Shown one piece after another: positions 1-64,000 of a stretch of DNA of 64,000 nucleotides. The stretch covers positions 150,096 through 214,095 of the forward strand of contig LVLI01000156.1 in assembly GCA_001687465.1 (NCBI GenBank), written 5' to 3'. Position 1 is the stretch's first letter, and every line of letters begins with the position of its first letter. The notes beneath the pieces are model-generated. The model made no database searches, was not told the DNA's origin, and worked only from the letters and a program-made list of their open reading frames with translations. The position numbers and the translations under genes are program-made. This stretch comes from Halocafeteria seosinensis. Lineage: Eukaryota; Sar; Bigyra; Bicosoecida.

Positions 1-2
1 AG

Positions 3-860
3 ATGCGATACTATGTCTATCAAAGTGGGGGTATTGGATTGTGGTCTTCGGAGGTCACCAATGTGCTAGCACAGGAATACGGAGAAACGTGGTGGTACTC
101 ACTAAAACCAATGACTTATTCCGAGGAAGTTCTGTCTCGGCGAATGCTACGGTTTGTCACCCACGGTGGCATTGTTCAGACTCAGTATGCTAACGTCATC
201 GTCACATGCGTCGAAAAACTTTTTGCTCGTTTGCTTTGGTATATCCGGGTAGTCTCTTCGGAAAGGGGGTCACATAAGAGCGCAGTAGGCTTGTCCACCA
301 CGTTGCATGAACCGGTTTTTTTACGCAAACAACCAAAACAATCTGAAGATACTACTCCTCACGGTAGTGTCTCCTTGGAGGTGTTGGCTCGAAGCGTGCA
401 GCAGTTGGGCATCGCATTGAATCGTATGGCATCAACCAGAGCTCAACTTGACGTCGTCGCGGAAGTAATGAATAGTACTAACAGTCTCAGCAACATCCGT
501 CAGAGATTGTCTGGCAGAAAGGGCTCCTACCAGGGACGTAGTCATGCTTCTGTGAGTATAGTGGTGAGCTTTCAACTCGACGGTGGACTGGCTAATGAAG
601 ACCCTGCCGATGAACTCAGCGGAATGAGGCATAGTCTGGCAAGGGCCCAGTTAAGAGCTCTATCAAGTTTCGGGAATATCAAATTTGCGCTAGAAAACGC
701 GATTTGGATGTGGTATATGCATGCACAATTTTCGACTGCACTGCGTCCAAGTGTAGAGTACATTGAAGAGATGGAGCGAACAAGCATGCCGGGAATAGCT
801 GATTCTAGCCCCTTTAGTGCGAAAATGCTTCGATTCCTCAAGCGGTTGTCCATGGAATAA
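3..860 (+). CDS. hypothetical protein, 3' part, likely partial at the window edge
   Basis: An open frame of 285 codons runs from the left edge of the window to a stop at 860. The frame is open at base 1-2, so the true start may lie outside the window. I do not recognise the family. The second half is helix-prone, with charged and Leu/Ala-rich stretches around residues 125-165 and 205-240, which looks more like real protein than the first half. A strong donor-like GTGAGT near 553 means part of the frame could be intron. The gene is convergent with the unknown minus-strand gene ending at 981. It could also be the last exon of a longer protein. Confidence 0.4.
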   Translation: MRYYVYQSGGIGLWSSEVTNVLAQEYGETWWYSLKPMTYSEEVLSRRMLRFVTHGGIVQTQYANVIVTCVEKLFARLLWYIRVVSSERGSHKSAVGLSTTLHEPVFLRKQPKQSEDTTPHGSVSLEVLARSVQQLGIALNRMASTRAQLDVVAEVMNSTNSLSNIRQRLSGRKGSYQGRSHASVSIVVSFQLDGGLANEDPADELSGMRHSLARAQLRALSSFGNIKFALENAIWMWYMHAQFSTALRPSVEYIEEMERTSMPGIADSSPFSAKMLRFLKRLSME

Positions 861-980
861 ACAAGCTCTAACGAAGGTGTACTGACTCTCGCTATAAGCG
901 AATTTAGTTTCCGATCAATTGCAATTGATTTCATTACGTAATGCGTTAATAAATCTGTACAAAGGGTGAGAGAAAACAGG

Positions 981-2840
981 TCAGATGGGATTTTGCATGC
1001 CCGCAGTGGAAATCCGGCCCTGCGACCGTGAGGTGCTTTTAGGAGGCAAAGTCGGACTAGAACTATCATGCCTGGCTGCTGAGTGCCTTCTCAGGGCCGG
1101 GGTATGCTGCCTTGCGGAAAGTGCTTCCCAGATTTGTCCTCTATGTTGTCGGAACGGTTCCTGGTCGTCAAGCACGCCACCCTTACGAGTTGCAGCGGTT
1201 CCTGTTTGTCGGCGCGGCAGAAGTGGAGCCGATGCTGTCTGTTTAGTCCGAGAAATGGTTTTAGTTGTGCTATGATACTTCGCTGGAGATGATTTAGCTG
1301 AGGTAACGCGGCTGTGTGTCCTGGACATACTTGACCCATTAGGAAGCTGCGACGTAGACACAGTGTTCCGCCCACCTCCTGCCATAGAACGACTCTGGGT
1401 TCTGATCGGATCAACTTTGGGAAGGGGGACGGACGATATCAATGGTTGTATGCCGGTGGTTGCCAAGTAAGCGAGAAGTTCTTCCTGTTTCGTTGCAACG
1501 ACAGAATTTATCTCGCTCGCACTCATTGCGCTCCACTGTCGCACAAGCGCCGCCAATTTTCCTTCAGGGGTTTCAGGATCCGGTGTGTGTTCACTCTTTT
1601 CAGCAGCCTCCGGCAAATTCTTCAGATAATTTGTTTGCTCTGCGGAGTTGGCCTCCTGTTGCTCTGGACGATTATGTAACCGCTTTCGAGTTGCAGCTGG
1701 AAGCTCCGCTTTTTTCCCGGGATGCATGCCCTTGATAGCTGCTTCCTGGAGTGTAGCTTCATGTGTAAGGAAGTGTTCAAATTGTCTTTCGGTGGCGAGG
1801 GCGTAAAGAGCAGCTGCTCGAATTCTTCTCCAAGCTTGTGATGAAGTGGCCTTGTTCTTGCGTTTACCATTTCGCTCCACTTCCTTCAGGAACTTTAGCA
1901 TAGAATCAGCGCTTCGTTTTGATTTCATATGGTGCTTCGAGTTCACTCTTTTGGCATTGGTGCCCTGCGTCGAGACAAGAGGAGTTGAATCAGCCGCTAA
2001 GTTAACTTCTAACACAACGGAGTTGGAGCATTACCTGATTTTGCGAACCGTCTTCCGTTCCATGCCCGCTTCCTTCGCTGTGAAGTAACCTACGAAGCCG
2101 TCTAACCATGGTTCGGAAAGGGGTCAACACCTCTTCCGGGCATTTACTGTTTTGTGGATTCCTAGAGGCATACCGCAGCTCCTCTATCTTTGTGTTGAGA
2201 TACTTGTCATCAAACGAGTCTCTCTGCTTTTGCAAGTCTTCCGCTGTTCGCAAAACATCCTCAACTAACGTTCTTGATCTTTCTTCTGAGAGGTTTAGTT
2301 CCCGTACGCCGTACAGTTTGAAACATGTCCCCTCGCAACCTTCGTAGTCATTATTTCCTGCCAACAGTATTGCCAATAAAATCTGCATTTCATTCATATT
2401 CCAATTCACTCTTAAATCGAGGTCAAGATCCATTCTCGTCGGGTTTGAGCAGTTTGACTTACCTTTCCAATTCGTACCCTGTTGCTTTGTTCCGGGTCCA
2501 CCAACGTGTAGACGCTCAACGGCAGTATCATAAACGATCGGTCCGACCTCATGATAGACTCTATCGGTTTACCAAAGAGGTCGACGAACTTCGCTCGACT
2601 TATTTTCGTGAGGGATACATGGTACTGCTTCGCCAGTTCCAGTTGGGATTGGAGGTTTTTCGATAAATGTTTCACGTGGTCCAATGTCCATTCCGATAGA
2701 GCTTTGAGAGCCCGGTCAAATTCCGGTTCCTGCTCTACGATTCGTGTATTTTCTGCCGCCTCCTCTTCCTCCCACAGATTTACTGAACTTCCACTCCTTA
2801 CCAGTGAATGGTCGCTCTTGGAATTCCTGAGGGTCGCCAT
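981..2840 (-). CDS. hypothetical protein, three exons, about 569 aa
   Basis: I did not recognise this family. Three minus-strand exons fit in phase 0: 2840-2463, 2382-2035 and 1964-981, with introns of 80 and 70 nt (GTAAGT...GCAG and GTAATG...GCAG). The start at 2840 (MATLRNSK) is chosen over the in-frame Met at 2873 because it opens the conserved-looking acidic N-terminus; the upstream Met is possible. The N-terminal third is helical (FDRALKALSEWTLDHVKHL), the middle is charged coiled-coil-like (EERSRTLVEDVLRTAEDLQ), and the C-terminal third is Ser/Thr/Arg-rich and probably disordered. No catalytic motif is visible. A structural or scaffold role is possible but not shown. Confidence 0.55.
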
Positions 2841-3529
2841 GGTTATTGTGAGCCGACAGTCTCTCTGCTTCACTCACTCTCTTTGCGCTCCACTAAAGAA
2901 GGGTCATCGTCTACTTGTGTGCGTGGGATCATAGACACCACATGATTACGGAAACGGAGGTACACACCAGAGCAGAGAGCTATGCGCTCAAACGGTGGTT
3001 TTTGGCGCGTTACTCGCCTGCGACGTACGCCGGGGATCAGTCGCAGGTAATTATTTCCCTCTCCTGGTACAGTATTTCACCAGTTCCGATTACGGACGGC
3101 TGTGTACAAATTCAAGCAAAGACTCCCGGACAATGTTGGTATCAATCCTACGTCGTGGACTTATTTTGGCAGAAAACCTAACAGGACTTGGACTGTACCG
3201 TGCGACTTCGTCGGAAGAGCTTCAACTCGCGGGACCGGTACCAGTAGTGTTGTTTGAACCCGTCACTTAACGTGGAAGCGTACAACTCGCACGGACTGCT
3301 GAATCGAAGGAAGTGGAATGGAGCGTACACTACAAGTGCACCATGGTAATGTGTAGTGTATTCAAAACGATGTGGTACATACCTTTGAGCGTTGGTCGGT
3401 ATCATGCTGTTGTAATAACTGAGCCCGCAATTCCTGTGTGAGCTGTGGAGAAGAAACGAACTCAAATGAAGGTAAGTAACGGAGCCTTTCCTGCTCTTGC
3501 GGAATTACTATAATGTGCTGTAGGTTGAG
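2841..3529. other. gene-poor stretch with only fragments
   Basis: No gene could be supported here. Short minus-strand open segments at 3370-3465 and 3178-3360 lie just 3' of the adenosylhomocysteinase-like pseudogene. They contain splice-like sites (a CTTCTCCACAG acceptor near 3440 and a GTATGT donor near 3384) but no recognisable motif. They could be remaining decayed exons of that pseudogene or chance open frames. Confidence 0.4.
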
Positions 3530-4143
3530 GAGGGAGTTAACCATCCACAGCCCCCACAACAGCACGTCCGACATTGTAGTCTTCAGAAGCCTTGATTAGA
3601 GAACGTGCAACAGAAATGACATGAGGAATCGAGGCAGGGTCTTCTACGTGTTCCAAAACCTTCTCGTATTCGACGTATCCGTTCTCAGTGTCTTCAACAA
3701 CTCGCCCAATGTTATAGCTCCTCAGCTCCTCCAAAATAAGGAGCAAAGTAGCCGCCAATGTCGACCACGATCACATCCTTGTGAGCGTCTTTTATCGAGT
3801 CCAAGAATTGGCAGCGCTTTTGCTTGTCGGCCAAAAGGGTTCGACCTCCCTTCTCCTCATTTTCCCCAAATAGGACAGCGGGGAACGTCTCTTTAAATCC
3901 ACTTACAAGCGGGAACCCTTCGGAATTGCGCCAGCAACAACACCCAGTCGTCTCAGAACCATTAGAAAGAATGGAATGGTAGTGGAGACCATATGCACCC
4001 CAACAACAAAACCTCGCCTCGTGTCCGCCAATACATCCTCATACCATAGGTAATACTGTGCTACAACCCGATGGACTTCCAGTGACGCGGGCCAGTTGCT
4101 TCAAATTGTTGTCGTAGTCTGCAGCCATTGCAGGTACACTCAT
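3530..4143 (-). pseudogene. adenosylhomocysteinase-like protein remnant with several frame breaks
   Basis: Read 4143 to 3530 on the minus strand, consecutive pieces of one plausible protein lie in different frames. They are a start with MSVPAMAADYDNNLKQL; a segment VVGVHMVSTTIPFFLMVLRR ending in AIPKGSR; a segment with DVIVVDIGGYFAPY; and a segment with VVEDTENGYVEYEKV followed by SVARSLIKASEDYNVG. The order and the DIGGYFAP and VARSxxKxxEDYxVG motifs recall adenosylhomocysteinase-like NAD-dependent proteins, known to me mainly from bacteria. Stops follow each segment, for example TAA at 3905-3903 and 3714-3712. The last break is explained by one extra base in the AAAA run at 3733-3736 (plus strand). 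The expected Rossmann segment (GxGxxG) was not found downstream. No intron model repairs the frames. Pseudogene is favoured over sequencing error because neighbouring frames exceed 1,000 codons without breaks. Confidence 0.5.
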
Positions 4144-4473
4144 TTTGAATCGAGCGGGGATAAATTGCACAAATCGATGCAAGAAGCCATGACAAAAGAA
4201 ACTATGAAAATATCACGTTTTCGTCAATCAAAGCGCCATCGCGCCATAGTGACGAAGCAAACATAGCTTTCACTCTGAACCTCATTTGTACACGGAATAT
4301 AGCCAGCCATGCATTGTACAGGTAAAGCTTCCGAATTGTAGATTGGAAAAATAAAAATAAAAGTGTATCAGATCGTTATTGTGTATCGACCACTGTGCTG
4401 TGAGAATACCTTAGCTTCTCATTCAGGCGCGTGGTTTGATCTCCTTGTTGAAGCTCCGCCAAGTCTGTAAAAC
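4144..4473. promoter_or_regulatory. divergent intergenic region upstream of RNase T2
   Basis: This 330-base gap separates the start of the minus-strand pseudogene from the RNase T2 start. It holds an A-rich tract near 4345-4365 but no convincing core promoter element or gene. It must carry at least the RNase T2 promoter. Confidence 0.3.
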
Positions 4474-5519
4474 ATGCGCTTCGGGGGCTCATCCAAGGGT
4501 ATGACGGTACTCACCGCCACATTGGCAGTGCTAGCCTTTGTAGGAACGCAGGCCGAAGGTGGTTGCTCTGGTACGGACTTCGATTACATGGCTATCGTGG
4601 AGCAATGGCCTCCAACTGCGGCCAAGTCTTTCCATAAGGACTCAAGCAATGACTATTTCACTCTACACGGTACGTGTCCACCACATTAGGTGCAGTTAGT
4701 GGTGCATTTTCGCTCCTTATCTCGTGGGTGGAGAGGGTCTGTCTGTCGTTAGTCCTGTGTGGAATGAATGTTCCTGGGTGACCCTAGGGACTAAACACGT
4801 GGAAGTATTACTACCTCGATGTGGGGCTTGTGCAGGTGTATGGCCCAATGATTTCAACGGGGATTATCCATGCAATTGTGAGGGGTCACAATTCGATCCG
4901 GACAAATTGAAACCGATAGAAGATCAACTGGATAAGTACTGGCCGTCGTTGAAATGCGAGGGCGACTCGTGCAATGACGACTTCTGGGAGCATGAATGGT
5001 CCAAGGTAAGGATGGTGGTGTATAGGGAGTATTCGATACAAGGTGTGCACTGGATATCTGAACTATCTGCGATGCAGCATGGAACCTGTGCTGTCGCAAA
5101 CATTAGTAGCCTGGATGGACAGCTGGACTACTTCAAGAAAGCCCTACAACTTCGAAACCAGTATGATCCCCTCAATGCGTTCCAGGCGGCCAACATCACC
5201 CCCACCAATGATCACGGATACAAAGTAAGGATTTGTAACAGAGAATGACCGACGTTGTCTTCTTCTGTAATGTTTTGCTCCGTTATTGCAGTATGACGAT
5301 ATCGTGAATGCCCTAAAGAACGAATTCAACGTCAGGACGGTCCTGCAATGCCAAGGAGAAAACGATATAGATGTGATAGAGATTTGCATCAACAAATCTT
5401 TTGGCGCTATTGATTGTCCCAGTCATTTGCAGGATACGTGTGATTATGACTACGAGGTGTGGCTACCTGCCCATACTGAATCACGGAGGAACCTTCGCGC
5501 TACTTCCCAATCACGATAA
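4474..5519 (+). CDS. secreted ribonuclease T2
   Basis: Predicted acid endoribonuclease of the RNase T2 family, which cuts RNA through a 2',3'-cyclic phosphate. Four exons (4474-4669, 4836-5005, 5078-5224, 5292-5519) give about 246 aa, the usual size. An N-terminal signal peptide (Leu/Ala/Val-rich to about residue 27) indicates export to the vacuole, lysosome or outside. Active-site block CAS I is FTLHGVWPN, formed across the first intron. CAS II is FWEHEWSKHGTC, formed across the second intron, which falls exactly between the Lys and the catalytic His. Both catalytic histidines and the Glu are present. Paired cysteines (CNCEG, LKCEGDSC, VLQCQG, CDYD) fit a disulfide-bonded secreted enzyme. 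The first and third introns also have canonical GT-AG ends. The gene is convergent with the carboxypeptidase gene. Confidence 0.9.
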
Positions 5520-5844
5520 ATCACACAACTTTACCGTTCAAGTACAAGAGTCCATAGCGACCATAAACTTAAATTGCGGTGAGGAAAAATACAGTCGTAT
5601 CTCAAAAGTGACATCTAAAGTTTTGTAATGAACAAACTTTTTTCGGACTCCCCCGGCATTATACCGGTGTTGTGTATGTACAATGCATCATGTCAATTTA
5701 CAGATCGAGGGACGTATTAATACACGACACTAGCACATCCTACTGTGTGGTAAAGTATCGTTAGCAAAATTGGCGAGCACTTGCGGTTGATTACTCAGCA
5801 GCTTCCATTTCCATTCTTCTAACTGCCGAGTCCTCCCGACTGTC
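5520..5844. other. intergenic region between convergent genes
   Basis: This gap holds the two facing 3' ends of RNase T2 and the carboxypeptidase. I see no gene or structured RNA in it. Confidence 0.4.
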
Positions 5845-8800
5845 CTAGCTCTTTTTCTTGCCTTTCTGGGGACGGGATCCAGCCTTTGCCGAGGGGGTTG
5901 ACTTCGATCTATTTTTCGTGCTCCCCTTCTTCGGTTCTCGCGGAGTATGCTCAATGCTCAATCTGTTAACTTCTGTGCGTATGTGAGACGCAGTCGAAGT
6001 TCCCATCAAATTCAATGGGGCAAGGTTATGGGCTGTTTGGATGACAGGATTCGGGGAGAAGGCTTCAGCAACCTCCTCGTCATCACCTTCGGCATCTTCG
6101 TATGATTCCTCGAGGGTATCGTCGTTGCCATTCTTTTCATCACCAGCTCCAGATGAGAAGCCGATGTGAAAAGGTGGAGGGGCTAACCATTCTAGGGCAC
6201 AAGCACTGGTTTCCTCTGCTCGGGGAGATTCTTCAGACCCTGAAGTCGTCTCTTCTTTCGCAGCATTCTGGAACGGTGGTATGGACACTAGCTGTTCAAT
6301 TGGATAAGGAAAATTTGGAACACGAGGAACGGCACCTCCGTCGGCTGCGCGATCCGGTTGCTCGTGATAGTACTCCAATAAATCGTCAAGGGCTTCACAG
6401 AAATGGTGCCCCAACTCTTCAAAATCCCTTGTTTGGAAATGATTGTGGGCGTTGGCTCCTTGGTCAGCACCTGCAAACGATGCCTCTATCGTGTAGCTGT
6501 TTACGAGCGGAATGTCCCGCCATACGGCAACTCGCGAACAGTCCGACTTCGACTTTTGAACTTTAAACGAGCAGTTGTTGGACGAAAAGTTGCAAGCTCT
6601 TCGGGCCAGTAGGCGCGGAAACAGCTTCGACGTCCAACCCTGTAAGGAGGGTTTGTCCACTTTTGGTTTACTTAACGGGTCCTTGCTGTAAGCGGAGGCT
6701 GAGGATGGTTCGCACCCGAACATAAAAATATTCTTCTTTCTAGAGTGGCCATGGAAATCACAGTATAGGATAACATTAGACGTATTTTGGCAAGTTTCAA
6801 TAAGTTGCTTCAAATTCCAAACTGGTGGGACCTGCTCGATGCTTGGTTCACTCCAATTACGATTCAGGTCGAGTCCTGCCAAATTCGTTCGGTGATGCCC
6901 ATTGATCACTCCATCCGGATTCAAAAACGGTACTACTTTGATGATACACCGCGAACGAAGGCGGGATGCAATCGGAGCAGAAGATGTGAGGAAATCTAAT
7001 ACTCCCCGCATCATCCAAGAAGCGTTGCTCTCGCCGGGATGTACCCGCGCTGATAGAATAATGTAAGGGCGAGCATGCAGCAAGGAGTTTGGAGGGACCG
7101 GTTTCTTCCTGGTCGGAATGCGCGACAGTTGCATTGGAACAACTTTGCATCTAGGGGACTCCTCAAAAGGCTCTGAACGGCGGATACCTCCATCAGGAAG
7201 TCCTGAAGGAAAATCTGTGATAGTGAATAACGGCACGGGATTGCCTGCCAAAGTATGGCAAAGGACACTCCGACAAAATATTGAGGAACTGAATAACGAA
7301 CCGTGAAGTCCCAAGAATTGTGGGGGGTGTTTAGTACCATTTTCTTCCTTTCCGAGCTCGCGGACTTGAGGAAGCGGGAGCGTGCAATGCTGGGAAGGGT
7401 GAAGTTGATCTTCCTTGTGCTTATCGGTGCAGAAGAGATTGTAACTTGCCATAGTTTGTACACCGTTCTTGTCAGCACCGGCACCACACATACGACGAAA
7501 CACTGGTAACACAAGACTGGAAGGTAAACCCTCACAGGAATCAAGAGGATGTTCCTCAACAGGCACATGTACACTGTTGGCAAGTCGCAAGGCCCGATGC
7601 TGCCATCTCAATGTGTCAAAACTCAGGTCTGTATAGGTGTAAGGGTAACAGTAAGCGAAGAACGCGTGTGTAGTCTCAGGCGGAAATTGGACGCGCCAAC
7701 TCTCCGTGTAGAGATGTTGAGTTTCCAGGTCCTCAGAAGGAGCCCCTTCCGACGCATCTTCGGTTACCCCTACTTCTCGCTTCTGCTTAGCAAATTGATT
7801 GGAGTAGTACACAATATCAAAACCTAGCCGCTTCCATCCCACACCTGCTGGCGGTCTTGGCCAGAACCTACTCGATTCAAGTTGTTGTGTTTCCCCGTCT
7901 GTTCCGTCCACGAATACCAAAGGCCTCATTCCGTCATTAAAACTACTTCCGCCTTTCTCAAGGTTAACTATGTGGAATGTATAAATGGGAGCATCGTTAC
8001 CATTACTAGTTTCCATGCCAGTAACTCGGAAAAAGAACCACTGCGTGTGACCAGTCGTGTTCGTATCGGGTTCCAGTAGTAGTTCATACTCTCGCGGTCC
8101 AACTCGGACGGCGCTTCTAAGATTGCCAGATTCAAAGCGCGATTCAAACTCTAATGACGGGGCCATTTCGTTGTTCTTGAAACGGTTTGCCTCCACAACT
8201 CCTTCTTGTAGGCACTGTCTGAGATTTAGACCGATCCTCGACGCACTTGGCCACAGACCGGGGCTATCAAGATGGGAGGTGGTGGCAGACGCCTGCTCTG
8301 TTTTTACCGACGATGACAGTGAATATGTGCGAGGAGTTTCAGCCTCTGCTAGACGCTCCTGCAACTCCTCACTGGTGGAAACCGGAGTCTCCTCACCCAT
8401 CTTCTCGTACTTACGTGCCACGTGACGACCAGGTAAAGCTTGTACAGGCAAGGCTAAAGATTCCGCTTCAGCAGCAGAGTTCTCGTTATCTTGATTGTAG
8501 AGGTCGTAACAGACCACTCCAAACGTAGTATCTGCTTTCCCCGAAATCCTTGCCTTCAGCTCATCATATTCATCACCTGAATTTTGAGAATTCTCAATAA
8601 CAGTGACCTGCCCATCATACTGCTCCATAAGTTGCAAATCGCGAGCAAGAGTCGCTACACGCGCTAAAGCCCGTATCATGTACTGCTGCGACAAACGAGA
8701 TCGTAAATCGGAAGACAGTAATGTCATCGGTTCTTCTGGTAGAAGACAACATGTGTGAAGTACCGTTGGGATCTGGTCATTACGCAGTTTCCAAGCATCC

Positions 8801-11800
8801 ACAGAGTATATGCCTGCTGGTTGTCTTACAATGCTCAAGCAACTGTCGCTCGTCGTACGAAAAACTACGATATCGGAAGATACATGAGGAAATGCATAGG
8901 TTATATGGCTTTTCAGGAGATCCAAACCAATAGGCCAATACCCAATGCTGTATTTGCTCTTGCTACCATTACCCCCAATATCGTCCACGATACCAACAGG
9001 CTTCCAGATATCTGACGAAACTATCCCGTTTTGCAGACTCTCCAGATCAACTGACTCCTTCAAATGTGGAAGCAGCAGGAGTAGGCTATCTTTCAGTGAT
9101 CCATACTCCCACTGTCCACATGACCCCTGGTCCATTGGATCGAAGGTCTCTCCAGTGGGGGAGGTGTTACTTTTGAGAAGAGAAATTGGGTCGTCCCATA
9201 CCCGTTTCCACAAACGATCATACATTTCCAAAGCTTCATGCACTTCGCGTTCACTATCCATGCACTTTCGTCTTCTTACGTTCGTAACATGCTTACAAGA
9301 AAGGGACCAGCAGAGGCGTCGTACACAGTCCAAATAAACGGCGGCTTGGTACTCTGGAAACCATTCAAGAGTAGAAGTCCAGGACTCTTTACCCGCGTTG
9401 TACGTAGGACGTCCAATCAGATCGTTTGTTTCTTCAACATCTTTTTCATAATAGCTAGCGCTATCCGCTTCACTCCTTCTTGCACTAGCTGCTTCGGTCT
9501 CTATATCTGATAGCTCGAAACTTTCCGATAATTTCGTCGCTACACTTCTTGAACGTCTGCCAAGAAGGATTTTATCTCGAATGGAGTGTACCAAATGACT
9601 GCTTTGCTCAGTATCCACCCCAAACCTTCCTGATTCCGAATGCATGGTAGAAAGTCTCTCATTCAAACTGGAAGTTCTTCGTATAGGGTTGGCACTCTCC
9701 GGAAATTCTTGGAAGCACTCCCCACCGAATTGGGTACACTGGGAGTATGATCGGGTTTCGGCACTCATAACCTGCTCGGCTTCCCGAACGACTTCAGCGC
9801 TCGCTTCATTACCCTCGCAAGAGGGGCCAGACTTTGCATCTGCAGCATTGCGATCCTCATCGAAATCGTCCTCATTGTCGTGGCCGGTCTCTTCATCCTG
9901 AGCAGCGCTGACTCCTTCATCCGAGTTATACGTACGTGGTTGAGTTTCACCAGGGACAAATATTTCGATGGACACCGATTTCCGCTTCTTTCTCTTCACG
10001 ATTTTCTTCTTGCGTTTACCACTTTTCGGTTTTACAGAATTCGACTTCGAAGATGACGACGTCTTTTTTGCCTTACTCTTCGCTAATCCTTTCTTCTGAC
10101 CTCTCTTCGAGCCATCATTGTCCGTGAGTATCCCTGATCCGGCGTCCGGATCCGCTGGTGTACCTTCTTGTGTGGCGCTGATGTTGTCTCCACCATCAGT
10201 TTCTCCCCTAAGTTGAGCTCTGTTCCATTGCTTATTCAGCTTAGAAATCAAAGGAATACACTTCTTAGCCGACACTACGACATCGGAGTCCGTCGACGCA
10301 GGGAAACGACGTGCGCTTCCCTTCCACGGATCATCCTTCTGTAAGGAGACCGGCTTCCTTCCGAATTGGCGAAACTTCAAATCAGATTTAGGATAGCTCG
10401 GCTCACAAATTTGAGAGTAAAAAGAAAACGTCATTTTCCAAAGATTTGGTTCGGCGAGATCCTCGATATATCCTGAGGGAGACACTAGCGACAGTGCGTC
10501 AGTTAGAGTTGGACGGCTATCCTCAGAAGTACCAGTGGCGAAGGTCGAGGGACGCAACATCTCATTTGCAAACGAATATAACCTCCTCAAAGAATCCCAT
10601 TGGTGCCACTGGCATTTGATGGAAGACGGTAAGTGAAGAACTGGCCAGAGGAGAGTCCAGTCCCATGGTAATTTTCCTTTACTAGATACAGCGAGCGTTC
10701 GGCTTGTAGCAGCAACTTTTTGTCGTCTCAATAGTTCGTAATGAAACCCAGTAAGAAACCTGTCCGAGGGAAGTTTCCATGTGCAAGCTAGATTTAGGTC
10801 CAGGTTTCCCGGTCCAGGAGAATAGAGTCCCCGCGAGGCAAGAAGTTTTGACGAGGCGGGAATGGCTCCTGAGAGTCTTTCTTCAGCGTCTCCCGCATGG
10901 CGGGCAGACAGAAGACGCCACATGAGTGAAATCGTATTTTGCACAACTTCATCATGTAGCAGACTTAGTGATTCATTGGCAGGCCCCACTCGATAGAGGA
11001 GAACTACTTGGTTATCCGTAGAGCAAACAATTGAAGTGGTGTCCTTCTCACCGGTATGTTCTTCTCCAATGTGTAAATCAACATAAAATGAAAGGATTTT
11101 CCATGTACGACTAAATACCTGCTGAGACCACATATCTTTGCAAAAAGACGTAAACTGAGAAAGCAGCAGTAGACTCTTAATTAATTCGGAAACGATGTCA
11201 GGAAAAAGGCTGAACTTCTTCATAGCTGTCATCAATGGGAAGATAACACGATTGTCGAGTTTAGAAGATATTGCAGTATTCTTGAACACTTTACTGCATA
11301 TTTGTAGCGCATAGAAGACGGCTTCAGCGGACAGTCGCTCAAAACCGTCCAAACGATCTGGGGTACCTGTCGGTTTCGACCTCTCTGAGGGCACCAACCA
11401 ACTTTGAAGGTTCTCGAGAACAGAGAAGAAAGACTCCCATGAGGACTTTACAAACGTTTTCACGTTAATTGCTGCATCATAGAAATGGTTATGAAATGTC
11501 TACACATATGAGGCAAATAACATATGATGGTAGCTTACCGCTGTCCCCAATAAAGTTGTTGAGAAGTTCAAGAGTAGCTCTAGCCTTCCATGGAGTACAG
11601 TGGTAGCAGATTATAGCTTCAAGTGCAGAGCTTGCTACTCGTAGTCCGCCACAAAGCCTACCGGACAACACGTTATTCCGATCTGCATTCGCTTGATAGC
11701 TCACTGCAAAATCTGTCGTGTTTCATAAGCTGCACTTACCATATGGACATAAGAACACGAGTGCGGGGCCTAAAGCAAGGCAAAGGTCTTTCCTATAGTC

Positions 11801-12731
11801 TCGAGATTTCGCCAAAGACAGTAAGGCCCTCACGTCCATGTCTTTCGCTACTTCAACGATACTACAGCCTGCACTCCGCCAGGTCAGTTATTTCACCTTT
11901 ACAGATTGTACGTTCCAATTAAGCATCGGATTTCGACTTACACTTTCCCTCCATTAAAAGACTTAAGCATTTTGCAGCCATAGTAGGCAAGGCTTCCATG
12001 GCGCCTCGAAGTGACCCGTCTTTCAACGCGTGAAGGACTCCACACACACGCAAAGAAATATCACTGTCCAGAAGAATACGTCGGACCTGAAAAACACTGA
12101 ATTCTCTATTATCTTGGTCTTCGCCCGTAGTGCTCGAATCACCTGCCGAACATGATTCCCCGGAGACTATTCTGTTTAATGCCTCCACAATGGTACAAAT
12201 ACCGTCGAAGGCTACATCAGGTTCGGGACTGTTCACTGCGATGATGGCATCGCGAATCTGCATTACACACAAAGATAGCAGTTGCACACCGGATGCCAGA
12301 GCGAAGAACCATTGGCTCCAACTTACAGGGGTAGACTTGGTCGTGGCTTTCTTCGCGCCGCGGTCCGTCGCTTGCGCGTCTGATTTGGAAAGTTTAACAG
12401 GTGTCGTTCGGTCTGCTTCCAGGCGCGGACTCTCATCGACTCTGTTATCGTCGGTAATGCCAGCCAACGGACTTGGCGTATCATCTTCGTCCGTTTTCGG
12501 GACGGTCGAATCGGTTCCTTCATTGAGTATTTGATTACTTTCCTCATTGTCTGCCTTGGACGACGTCGATGACGATGATGAGCATGCACTCGGCTGATGC
12601 GGTTGTACCAGATTAGGCTCTGTGGCACCCACAGTCGCCTTTGTGGAGCTCGTATTGGATTTCGACATCTGGGAGGAATTGCACTGAACAGATGCGGTTG
12701 TCTGGGGACTCGTAGTAGTTTCGCCGGGCAT
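5845..12731 (-). CDS. cytosolic carboxypeptidase (M14 family, AGTPBP1/AGBL/Nna1-like), about 2,229 aa
   Basis: Predicted metallocarboxypeptidase that trims glutamates from tubulin and other polyglutamylated proteins. Four exons fit in phase: 12731-11942, 11868-11740, 11682-11539 and 11471-5845. The catalytic region is complete. It has the CCP N-terminal beta domain (FFFRVTGM, YTFHIVNLEKGG, MRPLVF), FAYCYPYTYTDL, zinc ligands in HPGESNASWMM (near residue 1832) and DFHGHSRKKN (near 1925), NPDGV...GLDLNRNW, and the catalytic Glu in YTIEASF (near 2018). The long N-terminal half is helical (possibly ARM-like) followed by a Lys/Ser-rich and acidic linker. The C-terminus is basic (KGKKKS). At over 2,200 aa it is much longer than AGTPBP1 (about 1,200). 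Because exon 4 is one 5.6-kb open frame, pseudogene decay is excluded. The presence of this enzyme suggests cilia or modified microtubules. Confidence 0.9.
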
Positions 12732-13517
12732 TCTGTAGACCCTTGGAGTAGCTCAAGAGACAATGTAGCCTATCACCTGATACACTTGGTGTTCATGAGA
12801 TCAAGCATTGTATAGATACGGATAATCCGACCGCAAAAACGCCGCCGCAAGGATTCAAATGGCAGTGTTCCAGAGCTTTCCTCAACCACAGACGGCTTCA
12901 AAACCTGCCGCCCAAGTATCGTATACCATTCCAATAGCTGCGCATTCACAACTACCACATGATGTCATAAAGTGAACACGGTAGCCCTCAGTGGACGCAT
13001 GCCGGCCGTCATGCACGAGCAATGCTGGCAAACGGTCGTACCCAACTTCAAGTGAAAGAAATGTTTGTCGAGTTGGTGCGTGACAGCGATTCGTCTGTCA
13101 GCGAAGTCTCCTTGACGGAAGTTCTTGGCGAAGTTGTCGACGGTTTTGTAGCTTTCAATTTTGAATTGAAAGCAAGCACATACAATTAACTACCATACGT
13201 TGAGCTTTACATGGGCGAGAGTTAGACCCCCGATCGACGGACCATCTGTATACGCACAACCAAACCAAAAGGTACTATGGAACTACTTCTGCCTCCCTAT
13301 CAATAATTTTGGGCAGAGCCTATGTACATGAATGTAGCGACCCGGGGAAGAATTCACGATGATCACATAGAAAGCAAAGTGAAAAAAAGCAGTCGAATGT
13401 ATTCATAGCACACGCGAAGCCTATGAGATGCAAAATTCTCCAAGCGCTCACCCAATTGGAATTTATGGGTAGCTTGGTCCTGTGTGCCCTGTAAGCTTCT
13501 CTTCTAGACTACAAGTT
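12732..13517. other. intergenic region between carboxypeptidase start and Nse3-like stop
   Basis: A 786-base stretch without a supported gene. It presumably carries the carboxypeptidase promoter next to 12731. It contains a separately listed 55-codon plus-strand open frame at 13022-13189 and a 61-codon minus-strand open frame at 12958-12773, which I do not recognise. Confidence 0.35.
13022..13189 (+). CDS. small open frame, 55 aa, doubtful
   Basis: An ATG at 13022 opens 55 codons to TAA at 13187. The peptide is compact and acidic, with helix-like segments (QVKEMFVELVRD, SEVSLTEVLGEVVDG), and looks better than random. There is no homologue I recognise, no second exon I could join, and an in-frame stop lies upstream. 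It could be the last exon of an unresolved gene or chance. Confidence 0.2.
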   Translation: MLANGRTQLQVKEMFVELVRDSDSSVSEVSLTEVLGEVVDGFVAFNFELKASTYN

Positions 13518-15019
13518 CTACTGTTCTTCACTACATCTGAAGAATTCAATCCGCAAAGCGTTACGCATCTTTGCCGCATCCATATTCTTATTTTCTGCTA
13601 TTCGACTCGCGAAATCGTACAAGTGCGGGACGCCGATTTCAGTGCGGGCAAGAGCCCCAACGTAATACCAGAACACATTGTCAATTGTCCCGCGGTCTAG
13701 CAATGCTCTGTACAAAGAGAAAACGTAGGGTAAACTCCTCGCGTAAACAGTCATATACGAATGTCGGCACCCACTCTTCGTAGAAACGCCGAAAAACAAG
13801 AGGTTCCCACTCGCCAAAGACAGGATGAATTTTCTTGTTAAACCTACTATCGATCTCAATGAGCTTCTCTTTGATTGTTTCTGCGAAATCGACCATCTTT
13901 ACACCGTATTGTGACACGATTCCGTAAACCACTGTTCTTACCACTCGTTGCGCATTGCTGGTGTTGGAGCAGTATTATAGCCAAAACTGTCGAGGCCAAC
14001 GCCATTCTGGAAGACTCAGACGCAGGAAGTTCTTTTGCAATCTCCCTGGTGATCGTAAAAGGCATAAAATATCGGTTCAACATAAGACGAAACGCGAGCC
14101 AGTTCAGATTGTCTCAACATACCCTCTCTCTTCAGCACTCGGAGGTGGCGGAAAATTGTCATCTTCGCGATTCGCTATGACTACTTGGTAGCTCTCCAAG
14201 AAACGGTTCCTAAGCTCCGTCTCCCTAGCGGCAGCTGTAGATTGGAGCGAAATTGTTCACACAATTTGAATCGATTCAGCATTGGAGAACCGAAGCACAC
14301 GTACTCTCGCTTGTTAGTGTACCAACAAGTGGAACTATCTCCATACCAAACTTGTTTCTGAGGTACCAGTTGGTTCTTTGCAGCGTGGGACTGAACAAAA
14401 AACGCTCAAATTACCATGCGTGTCCCATGAAGAAACAGAAGACCAAACTACCTTACAGAATCAGTGTTGTTGTGGGTAGTATGTTTCTCAAATCCTCTCG
14501 TTTGATGACCCTGTTTCCACACATGCCCTGAAGCATAAATAGCCGTAGTACCTTGTAAAATATCCTGTCGTGCTCCTGCAATGTTGGGAAACAGAGGGGA
14601 TGATCACGACTACCCTACCAGTGGGGCGCTATCATCATTTGACGTACGGATTCGTCAAACCTTCTTATCGCAGTCTTAATTTTCGTCGGAATGTCCTCAG
14701 GCTTTCTAGGCAAGAACCGGAGAAAGGTATCTGATAACACATTCTCCGAATACGAGCTGAATCCCTCTTCAGCCTCTGTGTCATGCCCTCCATATCTTCT
14801 CCGTGCTCGTTTGTTGGTTCCATTGGTCGATGATGAAGCTGCTGCAGCTGCTGCTGCTCCAGTGTGGTTGCTGCCATTCCTTTTCCTTCCAACTGTAGCC
14901 GCCGAAGAAGAAGCAGGGACTACGCCCTGCTCTTCCTCCTGTCTGGCTGCTCTTGGGGTTCCATTGGCTCTCCCAGACCGTGTTGTCGCTTCGGAAGCGC
15001 CCCTAGCTCCAGAGCTCAT
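13518..15019 (-). CDS. MAGE-homology protein, Nse3-like subunit of the SMC5/6 complex, seven exons
   Basis: Seven short minus-strand exons join in consistent phase: 15019-14648, 14575-14457, 14390-14305, 14234-14123, 14045-13942, 13880-13775 and 13707-13518, giving 238 aa. Residues 1-90 are Ser/Ala/Arg-rich and disordered. The rest follows the MAGE winged-helix pattern: YKVLRLFMLQ followed by IKREDLRNIL, then FGMEIVPL, then ALASTVLAIILLQ with an interrupted E-TIKEKL helix, and a C-terminal WYYVGALARTEIGVPHLYDF. Nse3 bridges Nse1 and Nse4 and helps DNA binding and ubiquitin ligation in SMC5/6-mediated repair. The size fits single-copy protist Nse3 proteins. The family call rests on pattern rather than strong identity, so it is moderate. 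The exon structure itself is well supported by phase agreement at all six junctions. Confidence 0.6.
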
Positions 15020-15573
15020 GGGAATTGGCCAGCTTTACTGAGCTTTATTATGGCAAAATGCGCACGTGCCTACCTATATACATACATGCCTCACATTGAA
15101 TGGTACATCAGCATATGAGAAATCTATTTATTTCGAATGTATGTGACACAATGCATGGCACGGAGCTCACATTACATTTTGGGCTGGCAACAATCTGCGG
15201 AGGACATTCAAATTGATTTTCGGGTTAGACAGTTAAGTACGGTGGATTGAAGGCGACCGCGAGGAAGATAAACAGGAGGGTTTCCCAGTTCGTTTCCTGC
15301 GTGTTTATACAACATTTATAAGCATGGTTTGTTTAGGACTGCTGTATGATTTCGGTAACTATTTACATTGTCCGTGTTGCGTTGTACTGTAAAGAATTCT
15401 AACACTGGTAAGTCTACAGCATGCGCCACAAGTTACTTCCAGCGATAGCCATTCTGAGGCACGACACGTAATCTTAACAGTGCTAAACTGATATACTCGT
15501 CGATGGAACGAAGGTTTACATTGCAGTTTTATATGCGGCACTTCGAAAAGCCATTAACCCGACACACAACAGT
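15020..15573. other. intergenic region, no gene seen
   Basis: A 554-base gap between the Nse3-like start and the DGAT2 stop. It contains only short chance open frames. The Nse3-like promoter should lie near 15020-15150. Confidence 0.4.
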
Positions 15574-17148
15574 TCATGATATCTCTAACTCCTGAAAATG
15601 GCTATCCGGATGAGACGGTGCATACTCATTATGGAGGGACTTCAAAGCGTCAATATACTTTGCATGAAGTTCGTCAACTTCTTCCTGCGATTACGTATGC
15701 ATATCGTAATTGCAAGTTCCTGGATAAAACGTGTCAGCACCTACTTGCGAAGGGGACTCCTTCTTCTCCACCGGAATTGGTTCTCCATAAACGACAGTTA
15801 AATTACAGTCATGCGGCATAAGTGTCCCGAGCTTGCCCCTGCATAAGAATGACATCAGTGTTCCGGTTCGAACTTGTAAGGCGCTCAAACGAACGTACCA
15901 GAATGCCAGCAGTGGCATCTTTAGATATTTGAGAAACCAGTCTTTTAGCCACTCTGGGAAGAAGTATCGACTGTAACATTTATGTTCACCCAGAACAAGA
16001 GATGGAACCTGAATGGTGACACCAAAGAGGAATATCTGTTGCCCCGTGGAAAGTGAATTCGTCCACTACGTTCGCACTTACAAGGTTCGCTCCATGAGTA
16101 AGTGCTAGTTTGACGAAGCCTTTACGTTCCTTGAGTACCAATTGCTCCTTTGGTGAGTTTGGTGAAGTCATAAAGATTTCACGTGTGCCGCCCTGCATGG
16201 GAAATCGTTGCCGTGGAAATGACTGAGGAAGAAATGCTGAACGATACAATACGTACGGGGTATACCATGATACTGCGTCCAGACTGTAGGACACGATTAG
16301 CAGTCTTCTTTCCTGCATCTACCGCGCCCATCCACATCGAAAAATCTCGACATAACGGTACATAGAATATTGGCGTAGCAGCGAGACCTGGCTAGCGAGT
16401 CAATTGTATATCAGTGGTAAATCAAGAAAAGAAGCACGAAACATAAAACCTGAAAAAACTCACATCTCCACTCCATGCCTGGGAACAACTTTTCAAATAT
16501 TCCTCCGTAGGATGCTATTCTACTAAGAATCAGAATCCCATGGGGGTGGATCGAAAACACGTGAGGTTTCTCCGGGTCCAATTTCGCTTTTCGTATCTGC
16601 GCGTAAGCAGAGAATGATCATTCCAAAAGCATGATTCATCCTAGCGCCAACCTTACCACTCTTAGATTTGCGTATCTGTGTACCCAATGCCAGTATCCCC
16701 CTCGTCGAAGCCAGTGCCATGGCTTCCCCAATTTGAATTCCGTTTGGTCAAAGAACTTCCAATAGTACAGTATCAGGATCGTAAGACACGTGGGAATTCC
16801 ATATATCTGAGGCAATGCCGAATACAGTCCATAGAGCAAAATAGCGCAAATAGCTCCCCAAAAGAGGTAATGCACCAGGACGAACGTGATCACGTTGGCT
16901 ATCACTTTTTCCCCGGTGGATTCCAGCGGAGGCGCCCTGTATTCGGCGTACTCCGGATTGGTCTTGGAGACGTAAAACCATGGGGTATCGTCTGGTTTTA
17001 AGTCATGCTCCTTCTCGGCAGACATCGCGGTGTCTGACGTGGATTGTTGAGACGATGGCATTCCCTTTAGCCCTATGGTCCTGGTAGTATAATGGCACGA
17101 CTTTTTGTTGAATGAAATGTCTGAAAATAATGTGGGAGATGGTGCCAA
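15574..17148 (-). CDS. type-2 diacylglycerol acyltransferase (DGAT2)
   Basis: Predicted acyl-CoA:diacylglycerol acyltransferase making triacylglycerol at the ER and lipid-droplet surface. Six exons fit in phase: 17148-16657, 16596-16464, 16387-16257, 16192-16082, 16008-15745 and 15684-15574, about 413 aa. A hydrophobic hairpin (VIANVITFVLVHYLFW and the following segment) anchors it near residues 80-130. The catalytic HPHG occurs in VFSIHPHGI (about residue 181). Further DGAT2 blocks are FPGMEWRCL, GAVDAGKKTANRVL, VYPGGTREI, KERKGFVKLALTHGANLV, LGEHKCYSRYFFPEW, GKLGTLMPH and a YGEPIPV tail ending in EEVDELHAKYIDAL. The start at 17148 gives a 29-residue extension; MPSSQQST at 17061 is an equally possible start. 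Length and motif order match the family well. Confidence 0.93.
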
Positions 17149-18048
17149 ACCATCTAAATACAGTCACACAATGAACACGGCCAAGGAAATCAAGGACTCC
17201 ATCTCTTGCGTTGATTGCTTTAATGCTCTCTGCTACTGTATGGGTACGTGCCGTACGCACCCTCCGAGATACACGTAGAGTAAGATAGGCATGTATTTGA
17301 TGTACACAGGCCCCAAACACCAATTTGATCAGTATTGGAGAGAAGGCCAATTTGACATGTGCCGGCGCCCCATGAGGGAAATGAAGTTTTGTTTGAAATT
17401 GAAGATGGCCAGTCCCCAAGAGACCAAAGTACGTCGTGTGGTGTGGGCCAGAAGATAGAGGATTGATGAACGAACTGTATGTCTGTCGTTTGTCCAGAAA
17501 TTGGCGAAACATCTACTCAAAGAGGACCCGTCGCCCACGGAAGGCGTCATTTGGGAACCTCGACACACGAACAAGAGCAAGCAATGACACAAAGACACAG
17601 CATGCCGTGAATTACAGCGAAAGGAAAGTGAATGCATGCAGTGGGAAGGGGAGGAGAAAGCCCGAAGGATGAGTCATCAAGTCCACTCTCTTAGTCATAG
17701 AGGTGTGGAAACCTGTTTGATTGCAATGGTACATGTACAGGTTGTACAAAACTACTATGTTGAACTACCAAATGGTCATTCTACGTTCGCATGTATAGGA
17801 GGTCATGCGAGGTAATGAGGACGTAATGTGCGAGATGGGATACGTGCCATTATACTCATAAGAAACACTTCGAGTCAGCACTCCGACTCCGTTCTACAAC
17901 AACATTGTCGGTGATACAGTCAGAACTAAGTCAAGCTAATACCATATAGCAGATACCTCCCGTCAGCATTCACAGTGGTAAATAATCAATGAATACGTGC
18001 ATCGGCTACCACATCTATAGAGTACGTTATAGCCCCCAGGGGTGGCAA
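17149..18048. other. intergenic region, no gene seen
   Basis: About 900 bases between the DGAT2 start and the vigilin stop. Open frames on both strands (for example around 17329-17672) have no recognisable motif and overlap in several frames. The DGAT2 promoter lies next to 17149. Confidence 0.4.
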
Positions 18049-21000
18049 TCATAACCGAACAGGGACACCGGAACTAGAAACATAATAGCCTCCTGAGTTG
18101 TTCGAGCTTCCTCCCTCTTGGTGGGAAGACTTGGACTCCTCGTTTTCCCCTTTTGAAACATGAAGCAACGAGTTGAATACAGATATTGGGTCATCGTTTA
18201 GCCCTTGCTCGGAAGGAGTGTCCAGATGCGGAGGTTCAAAACCCGGAGGTGGTGGCGGGGACGTATTGATCGTAGTAGAAGCCGCCGTCGAGGAGGTTGC
18301 ACAGGAGGAGGTCCCACTGGCTGCATATCCCGGGTTGCCGCTTAAGAGATCGTTCAGAATGGCATCCGCGGCATTCGAAGTAGTCTCTACTTCTTCCTCT
18401 TTTGCTTCTTTCTTCCGGTTTTTCCCTTTCTTCTTAGCGAAATTTTTCGATGCTTCGCCTCCGAAGCCTACAGGAACACTCGGTGGAGGGTGCTTCTGGA
18501 TCTCGTGTTCTGCTGCATTCAGAACGCTAACATCGGTGTGGGCATTTTGGAGATTGCTGTTTCCTTCGGACTTTTCCGTTTGTTTCGACTCTCCACTCGC
18601 GCTCGTATCGCCGGTACTCTTCTCATAATCCTGGCCTCTGTTATGTTCTTCCTGTAGCATTGTTCGGATCATTGATGCAGCTGACTGAACAGAATCCTCA
18701 GAGCCGCGGATGAAGGCAGCACCGACATCTCGATCCACTGACACATTCGCGCCGGAGTCCCGTTGTATCTTCCTTATGGTTTCACCCCCTTTCCCGATGA
18801 TAGTAGACACCAGATGACGAGGGACGTCTACGGTCTCTTCTTTCTCATCGTTACCACTGTAGATGCCGTTCTCCTTTAGTTTTGCCATGACTGCATCATA
18901 AGCGTTGTCAACAGCCTCCTCAGATGGGCCTAAGATCCGCAAATCGCTCTGCTCTTTACCTATCCCCATTGCACAGTCAGTTTCAGCTTCGAGCTGTCTC
19001 ACTGTTTGCCCTTGAGGGCCAATAATTATCCTCGACGCGCCGTTTGGTAGGGACACTCGCTTTTCTACTTTTGCCACTTCTTCAATGCGAGACCTTACTC
19101 TACGTACTGCTGCTTGGGTATCTTCTTGGCGATTACTGGCTATCTTCAGCAGAGGTGGATCTGCGCTACGATCGGCATAGATCTTGGCACTGCATTCAGC
19201 GGCGATTGCGTCGATGCCACTCCCCTTGGAACCAATAACCCGATGGAGGGCCATGGCATCCACAGGGATTTCAGCATGCATCTCAGACCAGCGGGAGATT
19301 TCATTCTCCACAAGCTTCTGCGCATCGAAGACTGCTTGAGATGATGGTCCGGCTAAAACTATTTGAGAAACATCAAAGCTGACGAAGAGAATCGCACCGC
19401 TCCTTTCCTCAATCTTACTCAGTGGAAGAACCCCTGCCTCGGTCGCCGCTTGTGCCCCAGACTCTGCTTGAGCTATGCCCACTGGTTTTTTTTCCGAAGA
19501 GCCTGTAGATCTAGCTTTTTGTTCATGAAGCATCTCGTATAGAAGTCCAGTTGGGACTGAGACCGTTCGACATGAGTCTTCGAAGTAAAATTTTAGGATA
19601 CTCTCCAACGCAGATTCAGTCTTAGAAATACATTTTGCATCCCCTGAAATCATCAATGACCCCACGGAAGCCGGTTTTCCATCTTCTTCGGTGAAGAGAC
19701 AGGAGTTGGCTTCCACGTCCACTTGGTTCTCGCGTTTGATCTTCTCCAAATTGCGCGAGTCATTGTCAACTATTTGCTTTATTTGCCTTGAGAGCAAAGG
19801 CATTACAAAAACCGCTGTGCCCTTGGAGATTTTGTCCAGACACTTCCGCACAACTTCGGCACCTTCGCTTGGACCGCGGACCGATACTTCGACACTGGAG
19901 CCGACACGCTTATTCCGGGGAGGAATATTGATGTCACAGCCGGTTGCTTGCTTCATCGAACGAAGAACTGCTCCGTATTTTCCATAAATCATGTCTAAAC
20001 AGTTTACTGGCAACTTAACCTCAAAAAACTTCTTGAACGCTTGCCGAAGGTCCTTACGAACGGCAGTTTTGGCGGAAGCAATATTCTCCAAGTCTCCCCG
20101 AATTATTATAGAGTTCTTGCTCCGATTGACTGTAATTTTAACATCATGCGCCGTCTCCAGAGTTCGAAGATTGCTGCCACCTTTCCCAATAACACTCCCA
20201 AGTACAGATGTATCGTCCCCTAGGTGCATCTCTTCGGAGTGCTTGTCTTCGCCTGACAGTTCTTTCACCTTAGCGACGGCCTCCGACATCTGGTCAGCAC
20301 TGTCCCCGTGGATACGAACACAACCTTTCTTAGAATCGAAAGAAAACTGACACCCAGTATCTTCTGATAGTTGTTTAGCGGTAGCACCTCCTTTGCCAAT
20401 TAAGCTTGGTATGATGGATGGATCCACAGATACAACCGTATTTTTGCTCTCGAAGTCCTGAATAAATTGCTCTACTTCGTCCTTCGCCTGAGACAGCTCA
20501 TTGGACGGGCCCCGTAGTACTATCTCCTTTTCCTTTCTGTCAATATCAATATGTAGATTAGCATACTTTTGGTTCATACTAGTAACATGTTTCCCCCCTT
20601 TCCCTATAAATGAGGCAGCTAAATCTTCATTAGTGTAACCAACAGTTTCTTTTTGATTTTGCTCGACCACTGCCTGTAATTTAGCCTCTCCTTGGTTTAC
20701 TTGTTCACTAGTCCCCACTACTGTAATTCGGTAAAATTGGTTGTCATCAAAGCGTCCCTTCTTGCCACCACCACTTTTGTTTTCGATATTAATTTGTGCT
20801 CCTGTGCTACTGCGAATTTCATTTACGACAGCACCATTTCTTGAAAGCAACGCAGACACTGTGTATCCCGAAACAGTAAGCTCTTTCTCAGTAAACGAGG
20901 AAATAATTTCATCAACCTTTTCTGTAGCGGTAGAGACTTGACTCGATTCCCCATGTACTATCACGCCTACTTTGCCACCCACATCGCGCGGAGGGAACCG

Positions 21001-22820
21001 AATATCTACACTGGCTCCAGTATTGTCTTTAATAGAGCCCTGAGAGGCTTTGATGCTATGGGCAACGGTAGGAGAAACTATTCGTCTAGCAAACTTGTCT
21101 TTGTAGTCCTCATAGAGAGAGCTAACGTGATCAATGGTTTCTTCTACTCGTCCACGTGTACCACGGATATCTAACGTCCTCGTGTACTCTTCTGGAGAAT
21201 ATACCGCACTCTTCCTCGCGCGGATATATATTTTGAAGTCACGCATTATCTCCTTGATCAATGCGCCTGAATTATCCAGTAGGTGCCCGACAAACACGTC
21301 ATCAACCTCCATGGTTTTCTCGATCTCCGTATTCTCGTCTATGAGCTGCTGAAGAAGTTCTCTTGCCTTGGTGACCTCCTCTTCAGAAACACCATAAATA
21401 TGCACGCTAGCCTTCACGGCCTCTCGATCCCTCTCCACATCCAAGTTGACTCTACACTGATCCTGAACACTGCGAAAGCCTTGTCCATTCTTACCAATTA
21501 CTGAGGGAAGCATTCGTAGATCCATAGTTACAGACTGTTTCAACGCTTCCATTTTCTCCATTTCTTCTTTTACTCTGCCTAGATACGACGGTGGCCCAGA
21601 TATGACAACCTTGCAATTCTCCCGATCCAAATTGGCGAAGACGCCATGATTAAATTCAATCTCTTGTAGCAATGATGCTTTATCAGCAGACAAAAGCCCA
21701 AACAACCCATGGGATACAGGTACGGTCATTTCTTCACTATTGCCAAGCTCTTCGATCATCTCCTTTGCCTTGTCCAATCCCCCTGAAATCGCGCTTACGG
21801 AGATTGTGGCAGTCTCTTCATCCTTCCTAGAAGAATCGATATTAATACAGACCCCTGTGGTGGATTCAATACGTTGTATTGTAGAGCCTCCTTTCCCAAT
21901 AATTTTACCTAAACTGCCTCTCTTAACAACGAGCGATTCGGTAACAACGTCCTCCGGAGCAACGTTCAATTCAGGATTGAGCTCTTTCAACCGGTCCACA
22001 GTCCGCGAGTGCCGGACGGCCTCCTTCAACTCACCAATCGCTCGGTAATTTTCACTCAGTGCTTCCTGAATATGACCCCGCTCCATCTTGAGCTGCTCAA
22101 TCTCGGTCGCCAAAGCGGTAAATTCGTCCAGTTTTTTCCGTTCGTTCTTCAGTTTCTCAATCTCTTTCAGGATCTGATGCATTCCAAGAAGCAGGACTCC
22201 ATTAGGTTAAACTACAGACAGGAATGCTGTCTCAGTGAGTACACTTACCTCACGTTCATCTTTGTTTGTGAGCGTGGTAGTCTGATGCTGCTGTTCGAGC
22301 TCTGCAATCTTCCTATCTATCACATCTTCGTTAAGCATCTGTCGAGTGGGATACTTGGCTTTCTTGGCCTCAATCTTCTCGTTTATTCTCTCCCTTGATT
22401 GCTGCATATTAAACCAGGAAGAAGACCATGGATGAATATTAATGACCAGAATCTCTATTAAATGGCTGTGACACCAAGGGCTCTAAGTATGTCCTCCTAG
22501 GGAATCCAACGTGCTAAGCTTACCTGCAGTGCGTCTCGCTCCTCTTCTTTGGACTGCAAGCGCTGTTTTACGAGGGAGGTGAGTGAATTCTTCTGAGGCT
22601 CTGCTTGTCTTTGCGGCTGATTCTGCTGCATCATCGGGTTCTGCATGAAGAGACTGACGCTTTCCAGAGGGATACTCGGCTGCATGACATTCCCCGCTCC
22701 ATTCTCATCCTCCGTGTGAGGGGACCGACGCTCCCGGCCGTTCATTCCTTCCAACACAGCGGCTGTAGAAGCCTCTTGAGACTGGTAGTTGCCCCTGATT
22801 CCTTCTTGGGAGGAAGCCAT
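18049..22820 (-). CDS. vigilin / Scp160-like multi-KH RNA-binding protein
   Basis: Predicted high-density KH-domain protein that binds mRNA and polysomes. Exons 22820-22524, 22401-22249 and 22173-18049 give about 1,524 aa. After a Gln-rich and coiled-coil N-terminus (residues 1-230), about 14-15 KH units follow. The clear ones have GxxG loops: IIGKGGSTIQ, VIGKNGQGF, FIGKGGKHV, LIGKGGATA, VIGKGGSNL, IYGKYGAVL, VIGSKGSGI, IIGPQGQTV and IIGKGGETI. Several intervening units have degenerate GxxG loops (for example LLDNSGAL, SIKASQGSI, LLSRNGAV), as in animal vigilins. The C-terminus is Lys-rich (KKKGKNRKKE) then Pro/Ser/Gly-rich. Vigilin normally has 14-15 KH domains, so the architecture is canonical. 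The first two junctions are both phase 0. Confidence 0.92.
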
Positions 22821-23380
22821 GATGCCCAGGTCTTTTGTTGTTTGTTTCTGCCGGGACCTCAGAGAGGTACCACAGATGTACTATAATGCAAAATATATGA
22901 GCGAATATTTGGTGAATTACAATACAATAAGTCATAGAACACACGTAACTGGGGGCTGTGGAAAATGGTCGAACCCGTCCCGTCCGGTCCTGGACGGAGG
23001 TTAGTGATGAAACACGTCAGGGCAACGGACGTATTTCTAGGGAGTGAAACATTAAGTAGACCTGTTGTTATTGGGGCAATAGAACACTAAGTATTACAGA
23101 GCAGTTGAATAGCTACTCTACTGCTTCCGCGACTATTATCTGTTCGCTGCTTGCGGCAAAATGCAAGGGCTTCTTCCCAGAAGAAATCATCACGCACCTT
23201 CGGTGAAATTGTTGGCTTGCAAGCAGGAGGCTGCCTTCATACTCTTGTCCTGTTTGGATAACTTCTTTGCTGCTAGCGTTTCTACCACTTACCTCAGCAC
23301 CGGTTGCAATTTCCAGCAAGTGCTGCAAGTAGGAGAAGCATCGACGAGCAAGAAATCACCCCATTACCCGAGGGCAGAAC
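22821..23380. other. intergenic region, no gene seen
   Basis: A 560-base gap between the vigilin start and the LARP stop. A 71-codon minus-strand open frame (23328-23113) has no recognisable motif and starts only 52 bases beyond the stop of the upstream gene, so I do not call it. Confidence 0.4.
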
Positions 23381-24679
23381 CTATTTAGGTTTCTTTCGAG
23401 CCGGCTGTTTTCTACCAGAACTTGATTTCTTTTTCCCATCAGGAACTGATGCAGCGCTTGTAGACTGATCCCCGTTTTCACTGGTACTGCTTTTCGCCAA
23501 CCGAGCACTTCTTCGTCTTCCTTCCACTACGATCAATCCAGAAGAATCGTCCTTTTCTTCCTTCAGGAGATGTGCAGGGCGTTTGGTACTCTCATTGCAC
23601 TCAGCAGAGGGTTTCTCCTCGATCTCGTCCCGTTGGCGTTTTCGTCGTACACTCGGTGCAGCTTTCTTTGGTTTACTAATCTGTGCCACGGAGATGCTCG
23701 AGCCGTGTACAAGTATAGGAAACTCCCGAAATATGTAATCGGCATAATCGACGCTATCCGGGTATTTGTACTGTACTTGGTAAACCTTTCTGGACTCTGC
23801 TTGTTCGCTCTCTTGTGAATCCATCCTGTTGATTGGAAATACGTGTTGTACCTCGCCAGCCATTTCGGCATATGTCCGGCAAAGAGCTAGATGCACTGAA
23901 GCTGGCGTGTGGAAGAACACACTTCTATAGCTTCCGTTGTTGCCTGTATCATCCACAGCGTGATTAAGCTTTCGTTTAACACTACGGTATTCACTTTTGT
24001 CACTAAGCCACTGCTTTTTGCTGGTTACGCTGTAATTAGGCAAGCGCAAATCTTCCGCCTTTCTGAGAATATTCGTGGGAACTCTCGAAAGCTCTCCCTG
24101 GAAATAGGAGATTGCCCAATTCGCAGGCTCTACGGTCTCGAATTGGACGAATGCGAACCCTTTCACCTTTCCTGTTTGAGTGTATCTCGGTAAGTCTACA
24201 TAGTCGATGGAGCCGAAAATAGAGAATTGTTTCTGTAATACATCAACCGTCGCAGTTTCGGCGATGCGTTCCACATAGATCATCAACGGGGTAAATTTGG
24301 CGATATCAAACGTGTGGGGAAGCGGCGCCCTTCTAACGATAACATCCTGCTCTTCGCACAGAGTGAGTTTATCCGATGCGTCGGCGGAGGCTCTAACATA
24401 GTCGAGATCGCCATGAATACGCTCCTCCACTTTTTTTTGAGCTGCCACCAACCTCACGGGAAGCGCCCCATGGTGTTCACGAATCAAATTCCGGATAAAC
24501 TTGTTGCGCGCTAGGTGGGCATCAGAAAAGTAGGACTCGACAAGACTGATTATGTCCCGGGGAACGACAATCGTGCGTGGCTCTGAATGATCGATCCCGG
24601 GTTCATTTGAAGCATCGTGTGGATTGGGGGAATGGCGGGAGTCTTCCATTTTCTGTACATTGCCTACTACCCACTTCAC
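23381..24679 (-). CDS. La-related RNA-binding protein (La motif plus RRM, LARP7/La type)
   Basis: Single-exon protein of 422-432 aa, depending on whether the start is at 24649 (MEDSRHS) or 24679. A La motif covers about residues 40-100 (IISLVESYFSDAHLARNKFI, then HHGALPVRLV) and is followed by an RRM (LMIYVERI, then GKVKGFAFVQFET). That tandem is the signature of La and LARP7, which bind 3'-oligoU tails of Pol III or small nuclear RNAs. A second alpha/beta segment around residues 240-335 could be a degenerate RRM. The C-terminus is highly basic with nuclear-localisation-like KPKKA, RRKRQR and ARKKPK stretches. La versus LARP7 cannot be decided from sequence alone. It is unusual here in having no introns. 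Confidence 0.85.
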   Translation of the reverse strand: MKWVVGNVQKMEDSRHSPNPHDASNEPGIDHSEPRTIVVPRDIISLVESYFSDAHLARNKFIRNLIREHHGALPVRLVAAQKKVEERIHGDLDYVRASADASDKLTLCEEQDVIVRRAPLPHTFDIAKFTPLMIYVERIAETATVDVLQKQFSIFGSIDYVDLPRYTQTGKVKGFAFVQFETVEPANWAISYFQGELSRVPTNILRKAEDLRLPNYSVTSKKQWLSDKSEYRSVKRKLNHAVDDTGNNGSYRSVFFHTPASVHLALCRTYAEMAGEVQHVFPINRMDSQESEQAESRKVYQVQYKYPDSVDYADYIFREFPILVHGSSISVAQISKPKKAAPSVRRKRQRDEIEEKPSAECNESTKRPAHLLKEEKDDSSGLIVVEGRRRSARLAKSSTSENGDQSTSAASVPDGKKKSSSGRKQPARKKPK

Positions 24680-25248
24680 ACCCGGTATAAACTACATTTT
24701 TTTGGCGAAAATAATTGGTCTGCACCAGTTGCGCGGCATCAAACCTATCCACTGTCTATCCACTAGCAAACATCAGTGATTCTCGCAGGTAGCATGTTTG
24801 ATTGCTGCCTTAAGTATAAGGACTTAGGAATCTAAGTTAGGATCGAGCCAAAGGTTACATCATGGGCTAGGGTGGAAGCTGACCCCACTTCGACTCGTGC
24901 GCACGCGCTGTAGCGGTTGTAGACATCGTGAATCACTTTTTCAGTATACTTACGGACACACTTCTCTAAACTATCACCGAAATTGCCGCATTTCTTACCC
25001 ACGAAGAAATCGGGTAATTTAGAAGAGGGGGTTCGATAAAATTTAATGGACCGAAATTCGACGGAACTATTGTCCCAGAAGACAGAGTTTTGGTATAGTG
25101 ACAGTGGGTGATAACCTCTTTGGTAAATACCATCGCAAACACAAAACTGACAACACTTCCGTATATTGACAGGAAAAGGGCGATACAATGAGGTCCACGC
25201 CGTTTTGACTAATCATTGTCACCCGGAACTATGGTAAGAAAATTACAA
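24680..25248. other. intergenic region, doubtful 118-codon open frame
   Basis: Between the LARP start and the thiolase stop. A minus-strand open frame (25188-24832, 118 codons, Cys- and Tyr-rich) has no motif I recognise and may be thiolase 3' UTR. Otherwise nothing is seen; the LARP promoter should be near 24680-24780. Confidence 0.35.
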
Positions 25249-26700
25249 TTACAGGTGTTCAAACACAGCTGCTGCGCCCATTCCCGTTCCTATACACATA
25301 GAGACTATACCATAACGAGCACCGACTCGCGACATATGGTGCAGAAGAGTCGCCACCATTCTTGCTCCCGTACAACCTAGCGGGTGGCCCAACGCGATCG
25401 CCCCACCCAAAGGATTCACTTTATCCTCAGGGATTCCAAGTGTGTCAATACAATACGTGGCCTGCAAGCATTTGCCTACTCTAACAATGAATTACCGCTG
25501 TTCACGTTGCCCAACCACTGCTTACCTGGCTGGCAAAAGCTTCATTTAACTCTACAATATCCACATCACCCAGAGTGATACCGGCTTTAGCCACAGCCTC
25601 TGGGATGGCGAAAGCCGGCCCTATCCCCATAAGATCAGGAGATACTCCCGTTACTGCAAAGCTTTTAATACTCCCTGAAAATAGGCCAGTAATAAGACGT
25701 TCAAGATGTATTCATATCCTAATTTTATTCGAAATCCACATACCCATTACGTTTAACCCCAATTCCATCGCTAATTTTCTTGTCATAAGAATGGCCGCGG
25801 CGGCGCCATCCGAAACTTGCGAAGAGTTTCCTGCAGTCGTCGACCCCTCGGCAGAGAATGCGGGTTTTAACTTTGCTAGCTTTTCGGCACTTGTATCGTT
25901 GCGAATTCCATCATCCAAATCTATCCACCGTTCTTCATTATCAAAACTGACTCGCACAGGAACAATTTCGTCAGTGAAAGCTCCTCGAGACTGTGCTGAG
26001 CTGGCACGAGCATGGCTCCTGGCGGCAAAGGTATCCTGTTTGGATCGTGTAATTCCAAATTTCTCGGCAACGTTTTCCGAGGTGATTCCCATGGGAAGTA
26101 TGCAATCGGATGCATGTTTGTTTTCGCGAATGATGTCCCAATCCACCGTCGGTGTGTTAGACGGATCACTCATGCTGCCAAACACAGAAGAGGTAACATT
26201 GTGTAAAGTAAAAGTGATACCACAACCTGTATCATAGCATACCTATTCTGAGACATGCTTTCCACTCCGCATCCGATTCCGATGTCGTACGCTCCCATGC
26301 GGATACCGCCTGCAATGTTCATGATAGCCTGCAGACCGGAAGCGCATTGTCTGTTGGTGGAGCTCAGTGGTATCGTATAGGGGAGACCCAAGCTGAGCTG
26401 GGCCATACGGGCCATAATGGCGCCTCCTCCGGGCTGAAGTACGTTCCCTACGCAGATATCCCCTATCCTTTCCGGGGGAATCTCAGTTTCGTCGAGCACG
26501 CCTTGTAATACAGCGCGTAGCAGTACATCCGGCGTAGTATCCTTGAAGCCTCCACGTTTGGCCTTACATATGGAAGTCCTTCGAGCAGCTACAATCACTA
26601 TATCATCGTCTTTGGCCTGGGAATTCGACGATGAACTTCCCGTACCTCCTCCTCCCATCTGTCGCTGCAGGGTGTTCAATCTACGCTGCGACGACGACAT
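25249..26700 (-). CDS. 3-ketoacyl-CoA thiolase, peroxisomal type
   Basis: Predicted acetyl-CoA C-acyltransferase, the last step of fatty-acid beta-oxidation. Four exons (26700-26243, 26174-25744, 25674-25526, 25461-25249) give 416 aa, the usual thiolase length. Catalytic residues are all visible: nucleophile Cys119 in [19 protein letters not shown], His in [16 protein letters not shown], and the second Cys in CIGTGMGAA. Near the N-terminus R7-L8-(5)-Q14-M15 resembles a PTS2 peroxisomal signal, R-[LVI]-x5-[HQ]-[LA], with Met in the last position. This suggests peroxisomal import through PEX7. The C-terminus (FEHL) is not a PTS1. Exon junctions agree in phase and fall within conserved blocks. 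Together with the nearby PhyH-like gene it fits peroxisomal lipid degradation, though the two are not adjacent. Confidence 0.95.
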
Positions 26701-27000
26701 TTTATGCTCTTAAGGTGGAAGGTCCCAGAGTGCAATAGTCACCGTGCATACGTCAATTCGAATCGAGAGAAGGGGTTTGTACAGTGCTGTGCAATACAAA
26801 ACTGTATGGACACTTCACAAAACAAGCTGTGAAGCGGAGGGCATTGCCAACGTCCCCAAGACTTGGAGGTCCAAGTTACCGGAACTATGGACTCGTTGGA
26901 CACAAACACATGCAGGTATATTTTTGAATAGTCAGAAAACAAAAAATTATCACTTTTCAACAAATAAATGCAGCAGGTGGGACACCCGGCCAGCGCTCAA
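26701..27000. other. short intergenic region upstream of thiolase
   Basis: 300 bases without a supported gene. It should hold the thiolase promoter and the 3' UTR of the neighbouring minus-strand gene. Confidence 0.35.
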
Positions 27001-29189
27001 CTAGTGGTGGAGCGACGATGCCGAATCAGTACTCCGGAAGGAAACTTTGCCAACAGACGTCCTCGAAATGGGGCGCTTATCAGTTGCGAGTCCAGATTCC
27101 GACGCTGGAGTACCTCTACCACTTTCTCGGGAAGAAAGAGTCCTCTCAGTAGAGTGTGGAGGAAAAACTCGACCAGATGCTCCGGAAACCGCGGAACTTG
27201 GCCTGTTGGTATAGTTGCCAACAGAAAATGCAGACTGAGGGCGACTAGAAGTATGCGTTACTGATTTTGAAGAGGGAGGTTGTATGGCACTTGATACACT
27301 TTCTGGCCTCATGCCAATCGAAGCAGCAGATTGCGGCCTCTCCGAAGACTGCGACGCCATACAGAACCGGTGTGTTGGTCTCGCTGACGAGCAGCGAGAC
27401 TTTTTGGCGCTTTCTTGCAGGGTTCTCTGTAACGGTGATGGCATCTCTGGTCCCGTGGTCCGCTGAGTGCGTGGAATATTGAGTTTGAAGACCTGATAAT
27501 CTGTTTGCGACAGTCTCCTTGATACCGCGCGTTTTTCTATGGGGTCTTCCAGTTCAGGCGAGTCTTTCTGTTTGCTAGATGAATCAACAGAGGTCCTTCC
27601 ACCGGGGCAAGATGAGGGTTGTCCATGAGCTAGTCCATTTTCATCCTTATTCAAACTCTTACGCGGTCGAGGCTCTGTTACTTTCTGTCTGTCCATTGGT
27701 AATCGCTTTATAGCGTCGTTCATCTTCCTGTCTTGGTGAGGGTCTAGGAATCCATTTTCGAAATAATAATCAAACGGGGTATCGTCTGTCAGACTAGTCG
27801 TTTCTAGAGTCTTCTTGAAATTCGTTCTCCAGAGCGATTCATCCTCATTCACGGCACCTCCTCCTCGCTGACTTCTGCTGGAGAAGGAGACAACTGAACG
27901 GCGAGTATCTTGCCAGTTGTAGGACTCATCATCTTTCCTCCGTGTACGGAATGCAATACCTCTGTGGTTGGCAGAATGCCCTGGATAATGGGTTTCTTCG
28001 GAAAATATCGTTCTAGAAGACTTTCCTAATGTGGTTCCTGCTCGGTAATCATCCTTGGTACTGTTCTCGGTCTTTGCTCGCGCTGTTTCTGTCGCTTTCG
28101 GGTTATTGTTTCCAGACCTGGGTTCTGAAGGTACGGGAACCCCGGCCAGAGTTTCGCTGGATTTTGCTTTCCTTACCTGAGCATTGTTCCCATGCTTTGA
28201 CTCCGCGGCTTGTTTTCCGACACTCTCACTAGAGGTTGAAACCCGCAGACCATCCGTAGTGCCTTTTTCCTTCGACTCAGAGGGACCTGAAGAGCTAGGT
28301 CTAATGACTCCAAAGGACTCCAAGTAGCCAGTCAATTCTTTCATGGACAATGATTTACCCCGAACGCGGTATGGGATAGATTCGCTCCAAAATGAAGGTT
28401 CCAACAGACATGCAATGTTATTGATAAACGCGATTCCATCGTAATCCAGTTTCCCGACCTCCCGCATGTATTCTGTGGCAGCACGAATGATATCAGTATT
28501 GGAAATTGCGTCAATGTTGATCCCCTGCTGTTTTATAATTCTAATGATTTTATTCAAGTCTTTCTGCTTCTTTTGAAAAACAAAGGAAGTCGATAAAGCG
28601 GTGGAGGGGCGCTGCCCTTGTTGGATCAACTCCACTGGGGACCGGTTGCCTGTTCGCGACGCAAATTTCCTTTTCTGCTGTGTTCTTAAAGCTCGTCGAG
28701 CAAACGCATCATCCATGGATTGTTTGTCTCTTTCAATATTAGCGCCTCTTTTCAACAACTGACTTTGCTTTCCCAAGTTACTTCGATTGAATTCTTTGGA
28801 CGTGAGAGAGGTTACAGTTGGAAGTAGGGCCGGCGACTCCCACAGATCCCTCTGCTCCTTCTGTTTCTGCTTCAGTCTTGACCTAAGTTGTCCATTCCAG
28901 CGAAGATAGCTGAGCGATTGCCCATATATCTTCTCCATGGTCCTATCATCTTGGAATTGAGCTGCGGAGATGTGAAAGTACCAGAAGCCGCTCGCGACGA
29001 AATTTTAGAGCAATACTCACATTTAATTTTGTGAGCACGCCTCTCATTCTCTCGAGCTATTGCAATCTTTTTTTGCCGCTTCTTTGCTAAGTCTGGAGGA
29101 AAGTGAAATAATGGCAGTTTAACGTAATCGGATCTTGCCCTCCGACAGGACGGACATCGTCGCCAATGCTACATACCGAAGCTATTCAT
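27001..29189 (-). CDS. hypothetical basic protein with Ser/Arg/Pro-rich C-terminus, about 681 aa
   Basis: I do not recognise the family. A 13-nt first coding exon (29189-29177), a 72-nt exon (29092-29021) and a long exon (28961-27001) join in phase 1 at both junctions. The N-terminal 90 residues are strongly basic and helical (LAKKRQKKIAIARENERRAHKIK, and KQKQKEQRDLW), which suggests a coiled coil. A globular helical segment lies near residues 150-230 (LNKIIRIIKQQGINID, LESFGVIRPS). The last 170 residues carry loosely repeated SRPQSA / RPSSAVS-like motifs, a feature I have seen in microtubule- or basal-body-associated proteins, but this is weak evidence. The very small first exon makes the start moderately certain. 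The gene diverges from the SH2-like gene across 474 bases. Confidence 0.6.
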
Positions 29190-29663
29190 TGCCTCCGCTA
29201 TCTCCGCATAACCATTACAGCCTCAAACAGTGGTCAGAGTATCCGTCGGAATCTTCCGCGCCACGTACTAGCCCTGTTGAGGAAATAATGAGCACCGACC
29301 GGTAAACCGAGCTCGCACAACCAGTCGCAGGCGGCACGTCCCTTGGGCGAAGGGGCGTGTAGTATCCCCCGTCTGCCACTAAAGATGGGCCCTGTGTGCA
29401 ATTAAGCGATAGGGGAACAACATATGGAGTCTTGCTGGGCACTCCACTTTTACATCCGACATCCCATCCCGACACTAGATGAAGGAATGTTTTGGATTCG
29501 TTGAAAGTAGACGGAAAGATTGTTGTCTCCTACCTGAGGTGGAACCGTAAAAAACCTTGCCCGCGTCTGTACCCTAATACATGCATAGGGGAGGTTGTTG
29601 TCTCGAGTGCAGATAGACTCTGTGTGTTCCTGTGTGATCGATTGGACGTTGGAGCGATAAACG
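29190..29663. promoter_or_regulatory. divergent intergenic region
   Basis: 474 bases between two divergently transcribed genes (unknown basic protein and SH2-like membrane protein). I see no distinct element. Small open frames here are not supported. Confidence 0.3.
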
Positions 29664-31160
29664 ATGCGGTACAATTTTCGTCCGGATATTACGACCCAAC
29701 AGGGAGCTGAGGAATGCTTGAAGAACCAGCCCACTGGAACTTACTGTACATGGAAGGCCTCCCCTTTCGCGTTAGGTCTGAGCTACGTCTCGCTGAATGA
29801 CCAGAAGCCTGTTCACGTTCCTCTGGTGAACCGCAAAGGATATGTCTGCTCATACAACAACATGCAAGATGTGCATGTGGGTGTGAAGGAGTTCCTACGA
29901 AGCCGACAATACTTAAACAGTGAATGCGTACTACCTGGGACCACAGAAGAAGCTGATGTCATTCGAGCAGTCGAACACGAGGCGAAGGAGTTGCGAAGCA
30001 ACGAAAGATCATACTCAACTGGATCGAACAGTAAGTTGCTTCGTCCATGTGTCAGACGAGGTATTGGGTATTGTGAGATGTGTGCATGGTGTTGATTCCC
30101 AGGTCAAACGGAAGCGGCGGCTTATGAAAATGCTGACGGGAGTGTGTGGGGAGGAACTCCATCCACTGTGGATGTAGACGAGTTGCTTGCGGAACGAGAG
30201 GAGGCAAACATTGTGCCAACCAGTCCTTTCCGAAGTGCTATTGCGCTGGTCCTCTCACTGGTACTCTCTGCCCTTGTGGTGGTTTCGGTACCTATGCTAA
30301 TTCAGAAATCTCTTGAAATACGAAAACGAGAATCAGAATTCACAGATCTCTCAACAGACATTCAGTCGCAGGTGGTGGATTCTTTACGAAGCCATCAGTA
30401 TACCGGGGGAGATTGCGAGACAGAAATGTACCAATGGATAGAGGGTGTGATATCACATGTCCACTCCTTTCAGGAATTAGCAGACAGTATAGGTTTAGCT
30501 GATTTAGCAACACAATTAGCCCTCTGTTTTACGGGTATCTGGATACTGATCCCGGCTATGTTATTGGTAGGGTGCCCTTCTGCTAAAGAACCTACAGGTG
30601 AAGGACGACGAAGATTACACAAGGTGTCTAGGGTGTTGTGGATGGTAGTTTTCTGGATCAGCTTATTCTCAGGCGTAACAGTCGGATATTACTTATTTAA
30701 GATTCTCTGGAGACCTTCTCTTGCTATACAGGCTTTCCTGGATGTTGTGGGCAGAAACGTCATGGACCGAGTGGAAACTAGTGATGTTTGCCATGAAGAA
30801 ATGTATAAGTATGCTCAAACACTCTTTGAAAAGCCAGCATTCATCTCGTTGGACTGCATCTATACGAATTGGATAATTTTCCTGCGGCACATGTCCGCCT
30901 TTGAAGGATGGTTTCTAGTTCCAGAAGACACGTATCTTTTCGCGCAGCATCAGAAATACATTGGACCTTCCTGTACGGTGGTGCCATTGCCGGATACGTT
31001 AATGTCAACCGCGCTAGTGGGCTTGTTTGGAATGCTTGGTTGCACTCTAGGGACGTTTTTTGTGGTTCGCGTACTCACTGACCTCTCTTCAGGTTGCAAA
31101 CTCATGTACGCGAAAATCAAACCAGCTGCTTCTTCACAGCAAAAAGAAAAGGTTTTATGA
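29664..31160 (+). CDS. four-TM membrane protein with N-terminal SH2-like domain
   Basis: Two exons (29664-30030, 30103-31160) give 474 aa. Residues 2-85 follow the SH2 pattern: an I-T-x-x-x-x-A-E-E-C-L helix, PTGTYCTWKASP where SH2 domains have GxFLVRxS, GLSYVSLND, a KPVHVPLVN...GYV strand, and a C-terminal helix VGVKEFLRSRQYL. The conserved phosphotyrosine-binding Arg is replaced by Trp. A linker leads to four hydrophobic segments near residues 180-200 (AIALVLSLVLSALVVV), 265-290, 305-330 and 430-455, separated by a Cys-containing loop between TM1 and TM2 and a larger one between TM3 and TM4. This arrangement suggests loops outside the cytosol, with the SH2-like domain cytosolic. I know no named family with this combination. 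The SH2 call is by pattern only; a chance beta-fold similarity is the alternative. Confidence 0.6.
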
Positions 31161-31749
31161 TCAGTGCTGCGCATCTGGATTCTCGGATGCTGTTGTTCCC
31201 ACCAAATATGGCGACGGAAAATGTAGGGTCCCACAATGATCTGCAGCGTTTTGTTGACTTATGGAGGCACTATGAAAACCTTCCACAGCGGGAAGTTTCA
31301 GCTAATTTTTGGAGCTGGTAGACTATTAAGGCTACTGGACATCATGTTTTAGTAACAGTTATACCGGGGCCACTAGTTGCCTACCAGTGAATGAACACTG
31401 CTATCGTGACTAGCAACTTCCATAGTGTGAGTGATGATTTCACTGTAACGCGCTGCCGTACAACTACCATGTATTATAAATTGAATCCACTTACAGTTGT
31501 ACAAGTTGTTTTGTACCACTGACAGTACAGTACTGTCCGAGTTACGGACCATATGAACAAGGCAAACATTTCGTCTACTTTGGAAGGGACATGCACACTT
31601 CTGTTCGGAACAAGTGGTTTATGCGTGATTATTAGGGTGCTGTTTCACGTAATTTCAGTTTGGGTAGCAAGAGAGCTTCTTGCCTTGTGTTGTTGTCTGT
31701 CTGCGCTTTCAGTAGAGAAGACAGTACGTGATTATCGAGCTATAGAATC
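31161..31749. other. intergenic region, no gene seen
   Basis: 589 bases between two plus-strand genes. A short open frame at 31553 (66 codons, hydrophobic) has no motif and lies directly upstream of the phosphoglycerate mutase start, so it is probably 5' UTR or promoter sequence. Confidence 0.4.
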
Positions 31750-32863
31750 ATGACCTTGGGGGTGGTATCTTTGACACGAAGGGCTCTGGCTCAAAGAACA
31801 GCGCTTTCTGCTTCTTTTGCACGTGCTCCTACTGCCAGATTAGGCCTCTTTGCACCTCTCACTCGTGCAGCAATGTCGTCTGAGGCCTCCACTGCTGCGC
31901 ACAAAGTTGTACTCATCCGCCACGGAGAGAGCCAATGGAACAAGGAGAACAAATTCACGGGTTGGACAGGTAAATACGAAGCTTTATGACGGTGTATCAT
32001 GGTCAATAGAAGGTATTCACTGTTCCCGACACTTTCTTTGTCCTTGTGCAGATGTGCCCCTCAATGAAACTGGACGCCAGGAAGCTCATGAAGCTGCCAA
32101 ACAGCTCTCCAAAGCTGGGTTCACATTCGATGTCTGCTTTACTTCTGTCCTGAAACGAGCTATTTCCACCCTATGGTACGTTGTCCATATCTATTCAACA
32201 TAAACATTGGTATATTCAAACGATACGATTGACATGTACCATTTTTCAGGATTGTGTTGGAAGATATGGATCTGCAATGGCTCCCTGTCCACAACAACTG
32301 GAGACTCAACGAACGCCACTATGGTGCATTGCAAGGGCTTAATAAAACGGAAACCGCGGAAAAGCACGGAGAAGATCAAGTTAAGGTCTGGCGGAGATCT
32401 TACAGTACCCCGCCGCCTGCACTCACCGAGGATGATGAGAGGTTCCCCGGGCATGATCGCCGCTACGCAGGTAAGATCGGCCGTACATATTCGATTGTTC
32501 TGCTTTAGTTCGAATCAACAACTGTCGCTTCCAGATGTACCGACTGAAGAGCTTCCAACCACTGAGTCTCTAGAACTTACTGTTAAGCGGTTTCTTCCTG
32601 CATGGCACAATGAGATTGCCCCAACAATCAAGAGCGGCAAGCGTGTTCTCGTTGCAGCCCATGGAAACTCCCTCAGGGCTTTGGTCAAATATTTAGATAA
32701 CATATCCGAAGAGGAAATTGTAGGATTGAACATTCCGACTGGTATTCCCTTAGTGTACGAGCTGGATAAAGATCTGAAGCCCATCAAGAGCTACTACCTC
32801 GGCGACCAAGAGGAGATTGCTAAACGCACGGCGGCGGTTGCGTCACAAGCAAGCAAGAAGTAG
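31750..32863 (+). CDS. cofactor-dependent phosphoglycerate mutase (dPGM), organelle-targeted form
   Basis: Predicted 2,3-bisphosphoglycerate-dependent phosphoglycerate mutase of glycolysis and gluconeogenesis. Four exons (31750-31969, 32052-32175, 32250-32470, 32535-32863) give 297 aa. The phospho-histidine is His58 in [22 protein letters not shown], then [11 protein letters not shown] and [16 protein letters not shown] (second catalytic His) are all intact. [15 protein letters not shown] is typical of the bacterial/plastid GpmA type. Residues 1-41 are Arg/Ser/Ala-rich and lack acids, like a mitochondrial or plastid presequence. A second Met at residue 42 (MSSEAS) would give a cytosolic-size enzyme, so dual localisation by start choice is possible. 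Mitochondrial late glycolysis is known in stramenopiles, which makes the presequence notable. Confidence 0.93.
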
Positions 32864-32912
32864 AAACGCAGTGTGGCGTTCTTCCTCTTTAGAATATATT
32901 ATTCCTTCTTCA

Positions 32913-35900
32913 TTAGGCCACCAAATCGCTTTCATCCTCTTTGACGATCACACTATCCAGTGCTGCTGTCGCTGTCTTAAGTCTCGACCTCAGCATCCGC
33001 TTTTTCGGTTTGTTGTTCTCGTAGGTGGTGGCTATATGAGCCTTCATGTATTTGTTCAGAAACAATCCCAGTCCATCTCTGATCAATGCCGTGTCACTGC
33101 TGTTACCACATCTGGGAAAGAGGACGATGGAAACGAATGACCCAAGCAAACGTATTTGCCGCATACAGCCGTAAACTCACCTTGTGAATACTGCTTTCAG
33201 AACAACTTCATTGTCGCAAGACTGAAGGATGGCCCCTATACACGCTCGCAAGAACAAAAGAGCCTTCTGTGAAAGATTGGTGAAATCGAATACCTTGAGT
33301 ACCGCAATCGAAAGACTGAAATTGGATATCAAGTACGCAAGTAAACGAGCAAGGTTATAAATTTTCCGAGTCTGCACAGCGGAAGACAACATAGTTGGAG
33401 AAAGAGAACAAGTATTGGGGTATTCTCGACTTACCTCATACTCTTCCAGCAGTTTGATGTTGTCCCACAGCGATAGCTGAAATGTGAACTTAATACTCGG
33501 CTTCTCTTCGCACAGTTTTCGTCCCACTACAGCGTAAAAAGGGTTGAAGACTGACTCTTGTCCGCAGCAGTCTACTAAGACCCTCACTATCTCTCGCTCC
33601 GCTGACCCCTTCAGGTTTAGCTTGAGCAATCTCTCTAGAGCTGAATCTGGGTCAGAAGCACCCATAAGGGCAACAAACACGCTTCGGCGTACGGCAGTAT
33701 TCATCCGTTGTTTTCGTGCAAGCTCAAGCAGTTGCGCCTCTTCGCTTCGAACAGTAAGTCCACCTGCTAACTCTTGTTCTTTCGAAGAACCAGTATCTTC
33801 CTTGGATGCGGAGTTCCCTGCCCAAGTTGATCCAACCAGCCACCATCTCCCCCGTTCGTTAATATTCATAAAGTCTTCCCAACTTGCCCTTACCGTCCGA
33901 TCACCAAGGTCGCTTGCTTTCTGGTTACCTAGCTTCGAGAGCCATTTTTTTAAGGTCATCCCTCGTTCGAGCAACTGCTGGTGCGACTGACGCTTCCTGT
34001 TATTTTTGATATCCATGATCATCTCCAGCATTACTTGCAACCTCATACTCATCGAGGTATCGTCTTCTTCTTCAGCGTCATGGGCAATCTGGCTATCCCT
34101 AGACACAGTGGCTCCCTTCTTCTTCGTAGCCATTTCAACTGTTGCGCCAAAATCCCTTGCTCTGTTTTGGATGATCGAGATAACATCTCGCAGCCCCTCT
34201 GGATCATCACTTCGCAATTGCCACCCTGTGTACTTGACTAGTACCAGGATTAGCTCGACATCCGATTCGCGGAATCTCCGACTGAGCAACGTTGCAACCT
34301 GAACAATTAACTGGCTATAAACAATATTGAAAATGTATAAATAGCACAGAAGATGAACCAAGTTTCGTTGTTCGCTTGTATCGGAATCCGTTGAAACCTG
34401 CGTATCGTCGTTTCCCTCAGTTGCTTCTGCCAGTGACAGTGACTTTGGTAAGTGCAAAATTTCTTGAAGACGATGAGAGATCTTCTCGGCCATATATGCT
34501 CCAACAGAGTGGCCTACGTAAATATGCAGCGCAGCTATGAGACCCGCATATACCATAATCAAACTCTGAGCAATTTGCTTATTCTGAGTGCATGCCTCCA
34601 GAATACAAGTCGAAATAATTCCATTAACAACTCCTTTCCCGTGGCCATCATATCTGCGATTGTAGGTTCAAAATCACCGGAGACAGCACCCCGCATTCTG
34701 TCAGCGGGTCATCAACTTACATTCCAGCAATTTCTTTCGCTATTGGCTCTATATTGGCTTCAGCAAGACGGTTTAGCAACCCCTGAAGGATCGAGGCATT
34801 CAATGCAAAGGAATGCAAATGATAACCGTTACGATTGACTTACCTTAATGCGTTTCGTTACTCGGACCACACTATCACTCTTTCCACTATTGCGCAGACT
34901 TGGGGGAACGTATTTTCCTCCTTGCTCACCACTGCGCGAAATGGAGGCTGCAGCCGTCTCTGCGGCATGCTGCGCTTCGTCGACTTCCCGTTTGATGGCC
35001 TGCTCTTTTTTCTCCTTCATTGCTTCTTGCGTTATTCCCAATTCTTCATGTGCATCAGAAGGTCCTGCCTCTCCATAAAGTTTTTCATATTTCGCCCGTC
35101 TGCGAGCAGCAGCGTCTTCGTAGGTTGATTTGTCATTTCCCATCTCTTTATCCTCATTTGGAGCGCTCGAACTGTCGTCCATTTGCTCGTCAGCCTCCAA
35201 TGCGTTCGTATCTCCATCCTCCAAAGCGTGCTCATCTTCATCACCGGTGTCCTCTGCCGACAACTCCCCTCCCTCGTCCTCATCACCAGCTAGCTCCTCC
35301 TCTGATGAGTCCCCATCATTTTCTAGCTCTTCTTCTGATGAATCGTCATCGTGATCTTCTCCTGTGGTATCATCCTCCCCTTCCTCCCCCTCGCTTTCCA
35401 ACTCTGACTCCTCATTTCTTGATTGCACTGTCGTCGTTCGGTCTTTTGCTGAGGCCCCGGAGCTACCCCCAAGTTTGTCAAGCCCTTCTAAAAAATTGAA
35501 GAATCCTTCATCGAATCCATCTTTAATATACTCGTTCTTCAATTTCTTCTTAGATTTGTCGACGTTACTCTCTTTCTTACCTGGGCCACCTCCACGAATG
35601 CCTAACTTTTTTTCTAAATACCTTATCTCTGCATCTTCCGGATCACTGTCTTCTTCCTCTTGTGACTGTGTTTGACTGTATGGTTGCTGTCTTTTTGAAT
35701 GAGAGCTTTCAGCAGGCTTATTATGGCTTGTTTTCTGCCTCTTTTGACTCTGGGTGTTGTTTTCCTTGCTGCTCTTGGTCTCCGTAGAGCTCTCATTTGC
35801 TATATTACGCTTCCCTTGTCCATTGAGACTAACCGCATCAGTCAGAGGGGTCTCTTTCCGCTTTTCTTTATAATGGAGATCCTTCTTCTGTTTCTTGGCT

Positions 35901-36022
35901 TGACGCCGGAGCTTCCGTAATTCCTTCCGCGAGAGCTGCTGCTGCTGCTGCTTCTGACCCTCCGCGGGAGCAGCCCCTCCCATTGCTGTTTTCTTCTTAC
36001 CTTTGGCCATTTCCCCTCTCAT
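32913..36022 (-). CDS. nucleolar MIF4G-domain protein (NOM1/Sgd1-like)
   Basis: Predicted 40S ribosome-assembly factor with MIF4G and MA3 domains that recruits the DEAD-box helicase eIF4A3/Fal1 in the nucleolus. Five exons join in phase: 36022-34844, 34782-34721, 34653-33435, 33371-33181 and 33111-32913, about 949 aa (945 if starting at MAKGKKK, 36010). The N-terminal 390 residues are Lys-rich then acidic Ser/Asp/Glu-rich, ending in GGKYVPPSLRN, the family hallmark. MIF4G follows (GLLNRLAEANIEPIAKEI, HLLCYLYIFNIV, LVLVKYTGWQLRSDDP), then a linker and the MA3 domain (VRRSVFVALMGASD, LVDCCGQESVFNPFYA, KVFDFTNLSQKALLFLR). Intron 3 (63 nt) is a multiple of three. The gene is convergent with phosphoglycerate mutase, 49 bases apart. 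Confidence 0.92.
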
Positions 36023-36418
36023 AGCACACTCGTATACATTTCTCCCTAGGTGCCAATACCCTTCAAAGACAAGTTAACAGCTAGTGTACAGGCGTGAACA
36101 TTTTGTGAAGTTGAGGTCATCTTGAAGTTTTTCGGGTTGATACGAGGGTAGGTATGCTTCTAAACTTCATGTTTGCAAACTTCTACACTTCGTAAAATTG
36201 AGGCCTTTGCGACTCAGCGCGGCGACTCCGCCGATATTGGATGCGTGCGGTGGATAAATGCGCTACTGTTTGCATATGAGGACGCACATCGGGGTAAAAG
36301 TTGTCAGTGTTTGAATCATACCCCGGACACAGGCTCGCGGAACTAAAACCACTGGTTGTTGCGGTCCATGTAGCGTGAGATCAGGTAGTTCGGTCTAATT
36401 GCCGAATTGTTGCGGGTT

Positions 36419-37230
36419 TTATTCTACTAACAGCATCTCTCCGTCTGAATTAAAAAAGTCCGTGGGAAAGTTCTTTGGACGCTGTACAGGCCAGCGTTCC
36501 CAGGAAGAAACTCTCGGATATTCATTGTGATGAGATGTTTCTTCGCCAGACGCACGTACGTATTGCGGTGCTGCGCGGGGAGAACATTTTCGATCGACTT
36601 CTTCGTGTAGGCCTTCCAAGTAGTCTTTCCAAGACTTCTGCAACGTAGCGATTCAGCCTGCAAACACTACCCTGGGTCATCAATGAGCGTGCTTTACGAA
36701 GAACTAATTGCGTACGCATCTAGGAACTCTTTTAGTGTTCTTGCAGTGTGCCACTGATTGCTTCTGTCACTTTGGGTTACTATTAACTTACTAGCTGCCG
36801 CCGCGAATTCACGGTTTTTTGGGTTTCATCGACGTGAATTCCTTTGGGGAGCAAATCTGCTCCTTACGGGAGCCGAAACATGCTCCTGGCTAAATGACAA
36901 CTACTCCATCAGCATACTTACCTGGCATAAGGGACATTGTCCAACGCATCGACTACAAGAGTGAACGTAAACCACCGTTTTTAGCTGAGCTTTCTTCGAG
37001 GAATGGTATGTATCCTTCAGTAGAGGGCTGTGGTTACATGTGCTTCTTACTTGCAAGCATCAGTATAGGCTTCGGACGGGACATGTAACAGTTTGATGCT
37101 GGTTTCGTCCAAATTCAGCACAAGATCCGGAGGAGTCAGTAGAGCAGATAGAGCCATTGTGCCATCATAATATTCTCATCCCGAGAAAACTCCTGGTGAT
37201 ACTGGGACAGCTCACTACGTATTTTACCAA
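36419..37230 (-). pseudogene. possible decayed DDE-transposase fragment
   Basis: On the minus strand, a frame with EFSRDENIMMAQWLYLLY ends at a stop, and a shifted frame immediately continues as PPDLVLNLDETSIKLLHVPS. The N-L-D-E-T segment recalls the first catalytic Asp region of Tc/pogo-like DDE transposases. Fragments further on (VVYVHSCSRCVGQCPLC and helical basic pieces around 36419-36719) lie in different frames. No terminal inverted repeats or target-site duplication were identified. The call is tentative; a decayed host gene is the main alternative. Confidence 0.25.
36805..36841. repeat. inverted repeat, 9-bp arms
   Basis: GAATTCACG (36805-36813) and CGTGAATTC (36833-36841) are perfect reverse complements separated by 19 bases containing a T6 run. 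It could form a hairpin. Its position in decayed, gene-poor DNA suggests a remnant of a mobile element or chance. Confidence 0.6.
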
Positions 37231-37935
37231 ATAGCACATACTCCTTGTGATAAGATATACATTTTCGATGGATAATATGGTATTTGGCGACGCTTCAAGG
37301 GGGGCCCCCTTTTCTAAATCCGGTATTCGTCTAACCCTAAGTTGTTGGGCCCAAACGATCACAAAGCCGGGTGAAGAACACTTGTGTCGATCTATCTCCG
37401 CGATTCATTGTCCTCAATGTTCCAATCAAACTCACAACCAGTTATTCAGCATAAAATGACAATCCAGACACCCTATATAGAGGTAACAAAAAAACTTTCA
37501 AAGTGCAATCCAAGCATTGTCCGTACCAATTTGAATTCACATTCCTTCGCGACTTAAAGGCGTAGCTTGCCTTATAGTTTACAGACTGTAAATTACAGCT
37601 TGTACATGACTTGTTTCGTGATAACACTTATATCGTACAAGATAGTTCCTAAGTGCCATTATTTCTGAACCAACCGCTGTCCCATACTGCGTCGCAACGC
37701 CACGCTGGAATATTGTTGGTATAACCCTGCAGGTGCTGACAATCTTATACTTCTCTCCAATCCAAGCAGTACCGCGCTCGCTGAAACGGACTGATCACTA
37801 CTAACTGCCGCGAATTCCATTGGAATTTGATAGGAGAATGTTTCAGTTATTTCGAATGAGGTTCCTTCGGGTAGTCCCAGTAACACCGGTACACTTGACG
37901 GGGCAATGCGTAGGTACGCGCAGTAAGCCGTCGCA

Positions 37936-39144
37936 TTACAACACTTTGGGATCCTGTGCTCTCACCAATGATATGTTCACGTTGTAAAACGGGAATGATT
38001 CAACGACTCCACTTTGACGATTTATTGCTTCTGCAAATTTGTGGTATTCAAGAGAGAATGCATCACAAGGATGATGCAAATGAGGACCGCTGCAACTGGG
38101 AATATTTCTATTTGCCGACTTAAGGATGGAAACACGCCTCCAAAATGACGAAGGCTGGAGGGAGAGTAAGTGCCTCGTATGGTTTGCTGCTGCATTGTAC
38201 AATCTCATATCTAACGTATTCCTGCGGGTGATGGCTTGTACCGTTTCCTTCCGAAGTTGTTTCGAAGTACGGATGCACTTAGTTTTAGAATGGACTCTGT
38301 TGGGGAGGGGGACAAGTTTTGTGTAGAGTGCATCTGAAATATTCCAGCCAAATGTGTCGGTCATTAAAAGCATCAGCTCGTCAAACTGCTCAAGTAAGAT
38401 CCAAAAGTATTCATAGAAGCCTGTTCGTAGAAAGTCGTCCATTTCTTTGGGGCTGAAGATACCAAGATCTCGAGACATAGAGTTGTTGACATCGTAATAC
38501 TTCAGAGAAGAGGAGCGGCAGCCGAAAAAGTAGTAACTGGAGATGACACGAGATACTGGTTCTCGCAGTACAGTAGTAAATCGCGGATTTCCCAGGGAGT
38601 TCCGGAAGCTGGCTATAAGTTGTCTCCAGTTGACGTTCCGGGCATTCAGTTCTTTGCTGTGGTGTAACATGCTGATATCTCCCTGCTTACTCTTACTTAA
38701 TTGTAAGTGTTTGCCCCGTTTGGGGACCAGGAATCGGAGTCGTCTCCTAGCACCGAAACGCCAGAATATCGAGGCTAGCGTAGTGGAACCAGTCTTATGG
38801 GTTTTAACAAAAGCAAACTTGTACATGGATCTCCAATGGGCTACATCGCTGTCAGATGGAGAGTGCGTGGGCATGAGCGTGACAGAGGCGTTCACTGTGT
38901 CCGTATCTTGACCTCGCGGTGGGATACCGTTGACAAGCCCACCGTCCGTCGTGGGCTTGAAAGCTGTCACTTTGTCTATGGAGAGTCGATTATCTGGTCG
39001 ATTGTTGTGTCTGTCGAGCCAGAATGCGGCTGTGATGAGAAGCGACAAGGAAACGAGCCAAACAGCAGTATGACCCATTGTCCCGTAGTCTCTTGCCCGT
39101 TGAGCTCGATTGACTTCAGGTTGTGATCCGCTTGTACCGCTCAA
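37936..39144 (-). CDS. type II membrane sulfotransferase, Gal-3-O-sulfotransferase-like
   Basis: Predicted Golgi carbohydrate sulfotransferase using PAPS. Single exon of 402 aa with a short cytosolic N-terminus and one signal-anchor helix at about residues 25-43 (HTAVWLVSLSLLITAAFW), typical for Golgi type II enzymes. The 5'-phosphosulfate loop is FVKTHKTGSTT (about residue 112). The 3'-phosphate site is LREPVSRVISSYYFFG (about residue 190), which fits the Gal3ST / Sulfotransfer_2 group. N-glycosylation-like sites occur in the lumenal part. The acceptor glycan is unknown. The last exon may be missing, because an unexplained open frame follows on the same strand to 37659. The gene diverges from choline kinase across 345 bases. 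Confidence 0.85.
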   Translation of the reverse strand: MSGTSGSQPEVNRAQRARDYGTMGHTAVWLVSLSLLITAAFWLDRHNNRPDNRLSIDKVTAFKPTTDGGLVNGIPPRGQDTDTVNASVTLMPTHSPSDSDVAHWRSMYKFAFVKTHKTGSTTLASIFWRFGARRRLRFLVPKRGKHLQLSKSKQGDISMLHHSKELNARNVNWRQLIASFRNSLGNPRFTTVLREPVSRVISSYYFFGCRSSSLKYYDVNNSMSRDLGIFSPKEMDDFLRTGFYEYFWILLEQFDELMLLMTDTFGWNISDALYTKLVPLPNRVHSKTKCIRTSKQLRKETVQAITRRNTLDMRLYNAAANHTRHLLSLQPSSFWRRVSILKSANRNIPSCSGPHLHHPCDAFSLEYHKFAEAINRQSGVVESFPFYNVNISLVRAQDPKVL

Positions 39145-39489
39145 GACCTCTCTGCATTGCCTCGTTTACGGAAGTGCCCTGGACTATTTTGCTATTACGA
39201 CATACAGATTACATGCGCTTGCTGGAAACATCGGCAAGTTGTCCAGAAGTTCATCCACGTTGGATGCATACACGCATGGTGCTCTTTCTCACTCTGGTAC
39301 AACCATAACGTTCCCAAGTAAATACTTACATTTGTACCCACCAGTTGTGCCACATACGGCGACAAGTTGCCAGAACAAAGAACCCTTGTGAAGTTGGGGA
39401 TTTTCGTGTTAAAGTCCGTGTATACAATGCTCCATAGAGGTGCGACTTGTCATTTTAGTATATGATTCATTGTATGAGCAAGAGAGACA
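39145..39489. promoter_or_regulatory. divergent intergenic region
   Basis: 345 bases between the divergent sulfotransferase and choline kinase genes; both promoters must lie here. No specific element was recognised. Confidence 0.3.
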
Positions 39490-40878
39490 ATGGATAGTCG
39501 AATCAATGAACTCATAAGCCGCGAAAAGGAGCGGAGGAGGAGAAGCTCCATGGAGGCGGCTATTCTCAGTGCTTGTTTACAGAGTATTTCAGTGTGGTCA
39601 GAGGCCACACAAGTCATTCTGGACGAGAATAAGGTCGATTTCGACGAGTTCCAAGTGCAAGCACTTCTAGGAGGAATGACAAATGAGCTCTTCACGTGTA
39701 CGCTTCCGGAGAGACTTTGCTCCACCAGGGAATTGAAACGATTTTCCACCGTTGTGGTTAGATTACTAGCTGCTGATTTAGAAGAAGCCTTTGATCGGCA
39801 ACAAGAAACCAAACTCATGGAGTATGTTGCCAGGAAAACAAATATCAGTCCTCAGGTACTAGGCTGCATGACGTCGTCTACGTTCAAGAGTATCTTGGAA
39901 CGAATGACCAGTCCTGGGGACGCTAGTCCTGAGAGAGCGAATGCGTTGCGCTTTGAAGAGTTTATGCATGGTGAACCGGTCAGTAGGACAAACCTCATGC
40001 AAGAGCCTACGCTGTTGCAAGCAGCCGAACGCATGGCTCAACTACATCGCCTAAGGATGTTGGGTGCAGACGGGGATCCCCCAATGCTTGACAAACTGCT
40101 GGATGTCTACGCAAGAATGGCTCAAATTGAGGAGAAGGATGTTGATTCACGCTTTCCTAAAGAATATGCTGAGTTACTTGAAGAGCTTAATTGGAGAAAA
40201 GAAATCAATTATGTCAAGCAACTGGGAAGAGAAAGGTAGGTGTTCCGATGCCGGATCGTGCATTGAATCTGATCGACCCTCACGCGTTTTTATTGCAGGG
40301 GCGGACCAATCGTCCTATGCCATAACGATAGTCAGGAGGGCAACTGGATAATCCTGAAATCCCGTAGTAGGTCGAGGGAGAGTCTAGAATCGGATAGCAG
40401 TTCCACCAGGGAGCACAACCCGCTCAGACTACTAGACTATGAATATAGCGGGTATAATTACAGAGGATACGACTTTGCAAACTTATTCAGTGAATTCGTT
40501 ATAGATTATGAGACCACAGATTTTCCAGGATTTGAGATTTATGAGAAAGATTTCCCTTCGGATGACAAAATGGTACTGTTCTTTAACCGCTATATCGAAT
40601 ACCTACGGAAGCGAGAGCCGGCCACAACAGCAGTGACGGATAGGGGGGGTATCGTGGACACGAGAGGGCAAAACAGCACTTTTTCATTAACTACTAGTTC
40701 GCTTATCAGCGAAACTAAAGCAATGGTGCCTGCAGTACATCTTTTATGGGCTCTGTGGTGTCTTGTCATGTACCGGGCCAAATCCGTAGCTGTGTCAAAC
40801 GGGAGCCTGCAAGAGCCAGAGTTCGGGTTCCTACAATACGGAAAAGAGCGAGCCCGCTTGTACAAAGCGACAAAGTGA
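39490..40878 (+). CDS. choline/ethanolamine kinase
   Basis: Predicted ATP-dependent kinase that phosphorylates choline or ethanolamine, the first step of the CDP-choline/ethanolamine (Kennedy) pathway in the cytosol. Two exons (39490-40235, 40299-40878) give 441 aa. The N-lobe motif is QALLGGMTNELF (about residue 55). The catalytic Brenner motif is LCHNDSQEGN (just after the intron), with the essential Asp and Asn present. The following choline-kinase motif is LLDYEYSGYNYRGYDFANLF. The C-terminus has FSLTTSSLISETKAMVPAVHLLWALW. Choline and ethanolamine specificity cannot be separated by eye. The middle (residues 100-245) is longer than in yeast or animal enzymes. Stop codons of this gene and RPA2 are 37 bases apart. 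Confidence 0.9.
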
Positions 40879-40915
40879 ACAGCAAGACGCTATTGTATTG
40901 ATCCACTACGATCCA

Positions 40916-43900
40916 CTACGAAGCTTCCATACCCAAAGTTAGCCGGATATTCATGGCGGCAAGCTCATTGACCAAGTACCGGAAGACATAGGGCAGCGCT
41001 GTTTCCACACAATAATTACCAGTATCGCAAGAAAGACAGAAGTATTTCTGATCCTTCTCTACAACACTATTTTCATTATTCGAGCCGAATGAGCTGGCAA
41101 ATTGTTCACTGCGAGGCTTTTGGAGCGTCGAAATAAGCTGACCACAGTTACGGCAGACGATTGCAATGTGGCGATCTGAGCAGTTCATCAGGCGATCTTG
41201 GACCAAGAACGCTGTTCCATGAGCTAAAAGGGAATCTCGTTCCATTTCTCCCAAGCGGATTCCTCCCTGGTTTTTCCGTCCCTTGACCGGCTGTCTCGTA
41301 AGGTTATTGATAGGACCTGTTGAACGGACTTGGCTCTTATCGCTCACCATGTGGCGAAGTCGTTGATAGTAGACGACTCCCATATAAATATGGACATGGA
41401 GCTCCGTTCCTGATATACCTGAATACATTGGCTCGGCACCATAATAGCTATACCCTGCTTTTTCAAGCTGTTCTCCGAAAAAATCCACCGCCCGTTGCTG
41501 CTCACCAAACCGAAACGGAGTGCTATCCTGAAAGCGGCCATGCATAGCCCCAGCTTTTCCTGCCATACTTTCTACCAACATTCCAATAGTCATACGCGAG
41601 GGAAACGCGTGCGGATTTATGATCACATCGGGGCTGATGCCACTCTCGCTAAACGGCATATCCTCTTGTGGCCAAAGCATAGATAGAATGCCTTTTTGCC
41701 CATGTCGGGAACTAAATTTATCTCCCACGACCGGATTTCGGTCAAACCGGAGCCTTATTGACACTTTCTGTAGGGGGCCTCGACTCGATCCCGTTCCACC
41801 GAACGCTGTATCGCCGCCGCCGAGAACTTTCACCTCCTCAACGAAGGCCGGTTCACTTTCCTTGTGTCTCGCAATCTTCGTTTGTCCAGTAACCGTGTCT
41901 TTCACGCAATAAAGGGGTTCTCCAGATCCAATGCGTATACCTACTGGTGGCAATCCATCTCCATCCAGTGTTTCTACGGCCTTATTCTTCCCTGTTCGCC
42001 GTCGCTGCTCAACTGTGGGCTCATTAGAAAACACCATTTCATTCGCGCTTTTGCTTTTTCCATCGACGAGATCAATAGTGTAATTCTTGTAAACACTTGC
42101 ATGAGCAAACCCCCTTTCATAGGCAGACTTATTCACTATCATTGCATCTTCCATATCATAGCCTGTGTAAGATATTACAGCCACGACCGCATTTGTTCCA
42201 GCCGGGTACTCATCTAGTCCTAAACTGCTCTGGGCAATATTTTGCACCAGAGGCGCCTGAGGTGTCTGAATCTTGTACAGCTTATTGTCCGTACGGTAGT
42301 TGTAAGCGTGAGACGGAACCCCCATCGTCTGCTTCGCCATTTGGCATTGATACATATTTCTCGGTGACTGATTCAGATCGCTAAACGGGGTCAACGACGC
42401 TGCCACTGACAACATACCCATGGGGGATAATTCTATGTGCGTGTACGGATGCAGTGGCGGCTGTTTCAGATCCTCCCCCAGAATCGCATCACCAGCCTTT
42501 TTGTCGCCTTCTGAAGCCCGCCGAATTAGTTCAGAAGCTTTTTCTCGCTCTTCATTTGATAGCCCAATGACGTCAACTATATCCTCCGGAGTGCACGCGA
42601 TATCTAAATGAACTTGTTCGTTGGAGCTAACCAGTTCCACTTGACCGGACCAGAGCTGCCTTGTCGGACGAATTGCTCGCCCAGGCTGAGTAGAGAGAAA
42701 GAGCCCCGGGAACGTACCGGTCAGTTCTGCTCCTGTACATCTGCCGTAGCGGAAATCATACGGGCTGGGGCTACTTTCCGGGTTCTCATCACTGTCTGAA
42801 CTTGATGAATTAGTAGACGCATTCCCGGCCGGAGATTTCCTTGTCGCAGAGTCAGGGTCCGATGTACTCTCGGCTCGTTTCTTTGTGCTATCCATCGCTC
42901 TAGCCGTATCGAACGGAGTCTGATAATCTGCCGGAGGGATGAGGGATACCTCAAGCGATGGCGGAACCCAATAATGGTCTTCAGGATTTCTGTTGTCGTC
43001 CAAAATAGCCGTCCCCATCGCAGCCTTTGCCGTAAACGAGAACTTGTTAAGATTTAGACGTTCACGGCTACTTTTCGTAAGCGTGCCAGAAGACCCTTGT
43101 TTGGCTTCTTCTTCTTCTCGTGTCTGTTTGTAGCGGTGCTGATAACAGTCCTGCACGCATATGTTACCTTCCCCTATCATTGTGGCTCCAGCTTTTGCTT
43201 TAAGTCTCCGTAGAGCCCTAGCAACTCGAACAAGGGTTTTGACAGAGCCGCCTCCAACAAGCTTACCATCTAGCATAACTGGCAGATGATCATGGGGCAT
43301 CACCGTTCCAAGTGAAGGATACGGAATTACACCAAGAGAGATTAGAAGCCGAGAAAGTGCTGGTGCTTCTACAGGATAGGACACCACCTGACAGGGTGCG
43401 GCTAAATGGTTCAGCAATCCACACGGCGCGCCGTCCGGAGTGTGTACTGGACAGAGATATCCCCAACATTCCGGCAAGAGTTTCCGGACGGCAGTTGTCT
43501 TCATTGTCGAGAAGTATTGCCCACGATGTACGGCACGAAAGTGAGTAAGAAATCTCAAAAAGTTAATCTTATCAGCTACAACCGTAAAACCACTGTTCTG
43601 CATTAGATCTAATCCGGAGGAGGACTGCAAGTTTCCGGTAGCTAGGAAATTGTACATCTTCTTGCCAATGTCCGGTTGCATTTCTACACTGCGACGAAAA
43701 TACTCCAAGTCAAAGACATTCGGAACAGAACCACTCCTGCTCTGCTGGGTCAGGTTTCCAGGGACATATGCCTTTCCCAATCGTACATCTCGACTTAACT
43801 TATCTTGGATACCTTTCAATATTTCTTCTAATTTTTCTTTCAAAGTCATCAAGTACAGATGTCCAGTTAGCAACAGCTCTTGATTAGCAAAACTATCGGG

Positions 43901-45139
43901 ATTGTCTTCGATGATCTGTCCAGCAACGAAAGCGTAGAGTTTACGCATCATTAGAACCATCACATCAAACTTTGCGGTATTTTCTGAGAGATGAACCAGT
44001 ATAAAGCGATCCAACAACATTTTCCCCGCGTCAACGTCTGTTATGGTTGCCGGCATATCAAGGATAGATCGAAAGCATTGTCCAAGGTACCGGAGGACAT
44101 CTTCGCGACTGCCCAAACTAAACGATTCAGCAGTATCAGTCAAAAGCAATTCCATGCGGTCAGCGAGATACGTGTTTTTTGAATCCCCAGCCAAAACGCG
44201 ATCAAAAATTTCCCGATCGGTAGTATCCTTCAAACCTTTGAGGATGAGTACAGCAGGTATGAAAAACTCTTGCCTCCTCAATGAGAATCGAACCATAGCG
44301 TTCCCATTTAATAAATAATGGAGAGTGATCGTGACGCTTGTTTGATCTCTACGAACGCATCGCATCGTAACGGCTTTCGTACTGTAAAGTGACCCCCGCT
44401 TGACGTAAGAGGATCGTGTCACAGCCATTGGGTAATTCCTCTTCGGGATTTGCAACATCCGAACTACCCGTTCAATCCCATTGCAGATGAAATATCCTCC
44501 AAACTCGGTGGCATCTTCCTTCTGTTGCACAAGTTCGGCAGGAGATAAACCAGCCAAATGGCATCGGTTGGAACGCACCATAACGGGAATAACACCTAAT
44601 TTCACTTGGATTTTTTCGGCTTGTCCTCCTTCGACACGTCGTCCAATAGTTGCTATCAAGTTACCCGCATAGGTCAGCTTCCGCTCTCTGCATTCACTCG
44701 GCCACAATCTGCTATCATTGTCCGAGGAGTCTGTCTTTACTGGAGATGTAATTACAGCGTCTTCGATCCATATTTGCAATTTTTTCCCGGGACGTTCCAT
44801 GTCCTGATCTTCCTCTTCTTCCTCGGCGCTGGATTCCCCGTCCTTTGAAGAGATGATGAATTCCCGAGCAGGCAGGTCGGCGATCGCCTCGGCGAGTCCT
44901 TCATCCACGGCATAATTAAACGACTGAATATGAGGCAAAGCGAGCTCAGCAAGACGTATATGAGTATCTCGTGGCAATCCTGTATTGGAGTAACTCGGCA
45001 CGAATTTCGTGCCATGTTTGTATCCACTAGAGCTGCTATTTCCACTCATCTGAACGCTCGATGACTGGCTCTGTCCATTTTCCGTAGTTCCATCCTTATT
45101 CTGCGAGGAGGAGGCTTGTGTAGCGTCCGTAGAGGGCAT
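40916..45139 (-). CDS. RNA polymerase I second-largest subunit (RPA2/RPA135)
   Basis: Predicted beta-like subunit of the polymerase that makes pre-rRNA. Single exon of about 1,407 aa starting at MPSTDATQ (45139). The frame stays open to 45514, but that extension has no family similarity. Family motifs include SYTGYDMEDAMIVNKSAYER (about residue 990), SSRHGQKGILSMLWP (about 1145), and a C-terminal zinc finger CRNCGQ...CLSC. The Pol I assignment rests on PDVIINPHAFPSRMTIGML followed by ESMAGKAGAMHG, where Pol II has IPSRMTIG and a different follow-up, and on PSHAYNYRTDNKLYKIQTPQ. A Ser/Asp-rich insert of about 60 residues lies near residue 760. No introns, unlike most neighbours. Confidence 0.93.
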   Translation of the reverse strand: MPSTDATQASSSQNKDGTTENGQSQSSSVQMSGNSSSSGYKHGTKFVPSYSNTGLPRDTHIRLAELALPHIQSFNYAVDEGLAEAIADLPAREFIISSKDGESSAEEEEEDQDMERPGKKLQIWIEDAVITSPVKTDSSDNDSRLWPSECRERKLTYAGNLIATIGRRVEGGQAEKIQVKLGVIPVMVRSNRCHLAGLSPAELVQQKEDATEFGGYFICNGIERVVRMLQIPKRNYPMAVTRSSYVKRGSLYSTKAVTMRCVRRDQTSVTITLHYLLNGNAMVRFSLRRQEFFIPAVLILKGLKDTTDREIFDRVLAGDSKNTYLADRMELLLTDTAESFSLGSREDVLRYLGQCFRSILDMPATITDVDAGKMLLDRFILVHLSENTAKFDVMVLMMRKLYAFVAGQIIEDNPDSFANQELLLTGHLYLMTLKEKLEEILKGIQDKLSRDVRLGKAYVPGNLTQQSRSGSVPNVFDLEYFRRSVEMQPDIGKKMYNFLATGNLQSSSGLDLMQNSGFTVVADKINFLRFLTHFRAVHRGQYFSTMKTTAVRKLLPECWGYLCPVHTPDGAPCGLLNHLAAPCQVVSYPVEAPALSRLLISLGVIPYPSLGTVMPHDHLPVMLDGKLVGGGSVKTLVRVARALRRLKAKAGATMIGEGNICVQDCYQHRYKQTREEEEAKQGSSGTLTKSSRERLNLNKFSFTAKAAMGTAILDDNRNPEDHYWVPPSLEVSLIPPADYQTPFDTARAMDSTKKRAESTSDPDSATRKSPAGNASTNSSSSDSDENPESSPSPYDFRYGRCTGAELTGTFPGLFLSTQPGRAIRPTRQLWSGQVELVSSNEQVHLDIACTPEDIVDVIGLSNEEREKASELIRRASEGDKKAGDAILGEDLKQPPLHPYTHIELSPMGMLSVAASLTPFSDLNQSPRNMYQCQMAKQTMGVPSHAYNYRTDNKLYKIQTPQAPLVQNIAQSSLGLDEYPAGTNAVVAVISYTGYDMEDAMIVNKSAYERGFAHASVYKNYTIDLVDGKSKSANEMVFSNEPTVEQRRRTGKNKAVETLDGDGLPPVGIRIGSGEPLYCVKDTVTGQTKIARHKESEPAFVEEVKVLGGGDTAFGGTGSSRGPLQKVSIRLRFDRNPVVGDKFSSRHGQKGILSMLWPQEDMPFSESGISPDVIINPHAFPSRMTIGMLVESMAGKAGAMHGRFQDSTPFRFGEQQRAVDFFGEQLEKAGYSYYGAEPMYSGISGTELHVHIYMGVVYYQRLRHMVSDKSQVRSTGPINNLTRQPVKGRKNQGGIRLGEMERDSLLAHGTAFLVQDRLMNCSDRHIAIVCRNCGQLISTLQKPRSEQFASSFGSNNENSVVEKDQKYFCLSCDTGNYCVETALPYVFRYLVNELAAMNIRLTLGMEAS

Positions 45140-45660
45140 TTTGTAGGTGTAGGTTCTCTCAAGTGGACGTGAAGGTGAAGTGGGACTGACACAAGGTCTT
45201 CTGGCCACTCGAATGGAGGTTCCTGAGGGCCAAAAGAGTGAAACCCTATAAACAGAGAAAACAGGATTGAATTTTTTGTACGCAAGCACTGTACTGTGTG
45301 CAAATCCTGCGTACTTAGCGGCTGTGACAAAAAGAAATGCCTCCATCATATCTGAAACTAAAGATTGTTCGATTCGAGGTTCGGTCATTCGGACAACCAG
45401 ATATATATAAGTTCCTAAGCTAGTTTTCAACAATTTCCATTTTGCCGGTGCCATGGCGAATCTTTTACAAGTGGGTTGGCATGTGCGAGCTGATAGCACA
45501 TAAGATCTGACCACTACGGCTCCGGCTCGTGAAAGTTAAATATACGAACTCGAAGACAGTTATAAACGACCATTTGTAGCCAGTTCCGTTGTACCATATC
45601 AATTAGGTTGAACAGCATCCATCTTCATCGTGCCCTTGTAAACCATATCAGTGGAGGGTA
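45140..45660. other. intergenic region upstream of RPA2
   Basis: About 520 bases between the RPA2 start and the PhyH-like stop. An open frame continues in phase with RPA2 up to 45514 but looks non-conserved. The RPA2 promoter is expected here. Confidence 0.4.
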
Positions 45661-46838
45661 TCATTCCGTCACATTGTCATAGAGACATTTGAACGGCAAT
45701 TTCTCGCTGTCTCGCTGCAACCAGTTACGTTGAGGGTATTCAACGCTTGAAGTGCCTTCGATTACATGGATGCTATAAGCATGACGAGTACTCGTTGAGT
45801 GGTTTTCCTCGCTGCAGAGCAAATCAGTAGTCGCATTTTTTCGGCGAGAATAGGCTTTGTACATCCACATTAGCGCGTACCTGTAATGGACGACGGCGTT
45901 GTGCAGTACTACGGCGTCACCAGCTTGCATATGTAACGGTATCGCTCCTTCCGTGCTGAGCGAGGCTGATTCCCCTTCACTAGGAACGAACTCAGTTCCT
46001 TCCTCGCCATCTTTCCGTCGGAACCATTTTTGGACGCCTTGCTTATGGCTTCCAGGAACAGCCCATAAGCAACCATTGCTTTCGTCGCAGTCTTCCAAAG
46101 CGCACCAGATGCCGACTACAGATTGAGGGTGGGTATATAAAAAAGTGCCATCCTGATGAGGTCGTACTTCCCCTCCGAACTCAGCCTGTTTCGTAATATA
46201 CATGCTCTGCACCGGAAGAGGTCGTTCGTATCCCAGAGATTTGCAAATACCGGCGAAGTAGGGTGAATATGATATCCTTTGGAAGACATCATCCAGGTCA
46301 TGGAGTGCTGAAATGATCAACATACATTCCAATTGATACTTTCTGATACAACATTAAGAACTCAGGTTTTCCGAAAACCGTACCATGTCCGATTTTATTG
46401 ATACAGTATTCCCTCGGTTTCCTTAAGGAACCATCTTCGTTGAATGCTTTCTCCTCGAAGAAGAATCTGATTTTATCTCCACTTTCCAAAAAGTATTTAT
46501 CCCTGTTCTGCAGAGACAAATTTAGCCGTTGGTACCGAGCGTGAACCCAAGTCAATGTTGTAACGAGCTCGGGGAGATTCGACGTACCTGCTTCCCAGGT
46601 TTGGTCGAGAAGACGGAAATGTGGTCTTCCGGCATCTCCGTCAGTAGCTTCATCGCCCTCTCTCTGCAACCGTGTAAGAGATGAATCAATGCTGAGCGTC
46701 CGTGCAGCGATAGAGTAACCCTTACCGGGCCTGATCCACCAATGTTGAGGATAATGCGCCTCGCAGTACTAAAAACCCATCCCGTTGGAATTGGTGCACT
46801 TGCTCCTGGGTCAGACTATTTCCAATTGTACCCTCCAT
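45661..46838 (-). CDS. phytanoyl-CoA dioxygenase (PhyH) family protein
   Basis: Predicted Fe(II)/2-oxoglutarate-dependent oxygenase related to phytanoyl-CoA hydroxylase. Four exons (46838-46726, 46661-46384, 46307-45881, 45811-45661) give 322 aa, normal for the family. The N-terminus has QVHQFQRDGFLVLRG, and KIGHALHDLDDVF forms across intron 2. The iron ligands are His and Asp in VRPHQDGTF and His in TRHAYSIHVIEG (following the last intron), with the 2-oxoglutarate-binding Arg beside it. NGCLWAVPGSHKQG is also typical. The second junction uses an acceptor GCAGAG that is two bases past the first GCAG. The last intron (69 nt) is a multiple of three and stop-free, so retention would insert 23 residues before the distal His. 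The substrate is unknown. Confidence 0.9.
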
Positions 46839-47250
46839 CTTTCCTGTTTCCCCCTTCGTCAAGGGCGAATGTGCAGCTGTGTACACATAAACCATGCTAT
46901 GGCCTGTTCTGTCAATCAACGTTAACGAGGGACAATGAACGTTTGAATCAAACGATCCGGTCTAACTTCACAATTTGAAAGCGAATGTGAAGGTGGGTGG
47001 GATACGGTATTTAATCGTCGGTATTACGGCTGTTGAGTTTCCGCAGGTTGTGGCTTTGTATTGTACACAAACTCTAGCAGAGTACATTTCTTTGACGGTT
47101 GGTGGATGTATGTATGTGTGTATACCGGTATATGTATATATAAATCGATGGTTAGCACTTGGTCACACCGGCCGCCGCAGATAGGCAGCTACTCTACGGC
47201 TAAGCGTGGTACCGTAAGAGGATATTAAGTCCGCGCGTAGATACTATGTA
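46839..47250. other. intergenic region, no gene seen
   Basis: About 410 bases between two minus-strand genes. It contains a short (TATG/TATA)-rich tract near 47107-47142. Nothing else is supported. Confidence 0.4.
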
Positions 47251-49776
47251 CTATCTACCAATTGTTCTCGAAGTCTCCAGAGGGTCCAAGCAGATAGTAA
47301 GGGGATCTAACTCCTTCCCCTCGTCGATTTGTTTGTTTAAGAACGCGTTAAACTCCTTCAAATTCTTAGCCTTAAGTAGACCTTCCCATGATGTTAGGTC
47401 CCCAAGCAAGGACATGAAAGCAGAAAGACCGCCCTGAGAGTACCGGCTACTCGCAAACTGCGTCTTCTCGCGACCATTCTGCCTCAACCAGGAAATCCCA
47501 TCAAGTGTACTCCGCGTAATTTCGGAGTCTTTTAGCATAAGATGCCGTAGTATGCCATGCGCATATTGAAAACCCTTAGCACGGCAAGCGAAAGCTGCTC
47601 CTACGGCGGGAATAAGGGTAATCCACGCCCTCTCCTCTGGCAAACAGGATTCTTGGGGACAATATCCCCACTGACCGCTGCGAACAGGCCAAAACCGGGA
47701 CACTCGTTCATCCTGCTGCGAACTGCACCGTTGAACGTATTTACCAAATACGTCCAACAGTGCTAAAGAGCTTGCGGGAACGTTAAATTTGCGTTTCCCT
47801 TTTTCCCCATGGATCAGCCTTGACACTCCTCCCACGGCAAACCACGTCCTCAAGTACAATAAATCAGCTTGGAGCTGGATGAGTCCAAAATATGACACAG
47901 CTGACCCATTGGTTAGAGACTGGAACTCCTGTTTCCATCGCTTCCCAGGACTCTTTACAGCGGAAGTAGCCAATTTGAAGCACTTGAAGGGGTCACGAAG
48001 GAATGCGAACAAGGAGCATATCAAAGATGACGCACACTGCTGTGAACAAACCGCACACACATCATTGCTCAATTGGGCGCAGTGCTGAAGTAACGGGGCC
48101 ACGCATTGCTCAATAATTTGTACCATAAAGCGGGAGGGTTTTAAACGCAGAGACATTGAGTACAACACTTCAGAACACCAAAACGGTGTATGAGGAGCTT
48201 GTGGTTCAACATTGCGTTTCGCCTGATTGAGAATATTGTTTATCTGGCACAGGTAACCGGCGACAGTATTCACAGTTTCGCTACCTTTTATCGACTCGTA
48301 GTTTTCTGTATCTAGCTGAAGAGATCGTTCCCCAATCTCATAGACTTGATTGCTGCCGGCTTCCTCTTTTCGATCGACCGAGGATTGTAAGAAAAGCGAA
48401 AACGAATGCTGAGCGATTGTCTGGCTGATCCATGAGCGAAGTCGGTTGATTATCCGTTCTTTGTACGACTGAAGTAGTTCATATTGATGCTTCAGGTGAG
48501 ATGCAATCACCCCAGTGTCGTACAGGCCCATCAGAAGGTCTCCATTCAATCTCAATAGGTTTCTCTCAGACGCCCTCAGCCTTATCAAGGGGAAGGCCTC
48601 AGGATACTCTCCTGAACTCCCCATGAGGCTAGGATCACCTAGGGAATCAGTGGGGGCAATGGGAGTACGATTAGGGTCTCCATCGAGGTACGGGTTACTT
48701 CTATTCTTTCTAAAGGACCTCACTTTCAAAGGCCCTGTCCTTACTTCCTGTCCGTACGAATCATCTTCCGAGTCGTATCCGCCCGACAGGTGACCACTGG
48801 ACGATGGTGTTCGTTCCACTTCCTTAGCTAGGTACGATGATAAACTGGAGGAGAGTAAACTGGGACGATCAATAACCAATTCGGACATGCTTGAGCCCCA
48901 TGTTTTCTCCCCATACATTTGCGTAGGTTTAGACGTCGCATAAATGGAATCACAGTACGGGGCGAAATCAAACTCCGCGGGAGCAACCTGAGACTGTACT
49001 TTGCCTCCAGAACATGGACTCCACCACTTCGGTTTCGGGATTTTACTGGTAACAACGTTGGCATTATGGTAACCACCCCATAGCACTCTCAAGGGAGGAA
49101 ACGTTTTCATGGGATGGACTGCTTTGTGACATCCTTGAAGCTTACTGGCTAGCCACGTACTCTCCGACTCTCCTAAGGTAAACCATTCACCAGATTTGCA
49201 GCCGTCTATCTTGACATCATCCCTCTCACCAAAGGAGTAATTGAACAGAATTTCCGATCCTCTATCCACTGTGTTGGCAAATATCATGAGCTTGTCGATA
49301 TCCGTTTTCCATCGACTTGCTAACTCTCCGCCTTCCCATGAAAGAGATTTACAGTAGAAATTGCTCTTTTCCAGGGTCATGTTATGAAATGCAGTGGAAA
49401 CAAACAAGACGGAAGCAAGTTGGGTGTCTTTAGGTCTGCTTCGAGGGTTGTTTCCACCCTTTGCACTCATACTATCAATGCGTTTTTCGACATAGCGTAG
49501 CAAGGGGACAAACGACTCGGCAATGGCAATTGGCATTTCGAATTCCTCTGTTTTTCCACAGGAGGAAAGAGAGGACGCCTTTGGGTCTTCTTCTTCAGTA
49601 AATGGAGACCATAATCGGTCCGGAAACTGAAGTCTATCCGAACGCATGTGTCGTACAGCCTGTCCAATGGCTAATTTCGTTTCCACGAAGTTGCGCACAT
49701 CGTTCTCCGTTTCCTCCCCACTCTCTTTGACAAAGGACGATGAGGATATAGAGGAAGGCGTCTCATCACTAGCCAT
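47251..49776 (-). CDS. hypothetical helical protein, 841 aa
   Basis: I do not recognise this family with confidence. A single open frame of 841 codons with good codon character excludes chance. The N-terminal region (residues 1-330) is mixed; residues 330-400 are Ser/Pro/Asp-rich and probably disordered; residues 410-841 are mostly helical. The late segment VSYFGLIQLQADLLYLRTWF followed by a LLDVFGKYVQ helix resembles the C-terminal helical bundles of vesicle-tethering-like or CCDC142-like proteins. That is only an impression. No membrane segment or signal peptide is seen. It diverges from the kinase-phosphatase gene across about 1 kb. Confidence 0.7.
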   Translation of the reverse strand: MASDETPSSISSSSFVKESGEETENDVRNFVETKLAIGQAVRHMRSDRLQFPDRLWSPFTEEEDPKASSLSSCGKTEEFEMPIAIAESFVPLLRYVEKRIDSMSAKGGNNPRSRPKDTQLASVLFVSTAFHNMTLEKSNFYCKSLSWEGGELASRWKTDIDKLMIFANTVDRGSEILFNYSFGERDDVKIDGCKSGEWFTLGESESTWLASKLQGCHKAVHPMKTFPPLRVLWGGYHNANVVTSKIPKPKWWSPCSGGKVQSQVAPAEFDFAPYCDSIYATSKPTQMYGEKTWGSSMSELVIDRPSLLSSSLSSYLAKEVERTPSSSGHLSGGYDSEDDSYGQEVRTGPLKVRSFRKNRSNPYLDGDPNRTPIAPTDSLGDPSLMGSSGEYPEAFPLIRLRASERNLLRLNGDLLMGLYDTGVIASHLKHQYELLQSYKERIINRLRSWISQTIAQHSFSLFLQSSVDRKEEAGSNQVYEIGERSLQLDTENYESIKGSETVNTVAGYLCQINNILNQAKRNVEPQAPHTPFWCSEVLYSMSLRLKPSRFMVQIIEQCVAPLLQHCAQLSNDVCAVCSQQCASSLICSLFAFLRDPFKCFKLATSAVKSPGKRWKQEFQSLTNGSAVSYFGLIQLQADLLYLRTWFAVGGVSRLIHGEKGKRKFNVPASSLALLDVFGKYVQRCSSQQDERVSRFWPVRSGQWGYCPQESCLPEERAWITLIPAVGAAFACRAKGFQYAHGILRHLMLKDSEITRSTLDGISWLRQNGREKTQFASSRYSQGGLSAFMSLLGDLTSWEGLLKAKNLKEFNAFLNKQIDEGKELDPLTICLDPLETSRTIGR

Positions 49777-50767
49777 GTTACTGTGTTAGCGTTATATCCC
49801 TCCTGTACAACCAATTAGCCTCCTATTTGTACGACACAAGCTATCAGTCGAGCCAGCGCAACTCCGTGTCTATCAAAAGCAAACAGTCACATGGACTAAA
49901 TTACCCAGCATGCAGTCTTGTTGGCATTCAAAATTTACTCAGAGCGACTACCATGTGGAACTACGGTATCAACAACGGTGTATAAGTCTGTCTATGCTTT
50001 CTCCGGCTCGTGAGTCACGAGGTTCCAACTGCCCTGCAATGCCACAGCCCTGGCCCTGGGCCAGGGGGCACCGAGACCACTTCAAGAATCTAGATACAAG
50101 TTGCTATCATACAACACAGGCTGTACCATTCTATAGACCACAACTGTATAGCAACTGCGCCGTCACCTTGGATCTTTCGCTTCCTTTAAATTAAATGGTG
50201 GAAGTACGATTTGCGCCTACCTTGCAAGTTGCACCTGCTGCGGCGTTCCATAGGCTAGCTGGTGGGGTACGGTGGTAGCACATACCGTAGGCTCTAAGGG
50301 TTGGAGACATCTCGTTGGTTGAATTACTGTGCATCGTGGACCGAAGGATGCGTAACCTTGCACTATTTGATGCAACTATAGATTCATTTCCCTGGTCGTG
50401 GAGTGGACTTTCAAGAGGTCAGACAATCGTAGTGCCAGTAGTGTGATGCGCATCGGCTTAACGCTGGAATCCCGAGTGCTGGATAACTTCCACTTCAAGC
50501 AGTGCTGTGGCTGCCGTCACGGATTTCACGTTCCAGAGCGAATAAGACTCATAATGTCCACAATATATGTTTTTGTGCATGTGTTTATGGTATGTTTGTG
50601 CCGGTGGGAAGCCATCAAGTGTTGCATTGTTTCTGCACGTGTATGGTATCCAAACTGGGTGGTTTCGCAGTTTTGGCCCTCTTGAGCGCTTCAACGACCC
50701 CCACATCTCTTGCTTTATACGCTCTTCCTGTTGCTCTGAGACAGCCTAGGTTGACGAGTAGCGGACA
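49777..50767. promoter_or_regulatory. divergent intergenic region with perfect inverted repeat
   Basis: 991 bases between two divergent genes, without a supported gene. It carries the inverted repeat listed at 50048-50066. Short frames near 49910-50750 overlap on both strands and show no motif. Confidence 0.35.
50048..50066. repeat. perfect inverted repeat CCCTGGCCC-T-GGGCCAGGG
   Basis: Nine-base arms flank one central T. The element is GC-rich against a balanced background and sits in a promoter-sized divergent gap, about 700 bases upstream of the kinase-phosphatase start. It could be a dimeric factor binding site or chance. Confidence 0.7.
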
Positions 50768-53700
50768 ATGGGCTGTTCACCCTCGAAAGACGGGGGGCAT
50801 AAAAAGCCTGGAGAATCTGTAAGCCCTGAAAGCTCTATGAGCAAGCAGCAGACCAACGGCGTGGATTCTCCCACTGATGAAGATAATGGAGACACCACAG
50901 CCCGAACTACAGGCAATGAAAGCGGTAGTATAAGCGCCTTCAGCCTGGATCTGAAAGAGCAAACGCCCAGGCAGCAAGGAGCAAGTGATTCACCCGATCT
51001 GACTGCAGCGCCGCCTCCAGGAGCAGCACCGAATTTGGGTCGACGCAAAGATCCCAATGCTCTCGTTTTGAACCAACCTCAGCATTCTAAGAGCACGAGC
51101 AGTGATTCGGACTTGGAGGATGAAGTAGAACATGAAGTGGCTGTAAGCCAGCAGCAGCCAAAGGAAGAGGAAGGTCATCGACTCACCGCAAAAGTGAGCT
51201 CGGGATCTAGCATTGGCACTGATGCAGAGGAGACAGAAAATGTCACCAATGAAGATCACACCAAGGAAACAAAGAAGAATACTCACATGAAAGGTGGGAC
51301 CTCTAGTAGTGATAGTGATACTGATGAACTCGAGCAGGGGGAAGAGGCAGAAGGACTGGAGGACTTCTTGGATCAGTCCGATGACGGAGAAGATGATGAA
51401 GAGGTTATAGAAGAGGGAAACACCCCACGTTTTGATGATTCACTGGATGATGGTTTTACTAGGGGTAGAGAGTGGATGAGCGTTATCAAGCACGTATTTG
51501 ATGAAGCTCAATTGAGTGAGGCGCAGCAGTCCCAGTTTGTCGACTCATTGGAGATACAGAATTACACTGAAGGCGAATACATTGTGAAACAAGGTGAAAT
51601 AGGTCAGAGTTTTTTCATAATTGAAAGCGGAGAAGTAACCGTGGAAGAAGATCGAAAGAAAGATGGGAGCAAACGCAATGTCCTGTCAAGACTATATCCG
51701 GGGGTAGGTACTCATATTCGTTTTGCAGCTGGCAGTCGAAAGATATGTGTATTATGCATTCTCGCCGCAGCATCATTTTGGAGAGTTCTCGCTCATTGAT
51801 GAGCAACCTCGTGTAGCTTCTGTTATCGCCAGGAGTGATGATGTAAAGTGCAGATATATCACTAAGGAGAAATTTGTTCAGTTGCTCGAGGTTAGTGGTG
51901 CTTTCACCGAAGGTCAAAAACGCATTCAGCGCTGTACCTAATCATTGTAAACGTCGCAGCAAGATCGACGCTTTCAAGATGTCATTTTTAAACTCCGAGA
52001 TGAAACAGAAAAAACACGAAGGAAGCGCGCACAAATGATGAACCGCGGTTCTGAGAACACTAGGCAAGTCTGGTTTGTTAATGCTCAGAAGACGACGACG
52101 ACCATTACGAGTAATCTACAAAAGGACAAAGACTCGGAGGGTCGAACTCGTATCAATAACTACACTGTGCTTAAGAAAATCGGAACGGGGGCATATGGGG
52201 AAGTATCTCTTGTTCGAAACGAGGATAACGGGGAAAACTTTGCGATGAAAGTTGTCGACAAAGCGAAACTGCGCAAAAAGCGTATTGGTTTGACGGAAGA
52301 CCAACTCCTTCAAGAGGTTGAAGTAATGAAGAGGCTGCGACATCCCAACGTCGTGGCGATGCTGGAAGTGATAAATGATCAATCAGGAAACAAGCTGTAC
52401 ATGATCCAAGAGTTGGTTGACGGCGGCCCCATTATGGATGAGGAGTCAACTAGTTCTTTGCCAGAAGAAGAAGCCAGAAAATACTTTCGGCAAATCTTAC
52501 GCGGCTTGGAATATATGCATTTCCAGCGAGTTGTCCATCGAGATATAAAACCAGAGAATATTCTTGTTTCTAAGGACGATACAGCCAAGCTTGCGGACTT
52601 CGGTGTATCAACAGTCATCCCATTTACTGAAGATGAGCTAAATGGAATACAAATGGGCGAATGGGGTAAGGAATTCCACGTTGACGACTAAAATCCAAAT
52701 TAGAGCCAACTATACCGTTTGATTCGATACAGAGGACTATGACGATACCTTGACTGAGGTGCAAGGCACTCCCGCTTTCATGGCTCCGGAGCTATTTGCT
52801 GAAGTCCCTCGCTACGGCGGCCGTGCCGCCGATATTTGGAGCCTTGGGGCTTCGTTGTATTTGTACGTTGAATGCCTACCGCTACTCTACAATGCTGATG
52901 TGTGTTCATGGTCAAATACGTCCGCAGAATGGTGGTTGGTCGACCGCCTTTCAATGCTAGCAATCAAATACTCCTCGCTGAGAAGCTGCTCAGTGACGAA
53001 TCGCCGACGTTTCCTAATGGAATGAGTCCTCATTTGCGTAACTTACTGCAGCAGATGCTATCCAAGAACGCTTCTCAAAGGATTTCCCTGCCGAATATTA
53101 TGAAGCATGAGTGGACGACCCACGAGGGGACAGAACCTCTGCCTCAGACAAATTATATCCGAATTGGGATGGCTCCGCTGCCAAAGAAAAGTCGAAGCAA
53201 TGAAGACGACGGCAACGGAACTAATGACAACGATAACGCTGGGACTCAGGACCCGTCGCTGCGACGTCGAGGGCGTCGTAGACGGGCGAGCATAGTGAAA
53301 CTACCTCATCAAATGTCTGATGAGGCAGAGCCATATCCTCCTCAAAGTGGCCGTCGCCGCAATTCGCACATTACTCCAAGGAAGGAGGAAGACGGTACCA
53401 GCGGGATGATCCAACGAAACAGCAGTAGAGCTCTCAAACGTGGTGACTCAGGGAGCCGCAGTCCGAAAACCCTTGCTAGAGGAGAGTCAAGGCGTGGAAG
53501 CAACACTGACCTGGTGCAAAAGGACTCCAAACGAGATCTCCACAGAGATTCTAAACGGGATTTGCGGCGGCGGCAAATGGAGCTCGTCCAAGGCCATGAA
53601 GGACTGTCAGAACGAGATAAAGACATGCTTTTGGAACAGCAGCGTGTTCCGCTGCATAACTCCAGGGCGGATGTGACCGTGGAGGAAATGGAAATGTATG

Positions 53701-56345
53701 ACGGTTCCTACTTTGCCTCGTCGGAGAAAAGAGATAATACGGCGGGTGAAAATGACCAAAGTGCTTCTTCATCTTCAGTATCTGGCTCCCGAAGTTCGGA
53801 CCATGTGGGCAGTAACACAGGCTTAGACTATAGTAGTCAGGGTCGTTCCTCTCAGGAGTACGGGAATGGACAAGACGCGCCGAAGAATTCCAGTAGTAGT
53901 AGCCGGAATAAAGCCGAAAGTGAGCTCTCTCGAACTTCATCAGCTGTTAGTTACGCGAGCTTAGGTGACGGTGCTAGTCATAATGCTTCTTCCACTGACT
54001 TGGGTAGGGCGCTGTACGGCTCCTATAGTCCGGCGAATCTATCACAGAAGCGGTCTAACCGTAGCATGGCGTCTTACATCTCCAGCAACAACTCAGATCT
54101 CTTAGATCGTCATCGTTCAAGTTCCGCGATGTCTTGGGATCCCCAGGGCCGTCGGAACACGGGGGATGAACATCACATAAGGACGTTCGACACTGTTAGA
54201 GAGTCATCCTCTCCAACAGCCCATCGCAAGTTGTCGGCTGCTTCTCGTAACAATGATTTGCAGCGTTCTTACTCCGATCTTCATCTGCGTTCCTTTATAG
54301 ATGGAAGATCCCCTAAGAATGAAGACTATGCAACTCCCAATTCTGATGATAAAGCTGGCTCGCTAAAATCTGTAACTTCTGTTGTCTCGGTGACAACTCC
54401 AGTCGATGACACCCCCGAACGACCGTCTGTGTCCGTCGCGTCTCCGCGACAGCCCAGTGGAACGTCTCCCCCTTCGGTGAACTTTGGAGGCCCTCGAAGA
54501 CGCTCGCTGGGAATGGTTCCTTTGTCCTTCTGTGAGGATCAGCCGCCGCAAAATGGTAAGGAAAATGGCTTTTGTTCACGGAAATATTCTCATCTATTCT
54601 CAAATTTCATTGTTGTGTCTGTTTGTCCAGAAGAGGATGGTACAAGCTCAGAGTCCCGTAAAGGCTTATCGACTGGAGCCAAATCTATGCACAATCTAGC
54701 TCTAGGCCCTAAGTCGGCTGGCGTGCAGTCAAAGTCGCTCCAACGACACAAAGATTTTGTCATGCTGACGGAAAATGTTGGGACATCGGAAAAGGGCTCG
54801 CTAAAGAAGAAGACGGTGATCTTCCGTGCCCGTGGGTCTGGGTCGCTCTCAATTGCTACCCCACAATGGGGCTCTGACAAGGAAGGATTCTCCGACTATG
54901 ATGCTACTGACGTTCCGCAGGATTCTGAGGAGGGTAAGGGAATAACACGACAAGAAAGTTCAGGGAAAGCGTGCCTTGGAGTTCCGCGAGTTGGAGAAGC
55001 AATCGAGGAAGATTCAGACAGCGCCGAAATCTCTTCGTTGGAAGATGAGGGTGGCTTCGAAGATGTCACTGACAAGCTAGATGAAGTTTTGAATGAGGAG
55101 CACGACCAGAATGTCGAAGATGAACAACTAGAACCACTTTCTGATGTCGACATTGAAGGGGACGACGAAGAAGAATACGTCGATTCGTCGGAGGAGGAAG
55201 AAGAAGATGTTGCACACGGGAAAGCAAGCGATGCTTTACCTCTGCGGGGTATCACTAATCTGCGAGCTGCCCAGGATGCCCGGAATTCGTTTCTGAACGT
55301 CGTATTCGGAGTAGCAGAGGACCAGGGTAAACGGAGCACTATGGAAGATAGGGTGATGGTAAGTTTAAGTCGGTGGTCGTGATTCTATATCAATGGGATG
55401 TCCGTGTATATGTTTGTGGTACGCCCTGTTCAGGCATTGGTAGAATTCAATGAAGCCCTAAACTTGGGACCTGACGCCCCGCACGAGGCCTTTTTTGGTG
55501 TATATGACGGACATAATGGATCACATTGCGCCCAGTATTTGGCCGAGAGGCTTCACGCAAACTATGCATCATATGCTACAGGTGGTGAAGATCCTGCTGA
55601 AGCTCTAATTAGCGCATTTTGCGACACCGACGACCATTATTGTCTTCAGCAACAGGAACTCGCCAACAGTGCTGGACAGGATTTCCAATTCAGCGGCGCT
55701 ACGGGTTGCACTGTTGTCGTTCGTAAAGGAGGAAAGATATCGCAGGAAGCAACGGGGAACGAGGGTGACCAGGAAGCAATGCTTGTATATGTAGCTAACG
55801 CCGGTGACTGCAGAGCCGTGCTCAGCTATCGGGGTATAGCATATGACCTCTCTGAAGATCATAAAGCCTCGAGAGAAGACGAACAAGAAAGAATAACGAC
55901 AGCCGGCGGTTATGTGCATAATGGTCGTTTGATGGGCATCCTAGCCGTGTCCCGCGCATTCGGAGATATTGAATATAAACAGTTAAAGGAGAAAGCATGG
56001 GAAACTGAATTTGAGGATGACCCCTTGACAGCAGAGCCGGACGTTCGGGCAGAAGTTGTATCAGCGGGTAGTGAGTTTATCATTCTGGGTAAGTGTCCCT
56101 CCAATGTTGGATTATCTACCGTTTTACTTTTTTATGAAATCTAATTGACGCCTTGTATGTCCGTTTCAGCCTGCGATGGAGTGTGGGACGTTCTCAGTTC
56201 CCAACAAGCCGTCAACTTTGTCCGGCGAAAGCTTGTGGAGCAGCAAGACATTCAAAAGGCTGCAGAGGAGCTGGTTCAGAAGGCAATCTCCTTGAACAGT
56301 GCTGATAATGTGTCCGCAATTGTGATTGGATTTGTCAGCGAATGA
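50768..56345 (+). CDS. cyclic-nucleotide-binding / CaMKK-like kinase / PP2C phosphatase fusion
   Basis: Eight exons join in phase (50768-51703, 51771-51890, 51960-52665, 52733-52862, 52928-54555, 54631-55358, 55434-56088, 56170-56345), about 1,692 aa. It starts MGCSPS, an N-myristoylation plus palmitoylation signal, then an acidic disordered region. A single cyclic-nucleotide-binding domain (about residues 235-350) has HHFGEFSLIDEQPRVASV: the phosphate-binding Glu and Arg are present, but the residue after Arg is Val, where PKA has Ala and PKG has Thr. The kinase (about 420-695) has GTGAYGEV, FAMKVVDKAKL, HRDIKPENIL, DFGVS and GTPAFMAPELF, closest by eye to CaMKK. A 700-residue Ser/Arg-rich linker, including DSKRDLHRDSKRDLRRR, leads to a complete PP2C (about 1395-1692): RSTMED, FFGVYDGHNG, NAGDCRAVL, AVSRAFGD, ACDGVWDVL and SADNVSAIV. 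Splitting into two genes is unlikely, because the PP2C motif RSTMED ends exon 6, continuous with the linker. Confidence 0.88.
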
Positions 56346-56355
56346 CCGCTTTCTT

Positions 56356-57861
56356 TTAGCTATACACGCGCACTGCTACCGCGGGAAGTAGCCATTTTAA
56401 GGCCGTTCGCGCAGTAGTACTAAGGGTCGAACTGCACGGTTTCTGTGCGTTCTGTTCCCGCAAATATACCTTTGCAAAGAGCATTGATGCAATAGCACCT
56501 AGTACACATCGACCTCGTATGTCTAGAAGCAGATCCTGTATTGTTGTACGCCGCAGGAAACTCACTATTGCTCTCGGAATAACGTAAAGGGATAATTCCG
56601 AGCGTCGAGCAGGCCGTTCCAACAGAATGCTGAAACCACATAAAAACGAACCCAGGACTACGCCCCATGATGAGTCATAATGAATCAAATTCCGCAATGT
56701 GCAAATAGACGACCATATTATAGCGATGAAGCTAGCGAGAAAGGCGCTGCTTCGTGTTGAGCTAATCGAGCAATTTTGAAGCATCCGAGCGAAGTCTTCC
56801 CACTTATTCGGAATGCCAGCGGAAACTAGAGCAGCAGCAAATTGAAGCGGCATGTATAATCGCATCGCAGAGGCAAATCCGGCTGCCCATCTGTTGACGA
56901 TATTCCTCGTACAGCTGCTTCCATATTCAGAATGGACAACGGAGCATGGAATGAAACCGGTTCCAGGATCACCCCATGCCGGTGGCATGCGCCGGTGTCG
57001 ACAATACTCCTCCAAATCATTTGCATGAGTCCCATACGCTCTTGAACCCTCTTTGAAGCCTCTGAGAACCTCCAGGAGTCGTTCATCTATCCGAGCTAAT
57101 GATGAAATCCATTCACGGTAAAGTTTCGGTAGTACTTGCGGGTGATAAAACCAGTCGTACATGATTTCATGACATCCTAAGACAAAAAATACAGTGGAAC
57201 CGTGGCGGCGCATCAACGTTTTCAATTCACGATTCCTACTATCCAGTACAAGGGAAGAGCTGTATGAAGCCACCGCTCGCACAACTAGATCCAGCGAGAA
57301 TCGTAACGGGTTGAGTTCGAACTGTCGGTGGCGTTGGTTTTTCTGTCCATTGGTAGTTGTACTTGTACCTGAAGAGTTTCTACCTGCGTAAAGTGCTATC
57401 ACCATCAAAGAAGCCGCTAACGCAGGTAGTGTTTCTGTGGGGACCCATTTCAAGTTTGGCGACAGCATCTCCTGCGAGTCATTTGCATGTGTAGATTGTT
57501 TCGATTCCTCATCGTTCGCTGAAGGACGCCACCGGTGGCGTCTACCTGTGTCGGAGGACGGGGAAGGGCGTTTCGATTCAATGTATGCCAATAATTCATG
57601 GCGAAGAACTCCAAAGACGGCGCTGTAGAGTCCCACAGCCGCGGCGAATCTCAGATTCCCGGGATTGCCGACCACAGCTCGGTAGACAAGTGCCACTGGT
57701 TCTGTCCACGTGGTGGCGGTCGTACGTGTAGTCGTCCTCCGACGTCCTCTGTACAAGGTTGAAACCAGTGTGAATAAGGCATGCAAGCCGTAGGCCTCCA
57801 GCGAGCGCCGTAGAGCATGTGCTAGAATGTTTTTTCGGACAGTATTGTCCATTATAGACAC
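56356..57861 (-). CDS. TMEM135-like membrane protein
   Basis: Single exon of 501 aa resembling TMEM135, a mitochondrial/peroxisomal membrane protein linked to fat storage and mitochondrial dynamics in animals. The shared block is GSSCTRNIVNRWAAGF, YMPLQFAAAL, a run with RSSAFLASF, ICTLRNL, and FLCGFSILLERPARRSELSLYV followed by PRA. Several hydrophobic segments lie around residues 90-110, 140-160, 330-350 and 385-405. The N-terminus has a Thr/Arg-rich stretch. It lacks the full second half of animal TMEM135 that I would expect, so the relationship is to the conserved block only. The start lies 14 bases from the start of the divergent ecdysoneless gene, and the stop lies 10 bases from the kinase-phosphatase stop. 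Confidence 0.7.
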   Translation of the reverse strand: MSIMDNTVRKNILAHALRRSLEAYGLHALFTLVSTLYRGRRRTTTRTTATTWTEPVALVYRAVVGNPGNLRFAAAVGLYSAVFGVLRHELLAYIESKRPSPSSDTGRRHRWRPSANDEESKQSTHANDSQEMLSPNLKWVPTETLPALAASLMVIALYAGRNSSGTSTTTNGQKNQRHRQFELNPLRFSLDLVVRAVASYSSSLVLDSRNRELKTLMRRHGSTVFFVLGCHEIMYDWFYHPQVLPKLYREWISSLARIDERLLEVLRGFKEGSRAYGTHANDLEEYCRHRRMPPAWGDPGTGFIPCSVVHSEYGSSCTRNIVNRWAAGFASAMRLYMPLQFAAALVSAGIPNKWEDFARMLQNCSISSTRSSAFLASFIAIIWSSICTLRNLIHYDSSWGVVLGSFLCGFSILLERPARRSELSLYVIPRAIVSFLRRTTIQDLLLDIRGRCVLGAIASMLFAKVYLREQNAQKPCSSTLSTTARTALKWLLPAVAVRVYS

Positions 57862-57875
57862 ATTGTATCTACCTT

Positions 57876-60233
57876 ATGCACAAACAGAGAATGAACCCCA
57901 TCAAAGAGGCTATTCAGCAGCATAATAAGGCTGCAGGAGAAGGACACGAAGAGGAGGAAGATGATGATGACATCAATACCATTTACTATTACATACTAGT
58001 CCCCCATCAGGACCTTCGGTCTCTCCAAGATGAATGCTTTCAGTACATTGATCGTGTCTTGTCGGACTATATGTGGCAGGAGGAAGCCTTCACGCTGTAT
58101 CGGCAGGGCGAAGGGCCTCCAATTCCAGCGTATCGGAGGCCTCCGACTTCCTCGAATTGGTCCATGCTCCACGGCAAGACTCGTTTTGGCGATAATATAG
58201 AGGATGAATGGCTGGTCGTATCTCTCCTTTTCCGTATTTCCGAGACGCACCGGGATGTGGTGGTGTTCATGGAAGACGACGATGGTGAATTCTTGGCCAT
58301 TGAAGCGGCGGAGGAGATTCCGGAATGGCTTCACCCGGAGAATACGACCAACCATTTGGCCGTACATCAAGGAAGCGTTCACATTGTACCACCTTCACAG
58401 GAAGCTGGAGCTGATGGTGCCGTGCTTGGGATTACGAAAGCGTGTGATGCTATTCGAGACACTAGAGTCCCTACCAAGGCCTCGGCAGGAGTGCAGCAGG
58501 CTATCCAGAATCGAGTGACCACTGATATTTCTCAAGCAGCGCGTAGGGAACGACACGTATCCCTATGCACTGTGCCTCGCCTGGTAGCGGAGTTGCTCGC
58601 TCATCGACCGCAGCTTGTTGCACCCGCCGTCAACGCGTTTTATACTCGAGATGCCATCGACATTAAGGCCTGTACAAAAATGCATTCGTTCCCGTTGGAC
58701 AGCGATCCCCATCATTTCGTGTCGCTTCCGGTAAGGTTTACGAAGTGCACATACGCTCAGTTGCGACAGCAGAGGATGCATATCCCAAAAGTTTGGCAGC
58801 GCTACATCCCTACCGAGGAAGAACAGCAAGGCACCGGGAGATGGCTGAACGGAATGAAGTTGACGTGTGGACTAGAGATTCTTCTCTCGCGGGGCGCAGG
58901 TTACCACCTATTGCACGCCTCCAAATACTTTAGAAATGTATTGGGGCAGGGAGATAGCAATATGTCAGATTCAATTTTGAGTTACCATCGGAAGAGATTT
59001 GCTAATGCCATAGTGCGTCAGAGTGGGGACGGTCTGGGTGCTTCACAGTCCAAACAGCAAGCAACAGAACACTACAACGCGTCGTTTGATATGATTGTGC
59101 GACAAAATGTCAGTTCTAGAGCGATAAATACGGACTGTTTGAAGAACGATAAAAGCAGTGCGGAGGAACTTTATTCGCGACTGCTAAAGTGTTCGAAAAT
59201 ACCAAACACCAGGTGGCTACGTATTGTCCAACGGTATGATATCGACTACACACTGCTAATTTACGACCTCTTGTGTCCACGGATCGAGTATGGCATATTG
59301 GGGAAAGAATGTCCGCAACTGTTGTGGAGAGAAACACATTTTGCGGATTTAAGCGGTGGCGAGGAAGACGTAGAGGATGAGGATCAGTGGCTCCGAGAGG
59401 GCGCGGAAAAACTGGAAAGAATACTGGAACAACGAGCACAAGAGATAGAAAATCTATCGGGCTCCCCGCAACCTGCCTGTGACGCAGGACGGGGCGAACC
59501 TGACACGGATGGTGTTGCAACAGCCCAATCGGTTATTGAGGAAATGAATAGTTTTGTGAATCGAATGTCTGACTATGAAGGTGTGGAAAATGACCATCAG
59601 AAGCTACACCAATCTCAACCTGTGGACGAAGAAGTAGATAATGATGATGCACAATACGCCCAAGCTAACGAAGCCGATGGAAATCAGCATCAGCATGAAC
59701 TTGCAAAATTGCGAAAGCAACTACAAGGGATATATTCACAGGTTGATGTTTCCAGGTTACGACAGGGCCGAGCAAACGATGATGCCCAATGGCTTAAACA
59801 ATGTTGCCGAAGTGACGCTACGATCAGATATTCTAGACGACGCAACCTCGAGGAAGATCCAAGCGCCACAAACTCGATGGACTACATGTACGAAACTATG
59901 GATGCTGAGTTGGCGAGTTCAACGATAAAAGATTCGTTTTCGACAGTTAATAACGGCTCCTTCACGCAAGATAGCAATGTCAATTACAACTTGGTTAAGA
60001 ATATGGCTCATAGTGTTGGGAACCAGAGCGGTTTGGCTGGGCCAGCCAGCAACGTTCTCAAAGAGATGGGCGTTGAGCCGCCTCCAGATTGGTTAGCCGG
60101 CCAAGTGAGCGAGGAGAAAGAAGAGGAATATTCAAATAATGATGATGTATCTGACGAGGACGATGCGGATCAATTAGAAGGGGATGAAGACCTTCCTGCT
60201 TCCTTGAAGGAAAAGCTGGAGGTGCTTGACTGA
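57876..60233 (+). CDS. ecdysoneless / SGT1 family protein
   Basis: Single exon of 785 aa (780 if starting at MNPIKEAI, 57891). The N-terminal 160 residues match the ECD/SGT1 family: YYYILVPH, IDRVLSDYMWQEEAFTL, LHGKTRFGDNIEDEWLVVSL, then DDDGEFLAIEAAEEIPEWLHP and an H-x-G-x-x-H-I-V-P strand. This eukaryotic family has been linked to pre-mRNA splicing (Prp8), cell-cycle control and transcription of glycolytic genes in yeast. The middle (residues 230-500) is helical, and the C-terminus is strongly acidic (EEKEEEYSNNDD, DADQLEGDEDL), as in other ECD proteins. The stop is only three bases from the stop of the convergent SPP-like gene. Confidence 0.88.
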   Translation: MHKQRMNPIKEAIQQHNKAAGEGHEEEEDDDDINTIYYYILVPHQDLRSLQDECFQYIDRVLSDYMWQEEAFTLYRQGEGPPIPAYRRPPTSSNWSMLHGKTRFGDNIEDEWLVVSLLFRISETHRDVVVFMEDDDGEFLAIEAAEEIPEWLHPENTTNHLAVHQGSVHIVPPSQEAGADGAVLGITKACDAIRDTRVPTKASAGVQQAIQNRVTTDISQAARRERHVSLCTVPRLVAELLAHRPQLVAPAVNAFYTRDAIDIKACTKMHSFPLDSDPHHFVSLPVRFTKCTYAQLRQQRMHIPKVWQRYIPTEEEQQGTGRWLNGMKLTCGLEILLSRGAGYHLLHASKYFRNVLGQGDSNMSDSILSYHRKRFANAIVRQSGDGLGASQSKQQATEHYNASFDMIVRQNVSSRAINTDCLKNDKSSAEELYSRLLKCSKIPNTRWLRIVQRYDIDYTLLIYDLLCPRIEYGILGKECPQLLWRETHFADLSGGEEDVEDEDQWLREGAEKLERILEQRAQEIENLSGSPQPACDAGRGEPDTDGVATAQSVIEEMNSFVNRMSDYEGVENDHQKLHQSQPVDEEVDNDDAQYAQANEADGNQHQHELAKLRKQLQGIYSQVDVSRLRQGRANDDAQWLKQCCRSDATIRYSRRRNLEEDPSATNSMDYMYETMDAELASSTIKDSFSTVNNGSFTQDSNVNYNLVKNMAHSVGNQSGLAGPASNVLKEMGVEPPPDWLAGQVSEEKEEEYSNNDDVSDEDDADQLEGDEDLPASLKEKLEVLD

Positions 60234-60236
60234 ACT

Positions 60237-62370
60237 CTACTTCTTCGCGTCGTCCTCCGCCGTTCTCATGGGATGCATTTCAACGATAGTATTTGAATTA
60301 CCATTACTCCTACCACGAAGTCCTGGGGATGATGCGTCGCTCTCTTCGTCGTCGTGCTCCACTAATGGTGTATATTGCTGTGCCCCGGAAGTGCGCACAG
60401 AATCGTTTTCATGAGGTGTACTCTGAAGCCACTCGAGCGATGGACGTTCCCCCTTCCACATTTGTCTCAGTTCCCCGTTCCTGAATCCTAGAAGATATGT
60501 TGGAAGCAACATGAGAGGTACTAGATATAGTAGAGCCTGCGTTTAGAAGGAGACTCATTACACGATGGCGATATTGGGAGATACCAAAGTACTGACTTAC
60601 CGGTTGCCCCATTCCTGTTACGTATATAGCAATGTTAGCCATCGCTAGCCCGAATGCATAACCTAACAAGAGCCAGGTAAAATAGCTTGTAGTTTTGAAC
60701 GCAGGTGTGAGCGATCTACCATTCCAAACGTTGTACCTGACAACGTAGCAGAAGAGCAAGCCGGGTATTACGAGGTCTCCAAGGCCGAGCATGCTGTCTC
60801 CACGACGATAATCTAGCAATGTTGGAATGCGCAGTAGTATTGGGATGAAATCATCTTTTCCACAATGTCGCTTATCGTGCGGGTTCAAGCGACAGTAGCA
60901 TTCCCAGTTCTGCACTGGTTTGGCCTGGCCAGCGGTCGCGACTTCTACCATGACACTGTCCCCTACCAGCAACGGAGTAATGAATACCATGAAAACGTCA
61001 TACAGGAAGAAGGCCCAAAGCAGTGCCGATATGAACCTTAACGAGGGCAGACGAACCTGCAGCATTATGAGTGTTACGAGAACTACCCCGGTCGCATCTT
61101 GAAGGATCCAGCTCCATGAGTGAAATCGAAAGAAATACCATATCAGCATAATGGTGAGGCCTACGGGAAGTCCAGAAACATGGGATCTGGTCGTCTCCGA
61201 GAAGCAGCATACTTTAATGTTCGTCTTCATCCCGGGATGAATCCCCTCAAACAGCGGTTTAAAAACTAATAAGGCCCAGGACGTGGTTCCTGATAAGATA
61301 AAGAGCAGCTGAACAAATAGGACGACTCCGATTCCGTATTGGATCAAAATATATAAACCCACCAGTACAATCGCTGCAAATGATAGTATTCCACAGATAT
61401 ACCACAACGAAAGGTTCTCTTCGTCCAATATGTCTATGCCTGTGGCTGGGTCTTTCATCCTGGTTAACCGTCTTGATACCATGTCTCGATCTGGTGCTGC
61501 TGCTCTCCACCCAGCGATTCCCAACGTTAACACGGCGAAGACAAACAGAAATACACTTGAAGGCTCCAACACCGGAACCCATCGTTTGCTCAGCATTACA
61601 ACAGCTTTAGTTCCTGGTTGGATGGCTTGGTATAACTGTTTGGAGTTCCCAATCTTTGTAAATACAGCAGGAACCATGTCCTTTCCAGAGATATCTCGCG
61701 ATTTACCCATCCTCATCAAGTCATCCGAGATACAACAGACTTGTCGCTGTTGTTGCTGGGCGCTTTTCTTTGTCAGCACACACTTCTGACTGGGACAGCT
61801 GCTTTCAGATCCACAAGTAAACCCTCGGTAGGCTTTCTCCCGAGTGACGTCGTTAGCGTCGATGGAAGACTCTCCCTTTCTGCAATCATAATCGCATATT
61901 CCTACATGCAGTTGGCTCACTGGTGTTTGTTTTGCAGATCTGCTAGCATTCGCGGACTGGTACATAGCTCCCACGGAATTCACGATGATAATCGCTTTCG
62001 CGCCAGCAATTTTCGCATTCTTCGCTTTCTGTGCAAACGTGCAATTTCCACGCTCTGCGAATAGTATGTAACCCTTGGCGTATGGACTTGTTGGCGTCCC
62101 ACACCCTTTCAGGCCTCCAACATGAGGGTCGCGAGCTCCCATCACTCGTCCTTCCAGTGCATTTTCATAGTCCGGAAGGCGTGGTCCAAAGTCAGCTTCT
62201 GCCACCCAGTATGTAAATTGCTCCCCTCCGTTCATCGCGATTGTATACTGAGCTGTCTGCTTGGAACGCTCATATTTAGCTTCTTGCGCCTGGCAAGAGC
62301 CCGTGAAGCTCAAGATCAGAAGAAAGCATCCAACTACGGACAACAGTCCCCGTAGCATTTTATACAACAT
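60237..62370 (-). CDS. signal peptide peptidase-like intramembrane aspartyl protease (SPPL2 type)
   Basis: Predicted presenilin-family protease of type II membrane proteins. Two exons (62370-60601, 60536-60237) give 689 aa. Signal peptide at about residues 1-28. A protease-associated (PA) domain at about 85-265 contains GCGTPTSPYAKGYILFAERG and AGAKAIIIVNS. Transmembrane segments run from about 275 to 610. The three SPP motifs are all present: YDVFMVF (about residue 458), LGLGDLVIPG (about 527) and QPALLYLVP (591). The PAL motif is created exactly at the exon junction, so an isoform that stays in the intron would lose it. A Cys-rich loop (WECYCRLNPHDKRHCGKDD) lies between the two catalytic Asp helices. 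The acidic cytosolic tail is likely disordered. Confidence 0.95.
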
Positions 62371-62964
62371 TTACATGTGTACGCACTGTTCTTTTAGAAA
62401 TCAACCGATTGTATCGTACCTAACTAATCAAATTCTGTGGTATTCCACACATGGGGACTTGCTTGGGTTTGCTATAGTTTGCGCCCGGTACATGTTCACA
62501 AACGTCGCAAACTCTGTTGTTGGAACGTGGCACGGTGGCGGACACGAATCGCAATGCCAGTACTAATACCTCGAACTTGAGAAAATATACCTAATAGCGT
62601 GTACTACTGCCCAAAACAATGGGCAGTTTGGGCAAGTAATTCAGGATCACCCCCCATTTTGCCATTTGTATCTGATGTTCCTTCGCATGAGGAGCGTTGT
62701 ATCCCTGAGTCGTGGCGGTTCCAGTCAATTGCACAGTGAATTTCAGTGTACCGCGCCCCCCTCTTCCCGAGGTGGACAAAGTTCCGACAACAGATTCTGA
62801 ACGCTTGCTTCCAACTGCAGCACAAGGGACTCTCAAGTTAACACAATTCATCAGCCAACAAAACATTCCTCATGTATAATCCTTACATGGTATTTGTCTC
62901 CAGCATCCGCGGGAATGTGCATTTGGTCCACAGAGTCCTCTATTAAGGAAACTCCCCAATTGGA
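62371..62964. other. intergenic region between SPP-like gene and rDNA spacer
   Basis: About 590 bases, no supported gene. A 91-codon minus-strand open frame at 62866-62591 (Gly/Thr-rich, VQLTGTATTQGYNAPH) has no motif I recognise. The SPP-like promoter is next to 62371. Confidence 0.35.
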
Positions 62965-63619
62965 TTTTTTTTTTTTTTTTTTTAAACCCCCGGATGGTTA
63001 AGGAAGAAAACCTTTACTCCGTACTTAATCGTACCCTCATTACTTTCGCAGTCCATGGTCGAAAAATGAAAAGAAATGTTGTGTGAAACTTTCGCAGCCC
63101 ACAGTCCCACGCACACGCACACACACACATAGACAAGTATGAACCGGGTTTTTTGTTGCAAGCATTTTATATATATATATATATATATGTTTTTTTTTAC
63201 CATTAGTTATGGAAACGTGTTAATCGTACCTTCAAACACACAAACAAAGCATGGGGCAGTGTAAGTTGACGCGAAACTTCAGGAAGGCGAGAATCAAATG
63301 GCTGAAATATAAATATAACCTCGCCAACACACGGTACACTTGTGCCAACCCTGCCTTGAAAGCCACAGGGAAGTGAATTTTTTTATTTTTTTTTAACCCC
63401 GGATGGTTAAGAAAGAAAACCTGTACTCCATACATGTACTTAATCGTACCCTCATTACAAGGGGCGGACTCACAACACCGACAAACAAAGCATGGGGCAG
63501 TGCAAGATTGACAAGATGGGGAAATTCAGAAACATAGATATTGTGAGGAAAACCTCAAAAAAATCTGTGAATAAGAATTTCGATAAGTTTTGTTGACAAG
63601 TTACTCGAAATTGTCAACA
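62965..63619. repeat. degenerate tandem repeats in the rDNA-adjacent spacer
   Basis: A T19 tract (62965-62983) is followed by CCCCGGATGGTTAAG-type sequence at 62984-63043, repeated at 63395-63460 after another T-rich tract. ACAAACAAAGCATGGGGCAG repeats exactly at 63240 and 63481, and TAATCGTACC occurs at 63026, 63221 and 63441. An (AC)n tract ends near 63129, and (AT)10 lies at 63169-63188. Imperfect period is about 200-410 bases. This looks like 3' external transcribed or intergenic spacer of the rDNA unit. Open frames in it share the peptide VFFLNHPG only because of the DNA repeats. Confidence 0.8.
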
Positions 63620-64000
63620 CAAATCGGAAAATGGAAGGCTTAATCTCAGCGGATCGTAAGGCAAGCTTACTCTCGCGCTTACAATACCCCATCTCAGGAA
63701 AGTCGTCTACAATAGATTTATCTTCCCGGATAGTGCCAGTTGATATGCTGGTAGGATCCAGGGGCTTCCTCTTCGAGAGAGGAAACCCTATTGTCACTCC
63801 CCTCTTATCCGGTCAGGTAAAATATCGTCGCTTATCAGCTCGGATTCTGGCTTAGAGGCGTTCAGCCATAATCCTACACATGATAGCTTCGCGGCACTGC
63901 CTGTTCAGGCAACCGCATGAACCAATTATGTGACCCAACGGTTCCTCTCGTACTGAGTTGGATTACTGTCGCGACAACGGTCTCATCAGTAGGGTAAAAC
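63620..64000 (-). rRNA. 28S (LSU) ribosomal RNA, 3' end, partial
   Basis: The reverse complement carries the universal sarcin-ricin loop core AGTACGAGAGGAACC (about 63940-63954) followed by GGTTCATGCGG..., GCCTCTAAG and, near the 3' end, GGTATTGTAAGC and CTGAGATTAAGCC. The mature 3' end is placed near 63620 by analogy with other 28S genes. The gene continues beyond the right edge. Pol I transcription would run leftward, toward the repeats listed at 62965-63619. Confidence 0.95.

What the first reader, a model, noticed from the sequence alone, without database searches (positions are those of the whole stretch)
50768..56345. One predicted protein joins a cyclic-nucleotide sensor, a CaMKK-like kinase and a PP2C phosphatase
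All eight exons join in phase, and the kinase and PP2C motifs are complete. PP2C-CNB-kinase proteins are known in plants, but with another order and an AGC-type kinase. Here the order is N-acylation signal, CNB, CaMKK-like kinase, long linker, PP2C. A self-opposing kinase/phosphatase pair under cyclic-nucleotide control at a membrane would be a compact signalling switch.
Basis: partly seen in the sequence, partly recalled or inferred. Interest (0 to 1): 0.85.

Follow-up and report, generated by a model that had tools for sequence, protein, structure and literature searches.

The report
Kinase–phosphatase fusion with nucleotide sensor
A protist gene encodes one long protein that carries a cyclic-nucleotide sensor, a kinase and an opposing phosphatase; the same layout recurs in water moulds and other relatives, and its long linker holds a conserved small domain that may point to its target.

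Summary
Eight exons (50768-56345, +) encode 1692 aa: MGC N-terminus, one CNB, a CaMKK-type kinase, a 695-aa linker and a PP2C. A transcriptome-derived protein matches all but two residues, so one mRNA carries the whole.

The implied rarity does not hold. Of 187 proteins returned by two searches, 113 join kinase and PP2C and 92 have CNB-kinase-PP2C in this order, including oomycetes and Cafeteria. Public names are 'cGMP-dependent protein kinase' and 'CAMKK/CAMKK-META', and an oomycete phosphatome paper lists kinase+CAP+PP2C proteins with single mRNAs.

Added here: a paralogue with the same layout in the same genome; catalytic residues kept across the family; two linker islands, predicted as helices and strands, with near-invariant LxRxxDFxM[VL] where present (63 of 113); relatives with a receiver domain after the kinase.

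Best reading: an acylated, cNMP-gated bifunctional enzyme setting phosphorylation of one substrate, most likely an AMPK-type activation loop (AMPK alpha and beta genes are in this genome). Sequence, layout and transcript are shown; acylation, ligand, gating and substrate are inferred.

The parts
50768..56345 (+). whole CDS, 8 exons: 50768-51703, 51771-51890, 51960-52665, 52733-52862, 52928-54555, 54631-55358, 55434-56088, 56170-56345; 1692 aa
   Evidence: transcript-derived P0001 with 2 residue differences
50768..50785 (+). N-terminal MGCSPS, candidate N-myristoylation/palmitoylation signal
   Evidence: sequence; motif rule recalled; 26 of 92 proteins with CNB+kinase+PP2C (P0001 included) match MG...[STAC]
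51557..51965 (+). cyclic-nucleotide-binding domain, aa 264-354 (interrupted by introns 1 and 2), cassette FGEFSLIDEQPRVAS
   Evidence: Pfam 69.4 bits; in the kinase-proximal CNB the cassette Glu is in 85 and the Arg in 90 of 92
52161..53114 (+). CaMKK-type protein kinase domain, aa 420-693 (introns 3 and 4 inside)
   Evidence: Pfam 220.7 bits; best PDB match CaMKK2; tree
53562..53693 (+). linker island 1, aa 843-886 (LRRRQMELVQGHEGLSERDKDMLLEQQRVPLHNSRA...)
   Evidence: conserved in alignment of 36 linkers; profile hit in 59 of 113 kinase+PP2C proteins; two helices and a strand in the AlphaFold model of relative P0144
54726..54866 (+). linker island 2, aa 1206-1252 (LQRHKDFVMLTENVG...KKTVIFRA)
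   Evidence: L1210, R1212, D1215, F1216 in 36 of 36 aligned linkers (linkers chosen for the motif); profile hit in 63 of 113, between kinase and PP2C in 63 of 63; beta-hairpin, block pLDDT 78-88, in model of P0144
55305..56312 (+). PP2C phosphatase domain, aa 1399-1682 (introns 6 and 7 inside)
   Evidence: Pfam 195.6 bits; best PDB match 'Protein phosphatase 1A'; Asp and Gly of DGH in 92 of 92

Best explanation
One polypeptide that works as a cyclic-nucleotide-gated bifunctional kinase/phosphatase. The N-terminus is probably acylated and holds it at a membrane. The CNB next to the kinase binds a cyclic nucleotide and shifts the balance between the active CaMKK-type kinase and the active PP2C, which share a substrate brought in by the conserved linker mini-domain. 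By kinase class, the likeliest substrate is the activation-loop threonine of AMPK/SNF1-type kinases: CaMKK-group kinases phosphorylate it and PP2Cs remove it. Shown: gene structure, a transcript-derived protein of the whole length, domains, catalytic residues, conservation of architecture and linker islands, AMPK alpha and beta genes in the same genome. Inferred: acylation, ligand, direction of gating, shared substrate, AMPK.
For: One mRNA. Kinase Lys 91 of 92 (1 gap), alpha-C Glu, HRD Asp, Asn and DFG Asp 92 of 92; PP2C DGH Asp and Gly 92 of 92, the other metal Asps 88, 79 and 77 of 92 with gaps in the rest. Kinase precedes PP2C in 113 of 113 joined proteins, although the linker runs from 298 to 1815 aa in the 63 with island 2. 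A second CNB-kinase-PP2C gene lies on C251 of the same genome. AMPK alpha with loop LKTSCGSPNYAAPEV and AMPK beta are present, as are 38 class III cyclase matches, exon pieces counted apart. After the window gene (367 bits) and the C251 copy (142 bits, 48% identity), the next own-genome kinase scores 128 bits at 35% and has an AGC-like loop (loop type recalled). CaMKK beta and the yeast SNF1-activating kinases phosphorylate, and PP2C dephosphorylates, AMPK/SNF1/SnRK1 kinases (PMC4033248, passages). Rice PKG: cGMP raises kinase and lowers phosphatase activity (PMC11638329).
Against: No biochemical data for this branch in what I saw. The residue after the cassette Arg is Val here (T 37, V 18, N 17, L 11, S 4, I 3, M 1, gap 1 of 92), so ligand identity is open; 7 of 92 lack the cassette Glu (Q 6, D 1). 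In Arabidopsis PP2C19 the kinase and CNBs are dispensable for the tested function (PMC11775391). Only 26 of the 86 proteins that begin with Met show MG...[STAC]; some gene models may have wrong starts. Island 2 is missing by profile from 50 of 113. PP1 as well as PP2C dephosphorylates AMPK (PMC4033248). AMPK as substrate rests on kinase class only.
Confidence: 0.45

Rival explanations
1. Self-resetting kinase: the PP2C mainly dephosphorylates the kinase's own activation loop (GTPAFMAPE) or linker sites, so that cyclic nucleotide gives a timed pulse of kinase activity rather than a two-way switch on a shared substrate.
For: Loop Thr kept in 90 of 92; aa 721-1380 are 17% Ser with six R[RK]x[ST] sites; linkage over a flexible linker would favour intramolecular action (inference).
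Against: A conserved, predicted-folded part of the linker suggests a third partner; no direct data either way.
Confidence: 0.25
2. Only one enzyme is the output in vivo: the PP2C acts and the kinase/CNB serve as docking and regulation, or the reverse.
For: Arabidopsis PP2C19: PP2C domain necessary and sufficient (PMC11775391); two P. infestans proteins with PP2C and cNMP domains have inactive kinases (PMC3019232).
Against: The catalytic residues of both enzymes are kept across the family, unlike the kinases of those two proteins.
Confidence: 0.25
3. Two neighbouring genes wrongly joined, or an assembly artefact.
For: Long linker without a Pfam domain.
Against: Transcript-derived protein spans all of it; linker islands conserved; same join in 113 of 187 proteins and in the C251 copy.
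Confidence: 0.02

Closest known systems
Oomycete CNB-CNB-CaMKK-PP2C proteins (named 'cGMP-dependent protein kinase' or 'CAMKK/CAMKK-META'; some are probably among the five STKc+CAP+PPM proteins of P. sojae in PMC10925823, not matched one by one)
   Same: domain order, CaMKK-type kinase, catalytic residues, both linker islands, often an MGQ... N-terminus
   Different: two CNBs there, one here; cassette R-T-A in most of them, R-V-A here
Cafeteria roenbergensis FNF29_05360 (P0007)
   Same: one CNB (matched in two pieces), kinase, islands, PP2C; same clade of the kinase tree, 96/76
   Different: 44% identity over CNB+kinase; its model starts MDDSS, no MG
Plant PKG / PP2C19
   Same: CNB, kinase and PP2C in one chain; rice protein bifunctional and cGMP-controlled
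CaMKK-REC-PP2C proteins (P0112 of Diplonema papillatum; P0041 with two kinases and two REC; five more with PF00072)
   Same: CaMKK-group kinase joined to a PP2C further on
   Different: receiver domain after the kinase, no CNB found
Animal CaMKK and fungal Ssp1-like kinases
   Same: kinase group
   Different: no CNB or PP2C found in the rows used here; Ca/calmodulin control recalled

Membership tests
CNB-CaMKK-PP2C architecture | CNB, kinase and PP2C in this order on one chain | tested here: met
   order in 92 of 92
CNB-CaMKK-PP2C architecture | kinase groups with the other members | tested here: met
   tree: 32 CNB rows plus 2 kinase+PP2C rows together, 90/95, below the tool's star level; window clade 96/76
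CNB-CaMKK-PP2C architecture | linker islands 1 and 2 | tested here: met
   not universal: island 2 in 58 of 92 CNB members
Plant PKG/PP2C19 type | order PP2C-CNB-CNB-kinase | tested here: not met
Plant PKG/PP2C19 type and PKG family | AGC kinase domain | tested here: not met
   no AGC kinase among the 60 PDB rows listed of 343; own-genome kinases with AGC-like loops fall outside (98/92); class names recalled
CaMKK / SNF1-activating kinase group | kinase domain closest to CaMKK | tested here: met
Metazoan CaMKK | Arg-Pro-rich insert after beta-3 | tested here: not met
   absent by reading the sequence (feature recalled)
Metazoan CaMKK | Ca/calmodulin binding | not tested
   no assay, no search made
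PP2C/PPM | R..MED, DGH, DGxWD, DN metal-site motifs | tested here: met
   KRSTMEDR, DGHNG, DGVWD, ADN present
Cyclic-nucleotide receptor | phosphate-binding cassette Glu and Arg | tested here: met
   E317, R326
Cyclic-nucleotide receptor | binds cAMP or cGMP | not testable with these tools
   needs binding assay

The most novel reading that the evidence does not exclude
The linker mini-domain is a dedicated docking module for AMPK: its near-invariant LxRxxDFxM[VL] has the spacing of the AMPK substrate consensus (recalled) with Asp in place of Ser/Thr, i.e. a built-in pseudosubstrate, followed by an RVxF-like strand. The protein would then be a self-contained cNMP-operated on/off switch for AMPK activation, an arrangement I do not know from AMPK control elsewhere (recall, no dedicated search).
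Probability: 0.12. Interest if true: 0.78.

Novelty: new member of a known kind. Interest (0 to 1): 0.45.

Why it matters
A kinase and an opposing phosphatase in one chain would let one signal set a phosphorylation level without two separately regulated enzymes. A CaMKK-type version, separate from the plant type, recurs over stramenopiles, and a version with a receiver domain occurs in Diplonema and others, so the join is old or recurrent. The conserved linker module gives a concrete handle for finding the substrate, and the AMPK idea is testable in vitro.

Tried and rejected
Two-gene or artefact model: rejected on the transcript-derived protein and the conserved linker. Plant-type PP2C-CNB-kinase: rejected on order and kinase class. 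A plant-type gene elsewhere in this genome: PP2C and CNB matches share a contig on C107 (this gene), C209 and C65 (there over 75 kb and 140 kb apart); C251 joins them once its intron-split CNB is read. Intron-split genes can be missed this way, so absence of a plant-type gene is not shown.

Linker island readings. (a) LIR/Atg8 motif (DFVML against a recalled ULK1 motif) and (b) RVxF PP1 motif (KKTVIF): the patterns sit in the island in 60 of 63 and 58 of 63, but also elsewhere in the linkers (49 and 26 hits in 37,880 aa), and AlphaFold makes the island a hairpin rather than a free motif, so I favour them less. (c) AMPK-like pattern with Asp: 60 of 63 in the island, 1 hit in the rest. The three patterns were chosen after seeing the alignment, so these counts describe conservation and are no test of function. 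The 36 linkers were picked because they showed the motif: 35 of the 72 kinase+PP2C proteins, plus the C251 copy. The island profiles came from those 36 and the 46 rows were chosen as island-bearing, so 63 of 113 and the invariant columns depend on that choice; by profile 50 of 113 lack island 2. The C251 copy was in the island profile, so its island hits are by construction. PDB searches with the island found nothing meaningful (best E 0.51 and 0.29, a pectate lyase chain). Foldseek with the P0144 model: the 50 rows listed of 1976 are PP2C-type phosphatases.

The 187 proteins are the best 120 rows of each of two searches (4807 and 748 proteins passed E 0.001), P0001 itself included, and the second query was itself a family member; the fractions are no census of nature.

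AlphaFold of P0053 (966 aa, CNB-CNB-kinase-PP2C): pLDDT 83.5, pTM 0.61; no inter-domain errors or coordinates are returned, so domain packing was not judged.

Organism: Halocafeteria seosinensis is my guess (the nearest named single-CNB relative is Cafeteria; the rest is recall). Searches for the transcriptome accession found no paper naming it. Not verified; the report does not depend on it. Passages of PMC5447177, PMC10072465 and PMC12223298 were looked at and not used.
Full report
OBSERVATION. The gene model is sound. Eight exons join in phase through seven introns of 65-81 nt, all GT..CAG, into a 1692-aa protein. ATG 50768 is the first in-frame ATG after an in-frame TAG at 50759; 4 of 7 introns carry an in-frame stop when read through, introns 1 and 4 shift the frame, and intron 5 does neither. 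Pfam places cNMP_binding at 264-354, Pkinase at 420-693 and PP2C at 1399-1682. The protein search returned P0001, a EukProt protein from transcriptome contig GECG01010040.1, 1692 aa, differing from the window at two positions. That is independent evidence for the splicing and for one mRNA across the linker, subject to the chance of a chimaeric assembly; I did not see reads.

KINASE CLASS. With the kinase domain as query, CaMKK2 and CaMKK1 fill the four best PDB rows (205-185 bits), followed by CIPK23 at 165, MARK2 at 157 and STK11 at 142; no AGC kinase is among the 60 rows listed of 343 (class names recalled). In a maximum-likelihood tree of 68 kinase domains the 32 CNB rows form one group with two kinase+PP2C rows whose kinase part is cut at the N-terminus (90/95, just short of the tool's star level); animal CaMKKs and fungal Ssp1-like kinases (83/85) sit in the same larger, unresolved group; eight of nine other kinases of this genome, including three with AGC-like loops, stand apart (98/92), the ninth (L026) being a long branch inside the unresolved group. 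For the CNB the best PDB rows are the Toxoplasma protein PCR12 and cGMP-dependent protein kinases (133-128 bits, partly summed over several CNBs), then PKA regulatory chains (82 bits and less); for the PP2C 'Protein phosphatase 1A' (112 bits).

CATALYTIC STATE. Over 92 proteins with the three domains: kinase G-loop Gly 89, Lys 91, alpha-C Glu 92, HRD Asp 92, Asn 92, DFG Asp 92, loop Thr 90, APE Glu 90; PP2C R 85, MED Asp 88 (4 gaps), DGH Asp and Gly 92, DGxWD Asp 79 (13 gaps), DN Asp 77 (15 gaps); kinase-proximal CNB cassette Gly 92, Glu 85, Arg 90. The gaps leave up to 15 PP2Cs unjudged at the C-terminal motifs. Neither enzyme of the window protein looks dead. This separates the family from two P. 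infestans proteins with inactive kinase, PP2C and cNMP domains described in PMC3019232 (passages).

HOW WIDESPREAD. Two searches gave 187 different proteins (best 120 rows each). 113 of 187 have kinase and PP2C, 92 also a CNB; kinase precedes PP2C in 113 of 113 and the order is CNB-kinase-PP2C in 92 of 92. Named sources include Cafeteria roenbergensis, Saprolegnia diclina, Aphanomyces, Phytophthora, Pythium, Albugo, Peronospora and Chrysoparadoxa, and also records named Batrachochytrium salamandrivorans and Symbiodinium, which lie outside the stramenopiles and may be foreign sequence; I did not check. Oomycete members have two CNBs; the window protein has one. P0055 and P0140 show a receiver domain between kinase and PP2C (29.7 and 25.6 bits, below the 30.2 cut-off) and P0164 one after the kinase (33.7 bits; no PP2C in that 719-aa piece). 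Diplonema P0112 has kinase-REC-PP2C without CNB; P0041 has two kinases, two REC stretches and a PP2C. Whether this shared order is common descent was not resolved: the REC group's place in the tree is open.

SAME GENOME. The assembly (30.6 Mb, 605 contigs) holds a second copy on C251: CNB in three pieces (L044 2986-3530), kinase (3768-4656), islands 1 and 2 (5470-6186) and PP2C (6739-7690), one after the other; its kinase is 48% identical in the best matched part. It groups with P0036 and P0017 (99/96), so the duplication is probably older than this species. AMPK alpha (C403, loop LKTSCGSPNYAAPEV, adenylate-sensor match 29.6 bits with its neighbours against a cut-off of 27.1), AMPK beta (C360) and 38 class III cyclase matches are present.

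THE LINKER. It is rich in Ser (17% of aa 721-1380), but an alignment of 36 linkers shows two islands. Island 2 has L1210, R1212, D1215 and F1216 in 36 of 36; in a 46-sequence alignment the matching R, D and F are among only 11 invariant columns. These sets were chosen for the motif (see Tried and rejected). By profile island 2 is in 63 and island 1 in 59 of 113 kinase+PP2C proteins, island 2 in 58 of the 92 with a CNB. AlphaFold on P0144 (a relative lacking the kinase N-lobe; overall pLDDT 68.9, pTM 0.47) gives island 1 as helices 193-211 and 218-226 plus strand 237-245, and island 2 as strands 274-283 and 290-299, with block pLDDT 66-90 and 78-88 among linker blocks mostly below 50. So the islands may be one small alpha/beta domain split by a variable loop. 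I did not see contacts; that they fold together is inference. PDB sequence searches with island 2 gave no credible match.

MECHANISM. Precedent: the rice PKG carries a PP2C domain; cGMP promotes its kinase and inhibits its phosphatase activity (PMC11638329, passages summarising Shen et al. 2019; the original is not held). CaMKK beta and the SNF1-activating kinases phosphorylate, and PP2C (also PP1) dephosphorylates, AMPK/SNF1/SnRK1 (PMC4033248, passages). From these I infer a cNMP-set balance on an AMPK-type loop, with the linker islands as docking part. The near-invariant LxRxxDFxM[VL] has the spacing of the AMPK substrate consensus (recalled) with Asp at the acceptor; this is the boldest reading and is not shown. 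Ligand: the residue after the cassette Arg is Val here and Thr in 37 of 92, among them the oomycete rows printed; by recall Thr there favours cGMP, so specificity is open.

PRIOR KNOWLEDGE. PMC10925823 (passages) reports five P. sojae PP2Cs with kinase and CAP domains, single mRNA each, and calls them bifunctional without an assay of these five in the passages I saw; PMC3019232 (passages) lists PP2C on four P. infestans kinases (AGC, CAMK, OTHER). The passages that I read neither separate a CaMKK type from the plant type nor mention the linker. Searches for CaMKK+PP2C domain+stramenopile+kinome (0 papers) and for fusion terms (15 listed of 25 and of 41) showed no functional study in the listings; the library lacks most subscription papers.

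VERDICT. Interest comes from the untested bifunctionality, the CaMKK lineage and the conserved linker part.

Noticed in passing
L044:2986-7690 (own genome C251): Second CNB-kinase-PP2C gene of the same genome; kinase loop reads GTPAFQPPE and the CNB is split by introns so that the six-frame Pfam search did not list it.
   Followed up: partly
P0055, P0140, P0164; P0112, P0041: Receiver (REC) domain after the CaMKK-type kinase both in CNB-bearing proteins and in kinase-PP2C proteins without CNB, hinting at a shared ancestral order.
   Followed up: partly
P0035, P0091 (named Batrachochytrium salamandrivorans), P0176 (named Symbiodinium): Members of the kinase-PP2C family in records named after a chytrid fungus and a dinoflagellate; foreign sequence or transfer, not checked.
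   Followed up: no
P0058, P0059, P0061, P0066: Proteins with linker island 2 but no PP2C match; may be truncated gene models.
   Followed up: no
L046 (C403:22001-25500): AMPK alpha gene with the loop LKTSCGSPNYAAPEV and a C-terminal adenylate-sensor match.
   Followed up: partly
window 56359-57873 (-): 505-aa open frame with a sub-threshold match to the TMEM135 N-terminal region (25.1 bits, cut-off 27).
   Followed up: no
window 47254-49785 (-): 844-aa open frame without a Pfam match at E 0.01.
   Followed up: no
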